NCBI GenBank assembly: GCA_026389335.1
Contig: JAPLIB010000088.1
Location: forward strand, 1-64,000
Length of the DNA: 64,000 bases
DNA from: Cyanobacteriota bacterium
Lineage (GTDB): Bacteria > Cyanobacteriota > Cyanobacteriia > PCC-6307 > Cyanobiaceae
Direction: 5' to 3'
Part shown: positions 1 through 64,000 of the stretch, one piece after another
Layout of the letters: each line of letters starts with the position of its first letter
Numbering within the stretch: the stretch's first letter is position 1
Made by a program: the position numbers and the translations under genes
Notes under the pieces: generated by a model
Databases searched by the model: none
Told to the model about the DNA's origin: nothing
What the model saw: only the letters and a program-made list of their open reading frames with translations

Positions 1-584
1 AGGTCTATCCACTGGGGGGCTCCTTTTCCTTCTCGCACCATTGACAATTCATAGCCAGCCCAGCGGCCGTAGCGCGCCCAAAAACTGTCCAAGTCGCGAG
101 GGAGGTAGCCAGGCAACCGGCGAAAGGCTGCACCTTCCAAAAGCGCCACAGCCTCCGGCAAACGCTGGGGATCCACCAGCAAATCGAGATCCCCCCTACC
201 TCGGGTGGTGAGGGTGCCCGTGGTTTGCAGAGCCAATGGGATGCCCTTGATCACCAGCATCGGGATGGCGGCCTGCTCAAACAGGGCCGCCATCTCGCGG
301 GTGAGGCTGGCGAGGGCCAGGGCAGCCATGGCGTCTTGCCGCGCCAGCACCTGGAGAGTGGGTGCCAGATCCGGCACCAGCCTGGCCACGAGCGAATCAC
401 CATGCAGCAGACACTCCAAGCGATGGCGCCGGATGGAGGCCAGAAGCGCCTCTTTTGGCACGGCATCCAGTTGCTGCCTTAAGCCCGCAGGAGCGTCCAG
501 GTTGCCCTCCCGTTCCCGCTGTAACACCAGCCGAACCAGGGCCTTGGTCGCCTCCAGGGCTGCTGGTGTCAACACGGTGTTCAC
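1..584 (-). CDS. Nucleotidyltransferase family protein (lasso-cluster N-type), 3' end outside window
   Basis: The minus-strand reading frame is open from a TGA at 648-650 to the window edge, so the C-terminus is missing. The translation carries the motif GRGDLDLLVDP near residue 130, the G-x-GD-x-D metal-binding signature of the NTP_transf_5 nucleotidyltransferase family, preceded by a typical KGIPLAL strand. The first canonical start in frame is GTG at 584, 57 bases from the divergently transcribed kinase gene, so the two probably share one short promoter region. Proteins of this family accompany the HPr-kinase-like gene in paeninodin and pseudomycoidin type lasso peptide clusters, where the nucleotidyltransferase further modifies the phosphorylated peptide. 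Role here is inferred from that context. The start codon is uncertain because upstream codons contain only rare ATT. Confidence 0.75.
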   Translation of the reverse strand, partial: MNTVLTPAALEATKALVRLVLQREREGNLDAPAGLRQQLDAVPKEALLASIRRHRLECLLHGDSLVARLVPDLAPTLQVLARQDAMAALALASLTREMAALFEQAAIPMLVIKGIPLALQTTGTLTTRGRGDLDLLVDPQRLPEAVALLEGAAFRRLPGYLPRDLDSFWARYGRWAGYELSMVREGKGAPQWID

Positions 585-640
585 CCAGACAGCAGCGAGA
601 TGCTCAGGGATGAGACTAGGAGCAATTCCTCCACCAACGG

Positions 641-1639
641 ATGACCGTCAGCCAGGCCCATTACCGAGCTTTTGAGCTGAACTGGCGCTCCCAAGGCCTG
701 GCGATTCCTGAATTACCAGGCTGTTCGCTGGCTGCCTTAGCCGGAGCCGATCCACTGATCGCAATCGAGCCAGAAGAGCCGGACAGCTGGCCCCAGCTGG
801 AGCCTGGGCCCCACGACACGCCATTTCTGCGGATGGCCCGCGGCGATCTGCGTCTCACCGTGGATGACATCGGGCGCTTTCGGATCAAGGATGGCGAGCG
901 CATCGCCTGGCACCGGCAGCACAGCGGCGTGAGTGACCAGGACATCTGCACCTTTCTGCTGGGTTCGGCGGTGGGGGCCTTGCTGATTCAGCGCGGCATT
1001 CTGGTGTTGCATGGCAATGCGCTGGAAAAAGACGGCCAGGCGATCGTGTGCATGGGCCATTCCGGGGCCGGCAAATCCACCCTGGCCTACGCGCTGATGC
1101 AGCAGGGCTGGCGGCTCCTGGCCGATGACCTGGTGGCCATCAGCCCGGATGGATTGGTACTGCCTGGCATTCCCCGCATCAAGCTCTGGCACGACGCTGC
1201 CAAGGCGTTCGATCTGGATCCGGTCCAGCTGCCGCCGATCCGCCAGGGGATGCACAAATATCTGCTGATGGGAGAAGCGGTTCAGCGCGCCACCGAGGCG
1301 GTGCCCCTACAAGCGCTGTATCTGATCCACCAGCGTCGCCACGACAGCCCAGATCCGGAGGCCAGCCGCATCACCCGGATCACCAGCCAGAAGGCGGCGG
1401 CACTGCGGCTGCGCAATCAGGCGTTCCGCCCCCGGTTTGTGCGTGGACTGGGCCAGGAAGGCCTGAACTTTATGGCTCTGGCGCGGCTTCAGAGCCGGGT
1501 ACCTTTGGCCTCGCTGCCACTGCCAGCAGGGATCGCGGCCATGCAGGACTGGTTGGAGCAGCAGGATCTACTGCAGGCTGTGGCTACGGCAGAGGGGCCG
1601 GCTCCGGCTGAGCAGGACGCGGAGCTGGTGTCGGCATGA
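641..1639 (+). CDS. HPr-kinase-like peptide kinase (lasso K-type)
   Basis: The 332-residue protein has a P-loop GHSGAGKST at 139-147 and a second acidic motif LLADDLVAI at 159-167, the arrangement of HPr kinase/phosphorylase. It lacks the N-terminal domain of genuine HprK, and no HPr phosphotransfer genes are near. In paeninodin-type lasso clusters such proteins phosphorylate the side chain of the C-terminal Ser of the precursor. The precursors at 2925 and 3458 end in Gly-Pro-Ser, which fits that substrate. The stop overlaps the ATG of the sulfotransferase by four bases (ATGA), implying translational coupling. The gene is divergent from the nucleotidyltransferase. The kinase family call is firm; the peptide substrate is an inference. 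Confidence 0.82.
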   Translation: MTVSQAHYRAFELNWRSQGLAIPELPGCSLAALAGADPLIAIEPEEPDSWPQLEPGPHDTPFLRMARGDLRLTVDDIGRFRIKDGERIAWHRQHSGVSDQDICTFLLGSAVGALLIQRGILVLHGNALEKDGQAIVCMGHSGAGKSTLAYALMQQGWRLLADDLVAISPDGLVLPGIPRIKLWHDAAKAFDLDPVQLPPIRQGMHKYLLMGEAVQRATEAVPLQALYLIHQRRHDSPDPEASRITRITSQKAAALRLRNQAFRPRFVRGLGQEGLNFMALARLQSRVPLASLPLPAGIAAMQDWLEQQDLLQAVATAEGPAPAEQDAELVSA

Positions 1640-2553
1640 GCAGCCCGGAACCCTACTGGTATCTGGCCAGTTATCCCAAATCCGGCAACACCTGGTGCCG
1701 GGTTTTTATTACGGAACTTAGGCGCTTGGCGGGGCTCGACAGTGCTGATGCCACCGCATCTGCCCAACAAGAGGAACAAGCGCTCCGGCTCAACAGGGAC
1801 CTGGCAACCGGCTCGATCGTGAGCAGCCGCCATTGGCTCGATGATCAGCTGGGTATCGACAGCAGCGATCTGTGCTGGGCTGAACTGGATAAGGTGCGGG
1901 GCCGTGTGGGCCATCAGCGGGCCCTCTATGCGGAATGCCTGCGATACCACAAGGTGCACGATGCCTTCACCAGCCCTGATTCCGCTGGCCGGCCGGTGGT
2001 GCCCACCGAGGGGTGCCGGGGGGCGGTGGTGATGATCCGCCATCCGGCGGATGTGGCGGTGTCGCTGGGCCATTTCTTCTCGTGGGAGCTGGAGCGTTGC
2101 GTGGCCTTTCTGTTAAACGAGGAGGCAGCGCTGTGCCGCTCAAGCAAACGGGGCGGCCAACAGGTGCGCCAGTTCATGGGCAGCTGGGCCCACCATGGGC
2201 AGAGCTGGGTGGACCAGCAGCAGATCCCGGTGCTGCTTCTGCGCTACGAAGACCTGCTGGTGCAACCGGAGCACCACTTCCGGCGGCTGGCCACCTTTCT
2301 CGACCTGCCTGCTGAAGAGCCGCTAATCCGGGAGGCTGTGGCCAACACCCGCTTTGACAAGCTCCGCGCCAAGGAAGACGCGGAGGGTGGATTCCACGAG
2401 CGCCCGGAGGGCTGTGAGCGATTTTTCAGGTCTGGCCGCAGCGGCGAGGGCCGTGAGCAGCTCACGGCTGAGCAGATCCTGCAACTTGAGGAGGCTTTCT
2501 CAGAAACGCTGATTCGTTTTGGCTACGCGCTGAACCCATCAGTGGCAGCATGA
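1636..2553 (+). CDS. PAPS-dependent sulfotransferase
   Basis: The 305-residue protein begins with YWYLASYPKSGNTW; YPKSGNTW at 13-20 is the 5'-phosphosulfate-binding loop of Sulfotransfer_1 enzymes. RHPADVAVS at 135-143 is the 3'-phosphate-binding region. Its reaction would be transfer of sulfate from PAPS to a hydroxyl or similar acceptor. The four-base overlap with the kinase and the position directly before the precursor peptide cassettes suggest the acceptor is the lasso-like peptide or a sugar/phosphate added to it. That would be an additional tailoring step, but acceptance is not shown by the sequence. No signal peptide is seen, so it should act in the cytoplasm. Confidence 0.85.
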   Translation: MSSPEPYWYLASYPKSGNTWCRVFITELRRLAGLDSADATASAQQEEQALRLNRDLATGSIVSSRHWLDDQLGIDSSDLCWAELDKVRGRVGHQRALYAECLRYHKVHDAFTSPDSAGRPVVPTEGCRGAVVMIRHPADVAVSLGHFFSWELERCVAFLLNEEAALCRSSKRGGQQVRQFMGSWAHHGQSWVDQQQIPVLLLRYEDLLVQPEHHFRRLATFLDLPAEEPLIREAVANTRFDKLRAKEDAEGGFHERPEGCERFFRSGRSGEGREQLTAEQILQLEEAFSETLIRFGYALNPSVAA

Positions 2554-2924
2554 GACGCAGTGGTGCACACCCCCTCAACACGCCTCAACGCCCCTCTGCG
2601 GTGCTCTCAAGGTGCTGCTGCTGGAGTGCTGAAACCTTGAGGGGCACTGCGTTTGGGGTGGTGCTGGGGGTGCTTGGGGGAAGAGGTGCTTTGAGGGTCG
2701 TTGGTGGTGGTTGTGGCGTGAAAAATGGCTTTATTTGTGGATTACGGCGACTGCTCGGGAGGGGTTGCAGTGCTGCTGGAGGTGGCGTTGAGGCACTGGG
2801 AAGCGTATGGAGTGCCTGTTGGGTGTGGCGGGGGCGTGGTGGGTGGAAAATTTATCGACGTCGGTCAATAGACGCAATGGGAGCACGGGAATTAAACACA
2901 ACTTAATTGCCTATTGCCTGACTT
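2554..2924 (+). other. Non-coding leader region before the first precursor cassette
   Basis: This 371-base stretch lies between the sulfotransferase and the first precursor gene. It holds a strong inverted repeat at 2601-2647, the start of the first duplicated cassette at 2754, and a small palindrome AATTAA-N7-TTAATT at about 2891-2908, only 17 bases before the precursor ATG. The palindrome could be an operator. A 118-codon open frame here is repetitive, Gly/Cys-rich and probably not coding. No convincing -35/-10 pair was seen. Confidence 0.5.
2601..2647 (+). terminator. Inverted repeat after the sulfotransferase gene
   Basis: CTCAAGGT and ACCTTGAG form perfect arms, and the flanks GTGC/GCAC extend the stem to about 13 pairs with one irregularity and a loop of about 20 bases. 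It starts 48 bases after the sulfotransferase stop. There is no T-run, so it may be a weak terminator, an mRNA-stabilising hairpin or a processing site separating the tailoring genes from the precursor genes. Confidence 0.35.
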
Positions 2925-3083
2925 ATGACTTCTGCTGACCGCAACGACCTGATGCCCGCTCAAGAAAAGTTGGAGTGGGTCACACCGAAGATTTCGCTGA
3001 TGGAGGCGGGGGAGACGGATGGGCAACAAAAAGGTGGAGGGCGAGAGACGGGAGGTCCACAAAGCTTTTTTGGTCCTTCCTAA
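2925..3083 (+). CDS. Lasso-like precursor peptide, copy A
   Basis: This 52-residue ORF starts at an ATG six bases after an in-frame TGA, which fixes the start. The leader (residues 1-32) contains W18-V-T-P21-x-I23, matching the Y/W-x-x-P-x-L/I recognition element of lasso leaders, and has Thr31 at position -2. The predicted core is GQQKGGGRETGGPQSFFGPS. It begins with Gly1 and has Glu9, which would allow a nine-member Gly1-Glu9 isopeptide macrolactam. The C-terminal Ser is the type of residue phosphorylated by paeninodin-type kinases. The gene follows a kinase and sulfotransferase on the same strand and is followed by a hairpin at 3131. No Shine-Dalgarno is visible. Ring and cleavage site are predictions. 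Confidence 0.8.
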   Translation: MTSADRNDLMPAQEKLEWVTPKISLMEAGETDGQQKGGGRETGGPQSFFGPS

Positions 3084-3130
3084 CCATTTGGAAAATCCTG
3101 CCCACACCTACACAAATCAACAACACCAAC

Positions 3131-3151
3131 GGGTGTGCAAAGACCCCTTTT
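3131..3151 (+). terminator. Imperfect intrinsic terminator of precursor A
   Basis: GGGTGT-GCAA-AGACCC followed by CTTTTATT is the same element as the perfect terminators after copies B and C, but one stem pair is mismatched. It lies 47 bases after the stop. It may therefore leak transcription into copy B. Confidence 0.6.
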
Positions 3152-3420
3152 ATTCCCTACTATTTCCCACCCTTCTTCCCATAAATATCCCGTATAAGAC
3201 TCAGCACCAATGCCTCAAGGTTGCGAAACTGCCTGTGAGTTTTCTGTAACTCTTGGAGCATTGCTGCTTCTACTGGTGGGATTTCTCGGGAGTGGTTGCA
3301 GTGCTGCTGGGGTGGCGTTGAGGGCACAGGGCGGCGTTGGAGTGCCTGTGGGGTCTTGGTAGGGTCTTGTGGGCGGGTGCTGAAGAGTGCTGCAGATGGG
3401 AGGCGGTGCGGGTATTATTT

Positions 3421-3453
3421 GCCTGCTGCCTGCTGCCTGCTGCCTGCTGCCTG
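3421..3453 (+). repeat. Heptamer tandem repeat GCCTGCT directly upstream of precursor B
   Basis: Four complete GCCTGCT units and one partial unit end four bases before the precursor B start codon. Copies A and C have only one or two related units at this position. The tract occupies the position of the ribosome-binding region and could vary in length by slippage. Confidence 0.85.
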
Positions 3454-3457
3454 ACTT

Positions 3458-3610
3458 ATGACTTCCGCTGACCGCAACGACCTGATGCCTGCTCAAGAGA
3501 AGTTGGAGTGGGTCACTCCGAGTATTTCGCTGATGGAAGCGGAGGATACGGCGGGGTCAAAAATAGCCTCTGTAAAAGAACGCAATAAGACTCTTACTGG
3601 ACCGTCCTAA
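3458..3610 (+). CDS. Lasso-like precursor peptide, copy B
   Basis: This 50-residue ORF has an in-frame TGA six bases before its ATG. Its leader differs from copy A at only four of 32 residues (K22S, G29E, E30D, D32A) and keeps W18-V-T-P21-x-I23 and Thr31. The predicted core is GSKIASVKERNKTLTGPS, unlike copy A except for Gly1, Glu9 and the terminal Gly-Pro-Ser. Conservation of just the two ring-forming residues and the C-terminal Ser in an otherwise new core is the strongest internal evidence for lasso chemistry with C-terminal modification. A perfect terminator lies 50 bases after the stop. Confidence 0.78.
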   Translation: MTSADRNDLMPAQEKLEWVTPSISLMEAEDTAGSKIASVKERNKTLTGPS

Positions 3611-3660
3611 CTATCTTGGCATAATCCTTGCCCACACCAGCAAAACCCAATAACACCAAC

Positions 3661-3681
3661 GGGTCTGCAAAGACCCTTTTT
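3661..3681 (+). terminator. Intrinsic terminator of precursor B
   Basis: GGGTCT-GCAA-AGACCC is a perfect six-pair stem with a GCAA tetraloop, followed directly by TTTTT. Confidence 0.85.
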
Positions 3682-3683
3682 AA

Positions 3684-4253
3684 TACTTTGAGGCATTGAT
3701 CACCTGGCACGCCTGCTACTGATTTTGGATTGGGCGGCAGGGTTGAGGGTGCTAATGATGTTTTGTTTGCCAGTAGATAGATAAGTTTTCGCAGCAAAGC
3801 AATGGCGACAATAAGTGCCGCAAGATGATTGCTTGGTGGTCTATTTGTAGGTTTATTTTTCCTCCAATACAGCATTTAGTACCTTAACTGTTATTCAGGC
3901 ATTCGTCATCATTCCAACGTGGTGCATTGCAAAGGCGAAACTGCTGGGCGATGTGATGCCAGTGCTCGGGGAGTTGTTGCTGCATGGGCAGGTTGAGTAG
4001 CAGTGCTTGCTGAGCAATACATTGCCTATGGCGTTTGCTATTGCCTTGTGCTCTGGTGGCAGTGCCTTTGAGCAGGGCAATCAACTTGCTGCCCCATTAT
4101 TTAGTTTTGATTGGTTTTGATTTGCAGCGGTATTTTCTGCAGAAGTATTGATATCTCCTAGAGCATCCAGTGAGTGTGGGTGCAAGTTGCAGAAAGGCAG
4201 GATGCAAATCGCTCAATCCATCTGCTTCTAATCTGCTGTAGTGCCCGTAGTTG
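3684..4253. other. AT-richer DNA without a recognisable gene
   Basis: About 570 bases of lower GC content lie between precursor B and the IS remnant. Only short frames occur. One minus-strand frame around 3755-3827 translates to a stretch containing LAALIVAIALLRKLIYLLAN, which faintly resembles the C-terminal end of an IS110-type transposase; this is too weak to call. The stretch is part of the DNA inserted between cassettes B and C. Confidence 0.4.
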
Positions 4254-5019
4254 GGGCCTCCTGAATAATGGCAGAGCTGCTGCGCCGCAATGAATCTGAG
4301 CAGTTTTTAGCGGTAAAATGTACGCATATGGGCCCATTTGTGCCCAAAAGCCGCCCAGAGTTTTCCGCATGTATCGGCGCGAGCACCGTGATCAGCTCTC
4401 GTTCAAGGATTTATTCCTGCCATTTGGTGGACAACTCTCGGGTGACAATCGCTGGATCAAGCTCGCCGAGCTGATTCCTATAACGAAGGAGAAGACCTGA
4501 AAGCCCAGGCAAGGGCCTATCGCCGTCGTCATGGTCACTACCCCAAGGTGATCTGTGCAGATCAGATCTATAGAACTCGCGCCAATCGAGCCTTCTGCCT
4601 GCGCCATGGCATTCGCTTGAGTGGTCCAAGTCTCGGACGCCCCAAGAGTGATCCAGAGTTATTGGCTGAAGAGAAGCGCCAGTTCCTGGATGATCAGAGA
4701 CAACGCAACGCCGTCGAGGGCAAGATCGGTCAAGGCAAACGACGGTTTGGATTGGGTCTGATCCGCGAGAAGCTTGCTGTCACCCAAGGTGCAACCATTG
4801 CACTGAATGTGCTGGTGATGAACCTCGAGAAGCTGCTGGAGCTTCTTTTTGTCCTTTTTGCGGCCTTGCTACACCTTCTACTGGCCAATGAAGGCGGTCG
4901 GTGTATTTGCACTGTGCCACTGAAGCCTCAGATAGCCGCGGCGTGATGATCGGGCTGCGTGCTCAACCAAAATCCATTGTTGTTGAGGCTGACCCCGAAT
5001 TCACGTTCTCAGGAGGCCC
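4254..5019 (+). mobile_element. Internally deleted IS5-like insertion sequence
   Basis: The ends carry perfect 11-base inverted repeats, GGGCCTCCTGA at 4254-4264 and TCAGGAGGCCC at 5009-5019, which bracket both ends of a broken transposase. The element is about 766 bases, roughly half of a normal IS5-group element, because the middle of the transposase gene is missing. No clear target duplication is seen. It cannot move unaided but could be mobilised by a complete relative. Confidence 0.7.
4369..4946 (+). pseudogene. IS5-family transposase, internal deletion and frameshift
   Basis: The N-terminal piece from ATG 4369 reads MYRREHRDQLSF and then LFLPFGGQL, typical of IS5-group transposases, up to AELIP near 4472. 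There the frame changes and the sequence jumps to the C-terminal piece (YRRRHGHYPKVICADQIYRT, later RQRNAVEGKIGQGKRRFG). That piece contains the conserved Y-x-x-R-x-N-R and final E-G-x-I-G-x-G-K-R elements. The catalytic central part with the first DDE aspartates is gone. The C-terminal frame ends at 4946. Confidence 0.75.
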
Positions 5020-5060
5020 TAATTGGTGCGCGGCGCGTAAAGCCTTGCCTTGGGTGATGC

Positions 5061-5573
5061 TTACGCCTTGACTGTGACGTAATCATCTAGCAGTTCAGGC
5101 TTATCTCCTTTGCCGCGATCCCAGTGGCGCGGCACGCCTACTTTTTCAAAGCCGCAAGCGCATAGAAGTCGAGACATAGATGTATTCTCCCTGGACACCG
5201 AAGCACCGAATCGATTTACAGAAAAAAATTGATACATTAAGTCTTTGAGGGCAAAAATAAAGGATTTTCCAATACCTTTTGATCTAAAGGGCGGCCAAAG
5301 GGCTGCGGCTTCGACTCCTATACGAAAATGATATAGCTTCTCGAAATTGGCTGACTCCTCGGCAGTAAAAAAGCCTACAGATCTATCTCCAATTCGGGCA
5401 CATGCTACCAATCTAGACCGGCTGGCGTGTCCGTCTTGGTAGTGGAGCAGGTAGCGGAACATTGCCTGATCACTGTCTGGTAAGGAAATTCGTCCTAAGC
5501 TTTTTCTGTGAGTGGATATATCCTTGGCTAGAGTCAGGACTTCTGATCGGTCAATGGGGTTAAAAGTAAGCAT
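5061..5573 (-). CDS. GNAT-family N-acetyltransferase
   Basis: The 170-residue protein shows the acetyl-CoA pyrophosphate loop as RSKGIG at 97-102 and the later GNAT element ENTSMSRLLCACGFEKVG near the C-terminus, where a bypassed side chain and the final strand are expected. The substrate cannot be read from the sequence. It is AT-richer than the core genes of the window and sits inside the block inserted between precursor cassettes B and C, next to the IS remnant. Transfer with the island is likely. Acetylation of the lasso-like peptide is possible, but its opposite orientation and different history argue that it is a passenger. Confidence 0.7.
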   Translation of the reverse strand: MLTFNPIDRSEVLTLAKDISTHRKSLGRISLPDSDQAMFRYLLHYQDGHASRSRLVACARIGDRSVGFFTAEESANFEKLYHFRIGVEAAALWPPFRSKGIGKSFIFALKDLMYQFFSVNRFGASVSRENTSMSRLLCACGFEKVGVPRHWDRGKGDKPELLDDYVTVKA

Positions 5574-5849
5574 TTAGCATGATGAATGAAAAGATTGCGC
5601 GTGCTTGATGAGGCGCTCTGATCGCCCCGACTTTTCTGGCTTGATCACAGTCTTTCCTGTCTGCTGTCGACAGCACCATTCGATTTTTTAAAAATTTAAT
5701 TGTGCGACTTTGCGAGATCCTCGAATGTTAAGCAATCGCAACTTTTGCTGCTGTGTTCTGTGAGGGTCTTGCAGCAGTTTTATGGGCGGGTGCTGAAGAG
5801 TGAGGCAGGTGGGAGGCGGAATAGGTATTATTCGCCTGCTGCCTGCCCG

Positions 5850-6041
5850 ATGACTTCTGCTGGCGACAACGACCTGATGCCCACTCAAGAGAAGTTGGAG
5901 TGGGTCACTCCGAAGATTTCGCTGATGGAGGCGGGGGAAACGGCGGGCAATAAGAAGAATAATTTCAAAGAAATAAATCAGGGTCGGGACCCTCCTAACC
6001 ATCTTGGCATAATCCCCGCCCACACCAACAAAAACCAATAA
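5850..6041 (+). CDS. Lasso-like precursor peptide, copy C, with probable 3' frameshift
   Basis: The leader keeps W18-V-T-P21-K-I23 and Thr31, and differs from copy A at D5G, R6D, A12T and D32A. The core starts GNKKNNFKE, so Gly1 and Glu9 are again present. The frame then runs past the position where the sister copies stop, giving a 63-residue peptide ending at 6041. In another frame the same DNA reads GGA CCC TCC TAA (Gly-Pro-Ser-stop at 5987-5998), 50 bases before the terminator exactly as in copy B. A single frameshift after the ring region therefore probably replaced the Gly-Pro-Ser tail by an extended one. It may be a decaying copy or encode an altered tail. Confidence 0.62.
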   Translation: MTSAGDNDLMPTQEKLEWVTPKISLMEAGETAGNKKNNFKEINQGRDPPNHLGIIPAHTNKNQ

Positions 6042-6048
6042 CACCCAT

Positions 6049-6070
6049 GGGTCTGCAAAGACCCTTTTTT
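6049..6070 (+). terminator. Intrinsic terminator of precursor C
   Basis: GGGTCT-GCAA-AGACCC followed by TTTTTT is identical in stem and loop to the terminator of copy B. Confidence 0.85.
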
Positions 6071-6389
6071 ATTGCTTTCTATCTCCCACCCTTATTCCCG
6101 TATTCTTCCCGTATAAGACCCAGCACCAGTGCCTCAAGATTGCGAAACTACTTGTGAGTTTTCTGTAGGTCTTCGAGCATTGCTGCTGCTGCGGGTGGGA
6201 TATACGCAAGGCAATGGTCTTCGTTTAAGCGCCTGTTGGTATAGCCCAGTCAAAAACGCATCGGTAGTGGAAAGGTCAGACCATCAGCACTAATGGCCGG
6301 ATGGCTACAGCCGACGAAGTTTTTCAGCCTGAGTAGCCTTCCAGTGATCTGAGGACTCAGCAGAGTTACCGCTGGAGTCACCACCGCCG

Positions 6390-6599
6390 ATGCCCACGCT
6401 GCTGGATGCACCGCTCACGCTCGAGCAGATGGCGGCCTCCACCATGTCGATGATGTCGGTCGCCGCTGATGCCAGGGAGACCATGCCGCTGGAATCTGCT
6501 GGGCTGCGGCGTACCGCTGCCCGGGGCCTGGGGATTGTGCAGCGTGACCTGCTGCGGGAGGCCATGGAGCTGGAGCTCGCACCCGGCGACCTGCCCTAG
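6390..6599 (+). CDS. Small hypothetical protein, doubtful
   Basis: A 69-codon frame encodes an acidic, helix-prone peptide (LTLEQMAAS, then IVQRDLLREAMELELAPGDLP). The local GC content rises here compared with the island. No family is recognised, no ribosome-binding site precedes the ATG, and overlapping frames on both strands are also open, so it may be a gene remnant from the island end. The rest of 6201-6669 shows no feature. Confidence 0.25.
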   Translation: MPTLLDAPLTLEQMAASTMSMMSVAADARETMPLESAGLRRTAARGLGIVQRDLLREAMELELAPGDLP

Positions 6600-6669
6600 C
6601 TTCTGCGCTAGATCAATTCCTATAAAGAAATTTAGCCCAGTCATAGAGCAGTATCTTGACTGTTTCAGG

Positions 6670-6716
6670 CTTGCATGGCGTGCAGGGGGTCAGCGGTTCG
6701 AATCCGCTTGGCTCCA
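6670..6716 (+). tRNA. 3' fragment of tRNA-Ala(GGC), probable island attachment site
   Basis: The 47 bases contain an anticodon stem CTTGC/GCAGG around the loop ATGGCGT (anticodon GGC), a T-arm AGCGG-TTCGAAT-CCGCT, and the acceptor 3' strand TGGCTCC plus A. The complementary 5' acceptor GGAGCCA and a proper D-arm are absent upstream; only a D-arm-like TAGCCCAGTCATAGAGC is seen, wrongly spaced. A 3' tRNA piece of this length is the usual crossover core left at the far end of an element integrated into a tRNA gene. The intact tRNA-Ala(GGC) is predicted left of the window. Confidence 0.75.
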
Positions 6717-6730
6717 TTTGAATGAATAAG

Positions 6731-6775
6731 AACCTGGATGCCAGAGGATTTCATGCCTCTGGATCTGGGTTTTTT
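6731..6775 (+). terminator. Strong intrinsic terminator behind the tRNA-Ala fragment
   Basis: CCAGAGG and CCTCTGG form a perfect stem around an eight-base loop. Outer bases GAT/ATC and ACC/GGT extend it, and a run of six T follows. It is probably the original tRNA-Ala terminator left in place when the island inserted. Confidence 0.85.
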
Positions 6776-6947
6776 GTTTGTTAGAATCAGATTTGTAGAT
6801 TCATTCTATTTTTAGGCCAATGCTCATCTTTGGCTGTTGGTCATCGCTTCGTCGCCCAGCCAGGTTGGGGCGGGGTCGTTGGGGTTTTCCTGGCTCTGGT
6901 GGGATGGAGATTGGGAGAGTGCGGCGGATCCAGCCGCAGAGTTGGTG

Positions 6948-7331
6948 ATGCTGAGCCCAGCCCCTCCCAGTCTTGAGGCGCTACGCCATGGCGAAAGCCC
7001 CTTTGTGTTGGCTGACCACAACGGCCTCATCATCGCCATCAACGCCGCTTTTCAGCAGGCCTATGGTTGGAGCGAAGAGCAGCTGCTGGGCCAGCCCCTG
7101 AGCTTGATTCTGCCGGAGGCCTTCCGGATGTCCCATCAGCTGGGTTTCTCCCGTTTCCAGGCCACTGAATCCTCCACAATCCTGGCCCATCCCCTGCGGC
7201 TGAAAACCATCTGCCAGGACGGCTCGGAAGTGGTGTCCGAGCATTTCATCGTTGCTGAGAAACAGCACGAGTGCTGGCTGTTCGGGGCCACGCTGAAGCC
7301 GTTGCCCCAAGGCACTCCGGCCGAGGCGTGA
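6948..7331 (+). CDS. Stand-alone PAS domain protein
   Basis: The 127-residue protein is essentially one PAS fold: SPFVLADHNGLIIAINAAF, then AYGWSEEQLLGQPLSLILP, a classic PAS core of the PAS-S-box type. No output domain follows. Its stop overlaps the GTG start of the diguanylate cyclase/phosphodiesterase by four bases (GTGA), so the two proteins are co-translated and probably act together. TTG at 6837 is an alternative start. The pair may descend from one PAS-PAS-GGDEF-EAL protein. Confidence 0.75.
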   Translation: MLSPAPPSLEALRHGESPFVLADHNGLIIAINAAFQQAYGWSEEQLLGQPLSLILPEAFRMSHQLGFSRFQATESSTILAHPLRLKTICQDGSEVVSEHFIVAEKQHECWLFGATLKPLPQGTPAEA

Positions 7332-9106
7332 ATGTCATGGTGCCGGAGCTGAACGAACAACCGATCATTCAGGAGCTGAGATGCATTCTCGGCCGCTTGG
7401 AAACGGCCCTCAGTGCCATCAGCGATGCTCTGGTGATCACTGATCACCGCGGCCTGGTGCTGTGGTGCAACCGTTCGTTTGATCGCTTCATCGATCAGCC
7501 GCGGATGCTCAGCCTCGGGCGTCCGATCCTGTCCCTGTTGCCCCTGGATCATCAGGGCGATCCCCTGCTGGCGGAAGCCGTGCTCGCCACCGTCTCCCAG
7601 ATCCCTGGATCCACCACCGTGTTGCTGCAGCGCCAGCCCCTGAAGGTCTGCGAAATGGAATGGCGGCCAGTGGACACTGAAGTGCCCGCCTCGGTGATCT
7701 TCTGCCTCCGTGATGTCAGCACCCGCATTTCCAACCAGGAGCTGCAGGCCACGGCCGAGCGCATGGAACAGCAACGCCAGCACAGCGATCGTCTCAATCG
7801 CGAACTGCAACAACAACAGCTGCTTCTGGCCAATCTGGTGCGCGAATGCCCGGTCACCGGATTGCCGAATCGCCGCGGCCTGCGGGAGCGGCTTGCCCTG
7901 GCCCTGGGGCGGTTGCAGGAGCGAGGCGGCCAGATCGGTGTTCTGTTCTGCGATCTCGACCATTTCAAAGATGTCAACGACATGCATGGCCATCAGGTTG
8001 GCGATGATCTGTTGATTGAAATCAGCCGGCGTTTGCAGGAGGCCCTGCCCCCTGAGGCCACGGTGGCGCGCCTGGGGGGCGATGAATTTGTGGTGCTGAC
8101 GGGGTGGATCGGTGATGGCAGCGAAGCCGTCGCCATCGCCCGGATGCTGCAGCAGCGGATCGCCGCTCCCTGGTTGCTGCATGGTCAACGCTTTGAGCCC
8201 ACGATGAGCGTGGGGATCACGGTGACGAGCGATCCCCTGGCTGATGGCGATGAGCTGTTGCGCCAGGCTGATGTCGCCATGTATCACGCCAAACGCAGCT
8301 CTGCTGAATCGCTGGCCCTGCATGATGCCAGCATTGAAGCGCACTTTCGCTCCAGCTGCAGGGTGCACCAGGAATTACGCCTGGCGATTCTCAATCAAAA
8401 ACTCAGATTGGCCTATCAGCCGATTGTTGCCCTTACCGGCAGCGACCTGGATGGCAGCCCGGCAATTCTGGGCCACGAAGCCCTGGTGCGGTTGCAGCCT
8501 GAGCAGGGTCTGCCGATCGACTCCGAAATGTTGATTGTCGAAGCCGAGCGCACCGGCATGGTGCTCGAACTCGGCAGCTGGGTGATCAGTGAAGCCTTGC
8601 GTCTGCTCCAGCACCATCCCCAGCGGCCCGATCACTGGAGTCTGGCGATCAACGTGAGCCCGCTGCAACTGGAGCAGTCAGGATTTGCTGCCGATCTATT
8701 GGAACGGATTGAGGTGATGGCCATCAATCCCCGCCGGCTGGTGATTGAAATCACTGAGACCAAGATTCTCAAGGATTCCAGTTGCTGCATCCAGGAATTG
8801 ACAAGCCTGCGCAACAATGGAGTTCGTGTGCACCTCGATGACTTTGGTACCGGCTATTCGAGTCTCTCCAGGCTTGCCAGATTGCCAATCGATGGCATCA
8901 AGATTGACCGCTACTTCACCGCAGCACTCGGCTCTGACAGCCGCCTCGAACGCATGATCGCCTCGATGATTCACCTGGGTCGCGATCTGGGTCTGGAGGT
9001 GGTGGCGGAAGGCATCGAAACCGACAGCCAACGCCTCGCCCTGCAGGCGCTGGGCTGTCTCTGGGGTCAGGGCCACCTGTTCGGCCGCCCCGGTGATTTG
9101 AACTGA
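7328..9106 (+). CDS. PAS-GGDEF-EAL c-di-GMP turnover protein
   Basis: The 592-residue protein starts with a PAS domain (ISDALVITDHRGLVLWCN), followed by a coiled linker, a GGDEF domain with intact GGDEF at about 250-254, and an EAL domain. The EAL domain keeps the residues needed for c-di-GMP hydrolysis: HEALVRL, INVSP, IEITET, LDDFGTGYSSL, IKIDRYF, VVAEGIET and GQGHLFGRP. No RxxD inhibitory site precedes GGDEF, so feedback inhibition is not expected. Both activities could be present. GTG 7328 overlaps the PAS gene; ATG 7337 is an alternative start. No transmembrane segment is seen, so it is cytoplasmic. Confidence 0.9.
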   Translation: MNVMVPELNEQPIIQELRCILGRLETALSAISDALVITDHRGLVLWCNRSFDRFIDQPRMLSLGRPILSLLPLDHQGDPLLAEAVLATVSQIPGSTTVLLQRQPLKVCEMEWRPVDTEVPASVIFCLRDVSTRISNQELQATAERMEQQRQHSDRLNRELQQQQLLLANLVRECPVTGLPNRRGLRERLALALGRLQERGGQIGVLFCDLDHFKDVNDMHGHQVGDDLLIEISRRLQEALPPEATVARLGGDEFVVLTGWIGDGSEAVAIARMLQQRIAAPWLLHGQRFEPTMSVGITVTSDPLADGDELLRQADVAMYHAKRSSAESLALHDASIEAHFRSSCRVHQELRLAILNQKLRLAYQPIVALTGSDLDGSPAILGHEALVRLQPEQGLPIDSEMLIVEAERTGMVLELGSWVISEALRLLQHHPQRPDHWSLAINVSPLQLEQSGFAADLLERIEVMAINPRRLVIEITETKILKDSSCCIQELTSLRNNGVRVHLDDFGTGYSSLSRLARLPIDGIKIDRYFTAALGSDSRLERMIASMIHLGRDLGLEVVAEGIETDSQRLALQALGCLWGQGHLFGRPGDLN

Positions 9107-9156
9107 TCGACCGGCGGCTGGTTAAAGCCCCTGCATCCGACCGATGCCAACCAGGT

Positions 9157-10887
9157 TCACTGGCCCGAACTGGTCAGACTTCCCTGGCCTTTCTCCACCA
9201 ACTCTTCGGCTTCGCTTGCCTCGCAGGGGCGTCCGAACAGGTAGCCCTGGACGTAATCGCACCCCAGGTCCACGAGCATCTCCATCTGCCGTTTGGTTTC
9301 CACTCCCTCCGCCACCAGATCAATGTCCAGGGCCCGGGCTACCCCGATCACGGCCTTGACGATCACCTCATCTTCCAGGTCCACTCCCAGCCCATCGATG
9401 AAGGAGCGATCGATCTTGAGAATGCCGACAGGAAAGCGCTTGAGATAGAGCAATGATGAGTATCCAGTGCCGAAGTCGTCGATCGCCAGGCGGACGCCGA
9501 GTTGCTTGAGCCTATCCACCACTAGGGTGGTGGATTCGATGTCCTCCACCAGCATAGTTTCAGTGATTTCTATATAGAGATTCTCGGGTTCAAGGCCGGA
9601 GTGTTGCAGGGCCCGCGCCACGTAATCAGGCAGGGCGGGATCGACAAAGGTGCGCCCGGAAACGTTCACCGACAGCCGCAGGGGATGGTCAGGGTGATGG
9701 GTCCGCCACCGGCCCACGATGGCGCAGGCTTCCTTGAGGATCAGGGTGTCGATCTCGACGATCAGGCCGGTGTCCTCCGCCACACCGATGAACTCTCTCG
9801 GGGTCAGTAGCCCGCGCCGTGGATGTTGCCAGCGGGCCAGGGCCTCAAAGCCCACCAGGCGGCCGTCCGGCAGGGTGACGATCGGCTGCAGGTACGGCAG
9901 GATTTCCCCCTGCCGCACGCCGCGGCGGAGATCGGCCTCCACCGCAGCCCGGTGCTGGGCTTCCAGCCGCATCGTCCGGTCGTAACAGGCATAGCAACCA
10001 CGCCCCCGATCCTTGGCGCGATACATTGCCATGTCGGCATTCTCGATCAGGGTTTCGGCGCTGTCCCCAGCCATGGCAATGGCGACGCCGATCGAGGGGG
10101 AATGGCTCACCAGCTTGCCGGCCAGCAGCAGGGGCCGACTGACCCGCTCGATGATGCGGGAGGCCAGCGATTCGGCGTCCTGGCGTGTGGCGGTGAGGGT
10201 GACGACGACGAACTCATCGCCGGAGAGCCGTCCCACGAGATCGTCGCTGCGCACGACGCTGCGCAGCACACTCGCCACGGCAATCAGGAACTGGTCACCG
10301 CAGGCGTGGCCATGGGCATCGTTGATCTGCTTGAAGCGATCGATGTCGACAAACAGCACCGTCGCCAGCCGATCGCCGGCCGCACTCGTGGTGAGCATGG
10401 TCTCCAGTCGCTCCAGCACCAGGCTGCGGCTGGGCAGACCGGTCATGGCGTCGTGGGTGGCCTGCCGTAGGGCGGCGTCCTTGGCCTCACGCTCCGCTGT
10501 CAAGGCCTGCAGCACCTGGGCGCTGAGCTGGATGCTGCGTCCCATCGCCCGCAGCAGGGAGCGCTCCTCCAGGTTGAAGGCCTCACTGAGGCGGCCCACC
10601 ACCAGCAGGGCTCCCTCACCCATGGGAGCCCAGTAGGTCTGCAGCTGGCCAGAACCCAGTTCGATTGAGGCGGGATGGTCCTGGGCGTGGGCGATCAACA
10701 GCGGCTGTTCGGCGGCGCTGAGCCCGATGCAGAGGCTGATCGTGCCCTGGCGCAGGATCGCCACCACTTCCGCATCCACCGCTTCGGCGACGCGATTGAT
10801 CACGTTGCGCAGGGCGTTGGGATCTTCCACCGAGAAGGCGGCGAGCACTTCCGAGAGCAGGTGCAGCGACCAGGGAACCTCGTTCAT
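9157..10887 (-). CDS. GAF-GGDEF-EAL c-di-GMP turnover protein
   Basis: The 576-residue protein has a GAF-like N-terminal sensor (about 10-125), a GGDEF domain with SGDEF at 222-226 and an RSDD inhibitory site at 213-216, and an EAL domain with GFEALARW, VNVSG, IEITET, IDDFGTGYSSL, LKIDRSFI, VAEGVET and VQGYLFGRP. SGDEF variants are often active, and the I-site predicts product feedback. Its ATG overlaps the stop of the FIST gene (ATGA), so sensor and enzyme form one transcription unit. It converges on the PAS-GGDEF-EAL gene with 50 bases between the stops. Confidence 0.9.
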   Translation of the reverse strand: MNEVPWSLHLLSEVLAAFSVEDPNALRNVINRVAEAVDAEVVAILRQGTISLCIGLSAAEQPLLIAHAQDHPASIELGSGQLQTYWAPMGEGALLVVGRLSEAFNLEERSLLRAMGRSIQLSAQVLQALTAEREAKDAALRQATHDAMTGLPSRSLVLERLETMLTTSAAGDRLATVLFVDIDRFKQINDAHGHACGDQFLIAVASVLRSVVRSDDLVGRLSGDEFVVVTLTATRQDAESLASRIIERVSRPLLLAGKLVSHSPSIGVAIAMAGDSAETLIENADMAMYRAKDRGRGCYACYDRTMRLEAQHRAAVEADLRRGVRQGEILPYLQPIVTLPDGRLVGFEALARWQHPRRGLLTPREFIGVAEDTGLIVEIDTLILKEACAIVGRWRTHHPDHPLRLSVNVSGRTFVDPALPDYVARALQHSGLEPENLYIEITETMLVEDIESTTLVVDRLKQLGVRLAIDDFGTGYSSLLYLKRFPVGILKIDRSFIDGLGVDLEDEVIVKAVIGVARALDIDLVAEGVETKRQMEMLVDLGCDYVQGYLFGRPCEASEAEELVEKGQGSLTSSGQ

Positions 10888-12095
10888 GCCAAGGCGAGGG
10901 CCACCAAGGTCTGGTTGTGAAAGCCACCTGCACCCTTGGTGCGGGCAATTTCGCCGTAGGTGTAAAAGCCACCCACCGGTAGATCACCGCGCACCGAATT
11001 GATCCGCTGGATCTCCTCATGAATGCGTGCGTCCTGCAGAACGGAGCGCCGCGCCACGCAATCGAACAGCAACATGCCCCGCAGCGGCGCCCCATGTAGG
11101 CCGTCACAGGCCATCTGGCAGGCCATGTGGGTGGCCTCCAGCACCGAGTGGGAATCGCCCTGCATCAGAAAGGCCAGTCCACCCTGGGGCACCTCGGCGA
11201 TCGTCAGCAGTCGCCGGGTCTTGAAGTCGCCGCCGGAGACGTAGCGGATCTCGATGCGATCGCGACGACGGATCCCAAGGGGGCGGGTGGTGGCCCAATT
11301 GGCAAACAGGTCCGGATCACGGCGCACCGCCTCCGGTGCATCGAAGGCGTCGAGATAGACATCCAGCGCCGGTTGGTCTTCCAGGGTGGAAACCGAGTTG
11401 CCGGAACTGCTGGTGACCAGCATCGGCTCCCCCAGCGGCTCCCAGCAATGGGAGACGCCGATGCCCAGGGGGGCATCGGAGCTGATCGCCGCCGCCACCA
11501 CCGCGTTGTGCAGCACCTGGCGACCGAAGAGCTGCTGGGTGGACTGCATCGCCATGTCATCCCCAGCACAGCCTCCCACCAGCGGTACGTCCACACCGGC
11601 CACGTCGTAGGCCCCCCGCACCACTTCCATCTGATCCCCACAGAGACCGTCGGCAAGCAGCACCAGCACGGTGTGGGCCCGGCGCCGAAGGTCATCGAGG
11701 CAATGGGCGGCGTCGCTGGCGGCCTGGCGCAGACCGGCGGCACTGCCCTGGCCCAGGCCGGTGGCCACCGTGAAACCGGAGCCGCCGAGGGCCCAGATCG
11801 TCAGGCCCCCGCCACTGGAGCGATCCGGGGCGAGTTCTCCGGCGGTGGAGCAGCCAATCAAGCCGCTTGCGCCGATCTGATCGGCCACCAGAGCCGCCGC
11901 CTGGGCGAGATCGTGAACGGGGGAGCAGAACACCAGCACCAGCTTCGGCTCACCGGCGGCGAGAATCGGTGCGAGAGCTTCTGCTGTCGCCTCACGGGTG
12001 TCGGGGGCGATAGAACTGCCCACCTGGATCCAGCGTTCGGGATGGGGATCAGTTATGTGATCAGATTTGGGATCGGCGATGGGATCGACTGGCAT
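10884..12095 (-). CDS. FIST domain sensory protein
   Basis: The protein contains FIST_N (LVLVFCSPVHDLAQAAALV, IGCSTAGELAP, VPLVGGCAGDD) and FIST_C (RRDRIEIRYVSGGDF and DCVARRSVL), a pair found in small-molecule sensors of bacterial signal transduction. Translation of the GAF-GGDEF-EAL gene starts within its stop codon, so FIST probably passes a ligand signal into c-di-GMP metabolism. The start is chosen at ATG 12095, close to the first conserved residues (RWIQVGSS). ATG 12146 and a GTG at 12167 that overlaps the upstream stop as GTGA are alternatives. Confidence 0.85.
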   Translation of the reverse strand: MPVDPIADPKSDHITDPHPERWIQVGSSIAPDTREATAEALAPILAAGEPKLVLVFCSPVHDLAQAAALVADQIGASGLIGCSTAGELAPDRSSGGGLTIWALGGSGFTVATGLGQGSAAGLRQAASDAAHCLDDLRRRAHTVLVLLADGLCGDQMEVVRGAYDVAGVDVPLVGGCAGDDMAMQSTQQLFGRQVLHNAVVAAAISSDAPLGIGVSHCWEPLGEPMLVTSSSGNSVSTLEDQPALDVYLDAFDAPEAVRRDPDLFANWATTRPLGIRRRDRIEIRYVSGGDFKTRRLLTIAEVPQGGLAFLMQGDSHSVLEATHMACQMACDGLHGAPLRGMLLFDCVARRSVLQDARIHEEIQRINSVRGDLPVGGFYTYGEIARTKGAGGFHNQTLVALALA

Positions 12096-12163
12096 CGGCG
12101 ATCGGGCGACTGAACGGGAGGTCGTTTCGCAGGCCCCTGCAGCCATCGTAGGCAGCGCAATGG

Positions 12164-15088
12164 TCACCAACCCAGGGTCAGCGGCGCCACGGGCTCGATT
12201 TCCGGATGGGCGCCACCGAGCTGGTTGGCGCGCAGCACCAGTGCCGAGGCGCCATGGCGCAGAAACACCTTCATCACGGTGTCGCTGGCCATCCTGGGCA
12301 GCAGGGCGCGCCAACTGCCCAGGCCCCGCAGCAGGTTGTCCAGGGGGCGATCCTCCAGGCTGGTGCCCAGCACCTCGCCAGGGCGCTGCCAGTCGGGCCG
12401 CAGGCCGGCAAAGGGCAGCAGGGCGCGCCGCAACTCCCGCTCCAGACGCAGCAGCTGCCGTAACCGCTGAGCCTGGGCCGGATCCTGCTGCTGCCAGTCC
12501 CGCAGGGCCCGCTGATCCAGCCGCCGCAACTCCCGCTGCAGTCCCTGGATGGCGGCGAACAGGGCCTGGTTGGAATCCTGGGAGCAGTTGTTGGCCGGTC
12601 CCACGAAGGTGGCGCCGGTGCCGTCACCGAGGCGATAGCGGGCTGTCATCGCCGCCAGCTGGCGCTCGAAATCCCGCAGCAGCGATCGTTCGTGGCCCTG
12701 CACGTCGTAGCTGGCCGTCAGCGGGGGGAAGCGCACGAGGATGTCGGCCACCGGGCGGGTGCCCAGCCAGCCCCATTGGCGATCGCCCAGGTAGCGCCAG
12801 CGATCCTGGGCGCCGGCGATGATGCCGTCGGGGTTGTGGGCGTAGACCTGCCGGTAGGTGAGCGCCAAGCCCAGCTCTCCCGACAGCGGCTCGGTTTCCA
12901 GGGTGGCGACGCCGTAGGCGAAATGGCCTGTGCAGAGGCCGCTGGCCAGGGCCGATTCGCGCTGCTGGCCGCCGATGCCGCCGAACACGTGCAGCACCAG
13001 CAGGCGATCGCCGGGCTGCCATTCCGCCAGGGCCTCTGGCTCGGACAGCGGCCGCCCCGTCACCAGCACCGCAGTGGCGCTGCCCGCCTGGGGCTGGTGC
13101 CAGGCCTGGCGTTTGACGTAGTCCCAGGCGCGGCGCTGGCCGCAGATCACTCGCTCGGGGGCAAAGCGCTGCAGCTTCCGCGGCAACATCGCCTGCACCA
13201 CGAAGCCCCCAGTGCCATCGGGCACGCCACTGACGTACCAGCCACTGCGGTTGGTGGGCTCCAGGGCCAGGCCGCAGCTGGTGCTGGGCATTATCCCCTC
13301 GCTGTTCGCCACCGGCGGCGGCAGCCGCAACTGCAGGCGTGGACCCTCAAAACGGCCTGTGGCGGGATCGAACGTCACCCCCGTCCAGGGCCAGGCCGGC
13401 GGCTCCAGTTCCAGTTCCTGTTCCTGGGTACTGGTACTGGTACTGGCACTGGCACTGGCAGCGGCGTTGGCAGGCGGGGCTTCAAAGCGCACCAGGGCCA
13501 CCGCCGTGCCAGTGGTCTGCAGGGGCTCATCGTGGATCCGCAGCCGCGGGCCTGCGCCGGTTCCAGGGGCTTGGCCCGGCGCTTCCGGCAGCACCTGCAC
13601 CGGGGGAGGCAGTCGCACCAGCTGATCATCCTGGGGGCGGGCGCCGGCGAGCGATTCGAGCGGTGTCACCTGGCGCCAGTGGTTGAGACGCAGCGGATGC
13701 ACGCCGCCATCGGCGACGCTCTGCAGCGCCTCATCACTGAAATGCACGTCCATGGCCAGGCAGGCCAGCAGGGGATCGTGCCAATCGAGCCGCAGCCGCC
13801 GTCCCCGCAACTGGCTCCAGCCCGCCGGGGTCTGGATCACCTCAAACCACACGCCGCCCCAGCGCTCGTTGGCCAGCGGCAGGAGCAGCCGGCCGATCCA
13901 CGCGTCCAGGGGCCGCAGGGCCGGCGATGGCAGGGGGCCGCCATCACGGTTCGGGTCGAGCTGATGCCAGCGGTTGGCCTGGTAACGCAGGTAGTTGTTC
14001 GGTTCCCGGGGGCCGCGCAGCTCCGCCGGTTTCACCTCGGTGAGGATGGCGCTCACCAGGTCGACGGTCTGCTGCAGATGGCTGCGACCATCGTCCAGAA
14101 AGGCTGCCGCATCGAGGATGCCGCCCGGTAGTTCATGGCCCACCGGGCCAAGCGAAATCAGGCTCACCTTGCCGCGCCGCCGCGCCCGGTTCCAGTAGGA
14201 GAGCGGCTGCAGACGCCAGCGGCCGGGGAAGGCCAGCGGGCCGATGCGCTCCACCCGGTCGCGCTCGCCCACCAGGTGGAAGAGATGCTCGGCGGCCAGA
14301 ATCTGATTGCTGCCGGCGAAGACGCCACCGAGCGAGATAACTTCCACCGGCGCCTGCAGCACCCGGCGCAGGTGGGGCAGGGCCCCGAGTGAGATCTGAC
14401 CGCCGCCACTGAAGCCCAGCAGGGTCACCGGGGTGCCGCTGCCGGGCCCATAGCCATTGGCCAGCAGGCTGTCGGTGATCACCTGGGCCATCCCCTGGTT
14501 GAAGATCGGGCCGTAGCGCTGGTCGGCCGACACCGCCACCACCAGGATGTTGCGCAGATTGATCACCGCCCCGAGCAGGGCCTGGGGATGGCGGATGCGC
14601 AGCCGATCCACCCAGCGCCAGAACTGCCCTAGCCAGCGGTCCTCGGTCAAAGGCTGGTTGACCACCGAGTAGGGCATGATCCCGCGCACGATGGCGATGT
14701 CCGCGGGCAGCCGTGCGTCCAGCTGGCGCAGGAAGTCCTCCCCTTCCGGCAGGGCCTGGATCGAGGCCTGGCCGATGCCGTCGAGATAGACCACCCAGCG
14801 ACGGATCGGTCGCTCCGCGCCGACGGGGGACGCCAGCTCCCCCACACTGACGGGGGGACGCAGTTCGTCACCGAACCAGCCGGCCCACCAGCCCAGGGCC
14901 TCCAGGGGAGCGAAGAAGGCGCTCACCAGGAACAGCAGCAGGCCCACCGAGATCAGATCCACGGCCAGACCGAAGCTCTGATGCAGGGCGCTGTAGGCCA
15001 GCTGCAGTAGCAGGCCCGTCCCCGGCAGCAGCGCCAAGGCCACCAGCCCCAGGAGCAGCAGCAGTTGCAGGCGATGGCGACGCGGCAT
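12164..15088 (-). CDS. Large membrane protein with alpha/beta-hydrolase-like region, unknown function
   Basis: The 974-residue protein starts with two membrane helices (about 6-30 and 40-62). A region with VVYLDGIGQAS at 99 and a nucleophile-elbow-like GFSGGGQISLG at 225-235 looks like an alpha/beta hydrolase, with the serine in G-x-S-x-G form. The long C-terminal part has no family I recognise and contains a low-complexity linker of alternating Ala/Ser/Thr (about 545-570) before an acidic stretch. ATG 15088 starts four bases after the Yip1 stop, so the two genes are coupled. A membrane-associated lipase or esterase is possible; the function is not established. Confidence 0.6.
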   Translation of the reverse strand: MPRRHRLQLLLLLGLVALALLPGTGLLLQLAYSALHQSFGLAVDLISVGLLLFLVSAFFAPLEALGWWAGWFGDELRPPVSVGELASPVGAERPIRRWVVYLDGIGQASIQALPEGEDFLRQLDARLPADIAIVRGIMPYSVVNQPLTEDRWLGQFWRWVDRLRIRHPQALLGAVINLRNILVVAVSADQRYGPIFNQGMAQVITDSLLANGYGPGSGTPVTLLGFSGGGQISLGALPHLRRVLQAPVEVISLGGVFAGSNQILAAEHLFHLVGERDRVERIGPLAFPGRWRLQPLSYWNRARRRGKVSLISLGPVGHELPGGILDAAAFLDDGRSHLQQTVDLVSAILTEVKPAELRGPREPNNYLRYQANRWHQLDPNRDGGPLPSPALRPLDAWIGRLLLPLANERWGGVWFEVIQTPAGWSQLRGRRLRLDWHDPLLACLAMDVHFSDEALQSVADGGVHPLRLNHWRQVTPLESLAGARPQDDQLVRLPPPVQVLPEAPGQAPGTGAGPRLRIHDEPLQTTGTAVALVRFEAPPANAAASASASTSTSTQEQELELEPPAWPWTGVTFDPATGRFEGPRLQLRLPPPVANSEGIMPSTSCGLALEPTNRSGWYVSGVPDGTGGFVVQAMLPRKLQRFAPERVICGQRRAWDYVKRQAWHQPQAGSATAVLVTGRPLSEPEALAEWQPGDRLLVLHVFGGIGGQQRESALASGLCTGHFAYGVATLETEPLSGELGLALTYRQVYAHNPDGIIAGAQDRWRYLGDRQWGWLGTRPVADILVRFPPLTASYDVQGHERSLLRDFERQLAAMTARYRLGDGTGATFVGPANNCSQDSNQALFAAIQGLQRELRRLDQRALRDWQQQDPAQAQRLRQLLRLERELRRALLPFAGLRPDWQRPGEVLGTSLEDRPLDNLLRGLGSWRALLPRMASDTVMKVFLRHGASALVLRANQLGGAHPEIEPVAPLTLGW

Positions 15089-15092
15089 CAGC

Positions 15093-15764
15093 TCAGGGGC
15101 GACGGGAGCGATCCAGGGGCTCGAGCTGCGCCAGCTCGGGGCCCATCTGGCCGCTGCGCAGCATGCGCTCCAGGCGCCGACCATCGTTGATCAACGGCAC
15201 CCCGGCGGCGCGATCCAGCAGGGAGCGACCCAGGCGCATCACCGGTTTGCCGGCGGTGCGTTGCAGCGCATTGGTGAGCCACCAGCCCACCACCAGGCTG
15301 CCGAATCCAGCCCAGACCGACAGGTCGGTGACCGCAACCACACCCACCACAAAGCCGATGGCGGTCCACAGGGACAGCAGGGTGAGGATCGGCACGCCCA
15401 GGTAGGGAAGGGCGCCGAGGAAGGCGAGCAGCTGGGGTGCATGGGCGATGCCCAGGGCCCGGATCAGCATCAGCACGGGCACCCTCGCCCCGAACACCAG
15501 CCAGGCCACCAGCCAGGTGCTGGTGGCCCAGACGAGAAAGCCACTCAGGAACAGCAATGCCTCCACCAGCAGGCTGATTGCGAAGCGCAACGGCCGCACC
15601 TGGTTGACGAACAGGATGAAGGCCTGGCCGACCGCCTGGGACAGGCCCGCCAGCAGGGCTATCCAAAGGCCGATGCGGCTCAGGGGCCCCATGGCTTCGG
15701 CACTGAGATAGGCGCCGGGCTGAAAGCGCAGGGCTCCAGCGATCACCTCCTGCACGTCTCCCAT
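15093..15764 (-). CDS. Yip1-family membrane protein
   Basis: The 223-residue protein begins MGDVQEVIAGALRFQPGAY, typical of the cytoplasmic start of bacterial Yip1 domain proteins. It has about five hydrophobic segments (IGLWIALLAGLSQAVGQAFI, LLVEALLFLSGFLVWATSTWLV, and three more) and an amphipathic C-terminal tail. It immediately precedes the large hydrolase-like membrane protein, so the two probably form a membrane complex. ATG 15764 is preferred to an ATG further upstream because the Yip1 homology begins there. Confidence 0.7.
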   Translation of the reverse strand: MGDVQEVIAGALRFQPGAYLSAEAMGPLSRIGLWIALLAGLSQAVGQAFILFVNQVRPLRFAISLLVEALLFLSGFLVWATSTWLVAWLVFGARVPVLMLIRALGIAHAPQLLAFLGALPYLGVPILTLLSLWTAIGFVVGVVAVTDLSVWAGFGSLVVGWWLTNALQRTAGKPVMRLGRSLLDRAAGVPLINDGRRLERMLRSGQMGPELAQLEPLDRSRRP

Positions 15765-15869
15765 GGCGACACCCCCCAGGCCTGGAGGGGTTCTAGTCGC
15801 CGCCATGGCCGGTGGGGCTGGTGTGCCGCCATCGGCGTGTCCTGGCAAGTGAACGCCGCCGGTGCCTTG

Positions 15870-17753
15870 TCAGCGCAGTGGGCGCCGTTCCAGCAGGCGC
15901 GTGCCCACGGCGGCGGTCAGCAGTAGCAACAGGGGACCCTCCCCCCAGCGGGCGTAGGGGGTGAGGGCCGAGAGCCGGTGCAGCTGCATCAGGCCGCTGC
16001 GCCGCAAGCCCGGCGGCAACTGATCGATCAGGCGGCCGCGGGCATCGATCAGCATGCTGGGGCCGGTGTTGGCCGCACTGATCAGCCAGCGTCCGGTTTC
16101 GATCGCCCGCAGCTGGGCCAGGGCCTTGAACTGCTGCTGCAACAGCAAGGGGTAGGGATCGAGGTTGGCACTGGCGAGCAGCCAGCCAGCCCCAGCACGA
16201 CTGGCGGCGGCCAGGGCCGACCCGTCGGAGAGCTCATAGCAGATGGCCACTGCCACCGAGCCGGCCGGTCGCTCCAGCAGGCGCGAAGCGGGCCCCGGTT
16301 CCAGGCCACCCACCGCCGAGAGCCCTCCCCAGCGCCACAGGTCGGCCAGGGGGACCCATTCGCCCAGGGGCACGAGCCGGTGCTTGTCCACCCAGCCGCT
16401 GGCCAGCAGGGTCCCTGGGTCGAAACGCAGCAGGCTGCTGCGCTGCTCGAGGCCTTCCTGGCGGAAGCCGCCGCTGAGCACCTCGATGCCGGCGGGCAGG
16501 GGCAGCGGCTGGCCCAGGGCCAGTGAACCCTCCGGCAGCACCAGGCTGCTGGCGCCCTGGAGAGCGGCGCTCTGGGCAGCGGCGCTTTGGGCAGCGGTGC
16601 TTTGGTGAGTGACGCTCTGGACTGCGGGGCGCTGGTCCGTGCCGGTTTGGTCTGTGCTGCGGTGGTTCCTGCTGCGGTGGTCCGGGTTTCGGTGGTTCGT
16701 GTTGCGGTGGTCAGTGTTGCGGCGGTCAGTGCCGTGTTGGTCAGCGGCGCTCTGGACTGGGGCGCTTGCGGCAGCGGAATCCTGAACGGCGTTGCCTTGG
16801 ATCGCATGGCTCTGGGCCGTGGGGTCCTGGAGGGGTTGCCTCTGCTCCGGGTGGCCAGGGATCGGGTTGCTCTGGATGGGGTCGCGTTGGAGTTGATCGC
16901 TCGGGTCCCGGTTGCTCTGGACAGGGTTACTGGCTGCGGCGCTCCCGCCGTTGGGTTCGGGTGCCGTGCGGCGCTGGGCCGCCGCCAGGAACCGCAGTAG
17001 GGCCTGCTGTTGCCGGGGTTCGAACTTGTGGCGAGTGGGAATCGCGGGTTGGAGCACCAGCAGCCGCTCGGTGGCGCCCGCCTGCGGCGCGATGGCCGCC
17101 AGGGCACTGGCCCCGGCCAGATGGGCCGCCGCCACCAGGGCCAGTCCCGCCAGCAGCCAGCGCCGCCGGCCGGGGATCGGCGCCAGGGCCCGCCAGAGGC
17201 ACCAGGCAATCAGCAGCTGCACGGCCGCCACAGCGCCGGCGCCCGCCAGGGCCGCCAGCCCCGCCAGCAGCCGATCCCCCGGCAGCGCTGAGGAACCGAG
17301 GCCTAACCAGAACAGGGGACCGCGGGCCAGTTGCACCTCCGCCAGTCCCCAGAGCAGCGAGCCGATCAGGGCCGTGCTCGGGCGGCTGGCGTCGAGCCGG
17401 CGCATCAGCCCCAGCCAGAGGGCCACCAGGCCGCCGCCCAGGACGCCGCAGCCCAGCCAGAGGGCCAGGCAGATCGGCAGGCTCAGGGGCGCCGGCACCC
17501 CGATCCAGTCGAGGGGATGGAGCCACAGCAACCAGCGATGGCTCACCAGCACCGCCGCCAGTCCCCAGATGCCAGCGGCCAGCAGCGGCCAGCGGCCGCG
17601 ACTCAGGCCAGACGGCGCCGACCCGGCCAGGGCCCAGAGCAGGGCCAGGGCCGGCCACAGCAGGGCTGGTAGGCCCAGGGGCGCCAGGGCCAGGCCCGCC
17701 AGCAGCCCTGCGCCGCAGATGGTGAGTCCCCAGAGGCGACGGTCATTGCCCAT
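15870..17753 (-). CDS. lnt: Apolipoprotein N-acyltransferase with a long repetitive insertion
   Basis: The 627-residue protein has the Lnt layout: an N-terminal block of membrane helices (to about 220), then a nitrilase-like domain. The likely catalytic triad is E408 (LPEGSL), K457 (VDKHRLVPLGEW) and C505 (AICYELSDG). It would N-acylate the diacylglyceryl cysteine of lipoproteins on the periplasmic face. Between the first strand of the nitrilase domain (LQPAIPTRHKF) and E408 lie about 135 extra residues of Gln/Asn/Asp/His-rich repeats. The usual family length is about 500, which matches once the insertion is removed. Confidence 0.85.
   Translation of the reverse strand: MGNDRRLWGLTICGAGLLAGLALAPLGLPALLWPALALLWALAGSAPSGLSRGRWPLLAAGIWGLAAVLVSHRWLLWLHPLDWIGVPAPLSLPICLALWLGCGVLGGGLVALWLGLMRRLDASRPSTALIGSLLWGLAEVQLARGPLFWLGLGSSALPGDRLLAGLAALAGAGAVAAVQLLIAWCLWRALAPIPGRRRWLLAGLALVAAAHLAGASALAAIAPQAGATERLLVLQPAIPTRHKFEPRQQQALLRFLAAAQRRTAPEPNGGSAAASNPVQSNRDPSDQLQRDPIQSNPIPGHPEQRQPLQDPTAQSHAIQGNAVQDSAAASAPVQSAADQHGTDRRNTDHRNTNHRNPDHRSRNHRSTDQTGTDQRPAVQSVTHQSTAAQSAAAQSAALQGASSLVLPEGSLALGQPLPLPAGIEVLSGGFRQEGLEQRSSLLRFDPGTLLASGWVDKHRLVPLGEWVPLADLWRWGGLSAVGGLEPGPASRLLERPAGSVAVAICYELSDGSALAAASRAGAGWLLASANLDPYPLLLQQQFKALAQLRAIETGRWLISAANTGPSMLIDARGRLIDQLPPGLRRSGLMQLHRLSALTPYARWGEGPLLLLLTAAVGTRLLERRPLR
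16554..16964 (-). repeat. In-frame repetitive DNA inside lnt
   Basis: On the plus strand this tract consists of imperfect 15-base units built around GTGGTC(A/C)GTGTTGCG and GGGCAGCGG variants, strongest at 16600-16760. It encodes DHRNTDHRNTNHRNPDHR-type repeats and an AQSAAAQSAA stretch. The tract keeps the lnt frame open and does not interrupt any catalytic residue. Confidence 0.8.
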
Positions 17754-17838
17754 GGCCGGCGAGCCTAGGAAGCGCCAACCTCTGGGAGGGTCCCGATGGG
17801 GCCTTCACCCACCAGACTTCTCCGGAGGACCCCAAGTC

Positions 17839-18219
17839 ATGGATCAGGGCAATCTGCTGCAGATGTTGTTGCTGCGCGGCCTCGGCACCACCTCCTTGGT
17901 GACCGATCGGCTCCGTTATGTGAGCCAGGAATGGGTCAGCAGTGGCAAGGTCGATCCCAGCCAAGCCGCGGCCCTGGTCGAGGACGTGCTCAAGGCGCTG
18001 CGCGGAGACAGCCCCGAGCTGGAACAGCAGGCTGAGCGCCAACTGGAGCGCAATCGCGATGATCTTCTCCAGGATCTGGGCTTGGCCCGGCAGCGGGAAG
18101 TGGACGAGTTGCGGGGGCGGCTGGACCGGCTGGAGCGGCTGATGCGCCAGCGCGGTGGCCAGGGCGCGGCTGATGGGGCTATCCCCGGAGTCTCCGATGA
18201 GGATCTGCCGCCTGACTGA
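17839..18219 (+). CDS. Phasin-like helical protein
   Basis: The 126-residue protein is mostly alpha-helical (LLLRGLGTTSLVTDRLRYVSQEWVSSGKVD, then LEQQAERQLERNRDDLLQDLGL and a coiled coil RGRLDRLERLMRQ). This matches the short cyanobacterial phasin-like family that relates to polyester-granule or poly(hydroxyalkanoate) accessory proteins. A clear GGAGG lies ten bases before ATG 17839 and decides the start against a much longer open frame. It is divergent from lnt. The granule-binding role is inferred from the family only. Confidence 0.65.
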   Translation: MDQGNLLQMLLLRGLGTTSLVTDRLRYVSQEWVSSGKVDPSQAAALVEDVLKALRGDSPELEQQAERQLERNRDDLLQDLGLARQREVDELRGRLDRLERLMRQRGGQGAADGAIPGVSDEDLPPD

Positions 18220-18282
18220 GGGGGCCGGCCCGCTGGCCTCTCCCCCAGGGCTGCAAGAATCGGCGCCAGCGGTTCTGCGGCC

Positions 18283-18951
18283 ATGCGCGACATCCTGATC
18301 AGTTCTGCGGTCTGTGTGGCCTGCCTGTTGGTGGCGTTTGTCAGCCAGCTGGTGGCCCCCTCGGTCCTGGTGGGGCCAGCAGAGGCTGCCGCCACCAGTG
18401 CTCTCGCCCGGCCGGCCGGCCCCGCCAACACCCAACCGCCGTCCGGCTACGCCCCCACAGCCAGCCTCGCGGCCGTGGTGGCTCCGCTGGAACTCGATCC
18501 CGACGACACCAACCCCAGTCTTTTCACCATGGCCTCCAGCAACGACAGCAACGGCGATGTGATCGCCCAAGGCGGTGCTTCCGCCCTCGGAGGTGCTATG
18601 GACGCTCCTAAGGAAACCGTCACCGCCAGTGGTCTGCGCATCACTGATCTGGTGCTGGGTAGCGGCGCCGAGGCGGTCAGCGGTCAGACGGTGTCGGTGA
18701 ACTACCGGGGCACCCTCATGAACGGCAAGGAGTTCGACAGCAGCTATGGCCGCGGCCCCTTCAGCTTCCCGCTCGGTGCTGGTCGGGTGATTCGCGGCTG
18801 GGATGAGGGCGTGGCCGGCATGAAGGTGGGCGGCAAGCGCAAGTTGGTGATTCCCCCGGATCTGGCCTACGGCGAGCGTGGCGCCGGTGGCGCCATTCCC
18901 CCTAATGCCACGCTGATTTTTGAGGTGGAACTGCTGGCTGTCGGCGGCTGA
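18283..18951 (+). CDS. FKBP-type peptidyl-prolyl isomerase, exported
   Basis: The 222-residue protein has an N-terminal hydrophobic segment ([19 protein letters not shown]), a low-complexity linker to about residue 100, and a complete FKBP domain: [46 protein letters not shown], then [19 protein letters not shown]. The conserved Tyr, Asp, Trp, Ile and Tyr of the FKBP pocket are present. It catalyses proline isomerisation during folding, presumably in the periplasm or thylakoid lumen. Confidence 0.9.
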
Positions 18952-19191
18952 GCTGCCGCTCCCAGGGCTTGGCCGCCGCCGCTGCCGCGATCGTTAGGAT
19001 CACTCGGCTGGGACCGGCCCCTGGCCGGCTACTCCCCTGGTCTCTGGCTCCACTGGCCAGGGAAATTCCGCTCTGAGGCCAAATCTGCCCCTGGCCAAAC
19101 TGCCCGGGGTGATGTTGTGCCCATGTTCAACCGCTGCCTGCGGCATCCGGTTGCCCCCTTCTTTCCAAGTACGCCGCTTTCCCCCACCCCC

Positions 19192-19791
19192 ATGGCTCAC
19201 CAGCTGCCCGCGCTGCCCTACGACCTCGACGCGCTCGAGCCCCACATCTCCCGCTCCACCCTCGAGTTTCACCACGGCAAGCACCACGCCGCCTACGTGA
19301 CCAACCTCAACAACCTGGTGGCCGGCACCGATCTTGAAGGCAAAAGCCTCGAGGACACCGTCACCGCCGTGGCCGGTGACACCGCCAAGGCCGGCATCTT
19401 CAACAACGCCGCCCAGGTGTGGAACCACAGCTTCTACTGGCAGTGCATCAAGCCCGCCGGTGGTGGCGCCCCCACGGGTGAGTTGGCCGCAAAAATTGAT
19501 GCCGACTTCGGCAGTTTCGACGCCTTCAAGGAGCAGTTCAAGACCGCCGGCGCCACCCAGTTCGGCAGTGGCTGGGCCTGGCTGGTGCTGGATGGCGGCA
19601 CGCTCAAGGTCACTAAAACCGCCAATGCAGACCTGCCCTTGGCCCACGGCCAGAAGGCCCTGCTGACCATGGATGTCTGGGAGCACGCCTACTACCTCGA
19701 CTATCAGAACCGCCGGCCCGATTACATGAGCACCTTCCTCGACAAGCTGGTGAACTGGGACTTCGTCGCCGCCAACCTCTCAGCCGCCTGA
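19192..19791 (+). CDS. sodB: Iron superoxide dismutase
   Basis: The 199-residue protein keeps the four metal ligands: H27 (FHHGKHHAAY), H79 (WNHSFYW), and D161 and H165 (DVWEHAYY). Gln75 in NNAAQVWNH is the second-sphere glutamine characteristic of Fe enzymes. It dismutates superoxide in the cytosol. ATG 19192 is chosen because MAHQLPALPY is the normal N-terminus; an upstream in-frame ATG would add 25 atypical residues. A strong terminator follows at 19856. Confidence 0.95.
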   Translation: MAHQLPALPYDLDALEPHISRSTLEFHHGKHHAAYVTNLNNLVAGTDLEGKSLEDTVTAVAGDTAKAGIFNNAAQVWNHSFYWQCIKPAGGGAPTGELAAKIDADFGSFDAFKEQFKTAGATQFGSGWAWLVLDGGTLKVTKTANADLPLAHGQKALLTMDVWEHAYYLDYQNRRPDYMSTFLDKLVNWDFVAANLSAA

Positions 19792-19855
19792 TCCGCTTGC
19801 AGTGGTTCGTTTGCTGCGCTTCGGTTGCAGCGGTGCGAGCGCTGTGACGTTCACC

Positions 19856-19884
19856 AACCCCGGGCCGATGCGGTCCGGGGTTTT
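19856..19884 (+). terminator. Intrinsic terminator of sodB
   Basis: AACCCCGG and CCGGGGTT make a perfect eight-pair stem with an eleven-base loop, followed by TTTT. Confidence 0.85.
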
Positions 19885-20004
19885 CCATGGGTGGCTCTGG
19901 ACCCGGTACGGAGCAGAGGCCCCCGTCAGCACCGCACCGGCCACCAGGCTGTTTGCCGCCCCGCGCAGACCCGCCTCGTCCATACCTGCAACTCCACTGC
20001 CTAG

Positions 20005-20064
20005 TTGTGCCACTCCCTGCTGTGCCACTTCTTGCTGTGCCACTGCCTGCTGTGCCACTGACTG
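20005..20064 (+). repeat. 15-base tandem repeat, four copies
   Basis: Four units of the form (C/T)TGTGCCACTNNNTG lie head to tail between sodB and the phosphopantetheinyl transferase gene. The three variable bases change between units. If the longer open frame were translated, the tract would encode VPLPA-type repeats. It is more likely untranslated leader. Confidence 0.85.
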
Positions 20065-20165
20065 CGATGCAGCCCCATCCAACGCCGCTGATGCCCAGCC
20101 GCTGGCCCCCGGCGGCGGCGGCAGCCAGCGCGGCCCCGTTCCCGCAGGTTCCAGCGGCGGCGGCG

Positions 20166-20816
20166 ATGCCCACCTTGCTGCTGGTGGACCGGCACGATCC
20201 CGCCATCAGCGCTGAGGAGCGCCGCAAGCTGCAAGCCAGCCTCTCGTCCGCCGAGCTTGAGCGTCTGCGGCGCTACCGCCTGCCTGCGGATGCGGATCGC
20301 TTCTTACTGGGGCGCGGCCTGATGCGCCGCTGGTTGGCCCAGCTGCTGGGCTGTGGCGCCCTGGAGCTGCCGTTCACCTCGCTGGGCCATGGCAAACCCG
20401 CGGTGGCGGGTGCGCCCCCGTTCAATGTCTCCCACTCCGGCGATCTGATCCTGCTGGGTCTGCATGCCGATCGGGCCGTGGGCGTGGATCTGGAGCGCGA
20501 CCGGGCCGGCCTCGATTGGCTGCCGATCGCGCGCCGTTACCTCGGCGAAGCGACCTTGCTGCAGCTGCAGCGGGATCACGCCGATGAGGGCCGGCAACGC
20601 CAGGCCTTCCTGCTGCTCTGGTGCGGCCTGGAGGCCCGCCTCAAGGCCGATGGCCGCGGCCTCAGCGGCCTGAGCGACCTGGTCAGTAGCGCGCCTGACG
20701 GCGCCACCGACCTCCAGCGCTTGCCCTGGGCTGCTGGCTGCTGGCCGCTGCAGTTGCCTCAGGGGTATCAGGGGGCCGCGGCCCTGCAGCCGGCTTCAGG
20801 GGAACCCGCTGGTTAG
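20166..20816 (+). CDS. 4'-phosphopantetheinyl transferase, Sfp/HetI type
   Basis: The 216-residue protein shows the superfamily motifs: GKPAVAGAPPFNVSHSGDL, GVDLE, and WCGLEARLKADGRGL. It transfers the phosphopantetheine arm of coenzyme A to acyl carrier proteins and possibly to peptide or polyketide carriers. In the third motif the common W-x-x-K-E-A is W-x-x-L-E-A here, so the lysine is missing while the metal-binding Glu is kept. ATG 20166 (MPTLLLVDRHD) is preferred. ATGs at 20067 and 20091 would add a Pro/Ala-rich tail. Confidence 0.85.
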   Translation: MPTLLLVDRHDPAISAEERRKLQASLSSAELERLRRYRLPADADRFLLGRGLMRRWLAQLLGCGALELPFTSLGHGKPAVAGAPPFNVSHSGDLILLGLHADRAVGVDLERDRAGLDWLPIARRYLGEATLLQLQRDHADEGRQRQAFLLLWCGLEARLKADGRGLSGLSDLVSSAPDGATDLQRLPWAAGCWPLQLPQGYQGAAALQPASGEPAG

Positions 20817-20826
20817 CAGCCCCGGA

Positions 20827-22041
20827 TCAGGTCAGCGGCGGCCGGGCCGATGCGAGCACCGCCTCGGGAGCAATCCACATGGCATCGCCATAGGAGAAGA
20901 AGCGGTAGTTGGCGGCGATGGCTTCGGCGTAGAGGGCAAGCAGGCGCTGGCGGCCGATCAGGGCACTGACCAGCAACAGCAGGGAACTTTTCGGCAGGTG
21001 AAAGTTGGTGAGCAGGCCCTGCACCACCGCGAAGCGAAAACCGGGCTGAATCACCAGATTCACCGGCCCCCGGTGCGGCCGCAGCTGGCCGCCGTGAAGC
21101 GCCGCCACCCCCTCAAGGCTGCGCACACTGGTGGTGCCCACGGCGATCACCCGCCCGCCCCTGGCCCGGCAGGCGGCCACGGCCGCCACCAGCTCTTCGC
21201 TCGCCTCCACCCATTCGCTGTGCAGCTCCAGCTGGCTGAGGTCATCGTTTTCGAGGGGCCGGAAGGTGCCCAGGCCCACGTGCAGGGTGACCTTGCCCAG
21301 GGCAATGCCCCGTTCCTGGAAGGCGGCCAGCAGCTCATCGGAAAGATGCAGGCCCGCCGTCGGCGCCGCCACCGCGCCCGGTCTGGCAGCGAAACGGGTC
21401 TGGTAGCGATCGTTATCGCTGGCGTCGTGGGTGTGGATGTAGGGGGGCAACGGGATCGTGCCGTAGCGCTGCAGCAACGGTTCGATCGTCTCGACACTGG
21501 TGCAATGCGGCGGGAAGCGCACCACCCGCCCGCCGCTGGCGGTATCGGCGGCCACCACCTCCAGATCGAGCGGCGGCTGGTCGCCCTGCTGCAGCTGCAG
21601 CACCTCGCCGGGGCGCAGCCGCTTGGCCGGACGGGCCAGGCAGAGCCAATCGCTGGGACCGGGAGTGAACGCCGAGGCCAGGGGCGTGGCCAGGCCGGCG
21701 GGCTCCAGCAACAGCAACTCGACGGCGCCGCCACTGGCGCGCCGGGCCTGCAGGCGAGCCCGCAGCACCCGGGTGTCATTCACCACGAGCAGATCGCCGG
21801 GGCGCAGCTCCTGCGCCAGATCCCAGACGTGGCGATGGCGCGCCCGGGGGCTGGGGCCATCGCCGGGGGAGCTTTCCGTGCCGCCTGAATCCCCGGACTC
21901 CCCGTCAGCGGCGGCAGCAGCCAGGGGCTCCACCACCAACAGGCGAGCGGCATGGCGAGGCTCGACCGGCCGCTGGGCGATCAGGTGTTCCGGCAGCTCG
22001 AACGCATAGCTGGACAGGCGCTGATCCTCAGGCACGCTCAT
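20827..22041 (-). CDS. queA: S-adenosylmethionine:tRNA ribosyltransferase-isomerase
   Basis: The 404-residue protein starts [21 protein letters not shown] and contains [23 protein letters not shown], and the C-terminal [10 protein letters not shown] and [18 protein letters not shown]. All are hallmark QueA segments. It builds the epoxyqueuosine precursor in tRNA. A Gly/Ser/Pro-rich insertion of about 30 residues (about 42-70) follows the first strand and does not affect known motifs. It converges on the phosphopantetheinyl transferase gene. Confidence 0.95.
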
Positions 22042-22127
22042 GGCGGCGGCTCACAACGAATGACATTAAGGACCCCGATCGATCGACTGGGCGGTGCAGC
22101 TGGTGGGCCAGGAGCGGCTCGGAGCGA

Positions 22128-24014
22128 TCAGACCGGCAGATAGTGGCGGTAACGGGTGAACAGGCGAGAGCGGCCATCGGACAGCGCCGATGACACCACA
22201 TCAATGCTCTGGTTGAGGAGGTAGCGATCAAACCAGCGATTGCCGACCACCTCAGGCATCATCACGGTCAACCGTTGATCGGGTTCCTCCAGTTCCACCT
22301 GCTGCACCATGCTCACCAGGGGATCGACGAAGGAGGCGTAAGGGCTGGCGCTCAGGCTGAGGTGCAGTCCCTGCTGCCCAGCGAACAGGCGATCCCAGTC
22401 GGCCTGGATCCTGGCGGGGTCATGGTGCTCGCCGTAGACAAACAGCACGCGCACATTGCGCGACATGCTCAGGGCCTGGCGGACGGCGGCAACCGCGGCG
22501 CGATCGAAACTCTCCAGGCAGACCAGGATCGGCCCGCAGCCAGGATCCTGGGGCGGAAGGCTCGGCTCGGTGCTTCCTGCAGCTCCAGCGGCATCGGGCA
22601 GGCCGGCAATATCGAGAGCCTGCTCCAGCAGGCGATAACGACGGCGGATCCAGCCCAGCCCAAGCACCAGCAGCGGGATCAGCACCACCACCAGCCAGGC
22701 TCCGGAACTGAACTTGCTGACGACGATGACCAGCAACACCAGGGAGGTGAACACAGCTCCGCAGCCATTCATCAGGGCCCGCTGGTGCCACATCGGCCCC
22801 TGATGGCGCAGCCAGTAGCGCACCATGCCGGCCTGGGAGAGGCTGAAGGCCAGAAACACCCCGACGGCATAGAGATTGATCGCCATCGTGGTGTCGCCAC
22901 CGCAGAACACGATGATCAGTCCGGCCAGGGCAATCAGCACCAGGATGCCGTTCTGGAAGACCAGCCGGTCACCGCGGAAGGCCAGCAGCCGCGGCAGATG
23001 ACCATCCACCGCCAGCAGGGCACCGAGGCGGGGGAAGTCGGCGAAGGCGGTGTTGGCCGCCAGCATCAGGATCAGCAGCGTGGTCAGCTGCAGCACCGGA
23101 TAGAGGGGATTCGTCGCCCCGAAGATGCGTTCGCCGAGGATCGCCATGCTGGTCTGACTGGATGAGGGATCGACGCCGTACATCCAGGCCAGCAGGCTGA
23201 TGCCGATGAACATCAGCGAGAGAATCACCCCCATCGCCGCCATTGTGGCCCTGGCATTCACATCCGAGGGTTCGCGGAACACCTTGACGCCGTTGGCGAT
23301 CGCCTCGATGCCGGTCATCGCCGAACAGCCCGAGGAAAAAGCCCGCAGGATCAGCAACATGCCGAGCGGTGCCACGGCCTTCACCGGTGGCATCGGGTCG
23401 GGATGGAAGCCGTGCCGCAGCACCAGATCCACCAGCCCGAAGCCCACCAGCAGGGCCACCATGGCGATGAAGGCATAGACGGGCAGGGAGAACAGCCGGC
23501 CCGATTCACTCATGCCCCGCAGATTCACCCAGCCCACCAGCACCAGCAGCACCAGGGCGATCGGCACCTGCCAGGGCAACAGGGCCGGCAGATAGGAGGT
23601 GAGGGCCTGGGTGCCGGCCATCAGGCTCACGGCGGCCGTCAGGGAATAGTCGATCAGCAGGGCTGAGGCTCCCACCAGGCTCGTGGTGCCGCCGAGGTTG
23701 GCGCGGGCGACGATGTAGCAGCCACCACCCTCCGGATAGGCATGCAGGGTCTGGCGGTAGGAGAGCACGACCACGGCCACCAGGGCCACCACCGCCAGGG
23801 TGATCGGCAGCGACCAGACCAAGGCCGCACTGCCGGCGAGCACCAGCACCGCCAGGGTCTGGTCGGTGGCGTAGGCCACCGAGGACAAGGCGTCGGAGGA
23901 CAGCACCGCCATCGCCTGGGAATTGGGCAGCCGTTCGTCCTGGCTGGCGCTGGTGGGCAGCGGCTGGCCCAGCAGCCGTTCACTCAGACCACGCCGAATG
24001 CTTCGGGAACTCAT
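22128..24014 (-). CDS. APC-superfamily permease, KimA-like
   Basis: The 628-residue protein has about twelve membrane segments and begins with LPNSQAMAVLSSDALSSVAYATDQ, the first-helix signature shared by KimA-type potassium importers and related APC permeases. GGGCYIVARANLG and SLVGASALLIDYSLTAAVS follow. The last 150 residues form a soluble domain (GPILVCLESFDRAAVAAVRQAL, then RVLFVYGEHHDP) like the USP-like tail of KimA. Substrate is therefore potassium or an amino acid; the sequence alone does not decide. Confidence 0.8.
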   Translation of the reverse strand: MSSRSIRRGLSERLLGQPLPTSASQDERLPNSQAMAVLSSDALSSVAYATDQTLAVLVLAGSAALVWSLPITLAVVALVAVVVLSYRQTLHAYPEGGGCYIVARANLGGTTSLVGASALLIDYSLTAAVSLMAGTQALTSYLPALLPWQVPIALVLLVLVGWVNLRGMSESGRLFSLPVYAFIAMVALLVGFGLVDLVLRHGFHPDPMPPVKAVAPLGMLLILRAFSSGCSAMTGIEAIANGVKVFREPSDVNARATMAAMGVILSLMFIGISLLAWMYGVDPSSSQTSMAILGERIFGATNPLYPVLQLTTLLILMLAANTAFADFPRLGALLAVDGHLPRLLAFRGDRLVFQNGILVLIALAGLIIVFCGGDTTMAINLYAVGVFLAFSLSQAGMVRYWLRHQGPMWHQRALMNGCGAVFTSLVLLVIVVSKFSSGAWLVVVLIPLLVLGLGWIRRRYRLLEQALDIAGLPDAAGAAGSTEPSLPPQDPGCGPILVCLESFDRAAVAAVRQALSMSRNVRVLFVYGEHHDPARIQADWDRLFAGQQGLHLSLSASPYASFVDPLVSMVQQVELEEPDQRLTVMMPEVVGNRWFDRYLLNQSIDVVSSALSDGRSRLFTRYRHYLPV

Positions 24015-24084
24015 CGCAGAGGGGAAATCACAAGGTCTGTAGGGGTGGACAATCCGCTAGCGAAATCCGTCAAGAAACTCTTCC

Positions 24085-24120
24085 TGCCGAGCCTTCGAGG
24101 CTGGTGAGTCAGGCTCGGCA
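24085..24120 (-). promoter_or_regulatory. Perfect inverted repeat upstream of the KimA-like permease
   Basis: TGCCGAGCCT and AGGCTCGGCA are perfect ten-base arms separated by 16 bases, in the leader of the permease gene (71 bases before its start) and downstream of pdhC. It could be an operator, an RNA hairpin or the pdhC terminator, although no U-run follows. Confidence 0.45.
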
Positions 24121-24238
24121 CCAAGGTCGGAGCCGGTTGTAGATCGAGCGGTTATCGGCTGCCTGGGGCCGTCTGAGGGGCGCTTGCGGCAGGCCAGAGC
24201 CTGGAAGGTCGTTGAATTACGGATCAGGCATAACCTCA

Positions 24239-24253
24239 GCCGTGAATCACGGC
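24239..24253 (-). terminator. Short hairpin behind pdhC
   Basis: GCCGTG-AAT-CACGGC forms a six-pair stem with a three-base loop, 56 bases after the pdhC stop. There is no T-run. The remainder of 24015-24308 shows nothing else recognisable. Confidence 0.3.
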
Positions 24254-24308
24254 GTGACTGGAGGAATCAGGGCTGAACGCCGGCCATGGCTTTCTCAGAA
24301 CGCGGGCT

Positions 24309-25670
24309 TCACAGCACCAAGCTGTCCGGGTTGGTCTCGATCAGCAGGGCCAGATCCTTGAGGAAGGCCGCCGCATGGGCGCCATAGACAGTGCGGTGAT
24401 CACAGGTGAGGTTCACCTGCATCTGATTGGCCACCCGGATCGAGCCGTCCTTGCCGGCCACCACCATGGGGCGGGAGGCGGCCACCGCCAGGATCGCGCC
24501 GGTGCCCGGCGGCAGAATCGCATCGAAGCGGTCAACCCCGAACATGCCCAGGTTGGAGAGGGTGAAGGTGCCCGTGCTGTATTCCTCAGGCTTGAGCTGC
24601 TTGCTGCGGGCGCGGCTCACCAGGTCGGCCCAGTTGCGGGCCAGGCTGTAGATGTCAGTGCGGTCGGCGTCGGCTAGCACCGGCGTGATCAGGCCACCGT
24701 CTTCCATGGCCACGGCCACCGCCACGTTCACAGCAGCCGGATAGGCCATGGCGCTGCCATCGCCGCTGGTGGCGGCGTTCACCTGGGGATGGCGGGCGAG
24801 GGTGACGGCCACGGCCTTGGCCAGAAGGGCCGTCATCGTGACGCCCTTGCTCTTCACCTGTTTGTACAAGGCATCCAGCTTGGTGGTGGTGATCGTGTAA
24901 CCCACTCGGAAGCAGGGCACTGCCAGGCTGGCGAGCATGTTGCGGTTGACCGCGTTCTGCAGGGTGTTGAAGGGCACGGCCTCCCCGGCCCGCCCGAAGG
25001 CCTGACCGGCGGGTGCCGCAGCCGCTGCTGAGGCGCCATTGCCGTTGGCAGCTGCCAGCGCCGGCCCACTGCCCTCGGCGATGCGCGGGATGCTGACGGG
25101 CTGACCGGCAGCCTTCTCGACGTCCTCCGCCTGGATGCGGCCGTTGGGGCCACTGCCGCGCAAGGCCTCAAGGGCCACCCCGAGCTGGCTGGCCAGTTTG
25201 CGGGCCCGGGGGCTGGCGATAATCCGACCGGCTGCGGCCGCCGGGGAGCTGGCTGCTGCAGCTGCTGCTGGGGTAACGGCCGCCGGGGCGGCGGGCGCCA
25301 TCGGCGCAGCAGGTGCGGCCACGGCCGCAACGGGGGCTGGGGCCGCAGGGGCGGCAGCAGACACGGCGGCAGGGGCCGCGGCGGCTGGAGCGGCCGGCGC
25401 CTGGGCCGCAGCCGCTGCGATCTCCGCCTCGCTTTCGACGATTAAACCGATCGTTTCCCCCACCGGCGCCGTGCCGCCGGCCGGCATCAGCACCACCGCC
25501 AGGTAGCCCTCATTGAAGGATTCCACGTCCATGTCGGCCTTGTCGGACTCGACCACGAGCACCGATTCACCCCGCTCCACCTTGTCGCCGGGCTTTTTCA
25601 GCCATTCCACGATCTTGCCCTCCGTCATCGTCGAGCTGAGGGCTGGCATGAAGATTTCGTGGGTGGCCAA
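24309..25670 (-). CDS. pdhC: Dihydrolipoamide acetyltransferase, E2 of pyruvate dehydrogenase
   Basis: The 453-residue protein has an N-terminal lipoyl domain with the lipoylated K44 in VVESDKADMDVES, an Ala/Pro-rich swinging linker (about 85-145), a peripheral subunit-binding domain (IIASPRARKLASQLGV, GSGPNGRIQAEDVE), and a catalytic domain ending in NLTCDHRTVYGAHAAAFLKD with the active-site His and Asp environment. It transfers acetyl from lipoamide to coenzyme A. LipB, which supplies lipoyl groups, is encoded about 3.5 kb away. Confidence 0.92.
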   Translation of the reverse strand: MATHEIFMPALSSTMTEGKIVEWLKKPGDKVERGESVLVVESDKADMDVESFNEGYLAVVLMPAGGTAPVGETIGLIVESEAEIAAAAAQAPAAPAAAAPAAVSAAAPAAPAPVAAVAAPAAPMAPAAPAAVTPAAAAAASSPAAAAGRIIASPRARKLASQLGVALEALRGSGPNGRIQAEDVEKAAGQPVSIPRIAEGSGPALAAANGNGASAAAAAPAGQAFGRAGEAVPFNTLQNAVNRNMLASLAVPCFRVGYTITTTKLDALYKQVKSKGVTMTALLAKAVAVTLARHPQVNAATSGDGSAMAYPAAVNVAVAVAMEDGGLITPVLADADRTDIYSLARNWADLVSRARSKQLKPEEYSTGTFTLSNLGMFGVDRFDAILPPGTGAILAVAASRPMVVAGKDGSIRVANQMQVNLTCDHRTVYGAHAAAFLKDLALLIETNPDSLVL

Positions 25671-25761
25671 CGTCGCGTTCCCGCTTGAATGGGGGTGATT
25701 TTACGTGGCACAAGGTCGGCTTCTCGGTTCGGGTTGAGCCGCCTGCTGCCTCTGGCGGTCC

Positions 25762-26306
25762 TCAGTGCTGGGACAGCAGCTGCCCCCAGCCGCTCAGGCG
25801 ATCGGTGATGCCGTGCTGGCGCAGGGCCGCCCAGGCGGTGGCGATGTTCACGGCCAGCACCGGTTTGCCGCGCTGGGCCTCCAGTTCCTGCACCAGGGTG
25901 GAGCAGACCAAGTTGGTGCCCACCTGCACCAGCGCTTCGACCCCGGGGCCATCCACCGCCATGAAGGCCGCCGCCAGGAAGGCGTCGCGGATTTCGGCGT
26001 CGCTGATGCGGGCGGTGTACACCTTGCACTTCTGAGCGCTGGCCAGGCCCACCATCCGCTCAACCGTGAAATCCTGGGCGCTGAACCAGCTCCTCACCCG
26101 CTCGTCCACCGCCTCCGGAAACGGCGTGACGACCCCCAGGCGCGTGGCGCCGAGGCAGCGCAGCGCCTCCAGCACCGCCTCGAAGGCCAAGGTTAACGGC
26201 AGGCCGGTGCGCTCGGCCAGCAGCTGCCGCATCCGGTTCCACCATCGTGTTGGTGGCGGGCAGCAGGCACCGCGAACACGGCCCGGGTTCCCAGCGCATC
26301 GGTCAA
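25762..26306 (-). pseudogene. Maleate isomerase / Asp-Glu racemase family gene, broken
   Basis: The 3' part is a normal second half of the arylmalonate decarboxylase/maleate isomerase family: GLPLTLAFEAVLEALRCLGATRLGVVTPF, then VQVGTNLVCSTLVQELE. The 5' part, in other frames, reads TDALGTRAVFAV and LLPATNTMVEPD, the usual N-terminus with the S/A-T-N-T motif. Between them roughly 70-80 codons normally carrying the first catalytic cysteine region are missing, and at least two frame changes are needed. The reading frame from an upstream ATG would give a 202-residue protein with a nonsense N-terminus. I consider it inactive. Confidence 0.75.
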
Positions 26307-26516
26307 GGGGCCGGGGCGCAGAGGATTTCAGGCTAGGCCGTAGCCAGCGTCTGGGCAGGCCGGAAGCCAAGGGAGCCTGGCCGTCGCTATCAGCCCATGG
26401 CTGCTCGCCTGGTCAACCGCAGGATCGGGGCGGCCAGGGAAGGCCGCATGGCGAACTGACTCTGAGATCCCCCGAAACCTCACCCCGCTCGATCCGAGCG
26501 AGAGGCACCGCAGCAG

Positions 26517-26963
26517 TCAGTCGGCTCCTTCGATCGCCTCGATCACGCCGTCGCGGACCAGCACGGCGGCCTGGAGTTTCTGCACCAGGTTGTCGCCCAC
26601 ACCCACCTCGGTAAAGCTCTCAATCTGCCCCTGCTCGACGATCGCGTCCATCTCCAGCTCACGCACCTGTTGCTGCTGCTCGAGCACCTGGCGCTTCTGC
26701 TCTTCCAGTTCGGAGCGCTTGGCGCCCACCTGCTGCTGCACCGAGCCCACCTGCTCCTGCACGCGGGGATCGAGCGGGTTGGCGCTCTGGCGGCGGATCT
26801 GATCGATCACTTGCTGCCCTTCCTGCTCCAGCTGGGCCAGCTGGGCGTCGAAGTTGCTGAGGGCATTGCTGAGTTCGCGCTCGGCCTCCTCCTTCCAGCG
26901 GGGTGTCACCACGGCCCTCACCGTGATCGTGCGCTTGATCGAGAGGGTGGTGCCGTCGGCCAT
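26517..26963 (-). CDS. YlqD-like conserved cyanobacterial protein
   Basis: The 148-residue protein begins with a beta-rich segment (TLSIKRTITVRAVVTPRWKEEAERELSN), continues with a long coiled coil (about 35-105), and ends in GVGDNLVQKLQAAVLVRDGVIEAI. This is the YlqD family arrangement. Function is unknown. It has its own upstream space of about 200 bases and lies between the broken maleate isomerase gene and the acyl-activating gene, both on the same strand. Confidence 0.8.
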   Translation of the reverse strand: MADGTTLSIKRTITVRAVVTPRWKEEAERELSNALSNFDAQLAQLEQEGQQVIDQIRRQSANPLDPRVQEQVGSVQQQVGAKRSELEEQKRQVLEQQQQVRELEMDAIVEQGQIESFTEVGVGDNLVQKLQAAVLVRDGVIEAIEGAD

Positions 26964-27161
26964 GGGGGAGCGAAATCAGGCCACAGGCTGTCAGGCGACG
27001 CCACCTCGGTCAACTGGAGTGTCCATTCAGGGACGTCCAGGCCGTGACCTGCAGAGCCGGGGCAGCCTTCGCCAGGCCTGTTTGTTGGACCTCTGCCCCC
27101 TGGCTTCTGTCCCCCTGGACTCTCTCTGCGGGCCCTCGCTCCGTGCCGTCGGCTGCGCGCC

Positions 27162-29126
<1,965 letters not shown>

Positions 29127-29162
29127 GGCGGGGCGGGATGGCGAGGGAGCGCGGGCCAAGCA

Positions 29163-29876
29163 TTACTGCCGCGGCTGGTCTGGATCAAGGGCCTGGTGCC
29201 AATCCGGCAGGGTTTCGGCGATCGTTGCTGGCCGCAGTTCCAGCGCGAAGCGTCGGCTGAAGGCGGCCAGCAGCGGCGCCTGCAGCTGCTGCGCTGTGAT
29301 CCCGGGCAACCAGTCGCTCAGGCAGCCCACAGGCCGGTCCGCCAGGCCACAGGGCACGATCGCCTTGAAGCCTTGCAGGCTGCAGTTCACATTCAGGGCC
29401 AGGCCGTGCTGACTGATCCAGCGGCGGGCGCCGACGCCGATCGCCGCCAGCTTGCGGCCCTCCAGCCAGACCCCCGTCAGACCCGGCTGACGCTCCGCCG
29501 CCAGGCCGAGCCCCGCCAGCAGATCGATCACCACCCCCTCCAGCTGCCTGAGGTAGAGGTGCAGGTCAGCGCCATGGCGCTGGAGGTTGAGCACCGGGTA
29601 GAGCACCAGCTGGCCCGGGGCGTGGTGGGTCACTTCGCCGCCACGGTCGATGCGGAACAGGGGTAAGGGGGGAGCGGCGGGATCAAAGCCCAGGTGGGCA
29701 TTGCTGGCGCCGCGGCCGAGGGTGTAACAGGGCTGGTGCTGCAGCACCAGCACCGCTTCGGGGCCGCCGGGCTCGGCCAGCAGCCGGGCCTGCAGCTGAC
29801 GCTGCCATTGCCAGCCCAGGGCGAAGGGCACCGGTGTGGCCGCTTCAAAAAGAATTGCGCTGGTCCTGGGGGGCAT
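29163..29876 (-). CDS. lipB: Octanoyl-[ACP]:protein N-octanoyltransferase
   Basis: The 237-residue protein contains [37 protein letters not shown] and the [17 protein letters not shown] segment. These supply the catalytic Lys and Cys of LipB. It attaches octanoate to lipoyl domains such as that of PdhC. The N-terminal region is of normal length. It is divergent from hpf. Confidence 0.92.
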
Positions 29877-29972
29877 GGCGGAGTGTTCCTAGCGTGCAGG
29901 CACCCGGGAGCGGTCAGCCTGAAAAGAGGCCTGACTCCCCTCCCGGCGGTCGACATCTGCCCTGAGATTCTG

Positions 29973-30560
29973 ATGAAACTGCTCATCCATGGCCGCAATC
30001 TCGATGTCACCCCGGCCATCCGGGATTACACCGAAAGCAAGATCAGCCGAGCCATCAATCACTTCGGAGACATGGTCAAGGAGGCGGACGTGCATTTGTC
30101 CGTGGCACGCAACCCCCGCGTTCCCCAGCAGGTCGCCGAAGTCACGATGTTTGCCAACGGCACCGTGATCCGGGCCCAGGAGCGCAGTGAAAATCTCTAC
30201 GCCAGCATCGATCTGGTGGCCAGCAAGCTCAGCCGTCAGCTGCATCGCTACAAGGATCGCCTGCAGGAGCGCGCCCAAGGTCCGGTGCACCGCTCCGCCC
30301 GCGATGAGGAGACTGGCGCCGCCAACCTGCCGCCCCCCGGCACACCGATCACCGAGGGTATGGAGCCGGTGGTGCCCCATCGGGGCGTGCGGCGCAAGTA
30401 CTTCGCCATGCCGGCCATGGATCTGGAGGAGGCCCTGCATCAATTGGAAATGGTGGATCACGATTTTTACGTCTTCCGCGATGCCGGCACGGGCCAGGTC
30501 CAGGTGGTCTATCGCCGCAACCACGGGGGCTTCGGCGTGATCCAGCCGAAGGACGCCTGA
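29973..30560 (+). CDS. hpf: Long-form ribosome hibernation promoting factor (LrtA)
   Basis: The 195-residue protein has the N-terminal HPF/YfiA domain (MKLLIHGRNLDVTPAIRDYTESKI, ending in KLSRQLHRYKDRL) and the C-terminal dimerisation domain (RRKYFAMPAMDLEEALHQLEMVDHDFYVFRD). The latter joins two ribosomes into 100S particles in long HPF. The cyanobacterial homologue LrtA is a light-repressed transcript. ATG 29973 is the natural start of the domain. The stop is four bases before deoC. Confidence 0.93.
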   Translation: MKLLIHGRNLDVTPAIRDYTESKISRAINHFGDMVKEADVHLSVARNPRVPQQVAEVTMFANGTVIRAQERSENLYASIDLVASKLSRQLHRYKDRLQERAQGPVHRSARDEETGAANLPPPGTPITEGMEPVVPHRGVRRKYFAMPAMDLEEALHQLEMVDHDFYVFRDAGTGQVQVVYRRNHGGFGVIQPKDA

Positions 30561-30564
30561 GCTG

Positions 30565-31338
30565 ATGGCCAGGGCGCGCGACTTACCGGATCTGGCGCCG
30601 TTGATTGATCACGCCCTGCTCGACCCCCACCGGGGCCGGCAGGCCGTGATCACCTGCTGCGATGAGGCTCGCCATTTCGGCTTTGCCGGGCTGTGTGTGG
30701 CCTCGCGCTGGGTGGACGTGGCCCGCGAACGCCTGCCGCTGGGCGATCGGGTGAAGCTGATCTCAGTGGTGGGCTTCCCTTTTGGCGCCGTGCCGAGCGC
30801 GATCAAGCGAGCCGAGGCGGAGGCCGCCGCCGCCGCCGGTGCCGATGAACTGGATGTGGTGCCCGATTTCGGAGCCCTCGCCGATGGCGACAGCTCCAGG
30901 GTGCTCGATGATCTGGCCGCGATCACCGAGCTGGGTCTGCCGGTGAAGGTGATCGTTGAGGCGGGGCGGCTCGACCCCCAGGCCCTGGAGCTGCTGGTGG
31001 AGGTGAGCATCGATGCGGGTGTGCGCTGGCTCAAAAGTGGCAGCGGCTTCGGTCCGCCGGTGACCGCCGCCCAGGTGGGGCGGCTGCGCCAGTTGGCGCG
31101 GGGGCGGGCGGCGGTGAAGGCCTCTGGTGGCATCGCCGACCTGGAGCAGGCTCTGGCCCTGGTGGAGGCCGGCGCCACCCGGCTGGGCACCAGCCGTGGT
31201 TTGGCGCTGATGCAGGCGCTGCGGCGGCCCACGGCCGGCCGTGGCACCAGCCGGGATGAGGCGGCGGGACGCAACGAAGATCGCAGGGAATCCGGCCCTG
31301 GTGAGCCTGGTGATGGCGAACACAGCGATGGGGGGTGA
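30565..31338 (+). CDS. deoC: Deoxyribose-phosphate aldolase
   Basis: The 257-residue TIM-barrel protein carries the Schiff-base lysine region VRWLKSGSGFG and the second lysine VKASGGI, plus VISVVGFPFG-type and DELDVV strands. It cleaves deoxyribose 5-phosphate to glyceraldehyde 3-phosphate and acetaldehyde. The last 35 residues are a low-complexity Arg/Glu/Gly tail. The gene follows hpf and precedes recO, a common picocyanobacterial arrangement. Confidence 0.93.
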   Translation: MARARDLPDLAPLIDHALLDPHRGRQAVITCCDEARHFGFAGLCVASRWVDVARERLPLGDRVKLISVVGFPFGAVPSAIKRAEAEAAAAAGADELDVVPDFGALADGDSSRVLDDLAAITELGLPVKVIVEAGRLDPQALELLVEVSIDAGVRWLKSGSGFGPPVTAAQVGRLRQLARGRAAVKASGGIADLEQALALVEAGATRLGTSRGLALMQALRRPTAGRGTSRDEAAGRNEDRRESGPGEPGDGEHSDGG

Positions 31339-31449
31339 AGCCGTGATCGTGGGTCCACTCGTGATCCTGGCGCTGGCCGCAGCCTGCAGCGTGACCGTTG
31401 GCTTGGGGATCGCAACGCCGGCGGGCGGTCACCAGCCTGAGCGCTGCTG

Positions 31450-32256
31450 ATGTCGGAAATCCTGCTGGAGGGCCTCGCTCTCACCTGTCGCCCCCTGGGT
31501 GAGAACGATCGACTGCTGACCCTGCTGAGCGAGAGCGAGGGGCTGACGCGCCTGGCGGTGCCGGGGGCGCGCCGGCCGAAAAGCAGCCTGGCGGCTGCCG
31601 TGCCCCTGGCCCATCTGCGCTTGCTGGTGGGCGGCAGTCGCGGCCTGCGGCGGGTGCGACAGCTGACGGTGGTGCGCAACTACGGCGGCCTCGGTCAGCG
31701 GCTTGAAACCCTGGCGGCGGCCCAGGCCTGCGGCGAGCTGTGCCTGCAGCTGGTGCCCGAGCAGGCTCCGGCCCCTGGTGTGCTGGCCGATCTGTTGATG
31801 CAGCTGGGCCGCCTGGAGCAGGTGGTGCGGGAGCGCAGCGATCGGCTCGAGGCCCTGGCAATTGCGGTGCAGGGCAGTGTGCATCTGCTGGCCCTGGGGG
31901 GCTACGCCCTGCCGCTGCAGCAATGCGCCCGCAGCGGTGAGCCGCTCGAGCCTCCCCTGGGGAACTGGGAGTGGCGTTCCAGTCTGCTGCCGGGGGAGGG
32001 GCTGACGATCGGGGCGCTGCCGGGGGCCCGGGTGGTGCTCAATGCCTCGGAGCTGGCCCTGCTGCAGCGGCTGACCAGGCCGGGCCTGCCACGCCGCCGC
32101 GACGGCGAGCTGATGGGCCCGGAGCCGGTGTGGCTGCATTTGCTGGATCTGGTGGAGGCCTGGTGCGGCGAACATCTCAGTCGGCGCCCTCGGGCCTTCA
32201 GACTGCTGCGCAGTGCTTTCGAGCCCATGGCTCCGCCCCGCCGCAGGACGCCGTGA
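31450..32256 (+). CDS. recO: DNA repair protein RecO
   Basis: The 268-residue protein has the N-terminal OB-fold of RecO (EILLEGLALTCRPLGENDRLLTLLS, then LAVPGARRPKSSLAAAVPL) and a helical second half. The zinc Cys cluster typical of many RecO proteins is not evident. It loads RecA with RecR in recombinational repair. Confidence 0.9.
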   Translation: MSEILLEGLALTCRPLGENDRLLTLLSESEGLTRLAVPGARRPKSSLAAAVPLAHLRLLVGGSRGLRRVRQLTVVRNYGGLGQRLETLAAAQACGELCLQLVPEQAPAPGVLADLLMQLGRLEQVVRERSDRLEALAIAVQGSVHLLALGGYALPLQQCARSGEPLEPPLGNWEWRSSLLPGEGLTIGALPGARVVLNASELALLQRLTRPGLPRRRDGELMGPEPVWLHLLDLVEAWCGEHLSRRPRAFRLLRSAFEPMAPPRRRTP

Positions 32257-32315
32257 TCAGGCCGTGTTGACCAGGCCCCGCCTTGATCGGTCCCGTGTGA
32301 TTCGTCAGCAGTGAT

Positions 32316-32406
32316 TCGCACCCACTGATCCGCACCCACTGATCTATCACCACGGATCCCGCGTCCACTGATCCCGCATCCACTGATCCCGCATCCACTG
32401 ATCCGC
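32316..32406 (+). repeat. Short tandem repeats between recO and the MFS gene
   Basis: Units of 14-15 bases of the form TCCACTGATCCCGCA, plus degenerate CACCCACTGATC units, repeat about six times. They lie about 70-160 bases upstream of the MFS start and carry no open frame of note. Confidence 0.8.
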
Positions 32407-32475
32407 CACCAGAGATGAGCCCGCTGCGATGAGTCCAGGTCCGATAGACAAGCCACGGATCCGGGAGATGGAGCC

Positions 32476-33924
32476 TTGAACGATGCCAACAAACCCCACG
32501 CCCCTGCCGGGGGGAGGGGTTCAACCGGATCGGGCGAGGATGACGAGGCCACAGCTCAGCCCGTGGGCGCCCAGGCGCCAGCGCGCGCGGCGGTTCAAAC
32601 TGGCGAAACCGGGCTGGTGGCGGTGCTGGCCTTGCCCGGTTTCCGCCAGCTGTGGCTCGGCCAGATCTTCTCCCAGCTGGCCGACAAGTTTTACATCGTG
32701 CTGATGGTGTTCCTGATCGCCCAGTACTGGGTGACCGAGAACCCCCAGGCCGATCCGGCCCTGGCTGAGGCGGCGGCCGCGATCCGCATGGGCGTGGAGA
32801 ACCGGGCCCAGATCATCACCCTGTTGGCCACGGGGATCTATGTGGCCAACACGATCCCGGCGATGCTGCTGGGCACCGTGGCCGGAGTCTGGGCCGATCG
32901 CTGGCCGAAGCGGGCGGTGATGGTGGCCTCCAATGCCCTGCGGGCGGGCCTGCTGCTGCTGGCGCCCCTGGCGCTGCTGCCCGGCCCCCAGTGGCTGGGC
33001 CTGAGCTGGGGCTACTGGGCGCTGGTGGCGATGACCGTGCTCGAATCGGTGCTCACCCAGTTCTTCGCCCCGGCGGAGCAGGCCGCCATTCCGCTGCTGG
33101 TGCCCTCCCACCAGTTGCTGGCTGCCAATTCGCTGTACCAGGCGACCAGCATGGGAGCCACGATTGTCGGCTTCGCCCTTGGCGATCCGATCCTGCGGCT
33201 GATGCACGGCCTGCTGCAGCGCCTCGGTATCAGCGGCGGCGAGTTCGTGTTGCTACCCCTCTGCTACGGCATCGCCGCCGTGGCGATCGCCGCGATCGCC
33301 ATTGATGAACCGGTCAAGCCCCCCCGCAATGTCACCGTCTGGCAGGAGATCGGCGAGGGGATCCAGGTGCTGCGTGAACGCCCCAGCGTGCGCAGCGCCA
33401 TGCTGCAGCTGGTGCTGCTGTACAGCCTGCTGGCGGCCCTCTATGTGTTGGCGATCAGCCTGGCGGCCACGATCGTCGGCCTGGGACCCACGGGTTTTGG
33501 CACCCTGCTGGCGATGACCGGTCTGGGGCTGGCGATCGGGGCGGTGGCGATGGCCCAGCTGGGTGATCGCTTCAACCGCCGCCGCCTGGGCTCCAGTGGC
33601 CTGGGCATCATTGCCTTCTGTCTGGTGTTGCTGGGGCAGACCCGCGGCAATCTTGCGGTCACCCTGCTGCTCTGCGGCCTGCTCGGGTTGGGGGCGGCCC
33701 TGCTGGCAATCCCGGCCCAGACCACAATTCAGGAGGACACCCCCGAAGACCAACGGGGTCGGGTGTTTGGTCTGCAGAACAACCTGATCAACATCGCCCT
33801 GAGCCTGCCGCTGGTGCTGGCCGGGGCGGTGGTGAGCCGTTATGGGCTGTTGCCGGTGCTCTGGGCCCTGGCGGTGGTGGCCCTGGTGGCGGCCCTCAGT
33901 GAGCAACCCTGGCGCCGCTGCTAA
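32476..33924 (+). CDS. Major facilitator superfamily transporter
   Basis: The 482-residue protein has about twelve membrane segments after a 40-residue soluble start. It carries MFS-like motifs VAGVWADRWPKRAVMVASN (loop 2-3) and AQLGDRFNRRRLGSSG (loop 8-9). A GGGAG lies nine bases before the TTG start at 32476. The type resembles efflux carriers of the MFS_3 / lysophospholipid-transporter group. Substrate unknown. It is followed 28 bases later by the glycosyltransferase gene. Confidence 0.8.
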   Translation: MNDANKPHAPAGGRGSTGSGEDDEATAQPVGAQAPARAAVQTGETGLVAVLALPGFRQLWLGQIFSQLADKFYIVLMVFLIAQYWVTENPQADPALAEAAAAIRMGVENRAQIITLLATGIYVANTIPAMLLGTVAGVWADRWPKRAVMVASNALRAGLLLLAPLALLPGPQWLGLSWGYWALVAMTVLESVLTQFFAPAEQAAIPLLVPSHQLLAANSLYQATSMGATIVGFALGDPILRLMHGLLQRLGISGGEFVLLPLCYGIAAVAIAAIAIDEPVKPPRNVTVWQEIGEGIQVLRERPSVRSAMLQLVLLYSLLAALYVLAISLAATIVGLGPTGFGTLLAMTGLGLAIGAVAMAQLGDRFNRRRLGSSGLGIIAFCLVLLGQTRGNLAVTLLLCGLLGLGAALLAIPAQTTIQEDTPEDQRGRVFGLQNNLINIALSLPLVLAGAVVSRYGLLPVLWALAVVALVAALSEQPWRRC

Positions 33925-33952
33925 TTTCTGGTATCGAAACGAACCGCAACCG

Positions 33953-35167
33953 GTGGCACACATTGCCTGGCTGGGCAAGAAATCCCCGTTCTGTGGCAAC
34001 GTCACCTACGGACTCAGCATCACCGAAGCCCTGCGCCGCCGCGGCCATGGGGTGAGCTTCATCCACTTCGACACCCCGCCGGCGGGCCTGGGCCGGCAGG
34101 AGTCGGTGGGTGGCGATGGCCGCGGCCTCGAAGCCCATCCCAGTCCAGCCCTGGACAACCCGGAAGTCGCCCTGCCTTACCTGGTCAAGTCCCAGGTGTA
34201 CACGATTCCTTCGCCCGGGGCCCAGCGCGAGCTCCGGGAGTCGCTGGAGCGGCTCAAGCCCGATCTGGTCCATGCCAGCCTCACGCTCTCGCCACTGGAT
34301 TTCCGCCTGCCGGATCTCTGCCAGCAGCTGGGCCTCCCCCTGGTGGCCACCTTCCATCCGGCGTTTGATGCCGCCCTGCGCAACCTGGCCGGCGGTACCC
34401 AGCAGCTCACGTATCAGCTCTACGCGCCCTCGCTGGCCCGCTTTGATCGGGTGATCGTGTTCTCGGAGCTGCAGGCCGATCTGCTGGAGCGGCTGGGGGT
34501 GCGGCGGGAGCGGCTGGCGGTGATTCCCAATGGGGTTGATCCCCAGCAGTGGGCCCCGGCCGGCCAGGAGGATCCCAAGGACGGGGTGGCGGCCGAACTG
34601 GCCAAGTTGCGGCAGCGTTTTGCCGGCCGGCGGCTGTTCCTGTACATGGGCCGCATCGCCACCGAGAAGAATGTGGAGGCCCTGCTCAGGGCCTGGAGGC
34701 TGGTGCGGCCCCAGGGCTGTCTGCTGGTGATCGTCGGGGATGGGCCGCTGCGCCCCTCCCTGCAGGATGGCCGCGAGGACGATGTGATCTGGTGGGGTTA
34801 CGAGGGCGAGCGGGCGATCCGGCTGGCACTGCTGCAGCTGGCGGAGGTGTTCCTGCTGCCGTCGCTGGTGGAGGGGCTGAGCTTGGCGCTGCTCGAGGCG
34901 ATGGCCAGCGGCACCGCCTGTGTGGCCACCGATGCCGGTGCCGATGGTGAGGTGCTGGAGGGGGGAGCGGGCATCGTCATCAGCACCCAGGGGGTCACCA
35001 CCCAGCTGCGCACCCTGCTGCCGGTGCTGCGCGATCAGCCGGTGCTCACCGCTGAACTGGGCCGTCGTGCCCGCGCACGGGTGCTGGAGCGTTACACCCT
35101 GGAGCGCAACCTCGATGCCCTGGAGGCCCTCTACGGCGACCTGATGCGCCAACCGCTGGCGGCCTGA
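33953..35167 (+). CDS. GT4 glycosyltransferase, probably digalactosyldiacylglycerol synthase type
   Basis: The 404-residue protein begins HIAWLGKKSPFCGNVTYGLSITEAL and has a GT-B fold. The C-terminal half carries LFLYMGRIATEKNVEALL, VIVGDGPLR and the E-x7-E element in SLVEGLSLALLEAMASG. The N-terminus matches my memory of the cyanobacterial DgdA group (slr1508 type), which adds galactose to MGDG in membranes. That assignment rests on recall, so no symbol is given. GTG 33953 is the first start that leaves the MFS stop free. Confidence 0.7.
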   Translation: MAHIAWLGKKSPFCGNVTYGLSITEALRRRGHGVSFIHFDTPPAGLGRQESVGGDGRGLEAHPSPALDNPEVALPYLVKSQVYTIPSPGAQRELRESLERLKPDLVHASLTLSPLDFRLPDLCQQLGLPLVATFHPAFDAALRNLAGGTQQLTYQLYAPSLARFDRVIVFSELQADLLERLGVRRERLAVIPNGVDPQQWAPAGQEDPKDGVAAELAKLRQRFAGRRLFLYMGRIATEKNVEALLRAWRLVRPQGCLLVIVGDGPLRPSLQDGREDDVIWWGYEGERAIRLALLQLAEVFLLPSLVEGLSLALLEAMASGTACVATDAGADGEVLEGGAGIVISTQGVTTQLRTLLPVLRDQPVLTAELGRRARARVLERYTLERNLDALEALYGDLMRQPLAA

Positions 35168-35283
35168 GGGGGAGGCGCCCTATCGCCAACCGCCCCGAGA
35201 CTGAGCGGCCTGGCCTGAGGCTGGGCGGCCTGGCCGCGGATTGGAGCTGACCCGGGGAGCCTGGATGCCCTGGCCAGCCCCGT

Positions 35284-36513
35284 TCACCCCAGCAATCGAT
35301 CCACCAGCGCCAGCTGCTGGGGCAGGCAGACCGTCTGCAGATCGAAGCGCTCCACCACGGTGCGCCGCGCCTCAGCCCGCAGCGGCCGCTGGGCGGCGGG
35401 ATCGGCCAGCACGGCGGCGATGCGACGGGCCAGAGCCTCGGCGTCAAAGAAGTCCACCAGATGGCCATTCACCCCGTCCTCGATCACGTCCTGCACCGGT
35501 GGGGTGGCCGAGCCGATCACCACGGCCCCACAAGCCATCGCCTCCAGCAGGCTCCAGCTCAGCACGAAGGGATAGGTGAGATACACGTGGCAGGCGCAGA
35601 CCCGGAACAGCTGGTGCAGCAGCCCGTGGGGAATCTTGCCGACGAAGTGGATGCGGCTGAGATCCAGCTGTCCCCCCAGTTCGGCCAGCAGCACGTCTTT
35701 CCAGTTGCCCCCGCCCGCTGGCGGGGCCCCGTAGCTCACGTCCAGACCGCCGACGATCAGCACCTGGGCCTGGGGCCGCAGCTGCAGCAGCAGCGGCAGG
35801 GCGCGCATGAAGCGGTGAAAGCCGCGGTAGGGCTCCAGGTTGCGGGCCACGAAGCTCACCACCTCAGCGCCGGGCCGAAAGCGCAGGCCGGCCTGCTGCA
35901 GGTTGAGTTCAGCTGGCCCCTCGGGCGTGATCACGGCGGTGTCGATGCCCTCGTGGATCACGCTCAGCCGCTGGCGATAGGCCGCCGGCACGGTGCTGGC
36001 CTGCCAGGGCGTTGGCGCCAGACCCCAGTCCAGATCCTGCAAGGCGAGCAGCTGGGTGCTGCGCCGCAGGCGGATGCGGGTGCGGTTGCGCCAGCTCCTG
36101 TCCGGGAACTCCGGATCGAAGCCCACATCGCCGCCCTCCAGCTGATAGACGAACTCCACCTGGTGCAGCACCGGCACCGCCGGCAGCAGATCCTTGAGCG
36201 CCAGCAGTTCACCCCAGCCGGGATGGCCCACGATCAGATCGAGCTGCAGACCCTGGGCCAGCAGCCCTTCGAGTGTGCGGCCCACGGCCTCAGCTCGCAG
36301 CACCTTGGTCTGCAGATCTGATACCCAGGGATGGCAGTCCGGCACGCCCCCTGCGGGCATGGGGTCGTAGCGATGCAGGGGGATGCCAGGCAGCTCCCGG
36401 GCCGTGGGCCCGCCGATCGCCAGCACCCGTTCGCCCCGTGCCTGCAGGGCTGGCGCCAGATGCCGGTACTGGCCCGGGAAGTTCTGGTGCAGGAACAGGA
36501 TTGTGCGGGCCAT
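35284..36513 (-). CDS. GT4-family glycosyltransferase
   Basis: The 409-residue protein starts MARTILFLHQNFPGQYRHLAPAL and has a GT-B fold with VVSFVARNLEPYRGFHRFMRALP and PFVLSWSLLEAMACGAVVIGS. It resembles glycosyltransferases annotated for surface polysaccharide synthesis. Acceptor and sugar are unknown. It converges on the preceding glycosyltransferase. Confidence 0.85.
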   Translation of the reverse strand: MARTILFLHQNFPGQYRHLAPALQARGERVLAIGGPTARELPGIPLHRYDPMPAGGVPDCHPWVSDLQTKVLRAEAVGRTLEGLLAQGLQLDLIVGHPGWGELLALKDLLPAVPVLHQVEFVYQLEGGDVGFDPEFPDRSWRNRTRIRLRRSTQLLALQDLDWGLAPTPWQASTVPAAYRQRLSVIHEGIDTAVITPEGPAELNLQQAGLRFRPGAEVVSFVARNLEPYRGFHRFMRALPLLLQLRPQAQVLIVGGLDVSYGAPPAGGGNWKDVLLAELGGQLDLSRIHFVGKIPHGLLHQLFRVCACHVYLTYPFVLSWSLLEAMACGAVVIGSATPPVQDVIEDGVNGHLVDFFDAEALARRIAAVLADPAAQRPLRAEARRTVVERFDLQTVCLPQQLALVDRLLG

Positions 36514-36822
36514 CGACGTTGCGGAGGGCTTGCGGCCGGGAAGGGGCTGTCAGGGCTGGAGCCAACTGAGCGGATGGCCCGTGGGCAGGAGCAGTGGGTG
36601 GCGCGATTCGGACCGCTGGCTCTGGCAGAGGCGTGCGGGAGTGGCGAGCGAGTCCTCAATCCTGCCGAGGCCAGATCGCGGTGATCGACCCAAGGGCCGC
36701 AACAATCCTGCCGCCAGCGTCCAGCCCCGGATCTTCCGCCAGATCGGCGGTTCGATTGCGGAGCCTTTGCTGCTGTGGTCTCCGTTGCCGCCTCCTGGCC
36801 TTGGGGCTTTCCTGCCATCTCC
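36514..36822. other. Intergenic, no feature seen
   Basis: The 309 bases between the GT4 gene and the ArnT-like gene contain only overlapping short frames with GC-rich codon use and a short inverted element near 36733-36752 (CCGCCAGATCGGCGG). No gene, RNA or terminator is supported. Confidence 0.4.
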
Positions 36823-38850
36823 TCAGTAGCGCTCCGGTCGCGGCCTCTCCCAGGTGGGGCGATGGCCGGCGGCGCGCAGCTCGGCCGCCCGGGTTTCGAG
36901 TCGGCGCCGATCCAGGCGCCAGAGGCGATAGAGACCGGCGCGGCTCAGTTCCAGGGGCTGCAGTCCCTGCCAGAAAGGGGAAGCGGCTGTGGTGCGGTCG
37001 ATCACCACCAGCACGGTGGGCGTCTGGGCCGGGCTGGAGGGCAGCTGGCCGGGCCGCTGTTCTCGCCGCAGGCGTTCGGCCAGATTCAGCAGCCCCTCGG
37101 GCTCGATGCCCTCGTAGATCACCAGCCGGCGGCTGTAGTAGTGCAGCGAGGGCTTGAGGATTCCCACCATCGCCAGCGGTTCGGCGCCCGCCGCGCCTGG
37201 CTCCGTCGCCCTGATCTCCGCAGCTATCTGCCGCACCGGCAGCCCCCGCAGACGATCCCCCAGGCTCCAGCTGGGCAGCAATGCCGTCGGTACAAAGAGC
37301 ACCAGGGGCAGCTGCAACGCCAGCAGGCGCAGGGGCGGGCGCCGCCGTGCCGCCAGCCCGCCCAGCAGCACCGCCAGCGCCCAGAGCAACCCGGCCAGCA
37401 GCAGGCGCCCTCCCGCCAGCAGCTCCGCCGGCAGGGTGGGCAGCTCCGGATCCGCGATCAGATGCACCCAGAGAGGAGCCAGCAGAAACACCAGCGCCAG
37501 CACCAGGGTGAGCAGCAGGGTGAGGCGCCAGGCCCAGCGATCCGCCCAAGCCAGCGATGCCGGGGCACCGCGGCCCCCAACCCTGTTTTCCGTTTCGGTT
37601 GCGGCGCCAGTTTCACCAGCCTCGTCAGCGGGATCCATGGCGGCCGCCTGGACCACCAGGGCCACCAGCAGGGCCGCCGCGGGGGTGGCCGGCAGCCAAT
37701 AGCTGGGCAGCTTGGTGGCGGCGAGGGTGAAAAAGGCGAACACCACCAGCAGCCAGCAGGCGGCGAAGCGGGCCAGGGAGCTGGCGGCTGGCTGGGGCTG
37801 GGCCGGCCAGGGGGCCAGCCGCAGGGGCCCCAGCGCCCGCCCCAGGCCCAGCAGTAACAGCGGCGTGGCGGGCAGGGCGGCGATCAGCAGCACCGGCAGG
37901 AAGTACCACCAGGGCTGCAAGTGGTGGTTCACCACCGAGGTGAAGCGCTGCAGGTTGTGATAGCCGAAGAAGCTGTCCCAGAAAGGGCGGCCCTCGCGCC
38001 ACAGGGCCAGGCCATACCAGGGCAGGGCCAGCAGCAGGCAGAGCAGCAGTCCCGGCAGCGGTCGCAACCGCCGCGCCAGGCCGGCCAGGTCGTGCTGTAG
38101 CCAGCCGAACAGCAACAGGGTGAGCACCAGCAGCACCAGCGCCACCGGCCCCTTGGTGAGCACCGCCAGCCCCACGAGGGCCCAGGGTGCCGACCAGGAT
38201 TGGCGCTGATCGGCGTAGCGCCGCCAGCAGAGCAGCAGGGCGCCGGCCAGCAGGCCGCTGAACAGGCCATCACTCACCGGCACCCGGCCCCAGAGCAGCA
38301 CCAGGGGGCCCAGGGCAAAGGCCAGGGCCGCCGTGAGCGGGGGCACCAGCCAGCTCAGGGAGGCCGCCGCTGCAGGGTTGGTCCCAGGGCCGGGGCTGGC
38401 GGTGGGGTCCCCGCCGCTGGCGCCGGGCTCAGGCCCCAGCCGGCGCTCACCGCTGCGCTGCTGTTTGGTCACCAACCCCGTTTCACGGGCAAGACCAGGC
38501 TGGGGCCAGAGCAGCAGGGTGTCGGCCAGGGCGAGCATCACGCCGATCGAGGCCAGGGCCGCAGGCAGGGCGGCGGCCCAGGTGCCCAACGGGTTCCACT
38601 GGGCCTGGCCGGGCAGGGCATACACCAGCCCCATCAGCCAGTACACCAGCGGCGGCTTGTCGTAGCGGGGCAGCCCGTTGACGCGGGGAATCAGCCAGTC
38701 CCCCGTTTCACTCATCGCCCGGGCGGCGGCGGCGAACAATGGTGGCGTTTCATCCACCAGGCCGGTGCTGCCCAGCTGCCACAAAAAGATGAGCGCCCCC
38801 AGGGCCAGGGTGAGCAGCAGCAGGCGCTGACGGCGGGGGGACGGCGGCAT
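36823..38850 (-). CDS. ArnT/GT39-like membrane glycosyltransferase
   Basis: The 675-residue protein has an N-terminal VDETPPLFAAAARAMSETGDWLIPRVNGLPRYDKPPLVYWLMG loop, written here across its length as the acidic D-E signature of ArnT/PMT enzymes, followed by about eleven membrane segments. These enzymes move a sugar from a polyprenyl-phosphate donor to lipid or protein on the periplasmic side. ATG 38850 overlaps the stop of the DMT carrier gene by one base. A second paralogue occurs at 57077. Some of the interior (about 160-200) is a Gly/Pro-rich insertion. Confidence 0.8.
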   Translation of the reverse strand: MPPSPRRQRLLLLTLALGALIFLWQLGSTGLVDETPPLFAAAARAMSETGDWLIPRVNGLPRYDKPPLVYWLMGLVYALPGQAQWNPLGTWAAALPAALASIGVMLALADTLLLWPQPGLARETGLVTKQQRSGERRLGPEPGASGGDPTASPGPGTNPAAAASLSWLVPPLTAALAFALGPLVLLWGRVPVSDGLFSGLLAGALLLCWRRYADQRQSWSAPWALVGLAVLTKGPVALVLLVLTLLLFGWLQHDLAGLARRLRPLPGLLLCLLLALPWYGLALWREGRPFWDSFFGYHNLQRFTSVVNHHLQPWWYFLPVLLIAALPATPLLLLGLGRALGPLRLAPWPAQPQPAASSLARFAACWLLVVFAFFTLAATKLPSYWLPATPAAALLVALVVQAAAMDPADEAGETGAATETENRVGGRGAPASLAWADRWAWRLTLLLTLVLALVFLLAPLWVHLIADPELPTLPAELLAGGRLLLAGLLWALAVLLGGLAARRRPPLRLLALQLPLVLFVPTALLPSWSLGDRLRGLPVRQIAAEIRATEPGAAGAEPLAMVGILKPSLHYYSRRLVIYEGIEPEGLLNLAERLRREQRPGQLPSSPAQTPTVLVVIDRTTAASPFWQGLQPLELSRAGLYRLWRLDRRRLETRAAELRAAGHRPTWERPRPERY

Positions 38851-39869
38851 CAGGGTGGGGGCCCCGACGGGCTGGCGGCTGGTGTTGCGGGGCTGGCCGC
38901 GGCACCCACCCAGAGCTGTTGCCGCCGGTTGAGCAGCACCACCGAGGCCAGGGCCAGGGCGGCACCGAGCCATTGCAATGGCCGCAGCCGTTCATCGAGC
39001 AGCAGCATTCCGCAGAGCAGGGCGAACACCGGGGTCAGAAAGGTGAGGGCGGTGAAGCCGGTGAGATCACCGCGGCTGGCGAACCAGAAGAAGAGGCCGT
39101 AGGCCAGGGCGCTGCCAAACAGGGAGGCATAGGCCATCAAGCCCCACTGCAGCCCAGTCCAGGCAGGCCAGAAGGACAACAGCCCGGCGCTCTTCCCGGC
39201 ACCAGCGGCCAGCATCGGTGTCAGCACGGTGGCGACGACCAAGGGGATGCCGCCCAGCACCATGTGCCAGCCAGTCACCACCAGGGGATCACTGGCGCGG
39301 GTGGCGTAGCGGCAGAGCACGGTGCCTACCGCCATCGCCGCCGCCGCGCCCAGCATCCATAGCTCCCCATGGCTCCAGGCATGGCTGCCGATCACCGCTG
39401 GCCCCTCCAGCCACCAGTGGCGCAGCAGCTCCGGCGGCAGGCCGAGGCAGAGGATGCCCGCCAGGCCGATCAGCAGGCCCAGCCAGCCCACCGGGTTGAT
39501 CGCTTCGCCGAACAGGGTGCGGGCCAGCAGCGCCACCAGCAGCGGCTGGGAATCGATCAGCACCGAGCCGAGGCCGGCGCCGGTTTGCTCCAGGCCGCGG
39601 GCCAGCAGACCCTGAAACACGGTGCCATCGATCAGGGCGAAGAGCAGCAGCCAGGGCCAGTCGGCCGCCGCCACCGCCTGGGGACGCCCCACCAGGCGGG
39701 CCACCAGCAGCAGCAGCAGCCCGGCAGGCAGCAGCCTCAGGCTCGCCACCAGCAGCGGCGAGCCGTCGGCGAGCAGCGGTTTCATCGCCGCCATCGCCGT
39801 TCCCCACAGGGCAAACGGCAGCAGCATCAGCGGCCAGCGCAGCAGGGACCCTTGCGAAGCCGGAAGCAT
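38850..39869 (-). CDS. EamA/DMT-family transporter
   Basis: The 339-residue protein has ten predicted membrane segments in two EamA repeats (first near PLMLLPFALWGTAMAAMKPLL, second near LWMLGAAAAMAVGTVLCRYATR). It is a drug/metabolite carrier of unknown substrate. It is translationally joined to the ArnT-like gene, which suggests a shared role in envelope glycolipid or sugar supply. Confidence 0.85.
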   Translation of the reverse strand: MLPASQGSLLRWPLMLLPFALWGTAMAAMKPLLADGSPLLVASLRLLPAGLLLLLVARLVGRPQAVAAADWPWLLLFALIDGTVFQGLLARGLEQTGAGLGSVLIDSQPLLVALLARTLFGEAINPVGWLGLLIGLAGILCLGLPPELLRHWWLEGPAVIGSHAWSHGELWMLGAAAAMAVGTVLCRYATRASDPLVVTGWHMVLGGIPLVVATVLTPMLAAGAGKSAGLLSFWPAWTGLQWGLMAYASLFGSALAYGLFFWFASRGDLTGFTALTFLTPVFALLCGMLLLDERLRPLQWLGAALALASVVLLNRRQQLWVGAAASPATPAASPSGPPP

Positions 39870-39924
39870 GGGCAGGGTTCAGGGAGGGCTTCTTTTTAAG
39901 ATCCAACCACTACACCCGATTCCG

Positions 39925-40737
39925 ATGCCCTGGCCCTGGCGCCGCAAGACCCGTCGCACTCTGGCCCGGATCGCCATCGAAGGACCGATTGCCGGTCCCA
40001 CCCGCGAGCGGGTGCTCAAGGCCCTGGAGCAGGTGGGGCAACGGGAGTGCCCGGCCCTGCTGCTGCGCATCGACAGCCCCGGTGGCACTGTCGGCGACAG
40101 CCAGGAGATCCACGCGGCCATCGGCAGGCTGCGGCAAAAGGGCTGCCGGGTGGTGGCCAGCTTCGGCAACATCTCCGCCTCCGGCGGGGTGTACATCGGC
40201 GTGGCAGCCGAGAAGATCGTCGCCAATCCCGGCACGATCACCGGCTCGATCGGCGTGATCCTGCGTGGTAACGATCTCTCCAGGCTTCTGGAGCGGATCG
40301 GCATCCGCTTTGAAACAGTAAAAAGTGGTCTCTACAAGGACATTCTTTCCCCCGATCGGGCCCTCACCGAGGCGGAACGGACGCTGCTGCAGGACCTGAT
40401 CGATGACAGCTACGGCCAGTTTGTGGCGGCGGTGGCGGCCGGCCGCGGCCTGGACGAGGCCAGCGTGCGCAGCTTCGCCGACGGGCGCGTGTTCACCGGT
40501 GCCCAGGCGCTGGAGCTGGGGCTGGTGGATGCCCTCGGCGATGAGGAGGCGGCCCGGCGGCTGGCCGCGGACCTGGCGGGCCTGGATCCGGAGCATGCCA
40601 AGCCGATCACCTTCGGCAAGCCGCCGAAGCGCTTCAGCCGTTTCCTGCCTGGCGGGCGCCTGCTGGGCCAGCTGCAGCAGGCCCTGAGCCTGGAGCTGGC
40701 CTGGGCCGGCCAGCCCCTGTGGCTGCATCGTCCCTGA
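39925..40737 (+). CDS. sppA: Signal peptide peptidase SppA-type serine protease
   Basis: The 270-residue protein carries the SppA nucleophile as ISASGGVYIG (S86) and the general base in VKSGLYKDI (K138), with RIDSPGGTVGDSQEI as the first clp/crotonase-like strand. It is the short form with one domain. ATG 39925 gives a basic N-terminus without a membrane helix. It would degrade cleaved signal peptides or membrane-linked peptides. Confidence 0.9.
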   Translation: MPWPWRRKTRRTLARIAIEGPIAGPTRERVLKALEQVGQRECPALLLRIDSPGGTVGDSQEIHAAIGRLRQKGCRVVASFGNISASGGVYIGVAAEKIVANPGTITGSIGVILRGNDLSRLLERIGIRFETVKSGLYKDILSPDRALTEAERTLLQDLIDDSYGQFVAAVAAGRGLDEASVRSFADGRVFTGAQALELGLVDALGDEEAARRLAADLAGLDPEHAKPITFGKPPKRFSRFLPGGRLLGQLQQALSLELAWAGQPLWLHRP

Positions 40738-40763
40738 ACCCGAATCCCATCCGCCCCCGATCG

Positions 40764-41234
40764 ATGAATCCTGCCCTCGAACTGCGGGCCCTGCGTGGGG
40801 CCACCACCGCCAGCGCCAACAGCACTGAGGCGATCGATGCCGCCGTGAGCGAACTGGTCGCGGCGCTGATGGCCCACAACCGGCTGCAGGCCAGCCAGTT
40901 GCTGTCGATCACCTTTTCGGTGACGGCCGATCTCGATGCCTGCTTTCCGGCCGGCATCGCCCGCCGGCGCCTCGGCTGTGAGGGGGTGGCCCTGCTGGAT
41001 TGCCAGCAGATGGCGGTGCAGGGGGATCTGCAGCGCTGCATCCGCCTGCTGGCCCACGCCTGGCTGGCTGCGGAGCAGATCCCTGTCCATCCCTACCTGC
41101 GCGAGGCCAGCCGGCTGCGCCCGGACCGAGCCTTGGCGGACGCCAGTCACACCTCAGTCACAACTCCAGCTGGGGCCTGGGATCCGGCCGGAACGGCTCC
41201 CCTTAGTCCGGCCGGTGATCCGGCCGACCACTGA
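40764..41234 (+). CDS. aroH: Chorismate mutase, AroH class
   Basis: The 156-residue protein starts with LRALRGATTASANSTEAI, the substrate-binding arginine region of AroH-type chorismate mutases, and continues with LLSITFSVTADLDACFPA and GVALLDCQQMAVQGDLQRCIR. It makes prephenate for Phe/Tyr. About 30 C-terminal residues extend beyond the usual 120 and are low in complexity. Confidence 0.9.
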   Translation: MNPALELRALRGATTASANSTEAIDAAVSELVAALMAHNRLQASQLLSITFSVTADLDACFPAGIARRRLGCEGVALLDCQQMAVQGDLQRCIRLLAHAWLAAEQIPVHPYLREASRLRPDRALADASHTSVTTPAGAWDPAGTAPLSPAGDPADH

Positions 41235-41291
41235 GGGCGCAGGTGGGCCTGGGAGCTGTTGAGAATCGCCCCATCACCTCCGGCTGTCTCC

Positions 41292-41897
41292 ATGCCACCC
41301 CTCCCGCGCCTTCGGGTTCTCGCCTCTGGCGCTGCCATTGCTGCCGGCGCCTGCGCCTTCGCCGCCCTGGCCCCCATGGATCTGCCTCGGCACAGCGGAC
41401 TGCTGCAGAGTGCCCAGGCCCAGGGCACACCCGGCCTGATGGAGTTCCGCTGGGACAACAACAAAGATTTCCGACGGCTCTATTTCTTCATGACGGAGAC
41501 GGTCCGGATGAAGCGCTCTGAGTACTACCTGATTCTCAAGCCGAAGGATCGCAAAACCGCCATCCTCAAGCTGGCGATCTCCGTGCCCAGCTACTGGGAC
41601 GGCAGCTTTGATGCCAAGCAGATGAAGCTGTGTGAGATGAGCCAGGGCGGCATGATGAAGCGCACCCGCTGCGAGAAGCAGATCCCAGCCACGATCGAGG
41701 TGTCGCCGAATGGCAAAGCGATCGAGGTGTTCCCGGATGTGCCGGTTTCGGATAAGAAAACGATCGGTTTGTACATCAACACCTTCAACCCGTTCAACAC
41801 CGGGATGTACCAGTTCAATGCCCTGATCCAGGCGCCCGGTGATGTGCCGGTGTCGGGCTACGTGGGCTCCTGGTTGATCCAGATCGACCCCAACTGA
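41292..41897 (+). CDS. DUF2808 exported protein
   Basis: The 201-residue protein has a signal peptide (VLASGAAIAAGACAFAALA) and the DUF2808 region (LMEFRWDNNKDFRRLYFFMTETVRMKRSEYYL, then the GLYINTFNPFNTGMYQFNALIQAPGD end). The family occurs mainly in cyanobacteria and its role is unknown. ATG 41292 is preferred because it gives the signal peptide a short basic n-region. Confidence 0.85.
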   Translation: MPPLPRLRVLASGAAIAAGACAFAALAPMDLPRHSGLLQSAQAQGTPGLMEFRWDNNKDFRRLYFFMTETVRMKRSEYYLILKPKDRKTAILKLAISVPSYWDGSFDAKQMKLCEMSQGGMMKRTRCEKQIPATIEVSPNGKAIEVFPDVPVSDKKTIGLYINTFNPFNTGMYQFNALIQAPGDVPVSGYVGSWLIQIDPN

Positions 41898-41970
41898 GCC
41901 GGGCTGAGGGCGCTGGACCCCAGCTGATAGGGTGGCTGACTGAAGCGAATCGAAGAGCCGGGAGGCCACC

Positions 41971-42108
41971 ATGACCAAACGCACCCTGGAAGGCACCAGC
42001 CGCAAACGCAAGCGCGTCTCGGGATTTCGAGTGCGCATGCGCAGCCACACCGGCCGCCGTGTGATCCGCACCCGCCGTCGCCGCGGCCGCGCCCGCCTGG
42101 CGGTCTGA
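41971..42108 (+). CDS. rpmH: 50S ribosomal protein L34
   Basis: The 45-residue basic protein [20 protein letters not shown]... continues with [23 protein letters not shown], the L34 pattern. GGAGG precedes the ATG by seven bases. It is followed by rnpA, as in most bacteria. Confidence 0.97.
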
Positions 42109-42144
42109 AACACCGCAGCTGAAGCCGTCTGCCCCTGAAGTCCG

Positions 42145-42561
42145 ATGGGCCTGCCGCCGCAGTATCGGCTTCGGGGCCATCGGGTGTTCGATCGCCTCTA
42201 TCGCCAAGGCCGTCGTCTGCATGGGCAGTTGATGGTGCTGCGGGTGCTGGCGGCTGAGCCTTCCCTGTTGCCCCCGCCGGCCGATCGCCTGCCGCCCAGT
42301 CCTTGGCGCCTTGGCGTGGTTGTGAGTGGCAAGGTGCACAAGCGCGCAGTGCGACGCAATCGCCTGCGGCGCTTTCTGCAGGCTGAGCTGTTGCGTCAGG
42401 TTGAAGCGTTGCGACAAGCTGAGGAACGGCGTCCAGCACCGCTTGGCACCAGCCCCCAGTGGCTGCTGCTCAGCCTCAAGCCAGGTTGCGCCGAGGCCGA
42501 CCCGGCCCAGCTGCTGGAAGAATGGCAGCAACTGTTGCGTAAGGCAGGTCTGAGCCCATGA
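42145..42561 (+). CDS. rnpA: Ribonuclease P protein component
   Basis: The 138-residue basic protein contains LPPQYRLRGHRVFDRLYRQGRRLHG and the RNR signature VVSGKVHKRAVRRNRLRRFLQAELLR. It binds RNase P RNA in tRNA 5' processing. Its stop overlaps the next ATG by four bases. Confidence 0.95.
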   Translation: MGLPPQYRLRGHRVFDRLYRQGRRLHGQLMVLRVLAAEPSLLPPPADRLPPSPWRLGVVVSGKVHKRAVRRNRLRRFLQAELLRQVEALRQAEERRPAPLGTSPQWLLLSLKPGCAEADPAQLLEEWQQLLRKAGLSP

Positions 42562-43091
42562 CCCCAGCAAGTGCCGAGTCCAGCAACGTGCCGCCGTCCG
42601 GGCCTGCCGCGGCGGCGCCAGCCAGCACCGTTACGGGTAACCCGGTTGCCGGCCTGGGCCTCCCGGGCAAGGGTCAGATCCAGGAAGCGGTTATCTACGC
42701 AGGTGGGCCCGCCAAGGGGGATCTGATCTTCGGCTTGGCGCTGGCGATCACTCTGGTGGGCATTCCGTTGGCGGTGGGGGCGATCGTGCGGGCCCTGTGG
42801 CTGCGCTATCGCATCACCACGCGCCGCATTGAAGTCAATGGCGGCTGGCTCGGCCGCGACCGCAGTCAGGTGGTGTACAGCCAGATTCGTGAGGTGCGCT
42901 CGGTGCCCAGGGGCTTCGGGGCCTGGGGCGACATGGTGCTGGTGCTCAACGACGGCTCCAAACTGGAGATGCGCTCCGTCCCACGCTTCCGCGAGATTGA
43001 GGCGAAGATCGAGGAGCTGCGCCAGGCCAAAGGCGCCAAGGCGGCCAAGCTCAGCAGCGGCTTCGCCAAGCCGGAGACGCCAGCGGCTTGA
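42558..43091 (+). CDS. PH-domain (bPH2) membrane protein
   Basis: The 177-residue protein has a Pro/Ala-rich start, two adjacent hydrophobic segments (LIFGLALAITLVGIPLAVGAIVRALWL) and a bacterial PH domain (YRITTRRIEVNGGWLGRDRSQVVYSQIREVRSV). The rnpA-PH-yidC order is conserved in cyanobacteria and suggests a role in membrane protein insertion or assembly. Confidence 0.85.
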   Translation: MTPASAESSNVPPSGPAAAAPASTVTGNPVAGLGLPGKGQIQEAVIYAGGPAKGDLIFGLALAITLVGIPLAVGAIVRALWLRYRITTRRIEVNGGWLGRDRSQVVYSQIREVRSVPRGFGAWGDMVLVLNDGSKLEMRSVPRFREIEAKIEELRQAKGAKAAKLSSGFAKPETPAA

Positions 43092-43294
43092 AGGGCTGAC
43101 GTCATCGTGTCCCGAGTCCTCCAGGCTGGGCGGCTCACCAGACTCCGGATTCCAGCCCCTGCTTCCTGTCCCTCACTGCCTTTCCAGCCCCTTGCGCCAG
43201 CATTGCGTCTGGGTCGGCGGATCTCCGCCCGCATTAATCCCCCCCGTTCGGGCACACTGGCCCCGGATTCCCTAACCCCTGAGCGCTGCCTGCC

Positions 43295-44428
43295 GTGATC
43301 GGCTACATCTCCGACAACCTGCTGCTGCCGATCCTCGACTTCTTCTACGGATTGGTGCCGAGCTACGGGCTGGCGATCATCGCCCTCACGGTGGTGATCC
43401 GGCTGGCCCTGTTCCCGTTGAGTGCCGGTTCGATCCGCAGCGCCCGCCGCATGCGCATCGCCCAGCCGGTGATGCAGGCCCGCCAGGCCGAAATCAAGGC
43501 CAAGCACGCCAGCAATCCCCAGAAGCAGCAGGAGGAGCTGGGCAAGCTGATGAAGGAGTTCGGCAGCCCCTTGGCGGGTTGTCTGCCCCTGGTGGTGCAG
43601 ATGCCGATTCTCTTCGCCCTGTTCGCCACGCTGCGGGGCTCACCGTTCGCCGATGTGCCTTACACCTTCAATCTCAAGGTGCTGCCGGCGGATCAGATCG
43701 CGGCGGTGGAAACCAAACCGTTCAACAGCCCCAGCCATTCGATCTTCGTCACCGCCACCAGCCACGTGCCGGTGATTGGCAGCCTGGAGGGCGGCACCAA
43801 GCTCGGGGTGGGCGACAGCGAAACCGTCAAGTTGCACACCCGCACGGGCGAAAGCTTCGGCTCGGTGCTGGCGGCCGTCGAGAACGGCGACAGCTTCCAG
43901 CCCAGCTGGAGCGTCACCAAAGGTGAGGCTGTGGTGCGTGTCGATGCCAACGGCACGATCACCGCCCTGGCGCCTGGCGATGCCACGGTGGAGGGCAAGA
44001 TCCCCGGCCTGGCGGCCCGCAGTGGCTTCCTGTTCATCAAGGCCCTCGGCCAGGTCGGCTTCATGACCGACGGGGCCGTCAATTGGGACATCGCCATCCT
44101 GGTGGGAGCCTTCGGCGCCAGCCTGTTCGCCTCCCAGATCCTTTCGGGCCGGGGCATGCCCGCCAATCCGCAGCAGAGCACGGCCAACAAGATCACGCCG
44201 GTGATGATCACGGCGATGTTCCTGTTCTTCCCGCTGCCCGCGGGGGTGCTGCTGTACATGGTGGTGGCCAACATCTTCCAGGGGTTGCAGACCTACCTGC
44301 TCACCCGTGAGGCCCTTCCCGACAACCTGCAGGCGATTCTGGATAAGCAGATGGCGACGGCTGCCGTCGCGACGGCCGGCGGCTCTGATGTTGGCCGACT
44401 GCCGTTTGAACCCAAGACCAAGAAGTGA
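43295..44428 (+). CDS. yidC: Membrane protein insertase YidC/Oxa1
   Basis: The 377-residue protein starts at GTG 43295. It contains the YidC core: [20 protein letters not shown], the basic [21 protein letters not shown] loop, [19 protein letters not shown], then [11 protein letters not shown] and [17 protein letters not shown]. The loop between the core helices is enlarged and carries a BIG2-like segment ([25 protein letters not shown]), as in other cyanobacterial YidC. It inserts thylakoid and plasma-membrane proteins. Its stop overlaps yceD. Confidence 0.92.
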
Positions 44429-45294
44429 ATCCGGCGGCCCCTGGCCCCATCCCGCCGCTGCGGCCGGTGCCTCTGCAGGAGCTGCGCCTGCGGGTCGATG
44501 CCCAGTGTTGGCTGGTCCAACAGAAGCTCAGCGAACTCGACAGCCTCATGCCGGTGCGGGGCCAGATCCGTGCCCGCCATCACGGCAGCGTGTTGGAAGT
44601 GGAAGGTGAGGCCGAAACGATCGTCAACCTCTGCTGCGATCGCTGTCTGCAGCTGTACAACCTGCCGCTGAGTGCCTCGGTGCATGAGTTGCTGGAGTTG
44701 GCCGGGGCTGGAGTCGGCGAGCCGGATGACGACGATCTGACGGCCCTGGCCGGCACCGTTTCCCCTGCCAGCCGGCGCACCTCCAGGCGTCAGACCAGCA
44801 GCAGATCCCTGGGCAAGGCCAACCCGGAGCCACTGCTGATCGAGGCCCTCGATGATCGACTCGATCCCCGCGGCGATTTCGATCCGGAGCGCTGGCTGTT
44901 TGAGCAGCTGAGTCTGCAGCTGCCGGTGGTGAACCGCTGCGGCGCCGACTGCCCCGGTCCGCCCCTGCCCCAGGGGGACTGGCCCACCTCGCCTGGAGCC
45001 AAGGCGAACGCCAACGCAGCCAGGCGAGGTGCCAGCCAACCCGGGGCCGCCCATTTCGAGGACAGCCGCGCCCCGGCGCCGGCGCCGACTGGACAACGGG
45101 TGGCCTTGGATGCTTCCCCAGGCTCTGGCTGCGCCCACACCTCCAGCCCCGTCGATGGCACCCCCGACGCCACCAAGCTCCCAGCCGGCTGCGAGGCCAC
45201 CAATGGCAGCCGCGGCGAATCCGGGGGCGACCCTCGCCCCTCCCAGACCCCGATCGATCCGCGCTGGGCGGCCCTGCGCCAGCTGCTGCCCTGA
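44425..45294 (+). CDS. YceD/DUF177 protein with long C-terminal extension
   Basis: The first 165 residues are a DUF177 protein: [27 protein letters not shown] with the C-x2-C pair, then [17 protein letters not shown]. In plants and cyanobacteria such proteins serve 23S rRNA accumulation. About 120 further residues are Ala/Pro/Gly/Ser-rich and of no known family. GTG 44425 overlaps the yidC stop by four bases (GTGA). Confidence 0.8.
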
Positions 45295-45299
45295 AGCCG

Positions 45300-46814
45300 A
45301 TGGCCCATTCCACCCCCCTGGTTGACCAGCTGGATCTGCTGATCCGTTCGCGCACGCCGATCCTCTGGATTCGCAGCCTGGAGGAGCAGCGGGTCGAAAC
45401 CCTGCTGGAGCAGGCCGCCCGTCGCCTGGGGGGGCGGCTGTTGTTGCGCTGGGATTTTGTGGCGGGGCTCAGCGGCAGTGCCAATCGCCAGGGGGAGGCG
45501 GCGCGCAATCCGATGGCGGCCCTGGAGGCCCTGGCGGCGGTGCCGGCCGAGCAGGGGGCGATTCTGCTGCTCAAGGACTTCCACCGCTACGGCGAGGATC
45601 CGGGCATCTGCCGCCGCTTGCGCAACCTGGCCGCCTCCTTGCCGCTGGTGCCCCACACCCTGGTGATCAGCGCGCCGGACTGGCGTTTGCCACGGGAGTT
45701 GGAGGACTGCATAACCATGCTGGAGCTACCCCTGCCAGAGGCGGCCGAGATCGGTGCCCTGCTGGGCTCGATCGCCGTGGCCGGGGGCCGGCCGCTGCAG
45801 GCGGAGGTGCTGGAACAGCTCACCGCCGCCTGCCATGGCCTCAGTGAGCAGCGGGTGCGGCAGCTGGCGGCCCTGGCCCTGGCCCGCCGCGGTCAGCTGG
45901 GGGCCGAAGACCTGGCCGAGGTGCTCGAGGAGAAGCGTCAGGCGATCGCCCGCAGTGAGCTGCTGGAGTACTGCCCCAGTGAGGCCACCCCGGCGGATAT
46001 CGGTGGCCTGGAGGCGCTCAAGCACTGGCTGGAGCAACGACATCGGGCCTTCAGCGAGGAGGCCCAGCGCTATGGGCTGCCCGTGCCGCGGGGGGTGCTG
46101 CTGGTGGGCCCCCAGGGCACCGGCAAGAGCCTCACCGCCAAGGCGATTGCCCACAGCTGGGGCATGCCCTTGTTGCGGCTGGATGTGGGGCGCCTGTTCG
46201 CCGGGCTGGTGGGGGCCAGTGAGGCGCGTAGCCGCGAGATGATCCAGCGGGCCGAGGCGATGGCCCCGTGCGTGCTGTGGATCGATGAGATCGACAAGGG
46301 TTTCGGCTTCGCCGGCGCCTCCGGTTCGGGGGGAGGCGATGGCGGCACCAGCCAGCGGGTGCTGGGCACGGTGCTCACCTGGATGGCGGAAAAGACCAGT
46401 GCCGTGTTTGTGGTGGCCACCGCCAACGCGGTGGAACGGCTGCCGGCGGAGCTGCTGCGCAAAGGCCGCTTCGATGAGATTTTCCTGCTGGAGCTTCCGG
46501 ATGGCGGCGAACGCCGAGCGATTCTGGATCTGCAATTGCGCCGGCGCCGGCCGGCCCATACGCTGCCGCTGGAGGTGCTGGTGGATCGCACCGAAGGCTT
46601 CTCCGGCGCCGAGCTGGAGCAGACGGTGATCGAAGCGATGCATCTGGCTTTCGGCGAAGGCCGCGAGCTGGGCGAGGCGGACCTGATCACCGCCGCCAGC
46701 CAGGTGGTGCCCCTGAGCCGCACCGCCCGCGAACAACTCGATGCCCTGCGCACCTGGGCCTCCAGTGGCCGGGCCCGGCTGGCCTCAGGACGCAGTGGGG
46801 TTCAAGCCGTCTGA
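45300..46814 (+). CDS. Ycf46-like AAA ATPase
   Basis: The 504-residue protein has an N-terminal domain typical of Ycf46 (PLVDQLDLLIRSRTPILWIRSLEEQRVE) and a AAA module: Walker A GPQGTGKSLTAKAI, Walker B CVLWIDEIDKGF, and a sensor/arginine region ELLRKGRFDEIFLLELPD. Cyanobacterial and plastid Ycf46 homologues affect CO2 use and photosynthesis regulation. ATG 45300 follows the yceD stop by five bases. Confidence 0.85.
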   Translation: MAHSTPLVDQLDLLIRSRTPILWIRSLEEQRVETLLEQAARRLGGRLLLRWDFVAGLSGSANRQGEAARNPMAALEALAAVPAEQGAILLLKDFHRYGEDPGICRRLRNLAASLPLVPHTLVISAPDWRLPRELEDCITMLELPLPEAAEIGALLGSIAVAGGRPLQAEVLEQLTAACHGLSEQRVRQLAALALARRGQLGAEDLAEVLEEKRQAIARSELLEYCPSEATPADIGGLEALKHWLEQRHRAFSEEAQRYGLPVPRGVLLVGPQGTGKSLTAKAIAHSWGMPLLRLDVGRLFAGLVGASEARSREMIQRAEAMAPCVLWIDEIDKGFGFAGASGSGGGDGGTSQRVLGTVLTWMAEKTSAVFVVATANAVERLPAELLRKGRFDEIFLLELPDGGERRAILDLQLRRRRPAHTLPLEVLVDRTEGFSGAELEQTVIEAMHLAFGEGRELGEADLITAASQVVPLSRTAREQLDALRTWASSGRARLASGRSGVQAV

Positions 46815-47388
46815 GCTGCTGTCAGCTGCGCCTGGCCGGAGCGCTGGGCTTCGGCCGCCGTCTGCCCCTCAGGCCTGCTGTGGGGTGGCGATCAGCTGCT
46901 GATGGCCACGGGTTCGCTACGAACTTTCTTGGTGGCGCCTGGGCTCAGGCTCTGTTCGGGCCCAGCCCGTGTGCGGCCACCAGCGGCGCTCTTGGCGCTT
47001 GTCAGTCCCCATCGGTCATCGCCGGCGGTGGGGTCTTATTGAGGCTCTTACGGTCTGTGACATCGGCAGGGGTGGGGCCAGGGAGCGGGCGGGCGATAAA
47101 AGGACTGTTGGCATGAATGGTGACTGAAGGGAGAGGGACTTTCTCCTGGGCGCTTGTTTGCTTCCTCAGGGATTATTTTTAAGGGCGACATCTCAATGGC
47201 TTCGTCATTGCAGCATTTATGGCATGCCAGTTGGTGGATTGTCGTGATGTCGTTAGGTTGGTGCTTCACATATTGGAGGTAAGATCTTGCCTTTCTATTA
47301 GGGCATCAGTCGGATTGCTTTTGTGCGATTTCGTCGTTGCTTGACTTTTGGATTTGTCCATTTTAATTCAATTAATGGAGATGGTGCC
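46815..47388. other. Intergenic, 574 bases, no gene supported
   Basis: The first 280 bases are GC-rich, the rest AT-richer, leading into the orthocaspase gene. A 78-codon frame at 46880 has unlikely codon use and no ribosome-binding site. No tRNA, SRP RNA, tmRNA or 6S pattern was recognised. It probably marks a junction between core and acquired DNA. Confidence 0.4.
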
Positions 47389-48249
47389 ATGGCTAAAAAA
47401 GCGCTTCTTGTTGGAGTAAATGATTATGCCCCTGCTGGTGCTGGCGGCCCTGATTTGCGCGGTTGCGTGAATGATGTGCGTGACATGGCTAATACCCTCA
47501 GTGCTCTTGGTATCGTTCCGGCGGCTCCTGCAACCATGCAGATTCTCACGGATTCGAGGGCAACAAGGGCTGCGATTATCAGGGGGTTCAAATGGTTGAT
47601 TGCGGATGCAAAGAAAGGCGATGTTCTCGTCTTTCACTACTCGGGGCATGGCTCGCAGATGGTGGATGTGGGCGGGGATGAACTCGATGCAAAAGATGAA
47701 ACAATTTGCCCCCATGATTATGCCACCGCTGGCATGATTAAAGACGATGACTTTCGCTCTTTGTTGGCTGGTTTGCCGGCAGGAGTGAATCTGGATATCA
47801 TTCTTGATTCTTGCTACTCTGGCACCGGAACTCGCGAGTTGCCGGCGATGGCGGCAACATCGGATTCAGGCTCTGTTGCTTATCGTTTTATTGAGCCACC
47901 GATCGATTGGGGATTTTTCCTAGACGCCAATCCCTCGCTGCCTGTGAGGGGTATCTTGCGGCCCGAGGCAGATGGCCGCGCCAGGGTTCCTGTCGTTGTT
48001 GATCGTCTCAATCATGTGTTGTGGGCAGGCTGCCGCGACAACCAGACATCCGCTGAGGCCCTGATTGGTGGCATCTACCGTGGTGTTTTCACCTATAATT
48101 TTTACAAAGTGTTGAGAGGGGCTGGACCGGCGATTACCCGTCTCCGGCTGGATGCCCAGGTCACCGTAAATGTGAGGGGCATGGGATATGCTCAGGTTCC
48201 GCAGCTGGAAGGAACCAAGATTTCTCTGTCCGAGAGGGTTTTTACTTGA
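47389..48249 (+). CDS. Orthocaspase (metacaspase-like, peptidase C14)
   Basis: The 286-residue protein has the caspase p20 fold with the catalytic dyad H87 (HYSGHGSQ) and C142 (LDSCYSGTG), and opens with KALLVGVNDYAPAGAGG. It is predicted to cut after basic residues, as prokaryotic metacaspases do; the acid pocket around D-E-L-D-A-K-D-E supports this. No extra N-terminal or C-terminal domain is present. ATG 47389 has a GGAG just upstream. The base composition is clearly AT-richer than the neighbours, suggesting horizontal gain. A perfect terminator follows at 48282. Confidence 0.88.
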   Translation: MAKKALLVGVNDYAPAGAGGPDLRGCVNDVRDMANTLSALGIVPAAPATMQILTDSRATRAAIIRGFKWLIADAKKGDVLVFHYSGHGSQMVDVGGDELDAKDETICPHDYATAGMIKDDDFRSLLAGLPAGVNLDIILDSCYSGTGTRELPAMAATSDSGSVAYRFIEPPIDWGFFLDANPSLPVRGILRPEADGRARVPVVVDRLNHVLWAGCRDNQTSAEALIGGIYRGVFTYNFYKVLRGAGPAITRLRLDAQVTVNVRGMGYAQVPQLEGTKISLSERVFT

Positions 48250-48281
48250 TCATTTGCTGATGGTTTAGTCATTACTCAGTT

Positions 48282-48317
48282 GTATCGCCTTGTTCGCTAA
48301 TAAGGCGATACTTTGTT
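48282..48317 (+). terminator. Intrinsic terminator of the orthocaspase gene
   Basis: GTATCGCCTT and AAGGCGATAC are perfect ten-base arms with a ten-base loop, followed by TTTGTT. Confidence 0.75.
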
Positions 48318-48911
48318 GGTGCCACTGGTGTTAGCGACTCTGGGGGCGAGCTTTGGCGGGAATTAGTTGGTCCTAGGTTGGCCATTGGTCTGTTCGCTTG
48401 TTGCTGTCCGTTCCTGCGGGGTCGGTGCAACCCGTCCCCTGAGCCGTTGTGCTGATTGTTGGTTCATCAGCGCCTCTCCATGGGGAAGATCTGGTTTTGA
48501 CCAACGTCTTATGTTTGCCTGGATCGCCTGATTTGGCATTGAGTTATATGGAAGTTTCCCGTGCTTTTGGGGATGAAATGGGCTGATTGGATCTCTATTG
48601 AAGGCTGAAGTTCTTTCTGCACTTCGGCAAATCTTCCAAGGCATCAGCCCGTGTTGGATGCCAGCCCAAATCGCCTGAATTCTGCTCGATCTCGCTCTTG
48701 AGGTTCACTCACTGCCTTGGCTAAGGATGGGACAGTATCTCCAATGCTTGGAGCGCTGAATCGGAATTATTGCGTAGATGTTTTGGTGGCATCTCCATGC
48801 CATTCCTGTCGGTGGCTCAGTCCGTCTCTCTGCACAAGCAGCTTGCTCGGCGCGGTATTGATGCCTGGTTGGCCCCAGGAGGCAGCCCATGAATCTGGGC
48901 CTGCATCTTCT
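48318..48911. other. Intergenic, about 590 bases, no gene supported
   Basis: A 93-codon minus-strand frame (48363-48644) shows no family and lies in low-GC DNA continuous with the orthocaspase gene. It may be foreign non-coding DNA. No RNA gene was recognised. Confidence 0.35.
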
Positions 48912-49460
48912 TCAAGGGGAGCGCCCATTGCGCTCCAGGAAGCGCGCACAGTTTTTGCGAAACAGGGCCAACACCAGCTCCGGAGTCTGCAGTTCCATCC
49001 AGAAGGCCTCCGCTTCCAGCCGCTGGTCGGCACGGCGATAGCGTGTTCCCAGCAACTTCGCGTAGTGGGGCGCCAGCGTCTGCAGTTCCCGGTAGGTGCG
49101 TGGCATCAGTTCATCGGCGATGGCGCTGGTGCCCGTGCAGGACTGCATGATGTGGGTGGCTTCGTGGGCCATAACCTCCCATACGGCCTCGAGATCGCCC
49201 AGATCGACATTGCGCCTGCAGATCACCAGTCGGTCGATCCTCTTGCCATCGTTCTCGTAATAGCCGGCATGCTCTGGGGGGCAATGGGCGGACACCACCG
49301 TTTCGCTGCCGCTGGCGTTGATCAGGTTTTCAAGCCTGCGAATATTGTCCAGGCTTGAAGCCTTGACCGGTGGGTTCAGCAGGGGCAACCCCAGCAGAGC
49401 AATCGCCAGCAGCTGGTTCGCGGCACGCAACATCGGCACGGCCATTTCCGGCATCGGCAA
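48912..49460 (-). CDS. Putative secreted zinc-metallopeptidase-like protein
   Basis: The 182-residue protein has a signal peptide (LRAANQLLAIALLGLPLL, cut near VKA-SS) and one clear motif, VMAHEATHIMQSC, in which HEATH (99-103) is an HEXXH zinc site. Two Cys (60 and 81) could form a disulphide. A downstream Glu in RRADQRLEAEAFWMELQ could be the third ligand. I know no described family. It probably acts in the periplasm. ATGs at 49445 and 49433 are possible alternative starts. Confidence 0.65.
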   Translation of the reverse strand: MPMPEMAVPMLRAANQLLAIALLGLPLLNPPVKASSLDNIRRLENLINASGSETVVSAHCPPEHAGYYENDGKRIDRLVICRRNVDLGDLEAVWEVMAHEATHIMQSCTGTSAIADELMPRTYRELQTLAPHYAKLLGTRYRRADQRLEAEAFWMELQTPELVLALFRKNCARFLERNGRSP

Positions 49461-49676
49461 CCATCCCCACCCTGGCCTCAGTTTGCGGAGCTGGCCAATG
49501 CCTTAGGTGCCACTGTCTTCGGTGCTATCGCCTTCGTTGCCATCAGAACAGCTGGGCTGAGAACACCGGCTCTCCTGGCGCCAAGGTGTTCCAGGTGGGC
49601 AAGACCGTTCCACCCCCTCCGGCTTTGCCGGATCCAGCCCCGGGGCAGCCCCTTCTGCGGCAGGCTCCCCACAGCG

Positions 49677-51200
49677 ATGCCCACCACCATGGATTCTCTG
49701 GACCAGTCCTCTGCGCGCGAGCGCCTGCGGTCCTATCTCCATGGCACCCAACTGCTGGGCTCGATTCACAGCACGCTCTATTACGACCAGAACACCGTCA
49801 TGCCCGCCGCCGGGGCGCCATGGCGCGGTGAGCAGCTGGCCCTGCTGGCCCGGCAGCTGCATGGGCGGCAGAGCTGCATTGAATACAGCGAGCTGGTGGC
49901 TGCAGCCGAAGCGGAACTGACCGCCGCCGCCGAGCCGGCCGCGAGGCGCAATTTGGAGCTGCTGCGGCAGGAGCTGGAACGCCAGCAGCGGCTCGATCCG
50001 GTGTTGGTGGGTCGGATCGCCGAGGCCCAGGCCCGGGGTTACGCGCTCTGGCAACAGGCCAAGGCGGCCCGCAACTATGGCCTCTTCTCCCCGGCTTTGG
50101 CGGAACTGGTGAGCCTGCGCCAGGAGCAGGCGCGGCAACTGGCGGAGCCGCGTAGCTGTTGGGAGACCCTGGCCCAGGGGTTTGAGCCGGACATCACCAA
50201 GCAGCGTCTGCAAGAGCTGTTCCAGCCGCTGCGTGAGCAGCTGCCGCTGCTGCTGGAGCAGGCCGCTGCCCTGCCACCGTTACCTCCTGCCGACTGGGAT
50301 CTGGACGAAGCGGTCCAGGACCAGCTCTGCCAGGAGCTGCTGCAGCAATGGGGCTATGACGCCAGCCGTTGCCAGCGCTCCCGTTCACCCCATCCCTTCT
50401 CGAGCACCATCGGTCCGGCCGATTTCCGCATCACCACCCGCATCGTGGCCGGGAGTCCTTTTTCGGCTTTCCTGGCCACGGCCCATGAGTGGGGCCACTC
50501 CCTCTATGAGCAAGGTCTGCCCCGCGGCGGTGATCACTTCTTCCCCTGGCCCCTTGGTGAGGCCACCTCCATGGGGGTCCATGAGAGCCAGAGCCTCTTC
50601 TTCGAATGTCGGCTGGGCAGAAGCGCCGCCTTCGCGCAGCGCTGGTATCCCCGCTTCTGCTCAGCCCTGGGTCGCGATTCCTGGGGCGATGGTCGGCGCT
50701 TCTGGCGCGGCCTCAATCCGATGCAGGCCGGCCTGACGCGGGTGGAGGCCGATGAACTGAGCTACTGCCTGCACATCGTGCTGCGCTTTGAGCTGGAGCT
50801 GGAACTGCTCGAGCAGGGCCTCCCGGTGGCGGAGCTGCCAGAACGGTGGAACCGCGGCATGGAGCAGTTGCTCGGGCTGCGTCCGGGCCATGACGCCGAG
50901 GGCTGTCTTCAGGATGTGCACTGGAGTGAAGGCCTCTTCGGCTACTTCCCTTCCTATGCCCTTGGGCACCTGATCAGTGCCCAGCTGAGCGCAACGCTGG
51001 CCGCCGAACTGGGGCCGATTGAGACGCTGATTGCCACGGGCAACGATGCGGAAATTCAGGCCTGGCTGGGGCGAAACGTCTGGTCGCTGGGCCGCAGGGT
51101 CAATGCGGAGCAGCTGGTGCAGCAGGTGACGGGCCGGCCGCTGAGCGCCGAGGCCTTTCTCACCCATCTCAAGGACAAACTGGCCCGGTTTGCCGCCTGA
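49677..51200 (+). CDS. M32-family carboxypeptidase Taq type
   Basis: The 507-residue protein has the M32 zinc site ATAHEWGHSLYEQGLPRG, the downstream metal ligand region GVHESQSLFFE, and the typical GSIHSTLYYDQNTVMPAAG start. It removes C-terminal residues from peptides with broad specificity in the cytoplasm. Confidence 0.92.
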   Translation: MPTTMDSLDQSSARERLRSYLHGTQLLGSIHSTLYYDQNTVMPAAGAPWRGEQLALLARQLHGRQSCIEYSELVAAAEAELTAAAEPAARRNLELLRQELERQQRLDPVLVGRIAEAQARGYALWQQAKAARNYGLFSPALAELVSLRQEQARQLAEPRSCWETLAQGFEPDITKQRLQELFQPLREQLPLLLEQAAALPPLPPADWDLDEAVQDQLCQELLQQWGYDASRCQRSRSPHPFSSTIGPADFRITTRIVAGSPFSAFLATAHEWGHSLYEQGLPRGGDHFFPWPLGEATSMGVHESQSLFFECRLGRSAAFAQRWYPRFCSALGRDSWGDGRRFWRGLNPMQAGLTRVEADELSYCLHIVLRFELELELLEQGLPVAELPERWNRGMEQLLGLRPGHDAEGCLQDVHWSEGLFGYFPSYALGHLISAQLSATLAAELGPIETLIATGNDAEIQAWLGRNVWSLGRRVNAEQLVQQVTGRPLSAEAFLTHLKDKLARFAA

Positions 51201-51215
51201 GCAGGGCCAAGTGGG

Positions 51216-51240
51216 CCGCCGCAGTCACGGGGCGGCGGGC
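51216..51240 (+). terminator. Possible hairpin terminator behind the carboxypeptidase
   Basis: CCGCCGC and GCGGCGG arms with a nine-base loop are followed by GCTGGGTTT. The T-run is too short to be sure. Confidence 0.3.
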
Positions 51241-51287
51241 TGGGTTTCGGCGGCACTCCTTAAGATGGCCAAGCGATTCCTGAGCCC

Positions 51288-51875
51288 ATGGCGAACATCG
51301 ACCACGCACCGAGCCGCACGATGCTCAACCTTTTGCACGTGCTGCCCGCCTTTGCCGATGAGGCTGAGCTGCGGCTGAATGCCATCGTGGAGCTCAACTC
51401 CAACACCATCAACAAATACGAGCTGATCACCGAATCCGGCCATCTCAAGCTCGACCGGGTCGGCTACTCCTCGCTTGCCTACCCCTTTGCCTACGGCTGC
51501 ATCCCCCGCACCTGGGACGAAGACGGCGATCCGCTCGACATCGAAATCGTGGGCGTGACCGAGCCTCTGGTGCCTGGGTCCCTGGTGGAGGCCCGCATCA
51601 TCGGCATCATGAAGTTCGATGATGGTGGCGAAGTGGACGACAAGGTGATTGCCGTGCTCGCCGATGACAAGCGCATGGATCACATCAGCAGCTATGGGCA
51701 ACTGGGTGCCCATTGGCTTAAGGAAACTCAGTATTACTGGGAGCATTACAAGGATCTCAAGAAGCCAGGTACCTGCAAGGTGAATGGCTTCTTTGACAGC
51801 AGTGAAGCCGTGCGCATCGTCAAAGACTGCGAACAGCGCTATCTCGACACCATGGAGGCCAAGCTGGTCAACTGA
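51288..51875 (+). CDS. ppa: Inorganic pyrophosphatase
   Basis: The 195-residue protein of the soluble type I family has the signature DEDGDPLDIEIVG and the metal-binding VEL(N)-KYE-type first strands (IVELNSNTINKYE). It hydrolyses pyrophosphate to drive biosynthetic reactions. The preceding 87 bases contain no strong hairpin except that at 51216. Confidence 0.93.
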   Translation: MANIDHAPSRTMLNLLHVLPAFADEAELRLNAIVELNSNTINKYELITESGHLKLDRVGYSSLAYPFAYGCIPRTWDEDGDPLDIEIVGVTEPLVPGSLVEARIIGIMKFDDGGEVDDKVIAVLADDKRMDHISSYGQLGAHWLKETQYYWEHYKDLKKPGTCKVNGFFDSSEAVRIVKDCEQRYLDTMEAKLVN

Positions 51876-51919
51876 GGCCGCCTTCCCTGAACAAGCTGCA
51901 TCTCCCCCCTGTCGCCGTC

Positions 51920-52576
51920 ATGTCTGCCCCCATCCCTGTCTCGTCCACCCACCGGCGCCAAGCGGCGCTGTTCGCGGTCCTGACCCTGAGCTGCGGAGCC
52001 TTCAGCGGCCTGGCCGGGGGCGCAGCCCAGGCGATCGAGCCGCCTCCGGCTTTGCCGGCCAATCCGGCGGCCTTGCTCATCCCCGGGCCGTCCGGGGCCA
52101 CGGCCAGCACCGCTGCCGCCGGGCTCACACCCACGAGCTTGCCGGCGCCCATCACCACCACAGCGATCAGCAGCAGCCGCCGGATCCTGCTGGAGCTGGG
52201 CCGCCGCACCATCAGCCTCTACGACGGCGACAAAAAGCTGGGCAGCTGGCCGGTGGCGATCGGCGACCCCGCCACCCCCACCCCCACCGGCAGCTTCAAG
52301 ATCCGCAACAAGGTGATCAATCCTCAGTACCAGAGCACCAAGAGCGGCAAGAACAACCCCATCACCGGCCCGAATGGACCGCTCGGCGATCGCTGGATGG
52401 GCTTCCACACCACCGCCAGAGACCAGTTCGGCATCCATGGCACCCCACCGGCCTGGGCCTGGGCGGTGAACACCAGGGCGGCGGTTTCGCACGGCTGTGT
52501 GCGCATGCTCAATCCCCACGTCCACGCCCTGTTCGACCAGGTGGAGGTGGGAACGCTGGTGGTGGTGAAGAACTGA
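51920..52576 (+). CDS. L,D-transpeptidase (YkuD) with signal peptide
   Basis: The 218-residue protein has a signal segment (AALFAVLTLSCGAFSGLAGG), a Pro/Ala linker, and a YkuD domain with HGTPPAWAWAVNTRAAVSHGCVRM, which supplies the catalytic His, SHGC Cys and Arg. It forms 3-3 cross-links in peptidoglycan or links lipoprotein-like partners. Confidence 0.9.
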   Translation: MSAPIPVSSTHRRQAALFAVLTLSCGAFSGLAGGAAQAIEPPPALPANPAALLIPGPSGATASTAAAGLTPTSLPAPITTTAISSSRRILLELGRRTISLYDGDKKLGSWPVAIGDPATPTPTGSFKIRNKVINPQYQSTKSGKNNPITGPNGPLGDRWMGFHTTARDQFGIHGTPPAWAWAVNTRAAVSHGCVRMLNPHVHALFDQVEVGTLVVVKN

Positions 52577-52754
52577 GTCCTGGCGACTGGAGGGACGGCT
52601 TGAGCCCCCCCCGCCAGGCCCAGTCCATCGACGCTGCCGGCAACTCCCGAAGACATTCCGGAGATCACCCCCAAACCCCTGGTGTTGTCTGGGTACAAAC
52701 ACCTAAGGTCATCTGATCTGCTCCAGGCGGCAAGCCGGTAACGCCGTCAACCCC

Positions 52755-52919
52755 ATGCTCCACTCCTCCACCCACACCATCGATCAGCTCAACAGCACGG
52801 CGCTCAAGTGGGGCCGTGATGGCGAATTGTCCGATCTCGATCTGCAGCGCATTCTCAATCTGCTGTCTCAGGCGGATCCGGTGGCTGAATCGCTGCTCAG
52901 CTCTCGCTTCGAGGGCTGA
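52755..52919 (+). CDS. Small conserved-looking protein, 54 residues
   Basis: The reading frame MLHSSTHTIDQLNSTALKWG, followed by a helical acidic section with [22 protein letters not shown], is of plausible composition and uses the normal high-GC codons of the chromosome. Its last 52 bases overlap the 3' end of the ClC gene on the opposite strand. No family is known to me. It could be a small regulatory protein or a cotranscribed leader of something lost. Confidence 0.45.
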   Translation: MLHSSTHTIDQLNSTALKWGRDGELSDLDLQRILNLLSQADPVAESLLSSRFEG

Positions 52920-54916
52920 ACCCGCAACCGAGCGGCGAGCGCTCTGGCCATGCCATCACGACTGGCCAGACCCCGCAGGGCGTTGATCGGCAGACCACCG
53001 GATGGCAAGCCCTGGGGGAGATAGCCAGCCGCTTTAGCCGGCATCTCAAAGATCGGAATCTGGCGCAGGCCATCGGGGGTGAGTTGATCCTCGAGCTGGT
53101 CCAGCCTCGAGGTCAGCGGTAGCCAGATCAGATCGGTGCGACGGCAATCCAGCAGGCTCAAGGGCTGATCGCCAAACGCCGCCCCCCCCGAAAGGGCACG
53201 TTGCAGATCGGCCAGGGTCACCAGGCCCACCGCTGTGCCATGTTCCTGGATGAGCAGGCAGTGGCCATGGGCTTCGATCAACAGGGTCAGGGCTTCGGCC
53301 GCCGGTAGGTCGGCCATCAGCACCAGGGGACTGAATGGCTCAAGGGCCTCCGCAACAGGCAGGTCTGCCAATCGCTGGCGCCGTTCCTCCTCGAGCGGGT
53401 CTGGGCCCAACAGGCCCGGATCGCGGTAGCCCTGCCAGCGCTCCACCAGGGCTGCACTGAGACCAGCCGCCGCCATCAGTGGCAGCACGATGCGGATGTC
53501 GCGGGTGAGTTCGAACAACAGCAGCAGGGCTGTCAACGGTGCCCGCGCACTGCCGGCAAGTACCGCCGCCATGCCCACCATGGCGTAGGCGGGGGGCTCG
53601 GCCACCGGCAGTTGCAGCCAGCCCTCCCCCAGCAGCTGGCCGTAGCAACTCCCGAGCACGGCCCCAAGAAACAGAGAGGGAGCGAAGCCACCGCCGACAA
53701 AGCCACTGGCATTGCTCACGGCGGTGGCCAGCAGCTTCACCCCGATCAGGGCCAGCAAGGTGAGCAGGGGGATGCCGCCATCGCTGCCGAGTAAGGCTTC
53801 GATCGTGTCGTAGCCCACCCCCAACACCTGGGGGAAGGCCAGGGCCATGGCACCGACCGTGGCACCGCCGAGGGCCGTCGCCAGGCCTGGGGGCAGGCGC
53901 TCGATCAGCGCCTGCATCCGTGGCCCACGCCCAGCCGCCATCAGGCTGACGAGCAGCCAGGACATCAGGCTGGCCAGCACTCCCAGCCCCAGATAGAGCG
54001 GCAACTCCAGCAGCGATCGCACCTCATAGGCGGGCAAGCGCAGGATCGGTTCATCCCCCAGGCACAGCTGGGTCACCAGGGACGAGGCCACCGCCGCGAT
54101 CAACACCGCCCGCAGGCTGGGACGACCGGGAATCGCACTGAAGCTGCCTTCGAAGGCAAAGAACACGCCGGCTATCGGTGCCTTGAAGCCTGCAGCCAGG
54201 CCGGCCGCCACCCCAGCGGCCACCAGGGCCTTCTGGGACTGGGGTGAAAGCCGTGCCTTCAATCCCACCCAGAGGCCGAGATTGGCGCCGCTTTCCACGC
54301 TCGGGCCCTCGGGGCCCAGCGAAGCGCCACTGCCGAGACTGAGGGAGGCGGCCACCAGCCGCAACAGGGGAAGCCGCGGTACCGCGCTCAAGGCACCATC
54401 TGCCATCGCCATCAGGCTGGCCAGACCGGGCCCGATCGTGCCTCCCAGCCAGCGCAGTAGACCCACCGCCAAGCCGCCCAGGGTGGGCACCACCACCACC
54501 GGCCAGAGTTCCAGCCAGTCGAGGCTGGCGGGCAGGGCGATGGTTGCCGGTTCCACCGGAGCCGGCGGCGGTGTCGTCGTCAGCAGGCCGATCCCGCCCA
54601 GGCCGAGCTGGAGCAGGGCTTTGAGCGGTGTGCCCCCCTCGTCCACCAGGGGCGGCAGTTCGATGGCGGCCAACTCAGCCGGCGGACCCGAGGACGAGGC
54701 CCTGCCCACGGCAAGCAGCCATTCGACGAAGGGGCCGTAGAGAAAATTGTTGATGAAGCCGAGCAGTGCATGAAAGCCCACCACCGCCAGGCCGGTGAGG
54801 GTGCCCACCAGGGCGGCCCAGGCCAGCAGGTTCCACTGGAACGGCAGGGAGCGGACCTCGGCGCTGGCCGGCTCGGCTGTGGTGGCCGTGTCAGGCTTCG
54901 GGCCGGACGCTTGCAA
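52868..54916 (-). CDS. ClC-family chloride channel/transporter with CBS pair
   Basis: The protein has the ClC core: [14 protein letters not shown] with the gating Glu, [11 protein letters not shown] with the inner Glu typical of H+/Cl- exchangers, and [14 protein letters not shown]. The soluble C-terminus contains two CBS-like halves, one ending in [27 protein letters not shown]. The start is unclear because the frame extends into the 3' end of hemC; TTG 54916 is chosen as the latest start that precedes the conserved region, and ATG 54979 is possible. Confidence 0.85.
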
Positions 54917-55868
54917 AGATTCCCTCCAGGATCTCGCCGGCACCCTGGGCCCGCAGGGCATGGGCCAGGGCCAGACCAATCGCTTCGGGATCGTCCTGGG
55001 GGCCGCGGCTCTGGTCCCGGATCAAGCGCAGGCCATCGAGGCTGGCCACCATGCCGGTGAGCACCAGTTCGTCGCCTTCAAACGCGGTGTTGACGCCGAT
55101 CGGCACCTGACAGCCCCCCTCCAGCTGGCGCAGAAAGGCGCGCTCGGCCAGGCAGCGCCGGGCGGTGGGCTGATGCTCCAGCACCTTGATCTGCTCGAGA
55201 ACAGCCTGATCCCCCAGGCGGCATTCGATGCCGAGGGCACCTTGGCCGACGGCATGGAGAGAGATCGAGGGATCGATCAACTCATGGATGCGAGCGCCCA
55301 GACCCAGCCGGCCCAGGCCGGCAGCCGCCAGGATCAGACAGTCGTACTCGCCGGCATCGAGTTTCTCCAGCCGCGTGATCACATTGCCGCGTACATCCTT
55401 GAAGGTCAGTTGGGGATAGTGGTGACGTAACTGGGCCAGGCGCCGCAGGGAACTGGTGCCGACCACACTGCCTTCGGGCAGGCTGGCCAGGGTTTTGTCC
55501 TGATGGTTCTGGTGGACCACCAGGGCATCGGCGGGATCCTCCCGCTCGGTGATGCAGCCCAGCATCAGCCCCTCGGGCAGGTTGGTGGGCAGATCCTTCA
55601 GGCTGTGGACGGCGATATCGGCCCGATCCAGCAGCATCTGGGCCTCGAGTTCCTTGGTGAACAGGCCCTTGTCGCCGATCTTGGCCAGGGCCACATCGAG
55701 GATCTTGTCCCCCTGGGTGGCCATGGCTTCGATGCTCACCTCCAGGCCCGGATGGGCTTTTACCAGCTCATCGCGTACCCAATGGGTCTGAACCAGGGCC
55801 AGCTGGCTGCGGCGGGAGGCGATGCGCAGAGACGACGCGATCGCAGAACCGGAAGCTGGGCTGGACAT
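54891..55868 (-). CDS. hemC: Hydroxymethylbilane synthase
   Basis: The 325-residue protein contains [42 protein letters not shown] and the dipyrromethane-cofactor cysteine in GGCQVPIGV. It polymerises porphobilinogen in tetrapyrrole synthesis. The ClC frame overlaps its 3' end by about 25 bases. Confidence 0.96.
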
Positions 55869-56037
55869 GGGCTGATGGTTCGGCAGGAGGGACTGCGTAC
55901 GACTCCAGCAAGCGGAGCCGTTGGGTTTCAGTAGGCCAGCCTAGGCGGCCGCCGCAGGCGACTTTCAGGGCTGGCCAGGCTGCGGAGCCCCTCCCGGAGC
56001 ACCCGTTCGGCAGCGGGAACGACTAGGCGGCCCTCTT

Positions 56038-56448
56038 TTAGGAGGCGGCGAACAGATCCAGGGGCAGGGGGCCCCAGGTGTCCTCCTGCTCGGCATCGGC
56101 AGGCTGGTGCCCGGTGATCAGCACCCCTTCACCCAATCCGGCTTCGGCGCGGATCAGGAAGCGGCCGTTGCGCTGGTTGCCCTTGAGGAAAACGGCCGCG
56201 TTGGCCGGCAGCTCGGCCGGGGCCGGGTCCTGGGGATCCAGAGGCGGCCAGCTGAGGGCCGCTTCGCACTGCCGCAGCACGTTGAGGGCCATCGCGGTGT
56301 TGGGGGCCATCACGCCGATGGTGAACCATTCACAGCGGCCCATGGCCGTTTGCAGCTCCTGGCGCAGCTGGGCCCGCTCGGCGGCCTCGAGGGCCGGTGC
56401 CGTGCGCAGGCCCCGCAGGCTGGAGAGGGTGGGGAGGCTGGAGATCAT
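56038..56448 (-). CDS. DUF1824 family protein
   Basis: The 136-residue protein fits DUF1824, a cyanobacterial family: LRQELQTAMGRCEWFTIGVMAPNTAMALNVLRQ, then FLKGNQRNGRFLIRAEAGLGEGVLITGH. The role is unknown. ATG 56448 overlaps the PAP2 stop by four bases, so it is the third gene of an ArnT-PAP2-DUF1824 operon. Confidence 0.8.
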   Translation of the reverse strand: MISSLPTLSSLRGLRTAPALEAAERAQLRQELQTAMGRCEWFTIGVMAPNTAMALNVLRQCEAALSWPPLDPQDPAPAELPANAAVFLKGNQRNGRFLIRAEAGLGEGVLITGHQPADAEQEDTWGPLPLDLFAAS

Positions 56449-57077
56449 GGGGAGGGGGGCAGGGAAGGGGGCTGACGCCAGGTTGCAATGCAGACCACCA
56501 ACCAGGCCAGCCCCACTCCGCCTCCGGCCAGCAGATCGGTGGGCCAATGGGCCCGGGCATAGAGGGTGCTCAGCCAGACCAGCAGCACCCAGAGCCCGGC
56601 GCCGATGGCCAAGGGGCGTCGCAAGTGGGGATGGTGGGCCGCCAGAATCACCACCATGGCGCCGTAGAAGGCCACGGCACCGGCGGCATGGCCACTCGGA
56701 AAGCTGCGCCCATCCACCTGCAGCAACTTTTCCGGCGGTCGGGCGCGGTCAAACAGCGGTTTGAGCAGCAGATCGACGATCACGAGAATGCCGCCGGTGG
56801 CCATCACCAGCAGTCGCAGATCCCGCCACCAGCGCTTCAGCAGCACGAAGATCAGGGACGCCAGCACGAGGAAAGAGGTGAAGTGTTTCCCGCTGAGCCG
56901 GTAGACCATCAGCAGCCCATCGCCGACCGGCCCGCGCAGCTGCTCCCCCAGCCAATGCAGCACGGCCTCATCAAAAGTGGGCGGACGGCGTGGGTCGATC
57001 ACGACGGCCAGAACAGCCAACAGGCCAGCGCAGGCGGCGAGCACGATCCAGTCGCGGCGGTGGAAGCTGAACCGCAT
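56445..57077 (-). CDS. PAP2-family phosphatase
   Basis: The 210-residue membrane protein has the three acid phosphatase motifs: KPLFDRARP, PSGHAAGA and STLYARAHWPTDLLAG, with the two catalytic His. It removes phosphate from lipid phosphates, for example polyprenyl diphosphate. Coupled to the ArnT-like gene (one-base overlap at 57077), it probably recycles or prepares the lipid carrier used by that glycosyltransferase. Confidence 0.87.
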   Translation of the reverse strand: MRFSFHRRDWIVLAACAGLLAVLAVVIDPRRPPTFDEAVLHWLGEQLRGPVGDGLLMVYRLSGKHFTSFLVLASLIFVLLKRWWRDLRLLVMATGGILVIVDLLLKPLFDRARPPEKLLQVDGRSFPSGHAAGAVAFYGAMVVILAAHHPHLRRPLAIGAGLWVLLVWLSTLYARAHWPTDLLAGGGVGLAWLVVCIATWRQPPSLPPSP

Positions 57078-58840
57078 CACGGTTGTAGATCCTCGCGAGC
57101 GACGCGCCACAGCTGCTGCTGACCGCGCCGCTCGAGAAGTTGCACCGCCCCTTCGGCCAGTCCGAGATCCTCCAGATCGCTCATGTCGCCGAGCAGCCGC
57201 ACGGAGGGCGTGTCGGGCTTCAGGCCGAGGCTGGTGGGATCGTCCTTGAGGCGATCGCGCAGGCTGCCCCGGCCGGAGATAAAGACCGCCGATTCGCCGC
57301 CATAGAAAAGTATGCTGTAGCGCTTGGCACCCACCACCCACAGTGGTTCATCGGCCAGGGCCTGGCTGCGGGCCTGACGCGCCAGCTGCCTCAGGGGCAG
57401 CTGGCGCTCCCGATCCAGCAGCGGCGCCAGGGGCGGCACCACCAAGGCCAGTATTGCCAGGAAGCCCAGCAGATTCGGCTGCCACAGGCGCCCCTCCCCT
57501 CCCTGCTGACGCAGTAGCCACACCAGGGCCAGCGCAGAGGCGGCGAGGATGGCCGCCAGCAGCAGGGGTAAGCCGGAGCGATTCAAGGCCGTGGCCAGCT
57601 CGGGATGGGCTGGATCGGTGGCGGCCCAGCGGGGGGCGATCGCTGCCGCCACGGCCAACAGCGCCAACAGGCCCCCATTGATCCAGCCGCTCAGCTGTAG
57701 CCAGCCGGACGGCGCGGCGCTGGCGGTGGGGACCGGCTTCCAGGCCAGGGCCACCAGCAGGCTGCCGGCTGGCACCACCGGCAGGATGTAGCCCGGCAGC
57801 TTGGTGGCGGCGGCGGAGAAGAAGGCCGTTATCAGCGCCAGCCACAGCAGCAGAAACAGGGGCAGCTCCAGGGCGGGATCGGTTGCGGCCCGCCGCCAGG
57901 AGCTCAGACGCCAGAAGCGCAGCGAGACGATGGCCGCTGGCAGAAATAGCGACCAGGGCAGCAGCAGCAGCAGGCAGGGCAGATAGAACCAGGGAGGGCC
58001 GGGATGGTCATAAAGGACGCTGGTGAACCGCTGCAGATTGCTGAATCCAAGGAAGCCGCCCAGGAAGGCCACGCCGTTGACCTGGGCCGCTGCGGCGTAC
58101 CAGGGCAGGGCTACACCGAGGAACAGGCCCAGCATCGCCAGCAGCTGCAGGGGCCGCAGCCAGCGAGGCCACTGTGCTGTCAGGGTCAGGAAGACCACAA
58201 TCACCAACCCTGGCAGCAGCAGCCCCACCGGGCCCTTGGCCAGTACCGCCACGCCAGAGAACAGGGCGAACAGCACCCTCCCCAGAGGGTTCAGGACGGG
58301 GTGGTCGTCATGGCGGTGGGCCAGCAGAAATCCATACAGGGCCAGGGTGATGGCACTGGCCAGAAACATGTCGGTGGTGGAGGTGCGGCCCCAGCCGACC
58401 CAGCCCGGGGTGGTGGCCAGGACCGAGGCGGCGAGCAGGCCCCGGCCCCAGCGAGCGGGGCGCTCCTCCTGGGGGGGCGCCCAGCTGACCACGAGAGCGA
58501 AGGAGGCGATCACCACAGCCGAGGCCGCCAGGGCCACGGGCAGGCGGGCGGCCCATTCGGAGACACCGAACACCTGGAACGCCAGAGCCACCATCCAGTA
58601 GCCCCAGACGGGATAGTCGAAAAAGCGCTCGCCATTCCACCAGGGGGTAACCCAGTCCTGGCGCAGCACCATCTGATGGCCCACCTCCACAAACAGGGCT
58701 TCGGTCTTGTCCATGAGCCCAAGGGCGCCGAGCCCATGGAAAAAAGCCAGCCAGCAGAGCAGGGCCAGGGCCAGGCCCACCAGCCAGGGCAGTCGGTGTG
58801 GATGGCGCTGCCAGTACGCCGCCATGCGGTCCGTGGCCAT
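57077..58840 (-). CDS. ArnT/GT39-like membrane glycosyltransferase, second paralogue
   Basis: The 587-residue protein has the acidic first loop (LMDKTEALFVEVGHQMVLRQ, then WWNGERFFDYPVWGYWMVAL) and about twelve membrane segments, as in ArnT. A paralogue of the gene at 36823, it lacks that protein's Gly/Pro-rich interior insertion. ATG 58840 (MATDRM) is preferred to an upstream ATG that adds a Pro/Ala tail. It transfers a sugar from a polyprenyl donor at the periplasmic side. Confidence 0.82.
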   Translation of the reverse strand: MATDRMAAYWQRHPHRLPWLVGLALALLCWLAFFHGLGALGLMDKTEALFVEVGHQMVLRQDWVTPWWNGERFFDYPVWGYWMVALAFQVFGVSEWAARLPVALAASAVVIASFALVVSWAPPQEERPARWGRGLLAASVLATTPGWVGWGRTSTTDMFLASAITLALYGFLLAHRHDDHPVLNPLGRVLFALFSGVAVLAKGPVGLLLPGLVIVVFLTLTAQWPRWLRPLQLLAMLGLFLGVALPWYAAAAQVNGVAFLGGFLGFSNLQRFTSVLYDHPGPPWFYLPCLLLLLPWSLFLPAAIVSLRFWRLSSWRRAATDPALELPLFLLLWLALITAFFSAAATKLPGYILPVVPAGSLLVALAWKPVPTASAAPSGWLQLSGWINGGLLALLAVAAAIAPRWAATDPAHPELATALNRSGLPLLLAAILAASALALVWLLRQQGGEGRLWQPNLLGFLAILALVVPPLAPLLDRERQLPLRQLARQARSQALADEPLWVVGAKRYSILFYGGESAVFISGRGSLRDRLKDDPTSLGLKPDTPSVRLLGDMSDLEDLGLAEGAVQLLERRGQQQLWRVAREDLQP

Positions 58841-59162
58841 GGGGACGCTGCCCGCAGCAGGGACGGTCAACTTAGGAGCCGGCCGAACAGCGCCAGCAGA
58901 CCCAGCCCAGAGCTGAAGATCCAGCGATGGGATCCACTCCAACGGCTGCCACCACCCCATCGGTGCGGATGGCCCGGGCCACCTTCGGCGGGATTGATCA
59001 GGAACAGCGTGTGAAGCCTGTGGGCGCTGGGGGATGGGGCGATGGTTCGCCTCTCAATTGCCCTGGCCTTCGATGCAGGTGATGAACTTCTTCACCAACT
59101 GCAGGGCCAGAGCACACCGATTGGCTCAGAGCGTCACTACCCCGTCGAAGCCAATATTATCT
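58841..59162. other. Intergenic region behind rpoD
   Basis: The only structure seen is an inverted repeat ATTGGCT (59120-59126) / AGCCAAT (59149-59155), 14-49 bases behind the rpoD stop, without a T-run. It may help end rpoD transcription. No gene is supported. Confidence 0.4.
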
Positions 59163-60572
59163 TTACTTGATGTATTCCTTGAGAACACCGTTGCGGTTGG
59201 GATGGCGCAACTTGCGCAGAGCCTTGGCCTCAATCTGGCGAATCCGCTCGCGGGTGACATCAAAAATCTGGCCGATTTCCTCCAGAGTCTTCATGCGACC
59301 GTCGTCCAGGCCGTAACGCAGCCGCAACACGTCCCGCTCCCTTGGGCTCAGGGTGGCCAGCACACCTTCCAGATCCTCTCGCAGCAGATTCTTGGCCACG
59401 TCCTGTTCCGGATTCTCGATATCGGCTTCAATGAAATCACCGAGGCGAGAGTCTTCTTCCTTGCCGATCGGAGTTTCCAGAGAGATTGGTAATTGGGCGG
59501 ATTTGGCGATGAAGCGAAGCTTCTCGATCGTCATCTCCATGCTCTCAGCAATCTCCTCTTCCGTTGGCTTGCGGCCGAATTCCTGTGAGAGGGTCTTGGT
59601 GGTTTTCTTGATGCGGGAGATGGTTTCGTAGAGGTGAACCGGCAGGCGAATCGTGCGGCTCTGATCGGCGATCGCCCGGGTGATCGCCTGACGAATCCAC
59701 CAAGTTGCATAGGTGGAGAACTTGTAGCCTTTTTCGTGATCAAACTTTTCTGCTGCCCGAATCAGGCCAAGACTTCCCTCCTGAATTAGATCCTGGAAGG
59801 AAAGGCCCCGATTCATATATTTCTTGGCAATTGATACCACAAGGCGCAGGTTTGACTGCACCATCTTTTCCTTGGCCCGCCGGCCCAGCATCAGACGCCG
59901 CCGGAACTTGATCAGCGGCATATCAAAGATTGCCGCCCATTCCTTGGAATCGGGAAAATGTCCCTTGTCGGCTTCAAACTCCGATGCTTTTTCCTCCAGC
60001 TCCAGCAGATCGGCGATCTTGCGGGCCAGTTCAATCTCCTCATCGGGCCTGAGCAGGCGGATGCGGCCGATTTCCTGCAGGTAGACCCGAATCGAATCCT
60101 CGGTGTACACCCCCTTCGGGCCCACCTTGATGCTGGCCAGGGCCTTGGCGGACTTGACGTCCTTCTTGTCGGCCCCGTCGCCGATGGCGAGTTCAAGATC
60201 ATCACCTTCCCCCTCGGCCCCGGCGGCAGCCGGCAGACCATCGGCGCCGGCCTTCAGAACCACAACGTCACCCGCTTTCGCCGCGCCTTTGGCGGCCGCG
60301 GGCTTGCGGGCCTTGGTGGTTTTTGTGGTCTTGGTGGCCTTGGTGGCTTTGGTTGCCTTTGCCGGCTTGGCGGTGGATTCGGTTGGTGCGCTCTTGCGCG
60401 CTTTGAGCTTGGGAGCGGGCAACACCTCGCCGTCAGCCGTCACCGTCATCAAGATCTCGGGCACCACCGTCTTGACCGCAGGCGGGGTCTTGGCAGCCAG
60501 GCCGCTCTTGCCTGCGGGGCTTGCAGAGAGGGGGGCACTGGCGGCCTTGACCTTGGCGGCAACGGAACTCAT
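59163..60572 (-). CDS. rpoD: Primary sigma factor SigA/RpoD
   Basis: The 469-residue protein carries sigma70 region 1.2 ([19 protein letters not shown]), region 2 with [18 protein letters not shown], region 3 ([14 protein letters not shown]), and region 4.2 ([28 protein letters not shown]). The first 150 residues are a Lys/Ala/Thr-rich low-complexity tail ([19 protein letters not shown]) in place of region 1.1. It directs housekeeping transcription. Its leader contains strong hairpins. Confidence 0.95.
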
Positions 60573-60611
60573 AGCGGATACGCGACGAAAACAGGGATCA
60601 AGCGGTCAAGA

Positions 60612-60631
60612 AGGTTCGTCGCAACGAACCT
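60612..60631 (-). promoter_or_regulatory. Palindromic hairpin in the rpoD leader
   Basis: AGGTTCGT-CGCA-ACGAACCT has perfect eight-base arms and a four-base loop. It starts 40 bases upstream of the rpoD ATG, a position for autoregulation or mRNA folding. Confidence 0.5.
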
Positions 60632-60756
60632 CGAATCAGGAACAGCAGCTGTTGCTCCTGAAAGACCAAAGGGATGGACGGTGGAACCTGCGCCCGATCC
60701 GGACGATCAGGCGGAGAGCTGGTATGGAAGGCGGCCGGGTGACTGGAGCAGCAAGC

Positions 60757-60781
60757 CATCTGGGGGTGGGACCCCCAGATG
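60757..60781. promoter_or_regulatory. Strong GC-rich hairpin between rpoD and priA
   Basis: CATCTGGGGG and CCCCCAGATG are perfect ten-base arms with a five-base loop. There is no T-run on either side, so a simple terminator is unlikely. Its position fits a structured 5' leader or an operator. Confidence 0.5.
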
Positions 60782-61039
60782 CGGGAGATCTGGGTTGGGG
60801 CGACCGGAGCCGTAGCAGTGCTGTCAGGGGTGGTCGCAGACCTGATGCCGGAATGGGAGCAGGACTCCCGGGGCACTCGAAGGGTCTTCCCTCTGGACGG
60901 AACTCTGCTGGTTCCGACGGCAGCCAGTTCGGCATGCCCAACTTCAATATTCTAGGAATCTGCTGAGACCTTTGCAAGACTGCTTCCAGCGTTTCGCAAG
61001 CCCGTCCCCTCAGCGCCACCCCCCTGGCTGGAAATCTGG

Positions 61040-63301
61040 TTGGAAGCCGGCCGCGAGGGCCAGGCTTTCACCTATGCAAACCCCGACGGCCTGTCCGTGG
61101 GCGTGGGTGATCTGGTGCAGGTGCCACTTCAGGGTCGTCGCCATGCGGGCCTGGTGCTGGCCTGCCTGCAGACGCTTCCGGAGGACTTGGCCGGCAAGCG
61201 CATGCGGGCTGTGGAGGCCGTGCTGCAGAGCGCAGCAGTGGCTGACGCCTGGCAGGATCTGCTGCTGGCGGTGGCCGAGGCCTGTCACACCAGTCGCTTT
61301 CGCACCCTCAAAAGTGCCCTGCCCCCGGGCTGGCTGGGCCAGCGCCCCCGGGCTCCCGGCGGCAGGCTCCTCTGCCAGATCAGCCGGGTCGAGACGCAAG
61401 TGGCTGCGCCTGTGGATTCCCAGCTGCTTGAACTGAGTCCCCGCCAGCGGGCCCTGCTGGTGCATCTCGATGGCCATGGCGGGCGACGCCTGCTGCGGGA
61501 TCTGCTGGCGGCCGATGGTTTCGGCCGGGGTCTGATCACGGCGCTGGAAGCGAAGGGTCTGGTGCGGCGCGAGACGGTTCGCGGCGTCCCCTCAACGCGG
61601 ACCGCACCGCGCGGCCTGCCCCCTGCCCCGCCCAGGTTGCTGGAGGCGCCCCGGATTGCAAATGCCGCCCAGGCCGCGGCGGTGGAGGCCATCGACTCGG
61701 CCGCGGCAGGCAGCACCCTGCTGCTGTGGGGGGTGACCGGCGCCGGCAAGACGGAGGTTTACCTGCAGGCGGCGGCCCGCCAGTTGCGGCAGGGGCGCAG
61801 CGTGTTGCTGCTGGCGCCGGAGATCGGCCTGATTCCCCAGCTGCTGGATCGCTGCCGGGCCCGGCTCGGCCCCCAGGTGCTGGAATATCACAGCGGTATG
61901 GGGGATGCGGAGCGGGTGGCGGCCTGGCGCCGCTGTCTGGATGCGGCGGCGGCGGCCGAACCGCTGGTGGCGATCGGCACCCGCTCGGCGATCTTCCTGC
62001 CCTTGGCGCCCCTGGGCCTGATCGTGCTCGATGAGGAGCACGACAGCTCCTATAAGCAGGAGAGCCCGATGCCCTGCTATCACGCCCGCGATGTGGCCCA
62101 ACGTCGAGCCAGCCTCGATGGCGCCCGGCTGGTGCTGGGCAGTGCCACCCCCTCCCTGGAAACCTGGCTGCGCTGTCGTCAGCCCCAGGCGGAGGGGGGG
62201 ATTCAGCTGTTGCGGCTGCCGGAGCGCATCGGCCAACGCCCCCTGCCGCCCGTGCGCGTGGTGGACATGCGGCTGGAGTTCGCCGAAGGACACCGGCGCC
62301 TGATCAGTCGCCCGCTGATGGGCCGGCTGGAACAACTTCAATCCCGGGGCGAGCAGGCGGTGGTGCTGGTGCCGCGGCGGGGCTACCGCTCCTTTCTCAG
62401 TTGCCGCAGCTGTGGGGAAGCCGTGCAGTGCCCCAACTGTGACGTGGCTCTCACCGTGCATCGCCGCAGCGTCAGTGCCGGCAGCGCCACGGAGTGGCTG
62501 CGCTGCCATTGGTGTGATCACCGCCAGGAGATCGCCCAGCGCTGCGGCCAGTGCGGCTCCACCGCCTTCAAGCCTTTCGGTGCCGGCACCCAGCGGGTGA
62601 TGGAGCAACTGGCTGCGGAACTGGAGGGTCTGAGGCTGCTGCGCTTTGACCAGGACACCACCCGCGGCCGCGATGGCCATAGGCGCCTGCTGGAGCGCTT
62701 CGCCGCCGGCGAGGCCGATGTGCTGGTGGGCACCCAAATGCTGGCCAAGGGGATGGATCTGCCACGGGTGACCCTGGCCGCCGTGCTGGCGGCCGACGGC
62801 TTGCTGCACCGCCCGGATCTACGCTCCTCGGAGCACTGCCTGCAGTTGTTGCTGCAGCTGGCTGGCCGGGCCGGCAGGGGCGAATTGCCGGGGGAGGTGC
62901 TGGTGCAGACCTACAGCCCCGAGCATCCGGTGATCCGCCATCTGGTTGATGGGCGCTACGAACGTTTCCTGGAGGAGGAGCTGCAGCTGCGTCGCCAGGG
63001 TGGCCTGGTGCCCTTCAGCCGCGCCTGCCTGCTGCGGCTGGCCGGGCCCTCCGCCAGTGCCACCGCCACGGCGGCCACCACGCTGGTGGAATGGGTGCGC
63101 GCCGAGGTGGAGCGCCAGGGCTGGCTGGTGATCGGCCCGGCACCGGCACCGGTGGCCAAGGTGGCGGGGCGTAGTCGCTGGCAGGTGTTGCTGCACGGAC
63201 CGGCGGCGACGGCGCTACCGCTGCCGCCGGAGGCGGAGCTGAGGCGGATGCTGCCCCCGAATGTGAGCCTGGCGATTGATCCGGATCCGCTGCAGCTCTG
63301 A
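61040..63301 (+). CDS. priA: Primosomal protein N' (replication restart helicase PriA)
   Basis: The protein contains helicase motifs LLWGVTGAGKTEVYLQA (Walker A), LIVLDEEHDSSYKQE and GSATPSLETW, eight zinc-binding Cys in CRSCGEAVQCPNC and CHWCDHRQEIAQRCGQC, and the C-terminal helicase motif QLAGRAGRG. It reloads the replisome at stalled forks. The frame is open upstream to 60956, and conserved-looking residues (WLEIWLEAGREGQAFTY) begin before TTG 61040. The real start may be an upstream rare codon such as CTG 60980 or CTG 61028. Confidence 0.92.
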   Translation: MEAGREGQAFTYANPDGLSVGVGDLVQVPLQGRRHAGLVLACLQTLPEDLAGKRMRAVEAVLQSAAVADAWQDLLLAVAEACHTSRFRTLKSALPPGWLGQRPRAPGGRLLCQISRVETQVAAPVDSQLLELSPRQRALLVHLDGHGGRRLLRDLLAADGFGRGLITALEAKGLVRRETVRGVPSTRTAPRGLPPAPPRLLEAPRIANAAQAAAVEAIDSAAAGSTLLLWGVTGAGKTEVYLQAAARQLRQGRSVLLLAPEIGLIPQLLDRCRARLGPQVLEYHSGMGDAERVAAWRRCLDAAAAAEPLVAIGTRSAIFLPLAPLGLIVLDEEHDSSYKQESPMPCYHARDVAQRRASLDGARLVLGSATPSLETWLRCRQPQAEGGIQLLRLPERIGQRPLPPVRVVDMRLEFAEGHRRLISRPLMGRLEQLQSRGEQAVVLVPRRGYRSFLSCRSCGEAVQCPNCDVALTVHRRSVSAGSATEWLRCHWCDHRQEIAQRCGQCGSTAFKPFGAGTQRVMEQLAAELEGLRLLRFDQDTTRGRDGHRRLLERFAAGEADVLVGTQMLAKGMDLPRVTLAAVLAADGLLHRPDLRSSEHCLQLLLQLAGRAGRGELPGEVLVQTYSPEHPVIRHLVDGRYERFLEEELQLRRQGGLVPFSRACLLRLAGPSASATATAATTLVEWVRAEVERQGWLVIGPAPAPVAKVAGRSRWQVLLHGPAATALPLPPEAELRRMLPPNVSLAIDPDPLQL

Positions 63302-63313
63302 AGCCGGCGGCCC

Positions 63314-64000
63314 TCAAGCGGGCAGTTCCGGCAGGCCGAAGCCGAGGCGCAGCCGGATTCGCTGCAACAGCGACACCAGCACCAGGGCCCCAGCGATGAC
63401 AAGCCCGCCCAGCCCGAGGCGACTCCAGCGCCAGCAATGCAACTCGAGCACGTTGCGTTGCCCGCTCTGCAGCGACCAGAGCAGCTGGGCTTCCCCCCCG
63501 GCTTGGCGGGGTAAGGAGATCACCGCTTGGGGAGAGGCCGCAATCACCGCCGCCGCCGAGACCGGCAGCAGCCGCAGGCTGAGCTCAACGCCAGGCAAGG
63601 GCGGCAGCGGTGTGAGGTCCACCATCAGCGAGAGCCGCTGGCGCACGCCCACCAACCAGTTGCGTTCCTGCAGCTGCAGAACCGCCGCCGGCAAGGACAC
63701 TCCCGCCAGTTCGGCGGCGGTGTTGAGGCTGCGTTGCAGAGCCGCGAGCGCCTGATCAGCGGGCAGAACGGCCGTGGAAAGCAGCTGTATTTCCCCCTGC
63801 TGCTGGCTGCGGAAGGACGCCGGGCCGGCGTGGAGTGCCTCGGCGAACCGCCGCTGCCAGGGGGTCAGTTGGCCCGAGTCGCTGCGCAGGCGATGGCTCA
63901 GCTGCAGCCGGCCTGGGCCTTCGAAGCGCAGCTCCGTGCGCACCTCCATGCAGCCGCCCAGCAGGGGCAGCAGCAACAGCGCCGCCAGCAGCACGGCCAC
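63314..64000 (-). CDS. DUF3153 lipoprotein, N-terminus at window edge
   Basis: The protein starts with a lipoprotein signal: LLALLLLPLLGGC-type lipobox, so the mature N-terminus is Cys17. The body matches the DUF3153 family of cyanobacterial lipoproteins, and ends with a membrane helix (GLGGLVIAGALVLVSLLQ) and a short tail. Because the signal lacks basic residues, the true start is probably beyond 64000; GTG at the edge is a provisional start. The gene converges on priA. Confidence 0.7.
   Translation of the reverse strand: MAVLLAALLLLPLLGGCMEVRTELRFEGPGRLQLSHRLRSDSGQLTPWQRRFAEALHAGPASFRSQQQGEIQLLSTAVLPADQALAALQRSLNTAAELAGVSLPAAVLQLQERNWLVGVRQRLSLMVDLTPLPPLPGVELSLRLLPVSAAAVIAASPQAVISLPRQAGGEAQLLWSLQSGQRNVLELHCWRWSRLGLGGLVIAGALVLVSLLQRIRLRLGFGLPELPA

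Follow-up and report, generated by a model that had tools for sequence, protein, structure and literature searches.

Three short open reading frames near the start of a contig from a freshwater picocyanobacterium raise the question of whether they encode lasso peptide precursors and, if so, which enzymes would mature and decorate the products. The window, meaning the whole stretch of DNA that was analyzed (64,000 nucleotides), carries these frames (copies A, B, and C) next to several genes listed in Table 1. Taken together, the data make it likely that A, B, and originally C encode precursors from which kinase-tailored lasso peptides are made, as a new cyanobacterial member of this group.

Precursor genes and their leader

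The three frames are real, and their translations match those of the original prediction, as does the common 32-residue leader with a W-V-T-P-x-I motif (WVTPKI in A, WVTPSI in B) and a Thr at position -2. The lasso leader features Y/W-x-x-P-x-L/I and Thr at -2 are present in A, B, and C, as well as in the precursors of two relatives (G192 and G251). At the DNA level, the copies match one another at 71-79% over 342-421 aligned bp (E 1e-49 to 1e-84), and when the whole genome was searched with copy A as the query (E up to 10), exactly three matches came back, A, B, and C; they are therefore true paralogues and not chance resemblances. The leader pN/pS, summed over 10 pairs that are not independent of one another (A, B, C, and two relatives; 96 bp per sequence), is 0.41, with all 10 pairs below 1 (range 0.27-0.75), so the leader looks constrained as a protein. 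Searched against NCBIfam and Pfam, the precursors matched no lasso model, and gave one chance TPR_21 match (E 0.17).

The copies also share a conserved 3' region, found in the genome studied here (G000) at the precursors only (3/3); a search of this genome for solo copies of the region found none. Its terminator-like hairpin is weaker in copy A (z -1.5). In copy C, the DNA coding for GPS-stop in A and B is still there, but in a different frame (frame 3 reads GPS*), so that the long tail of C corresponds to read-through into the 3' untranslated part of A and B. Copy C is probably damaged.

Table 1. Features at the start of the window (positions are those of the window).
Feature	Position	Strand	Reading	Basis
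Nucleotidyltransferase	3..584	-	NTP_transf_5-type; truncated by the contig start	start codon set by a relative's ORF; 73-85% identical to L049/L050 relatives
HprK-like kinase	641..1639	+	predicted kinase of the precursor's C-terminal Ser	profile and structure matches
Sulfotransferase	1636..2553	+	4-base overlap with the kinase gene	PF00685, 71.1 bits (cutoff 22)
Precursor A	2925..3083	+	leader 1-32, core GQQKGGGRETGGPQSFFGPS	translated ORF
Precursor B	3458..3610	+	leader 1-32, core GSKIASVKERNKTLTGPS	translated ORF
3' end of copy B	3599..3684	+	conserved; terminator-like hairpin GGGTCTGCAAAGACCC-T run	90% to that of copy C; fold -12.7 kcal/mol, z -2.0
RAYT-like (Y1_Tnp) transposase remnant	3887..4270	-	broken; tail to tail (convergent) with copy B	
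DDE transposase piece	4548..4946	+	between copies B and C	PF13586, 90.7 bits
Precursor C	5850..6041	+	leader as in A/B; GPS* frame lost, probably damaged	frame reading
3' region of copy C	5985..6075	+	conserved; terminator-like hairpin	z -2.9

Beyond this genome, a scan of genome contigs gave five loci, corresponding to the same five relatives, and in two further genera 1 of 25 and 1 of 6 genomes had a match, both already known, with no new precursors. Weak leader matches in G016 and G033 were dropped after inspection of their frames, and those in G027, G256, G260, G380, and G382 on their E-values alone (0.05-0.09), while the match in G029 was retained as a different lasso precursor. The proposal that the family is undescribed holds among the open-licence literature matches listed, none of which describes it, but the biosynthetic type and cyanobacterial lasso genes have already been published.

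Candidate maturation genes and synteny in relatives

An absence of lasso B and C genes from the genome had been named as evidence against the lasso reading. B1, B2, and C genes are present, on a short contig (C100), and in a relative the precursor is joined to such a locus, which supports the reading. The genome's only match for the B2 protease (transglutaminase-type) lies at C100:1917-2162 (NF033537 lasso_biosyn_B2, 37.6 bits, cutoff 33). The B1 gene (PqqD-like RRE) lies at C100:1585-1785 and matches PF05402 with 64.6 bits; its best NCBIfam model is the lasso PqqD NF033536, under cutoff (56.3 of 80), and, among solved structures, it is closest to a lasso PqqD chaperone (9x90) and TbiB1. Two further PqqD genes bring the genome's total to three. 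The one on C6, followed by a glycosyltransferase-like ORF, and the one on C130, followed by another HprK-like gene, were set aside as B1 candidates, the only B2 match being on C100. The Asn-synthase-type cyclase on C100 is over the PF00733 cutoff, and its best NCBIfam model is the lasso cyclase NF033535, at 37.7 of 525 bits. In the PDB, B2 gave a single weak and irrelevant match (E 0.14), and the cyclase gave none.

No overlap was found between C100 and the start of the contig studied here (C142), and the link between them therefore rests on synteny in relatives, which suggests that the two adjoin in the genome. In G251, an ATP-grasp-like gene (PF14397, under cutoff), B1, B2, the cyclase, nucleotidyltransferase, kinase, sulfotransferase, and precursor are all on one contig, with 83-96% identity between these genes and their counterparts on C100 and C142. 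The G192 contig begins inside the cyclase and extends to the precursor. Clusters L049 and L050 of the relatives have the lasso export ABC transporter D (with Pfam support in L049) and a GT2 gene between the counterparts of C100 and C142. In the proposed system, the B1 RRE would bind the WVTPxI leader, the B2 protease would cleave after Thr-x, and the cyclase would close a nine-residue ring between Gly1 and an acidic side chain, which in A, B, and C is that of Glu9, with the tail threaded. For comparison, PadeB1 has a Kd of about 5 nM for its leader (PMC5067487). Several precursors would be served by this one enzyme set.

Proposed tailoring genes and the C-terminal serine

The kinase assignment combines several matches: TIGR04352 HprK_rel_A (E 4e-15, but 55.6 of 200 bits), PF07475 (32.7 of 33.3 bits), and HPr kinase structures (E 0.0014, over 46 residues only). 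By eye, the motifs LHGN, GAGKST, and LADD can be read in this protein. They supply the His-Lys-Asp-Asp residues that PMC9266682 gives for HprK-like lasso kinases, a by-eye feature set beside profile and structure matches that are weak or local. According to PMC9266682 and PMC8498205, PadeK, ThcoK, and SyanK phosphorylate the C-terminal Ser of the precursor, and PsmN adds hexoses. A PsmN-like role may be proposed for the nucleotidyltransferase, whose relative at L050:11932-13236 matches PF14907 with 110.7 bits.

A and B end in Ser, and C does not. More widely, precursor candidates that share a contig with a close kinase (44% or more) have a terminal Ser in 8 of 9 cases (A, B, G192 twice, G251, G001, G019, and G005, the ninth being C), compared with none of five where clusters contain only distant HprK-like genes (G029, G342, G203, G169, and G004). 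In this count, candidates outside the WVTPxI leader family were picked out of motif lists by visual inspection, and no in-frame ATG is seen in the G001 and G005 candidates. Because they are encoded in homologous DNA, the terminal Ser residues of A, B, and G024 are not independent. No precursor was recognized in three close-kinase clusters (L053, L058, and L095), nor in L055 and L111. The kinase would phosphorylate the C-terminal Ser of A and B ahead of folding, and the nucleotidyltransferase, the sulfotransferase, and perhaps a glycosyltransferase would decorate that same end. Once water is lost, the A and B products would have calculated monoisotopic masses of 1959.919 and 1854.032, respectively; one phosphate would raise these to 2039.885 and 1933.999, and a sulfate in its place would shift the mass by 0.0095 Da. 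A sulfotransferase is recorded in Firmicutes lasso clusters, with no function given in the part of the source concerned (PMC8498205); the presence of kinase, nucleotidyltransferase, and sulfotransferase together makes the role of the last in lasso clusters testable. Kinase-tailored lasso peptides would thus gain a cyanobacterial lineage combining all three. The kinase and sulfotransferase genes (641-2553), as well as the matching C-terminal Ser of A and B, had been passed over in the original prediction.

Core variation and ring size

As predicted, Gly1 and Glu9 occur in all three cores, and A and B terminate in GPS. The cores had been called unrelated; they are diverged instead, as a full-length alignment of six precursors gives the consensus G-S-x-K...K-E...GPS. 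As a feature of the whole family, the nine-residue Gly1-Glu9 ring is not supported. Nine precursors carry the WVTPxI leader (A, B, C, two in G036, and one each in G024, G211, G192, and G251), and the residue pair is kept in A, B, C, and G251, that is, in 4 of the 5 precursors adjoining machinery and 4 of 9 overall. Homologues lacking Gly1 or Glu9 had been named as evidence against the proposal, and 5 of the 9 lack the pair, which formally counts against it. Gly1 is found in 7 of 9, and an acid at 7-9 in 5 of 9. Among the five departures from the ring rule, four (two in G036, G024, and G211) are away from any machinery seen, and the fifth, G192, is inside a cluster: its sole precursor with this leader, beside the nucleotidyltransferase, kinase, and sulfotransferase genes, has its first ring acid at position 12. 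The first ring acid is at 10 in G036_2, the G024 precursor has Lys1 and Glu7, and G036_1 and G211 do not fit the pattern of residue 1 plus an acid at 7-9. The rule that the ring acid lies at 7-9 could be tested on natural precursors in which it is found at 10 or 12.

Such variation would be expected if the product were a modified but unknotted peptide, whose leader is cut by B2 and whose tail is phosphorylated or sulfated, the position of the acid being irrelevant; the weak cyclase score points the same way. Nevertheless, a cyclase gene is retained beside B1/B2 in G251, G028, G036, and the second cluster of G192, the SSGLDS loop is present in the cyclases of C100, L049, and L050, and the Gly1 and Glu9 pair is kept where noted above, which leaves the unknotted peptide with a slight probability.

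Transposase remnants and the origin of the copies

The array could also consist mostly of decaying duplicates, an ancestral precursor having been multiplied with its flanks, with drifting cores and only some copies working. The frame loss in copy C fits this explanation, as do the shortening of the G211 copy to 41 aa, the altered core start in G036_1, the short in-frame repeats in the ring region of G192 and G036_2, the transposase remnants between B and C, and the G024 precursor, whose genome is rated 100% complete and gave no B2 match. Against it, leader pN/pS is below 1 in every pair, the frames of A and B run uninterrupted from start to Ser-stop, B has its own terminator-like hairpin (that of A being weaker), and the single copies in G192 and G251 adjoin retained cluster genes; general decay is therefore rather unlikely, while deserving some weight. 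A more specific possibility is that a precursor and a RAYT-like transposase form a small cassette, moved or copied as a unit and seeding orphan precursors such as that of G024. The RAYT remnant corresponds to an open gene in G036 (tblastn, 74% over 127 aa; 73% with one stop in a second comparison), and its relative matches PF01797. A block running from the precursor 3' end into the RAYT gene is common to copy B, G024 (79% over 517 bp), and G036_1 (78% over 643 bp), and the sole RAYT match of G036 sits between its two precursors. However, RAYT linkage concerns only 3 of 9 precursors and may represent one inherited event, G251 has no RAYT match at 1e-8, that of G211 is on another contig, the RAYT near copy B is broken, and the 3' region in G000 is confined to precursors; no ends, target sites, or palindromes are shown for the cassette, which we regard as improbable. 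A broader scheme for freshwater picocyanobacteria would combine a split lasso system with one tailoring/cyclization set, precursors spread as RAYT-linked cassettes, cores renewed behind a fixed leader and Ser end, and some rings that exceed nine residues because the acid lies at 10 or 12; it is speculative and has a low probability.

Comparison with known systems

Under the preferred reading of kinase-tailored lasso precursors, the locus can be set beside several systems. Prochlorosins likewise combine a near-constant leader, varied cores, and one enzyme set, but they are lanthipeptides whose numerous precursors are scattered and carry a different leader. The SynChlorMet cassette includes radical SAM enzymes, together with the ScmC kinase and the PqqD protein ScmD; membership is not supported, the kinase (27.6 of 125) and PqqD (32.2 of 100) scores being far under the cutoffs. 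A second lasso subfamily of the same genus (G001, G019, and G005) also has Ser-ending precursor candidates and the HprK, B1, and B2 genes in a row, preceded by the nucleotidyltransferase in G001 and G019. It differs by its leader (W-I-K/R-P-x-L/I), by giving no sulfotransferase match within the stretches examined, and by its cyclase, which is about 24% alike in the cases that gave a match.

Among the closest systems are the lasso clusters of the paeninodin/ThcoK/SyanK type, which share the split B1/B2, the cyclase, the ABC transporter (here in relatives), the HprK-like kinase, and the Ser-ending precursor. The present system differs from them in being cyanobacterial, in its additional sulfotransferase, ATP-grasp-like, and GT2 genes, in having several precursors, and in a leader that matches no existing model. 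Pseudomycoidin (PsmK and PsmN) also has a kinase and a nucleotidyltransferase beside the lasso set, but here the nucleotidyltransferase gene is read divergently and the sulfotransferase gene overlaps that of the kinase.

Precursor genes and their probable biosynthetic machinery

The three lasso-like precursor ORFs of the original prediction (copies A, B and C) were recovered exactly where it had placed them. They are paralogues: in a DNA self-comparison every pair aligns over 342-421 bp at 71-79% identity, and copy A, used as a query against the whole source genome (G000; 4.05 Mb, 171 contigs, 99.4% complete), matched only A, B and C. The summed pN/pS of the leader is 0.41 (A, B, C and two relatives).

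Coordinates of the precursor ORFs and other features in the source genome
Feature	Contig	Position	Strand	Remark
Copy A	window	2925-3083	+	
Copy B	window	3458-3610	+	
DDE transposase piece	window	4548-4946		between copies B and C
GNAT-like gene	window	5061-5573	-	Pfam match under cutoff; after the DDE piece
Copy C	window	5850-6041	+	
PqqD gene (L009)	C6	344-520		then a glycosyltransferase-like ORF
PqqD gene (L010)	C130	37784-37984		then another HprK-like gene

The window begins at its contig's first base, and the left side is therefore missing through a contig break. Lasso B genes and a candidate C gene, whose absence from the genome was to count against the prediction, are present on contig C100 (5,383 bp), which consecutively encodes an ATP-grasp-like protein, B1 (PqqD), the protease B2 (Transglut_core3) and an Asn-synthase-like cyclase. 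B2 exceeds the NCBIfam lasso cutoff; the top NCBIfam match is also a lasso model for B1 (under cutoff) and for the cyclase (far under cutoff), and among solved structures B1 is closest to a lasso PqqD chaperone and to TbiB1. The window's first 2.6 kb encodes an HprK-like kinase, a sulfotransferase and, divergently, an NTP_transf_5 nucleotidyltransferase, all left unused by the original prediction. The PqqD loci on C6 and C130 are possibly other RiPP loci.

In Cyanobium sp. E1_MAG_00006 (G251), a single contig carries the C100-type genes, nucleotidyltransferase, kinase, sulfotransferase and one precursor (L050), the genes being 83-96% identical to their counterparts on C100 and the window. In the Synechococcus sp. 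UW140 MAG (G192), a contig (L049) begins within the cyclase, continues through ABC transporter, GT2, nucleotidyltransferase, kinase and sulfotransferase, and reaches one precursor. Given these arrangements, C100 and the window's contig very likely flank a gap within the same cluster, despite no overlap being found between them.

G192 has a second cluster (L097, contig C70; nucleotidyltransferase, HprK, sulfotransferase, B1, B2 and C genes), 47-71% alike. Behind it lies a 58-aa ORF that contains WEPPVI and has a Ser end, GVYPTNNESINSLTGHS; its Thr is not at -2 relative to the Gly of GVYPTNNESINSLTGHS.

Distribution and ring residues

The leader search covered 400 genomes from the host's family, of which 12 matched at E 0.1, six of them weakly. 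The six strong ones hold nine precursors: three in G000, two in G036 (G036_1 and G036_2) and one each in G192, G251, G024 and G211. The predicted Gly1-Glu9 pair holds for A, B, C and G251 and fails in the other five; among precursors adjoining cluster genes, it is found in 4/5 (G192 excepted). Gly1 is present in 7/9, and an acidic residue somewhere at 7-9 in 5/9. In G192, a near-repeat, TTCCCTATC/TTCCCTAAT, stands immediately ahead of the Glu in the ring region; G036_2 has an AAG AAG pair there. Post hoc, short in-frame duplications may have shifted an ancestral Glu9 in these two copies, which would either be dead or have larger rings accepted by the cyclase.

C-terminal serine and tailoring genes

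Paeninodin-type lasso kinases are described as modifying the C-terminal Ser, which is reported as extremely conserved in precursors of clusters with such a kinase (PMC9266682, PMC8498205). A Ser end is found in 8/9 precursor candidates sharing a contig with a close kinase (the exception being copy C), in 0/5 candidates of clusters with only distant HprK-like genes, and in 1/4 precursors with this leader apart from machinery (G036 x2, G024, G211). These counts are limited by DNA-level homology among the GPS ends in A, B and G024, and by the visual selection, from motif lists, of candidates without this leader; the G001 and G005 candidates have no in-frame ATG. L053, L058 and L095 (close kinase) yielded no recognisable precursor, and neither did L055 and L111. 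PsmN-like nucleotidyltransferases are described as attaching hexoses to phospho-Ser in pseudomycoidin (PMC9266682), and some Firmicutes clusters open with a sulfotransferase gene, its function not given in the relevant part of PMC8498205.

For rumen Firmicutes, PMC7533575 reports lasso genomes with multiple precursors as well as lasso clusters with kinase, nucleotidyltransferase and GT2, and PMC8600333 credits cyanobacterial lasso peptides to Tietz et al. 2017. Among the matches listed in open-licence literature (lasso in Cyanobium, Synechococcus or picocyanobacteria; with sulfotransferase or RAYT), no description of a precursor family with this leader was found.

A transposase gene beside some precursors

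A block that extends from the precursor 3' end into a convergent Y1_Tnp gene (Pfam), which we take to be RAYT-like, is common to copy B, the G024 precursor and G036_1; identity to copy B is 79% over 517 bp (G024) and 78% over 643 bp (G036_1). RAYT-like matches are mostly few per genome: G036 has one, between its two precursors; G024 three, two being pieces adjoining the precursor; G000 seven pieces over three contigs; G132 ten; G192 and G251 none at 1e-8. The association may reflect a single inherited linkage instead of repeated movement. B2 was not found in the G024 genome, and its precursor thus looks orphan.

Related loci without the lasso set

HprK, sulfotransferase and PqqD recur together in L098-L104 (G211, G353, G179, G334, G132, G319 and G239), stretches with no B2 or cyclase match. 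A RAYT-like gene adjoins PqqD in six of these seven loci (L099 excepted). A GNAT-like ORF (Pfam under cutoff) lies in between in all four loci inspected for it. In L099-L104, the trio is adjoined by ~310-aa beta-barrel-like ORFs, often in tandem, with a weak IAT_beta match under cutoff. All 11 copies examined have a W-x-x-P-x-I stretch and, near the end, an NR(D/N/A) stretch, past which the C-terminal tails (roughly 9-90 aa) differ strongly; three of the 11 tails have some residues in common. Each of these ORFs possibly joins a fixed leader of very large size to a core that is hypervariable and shown on the surface.
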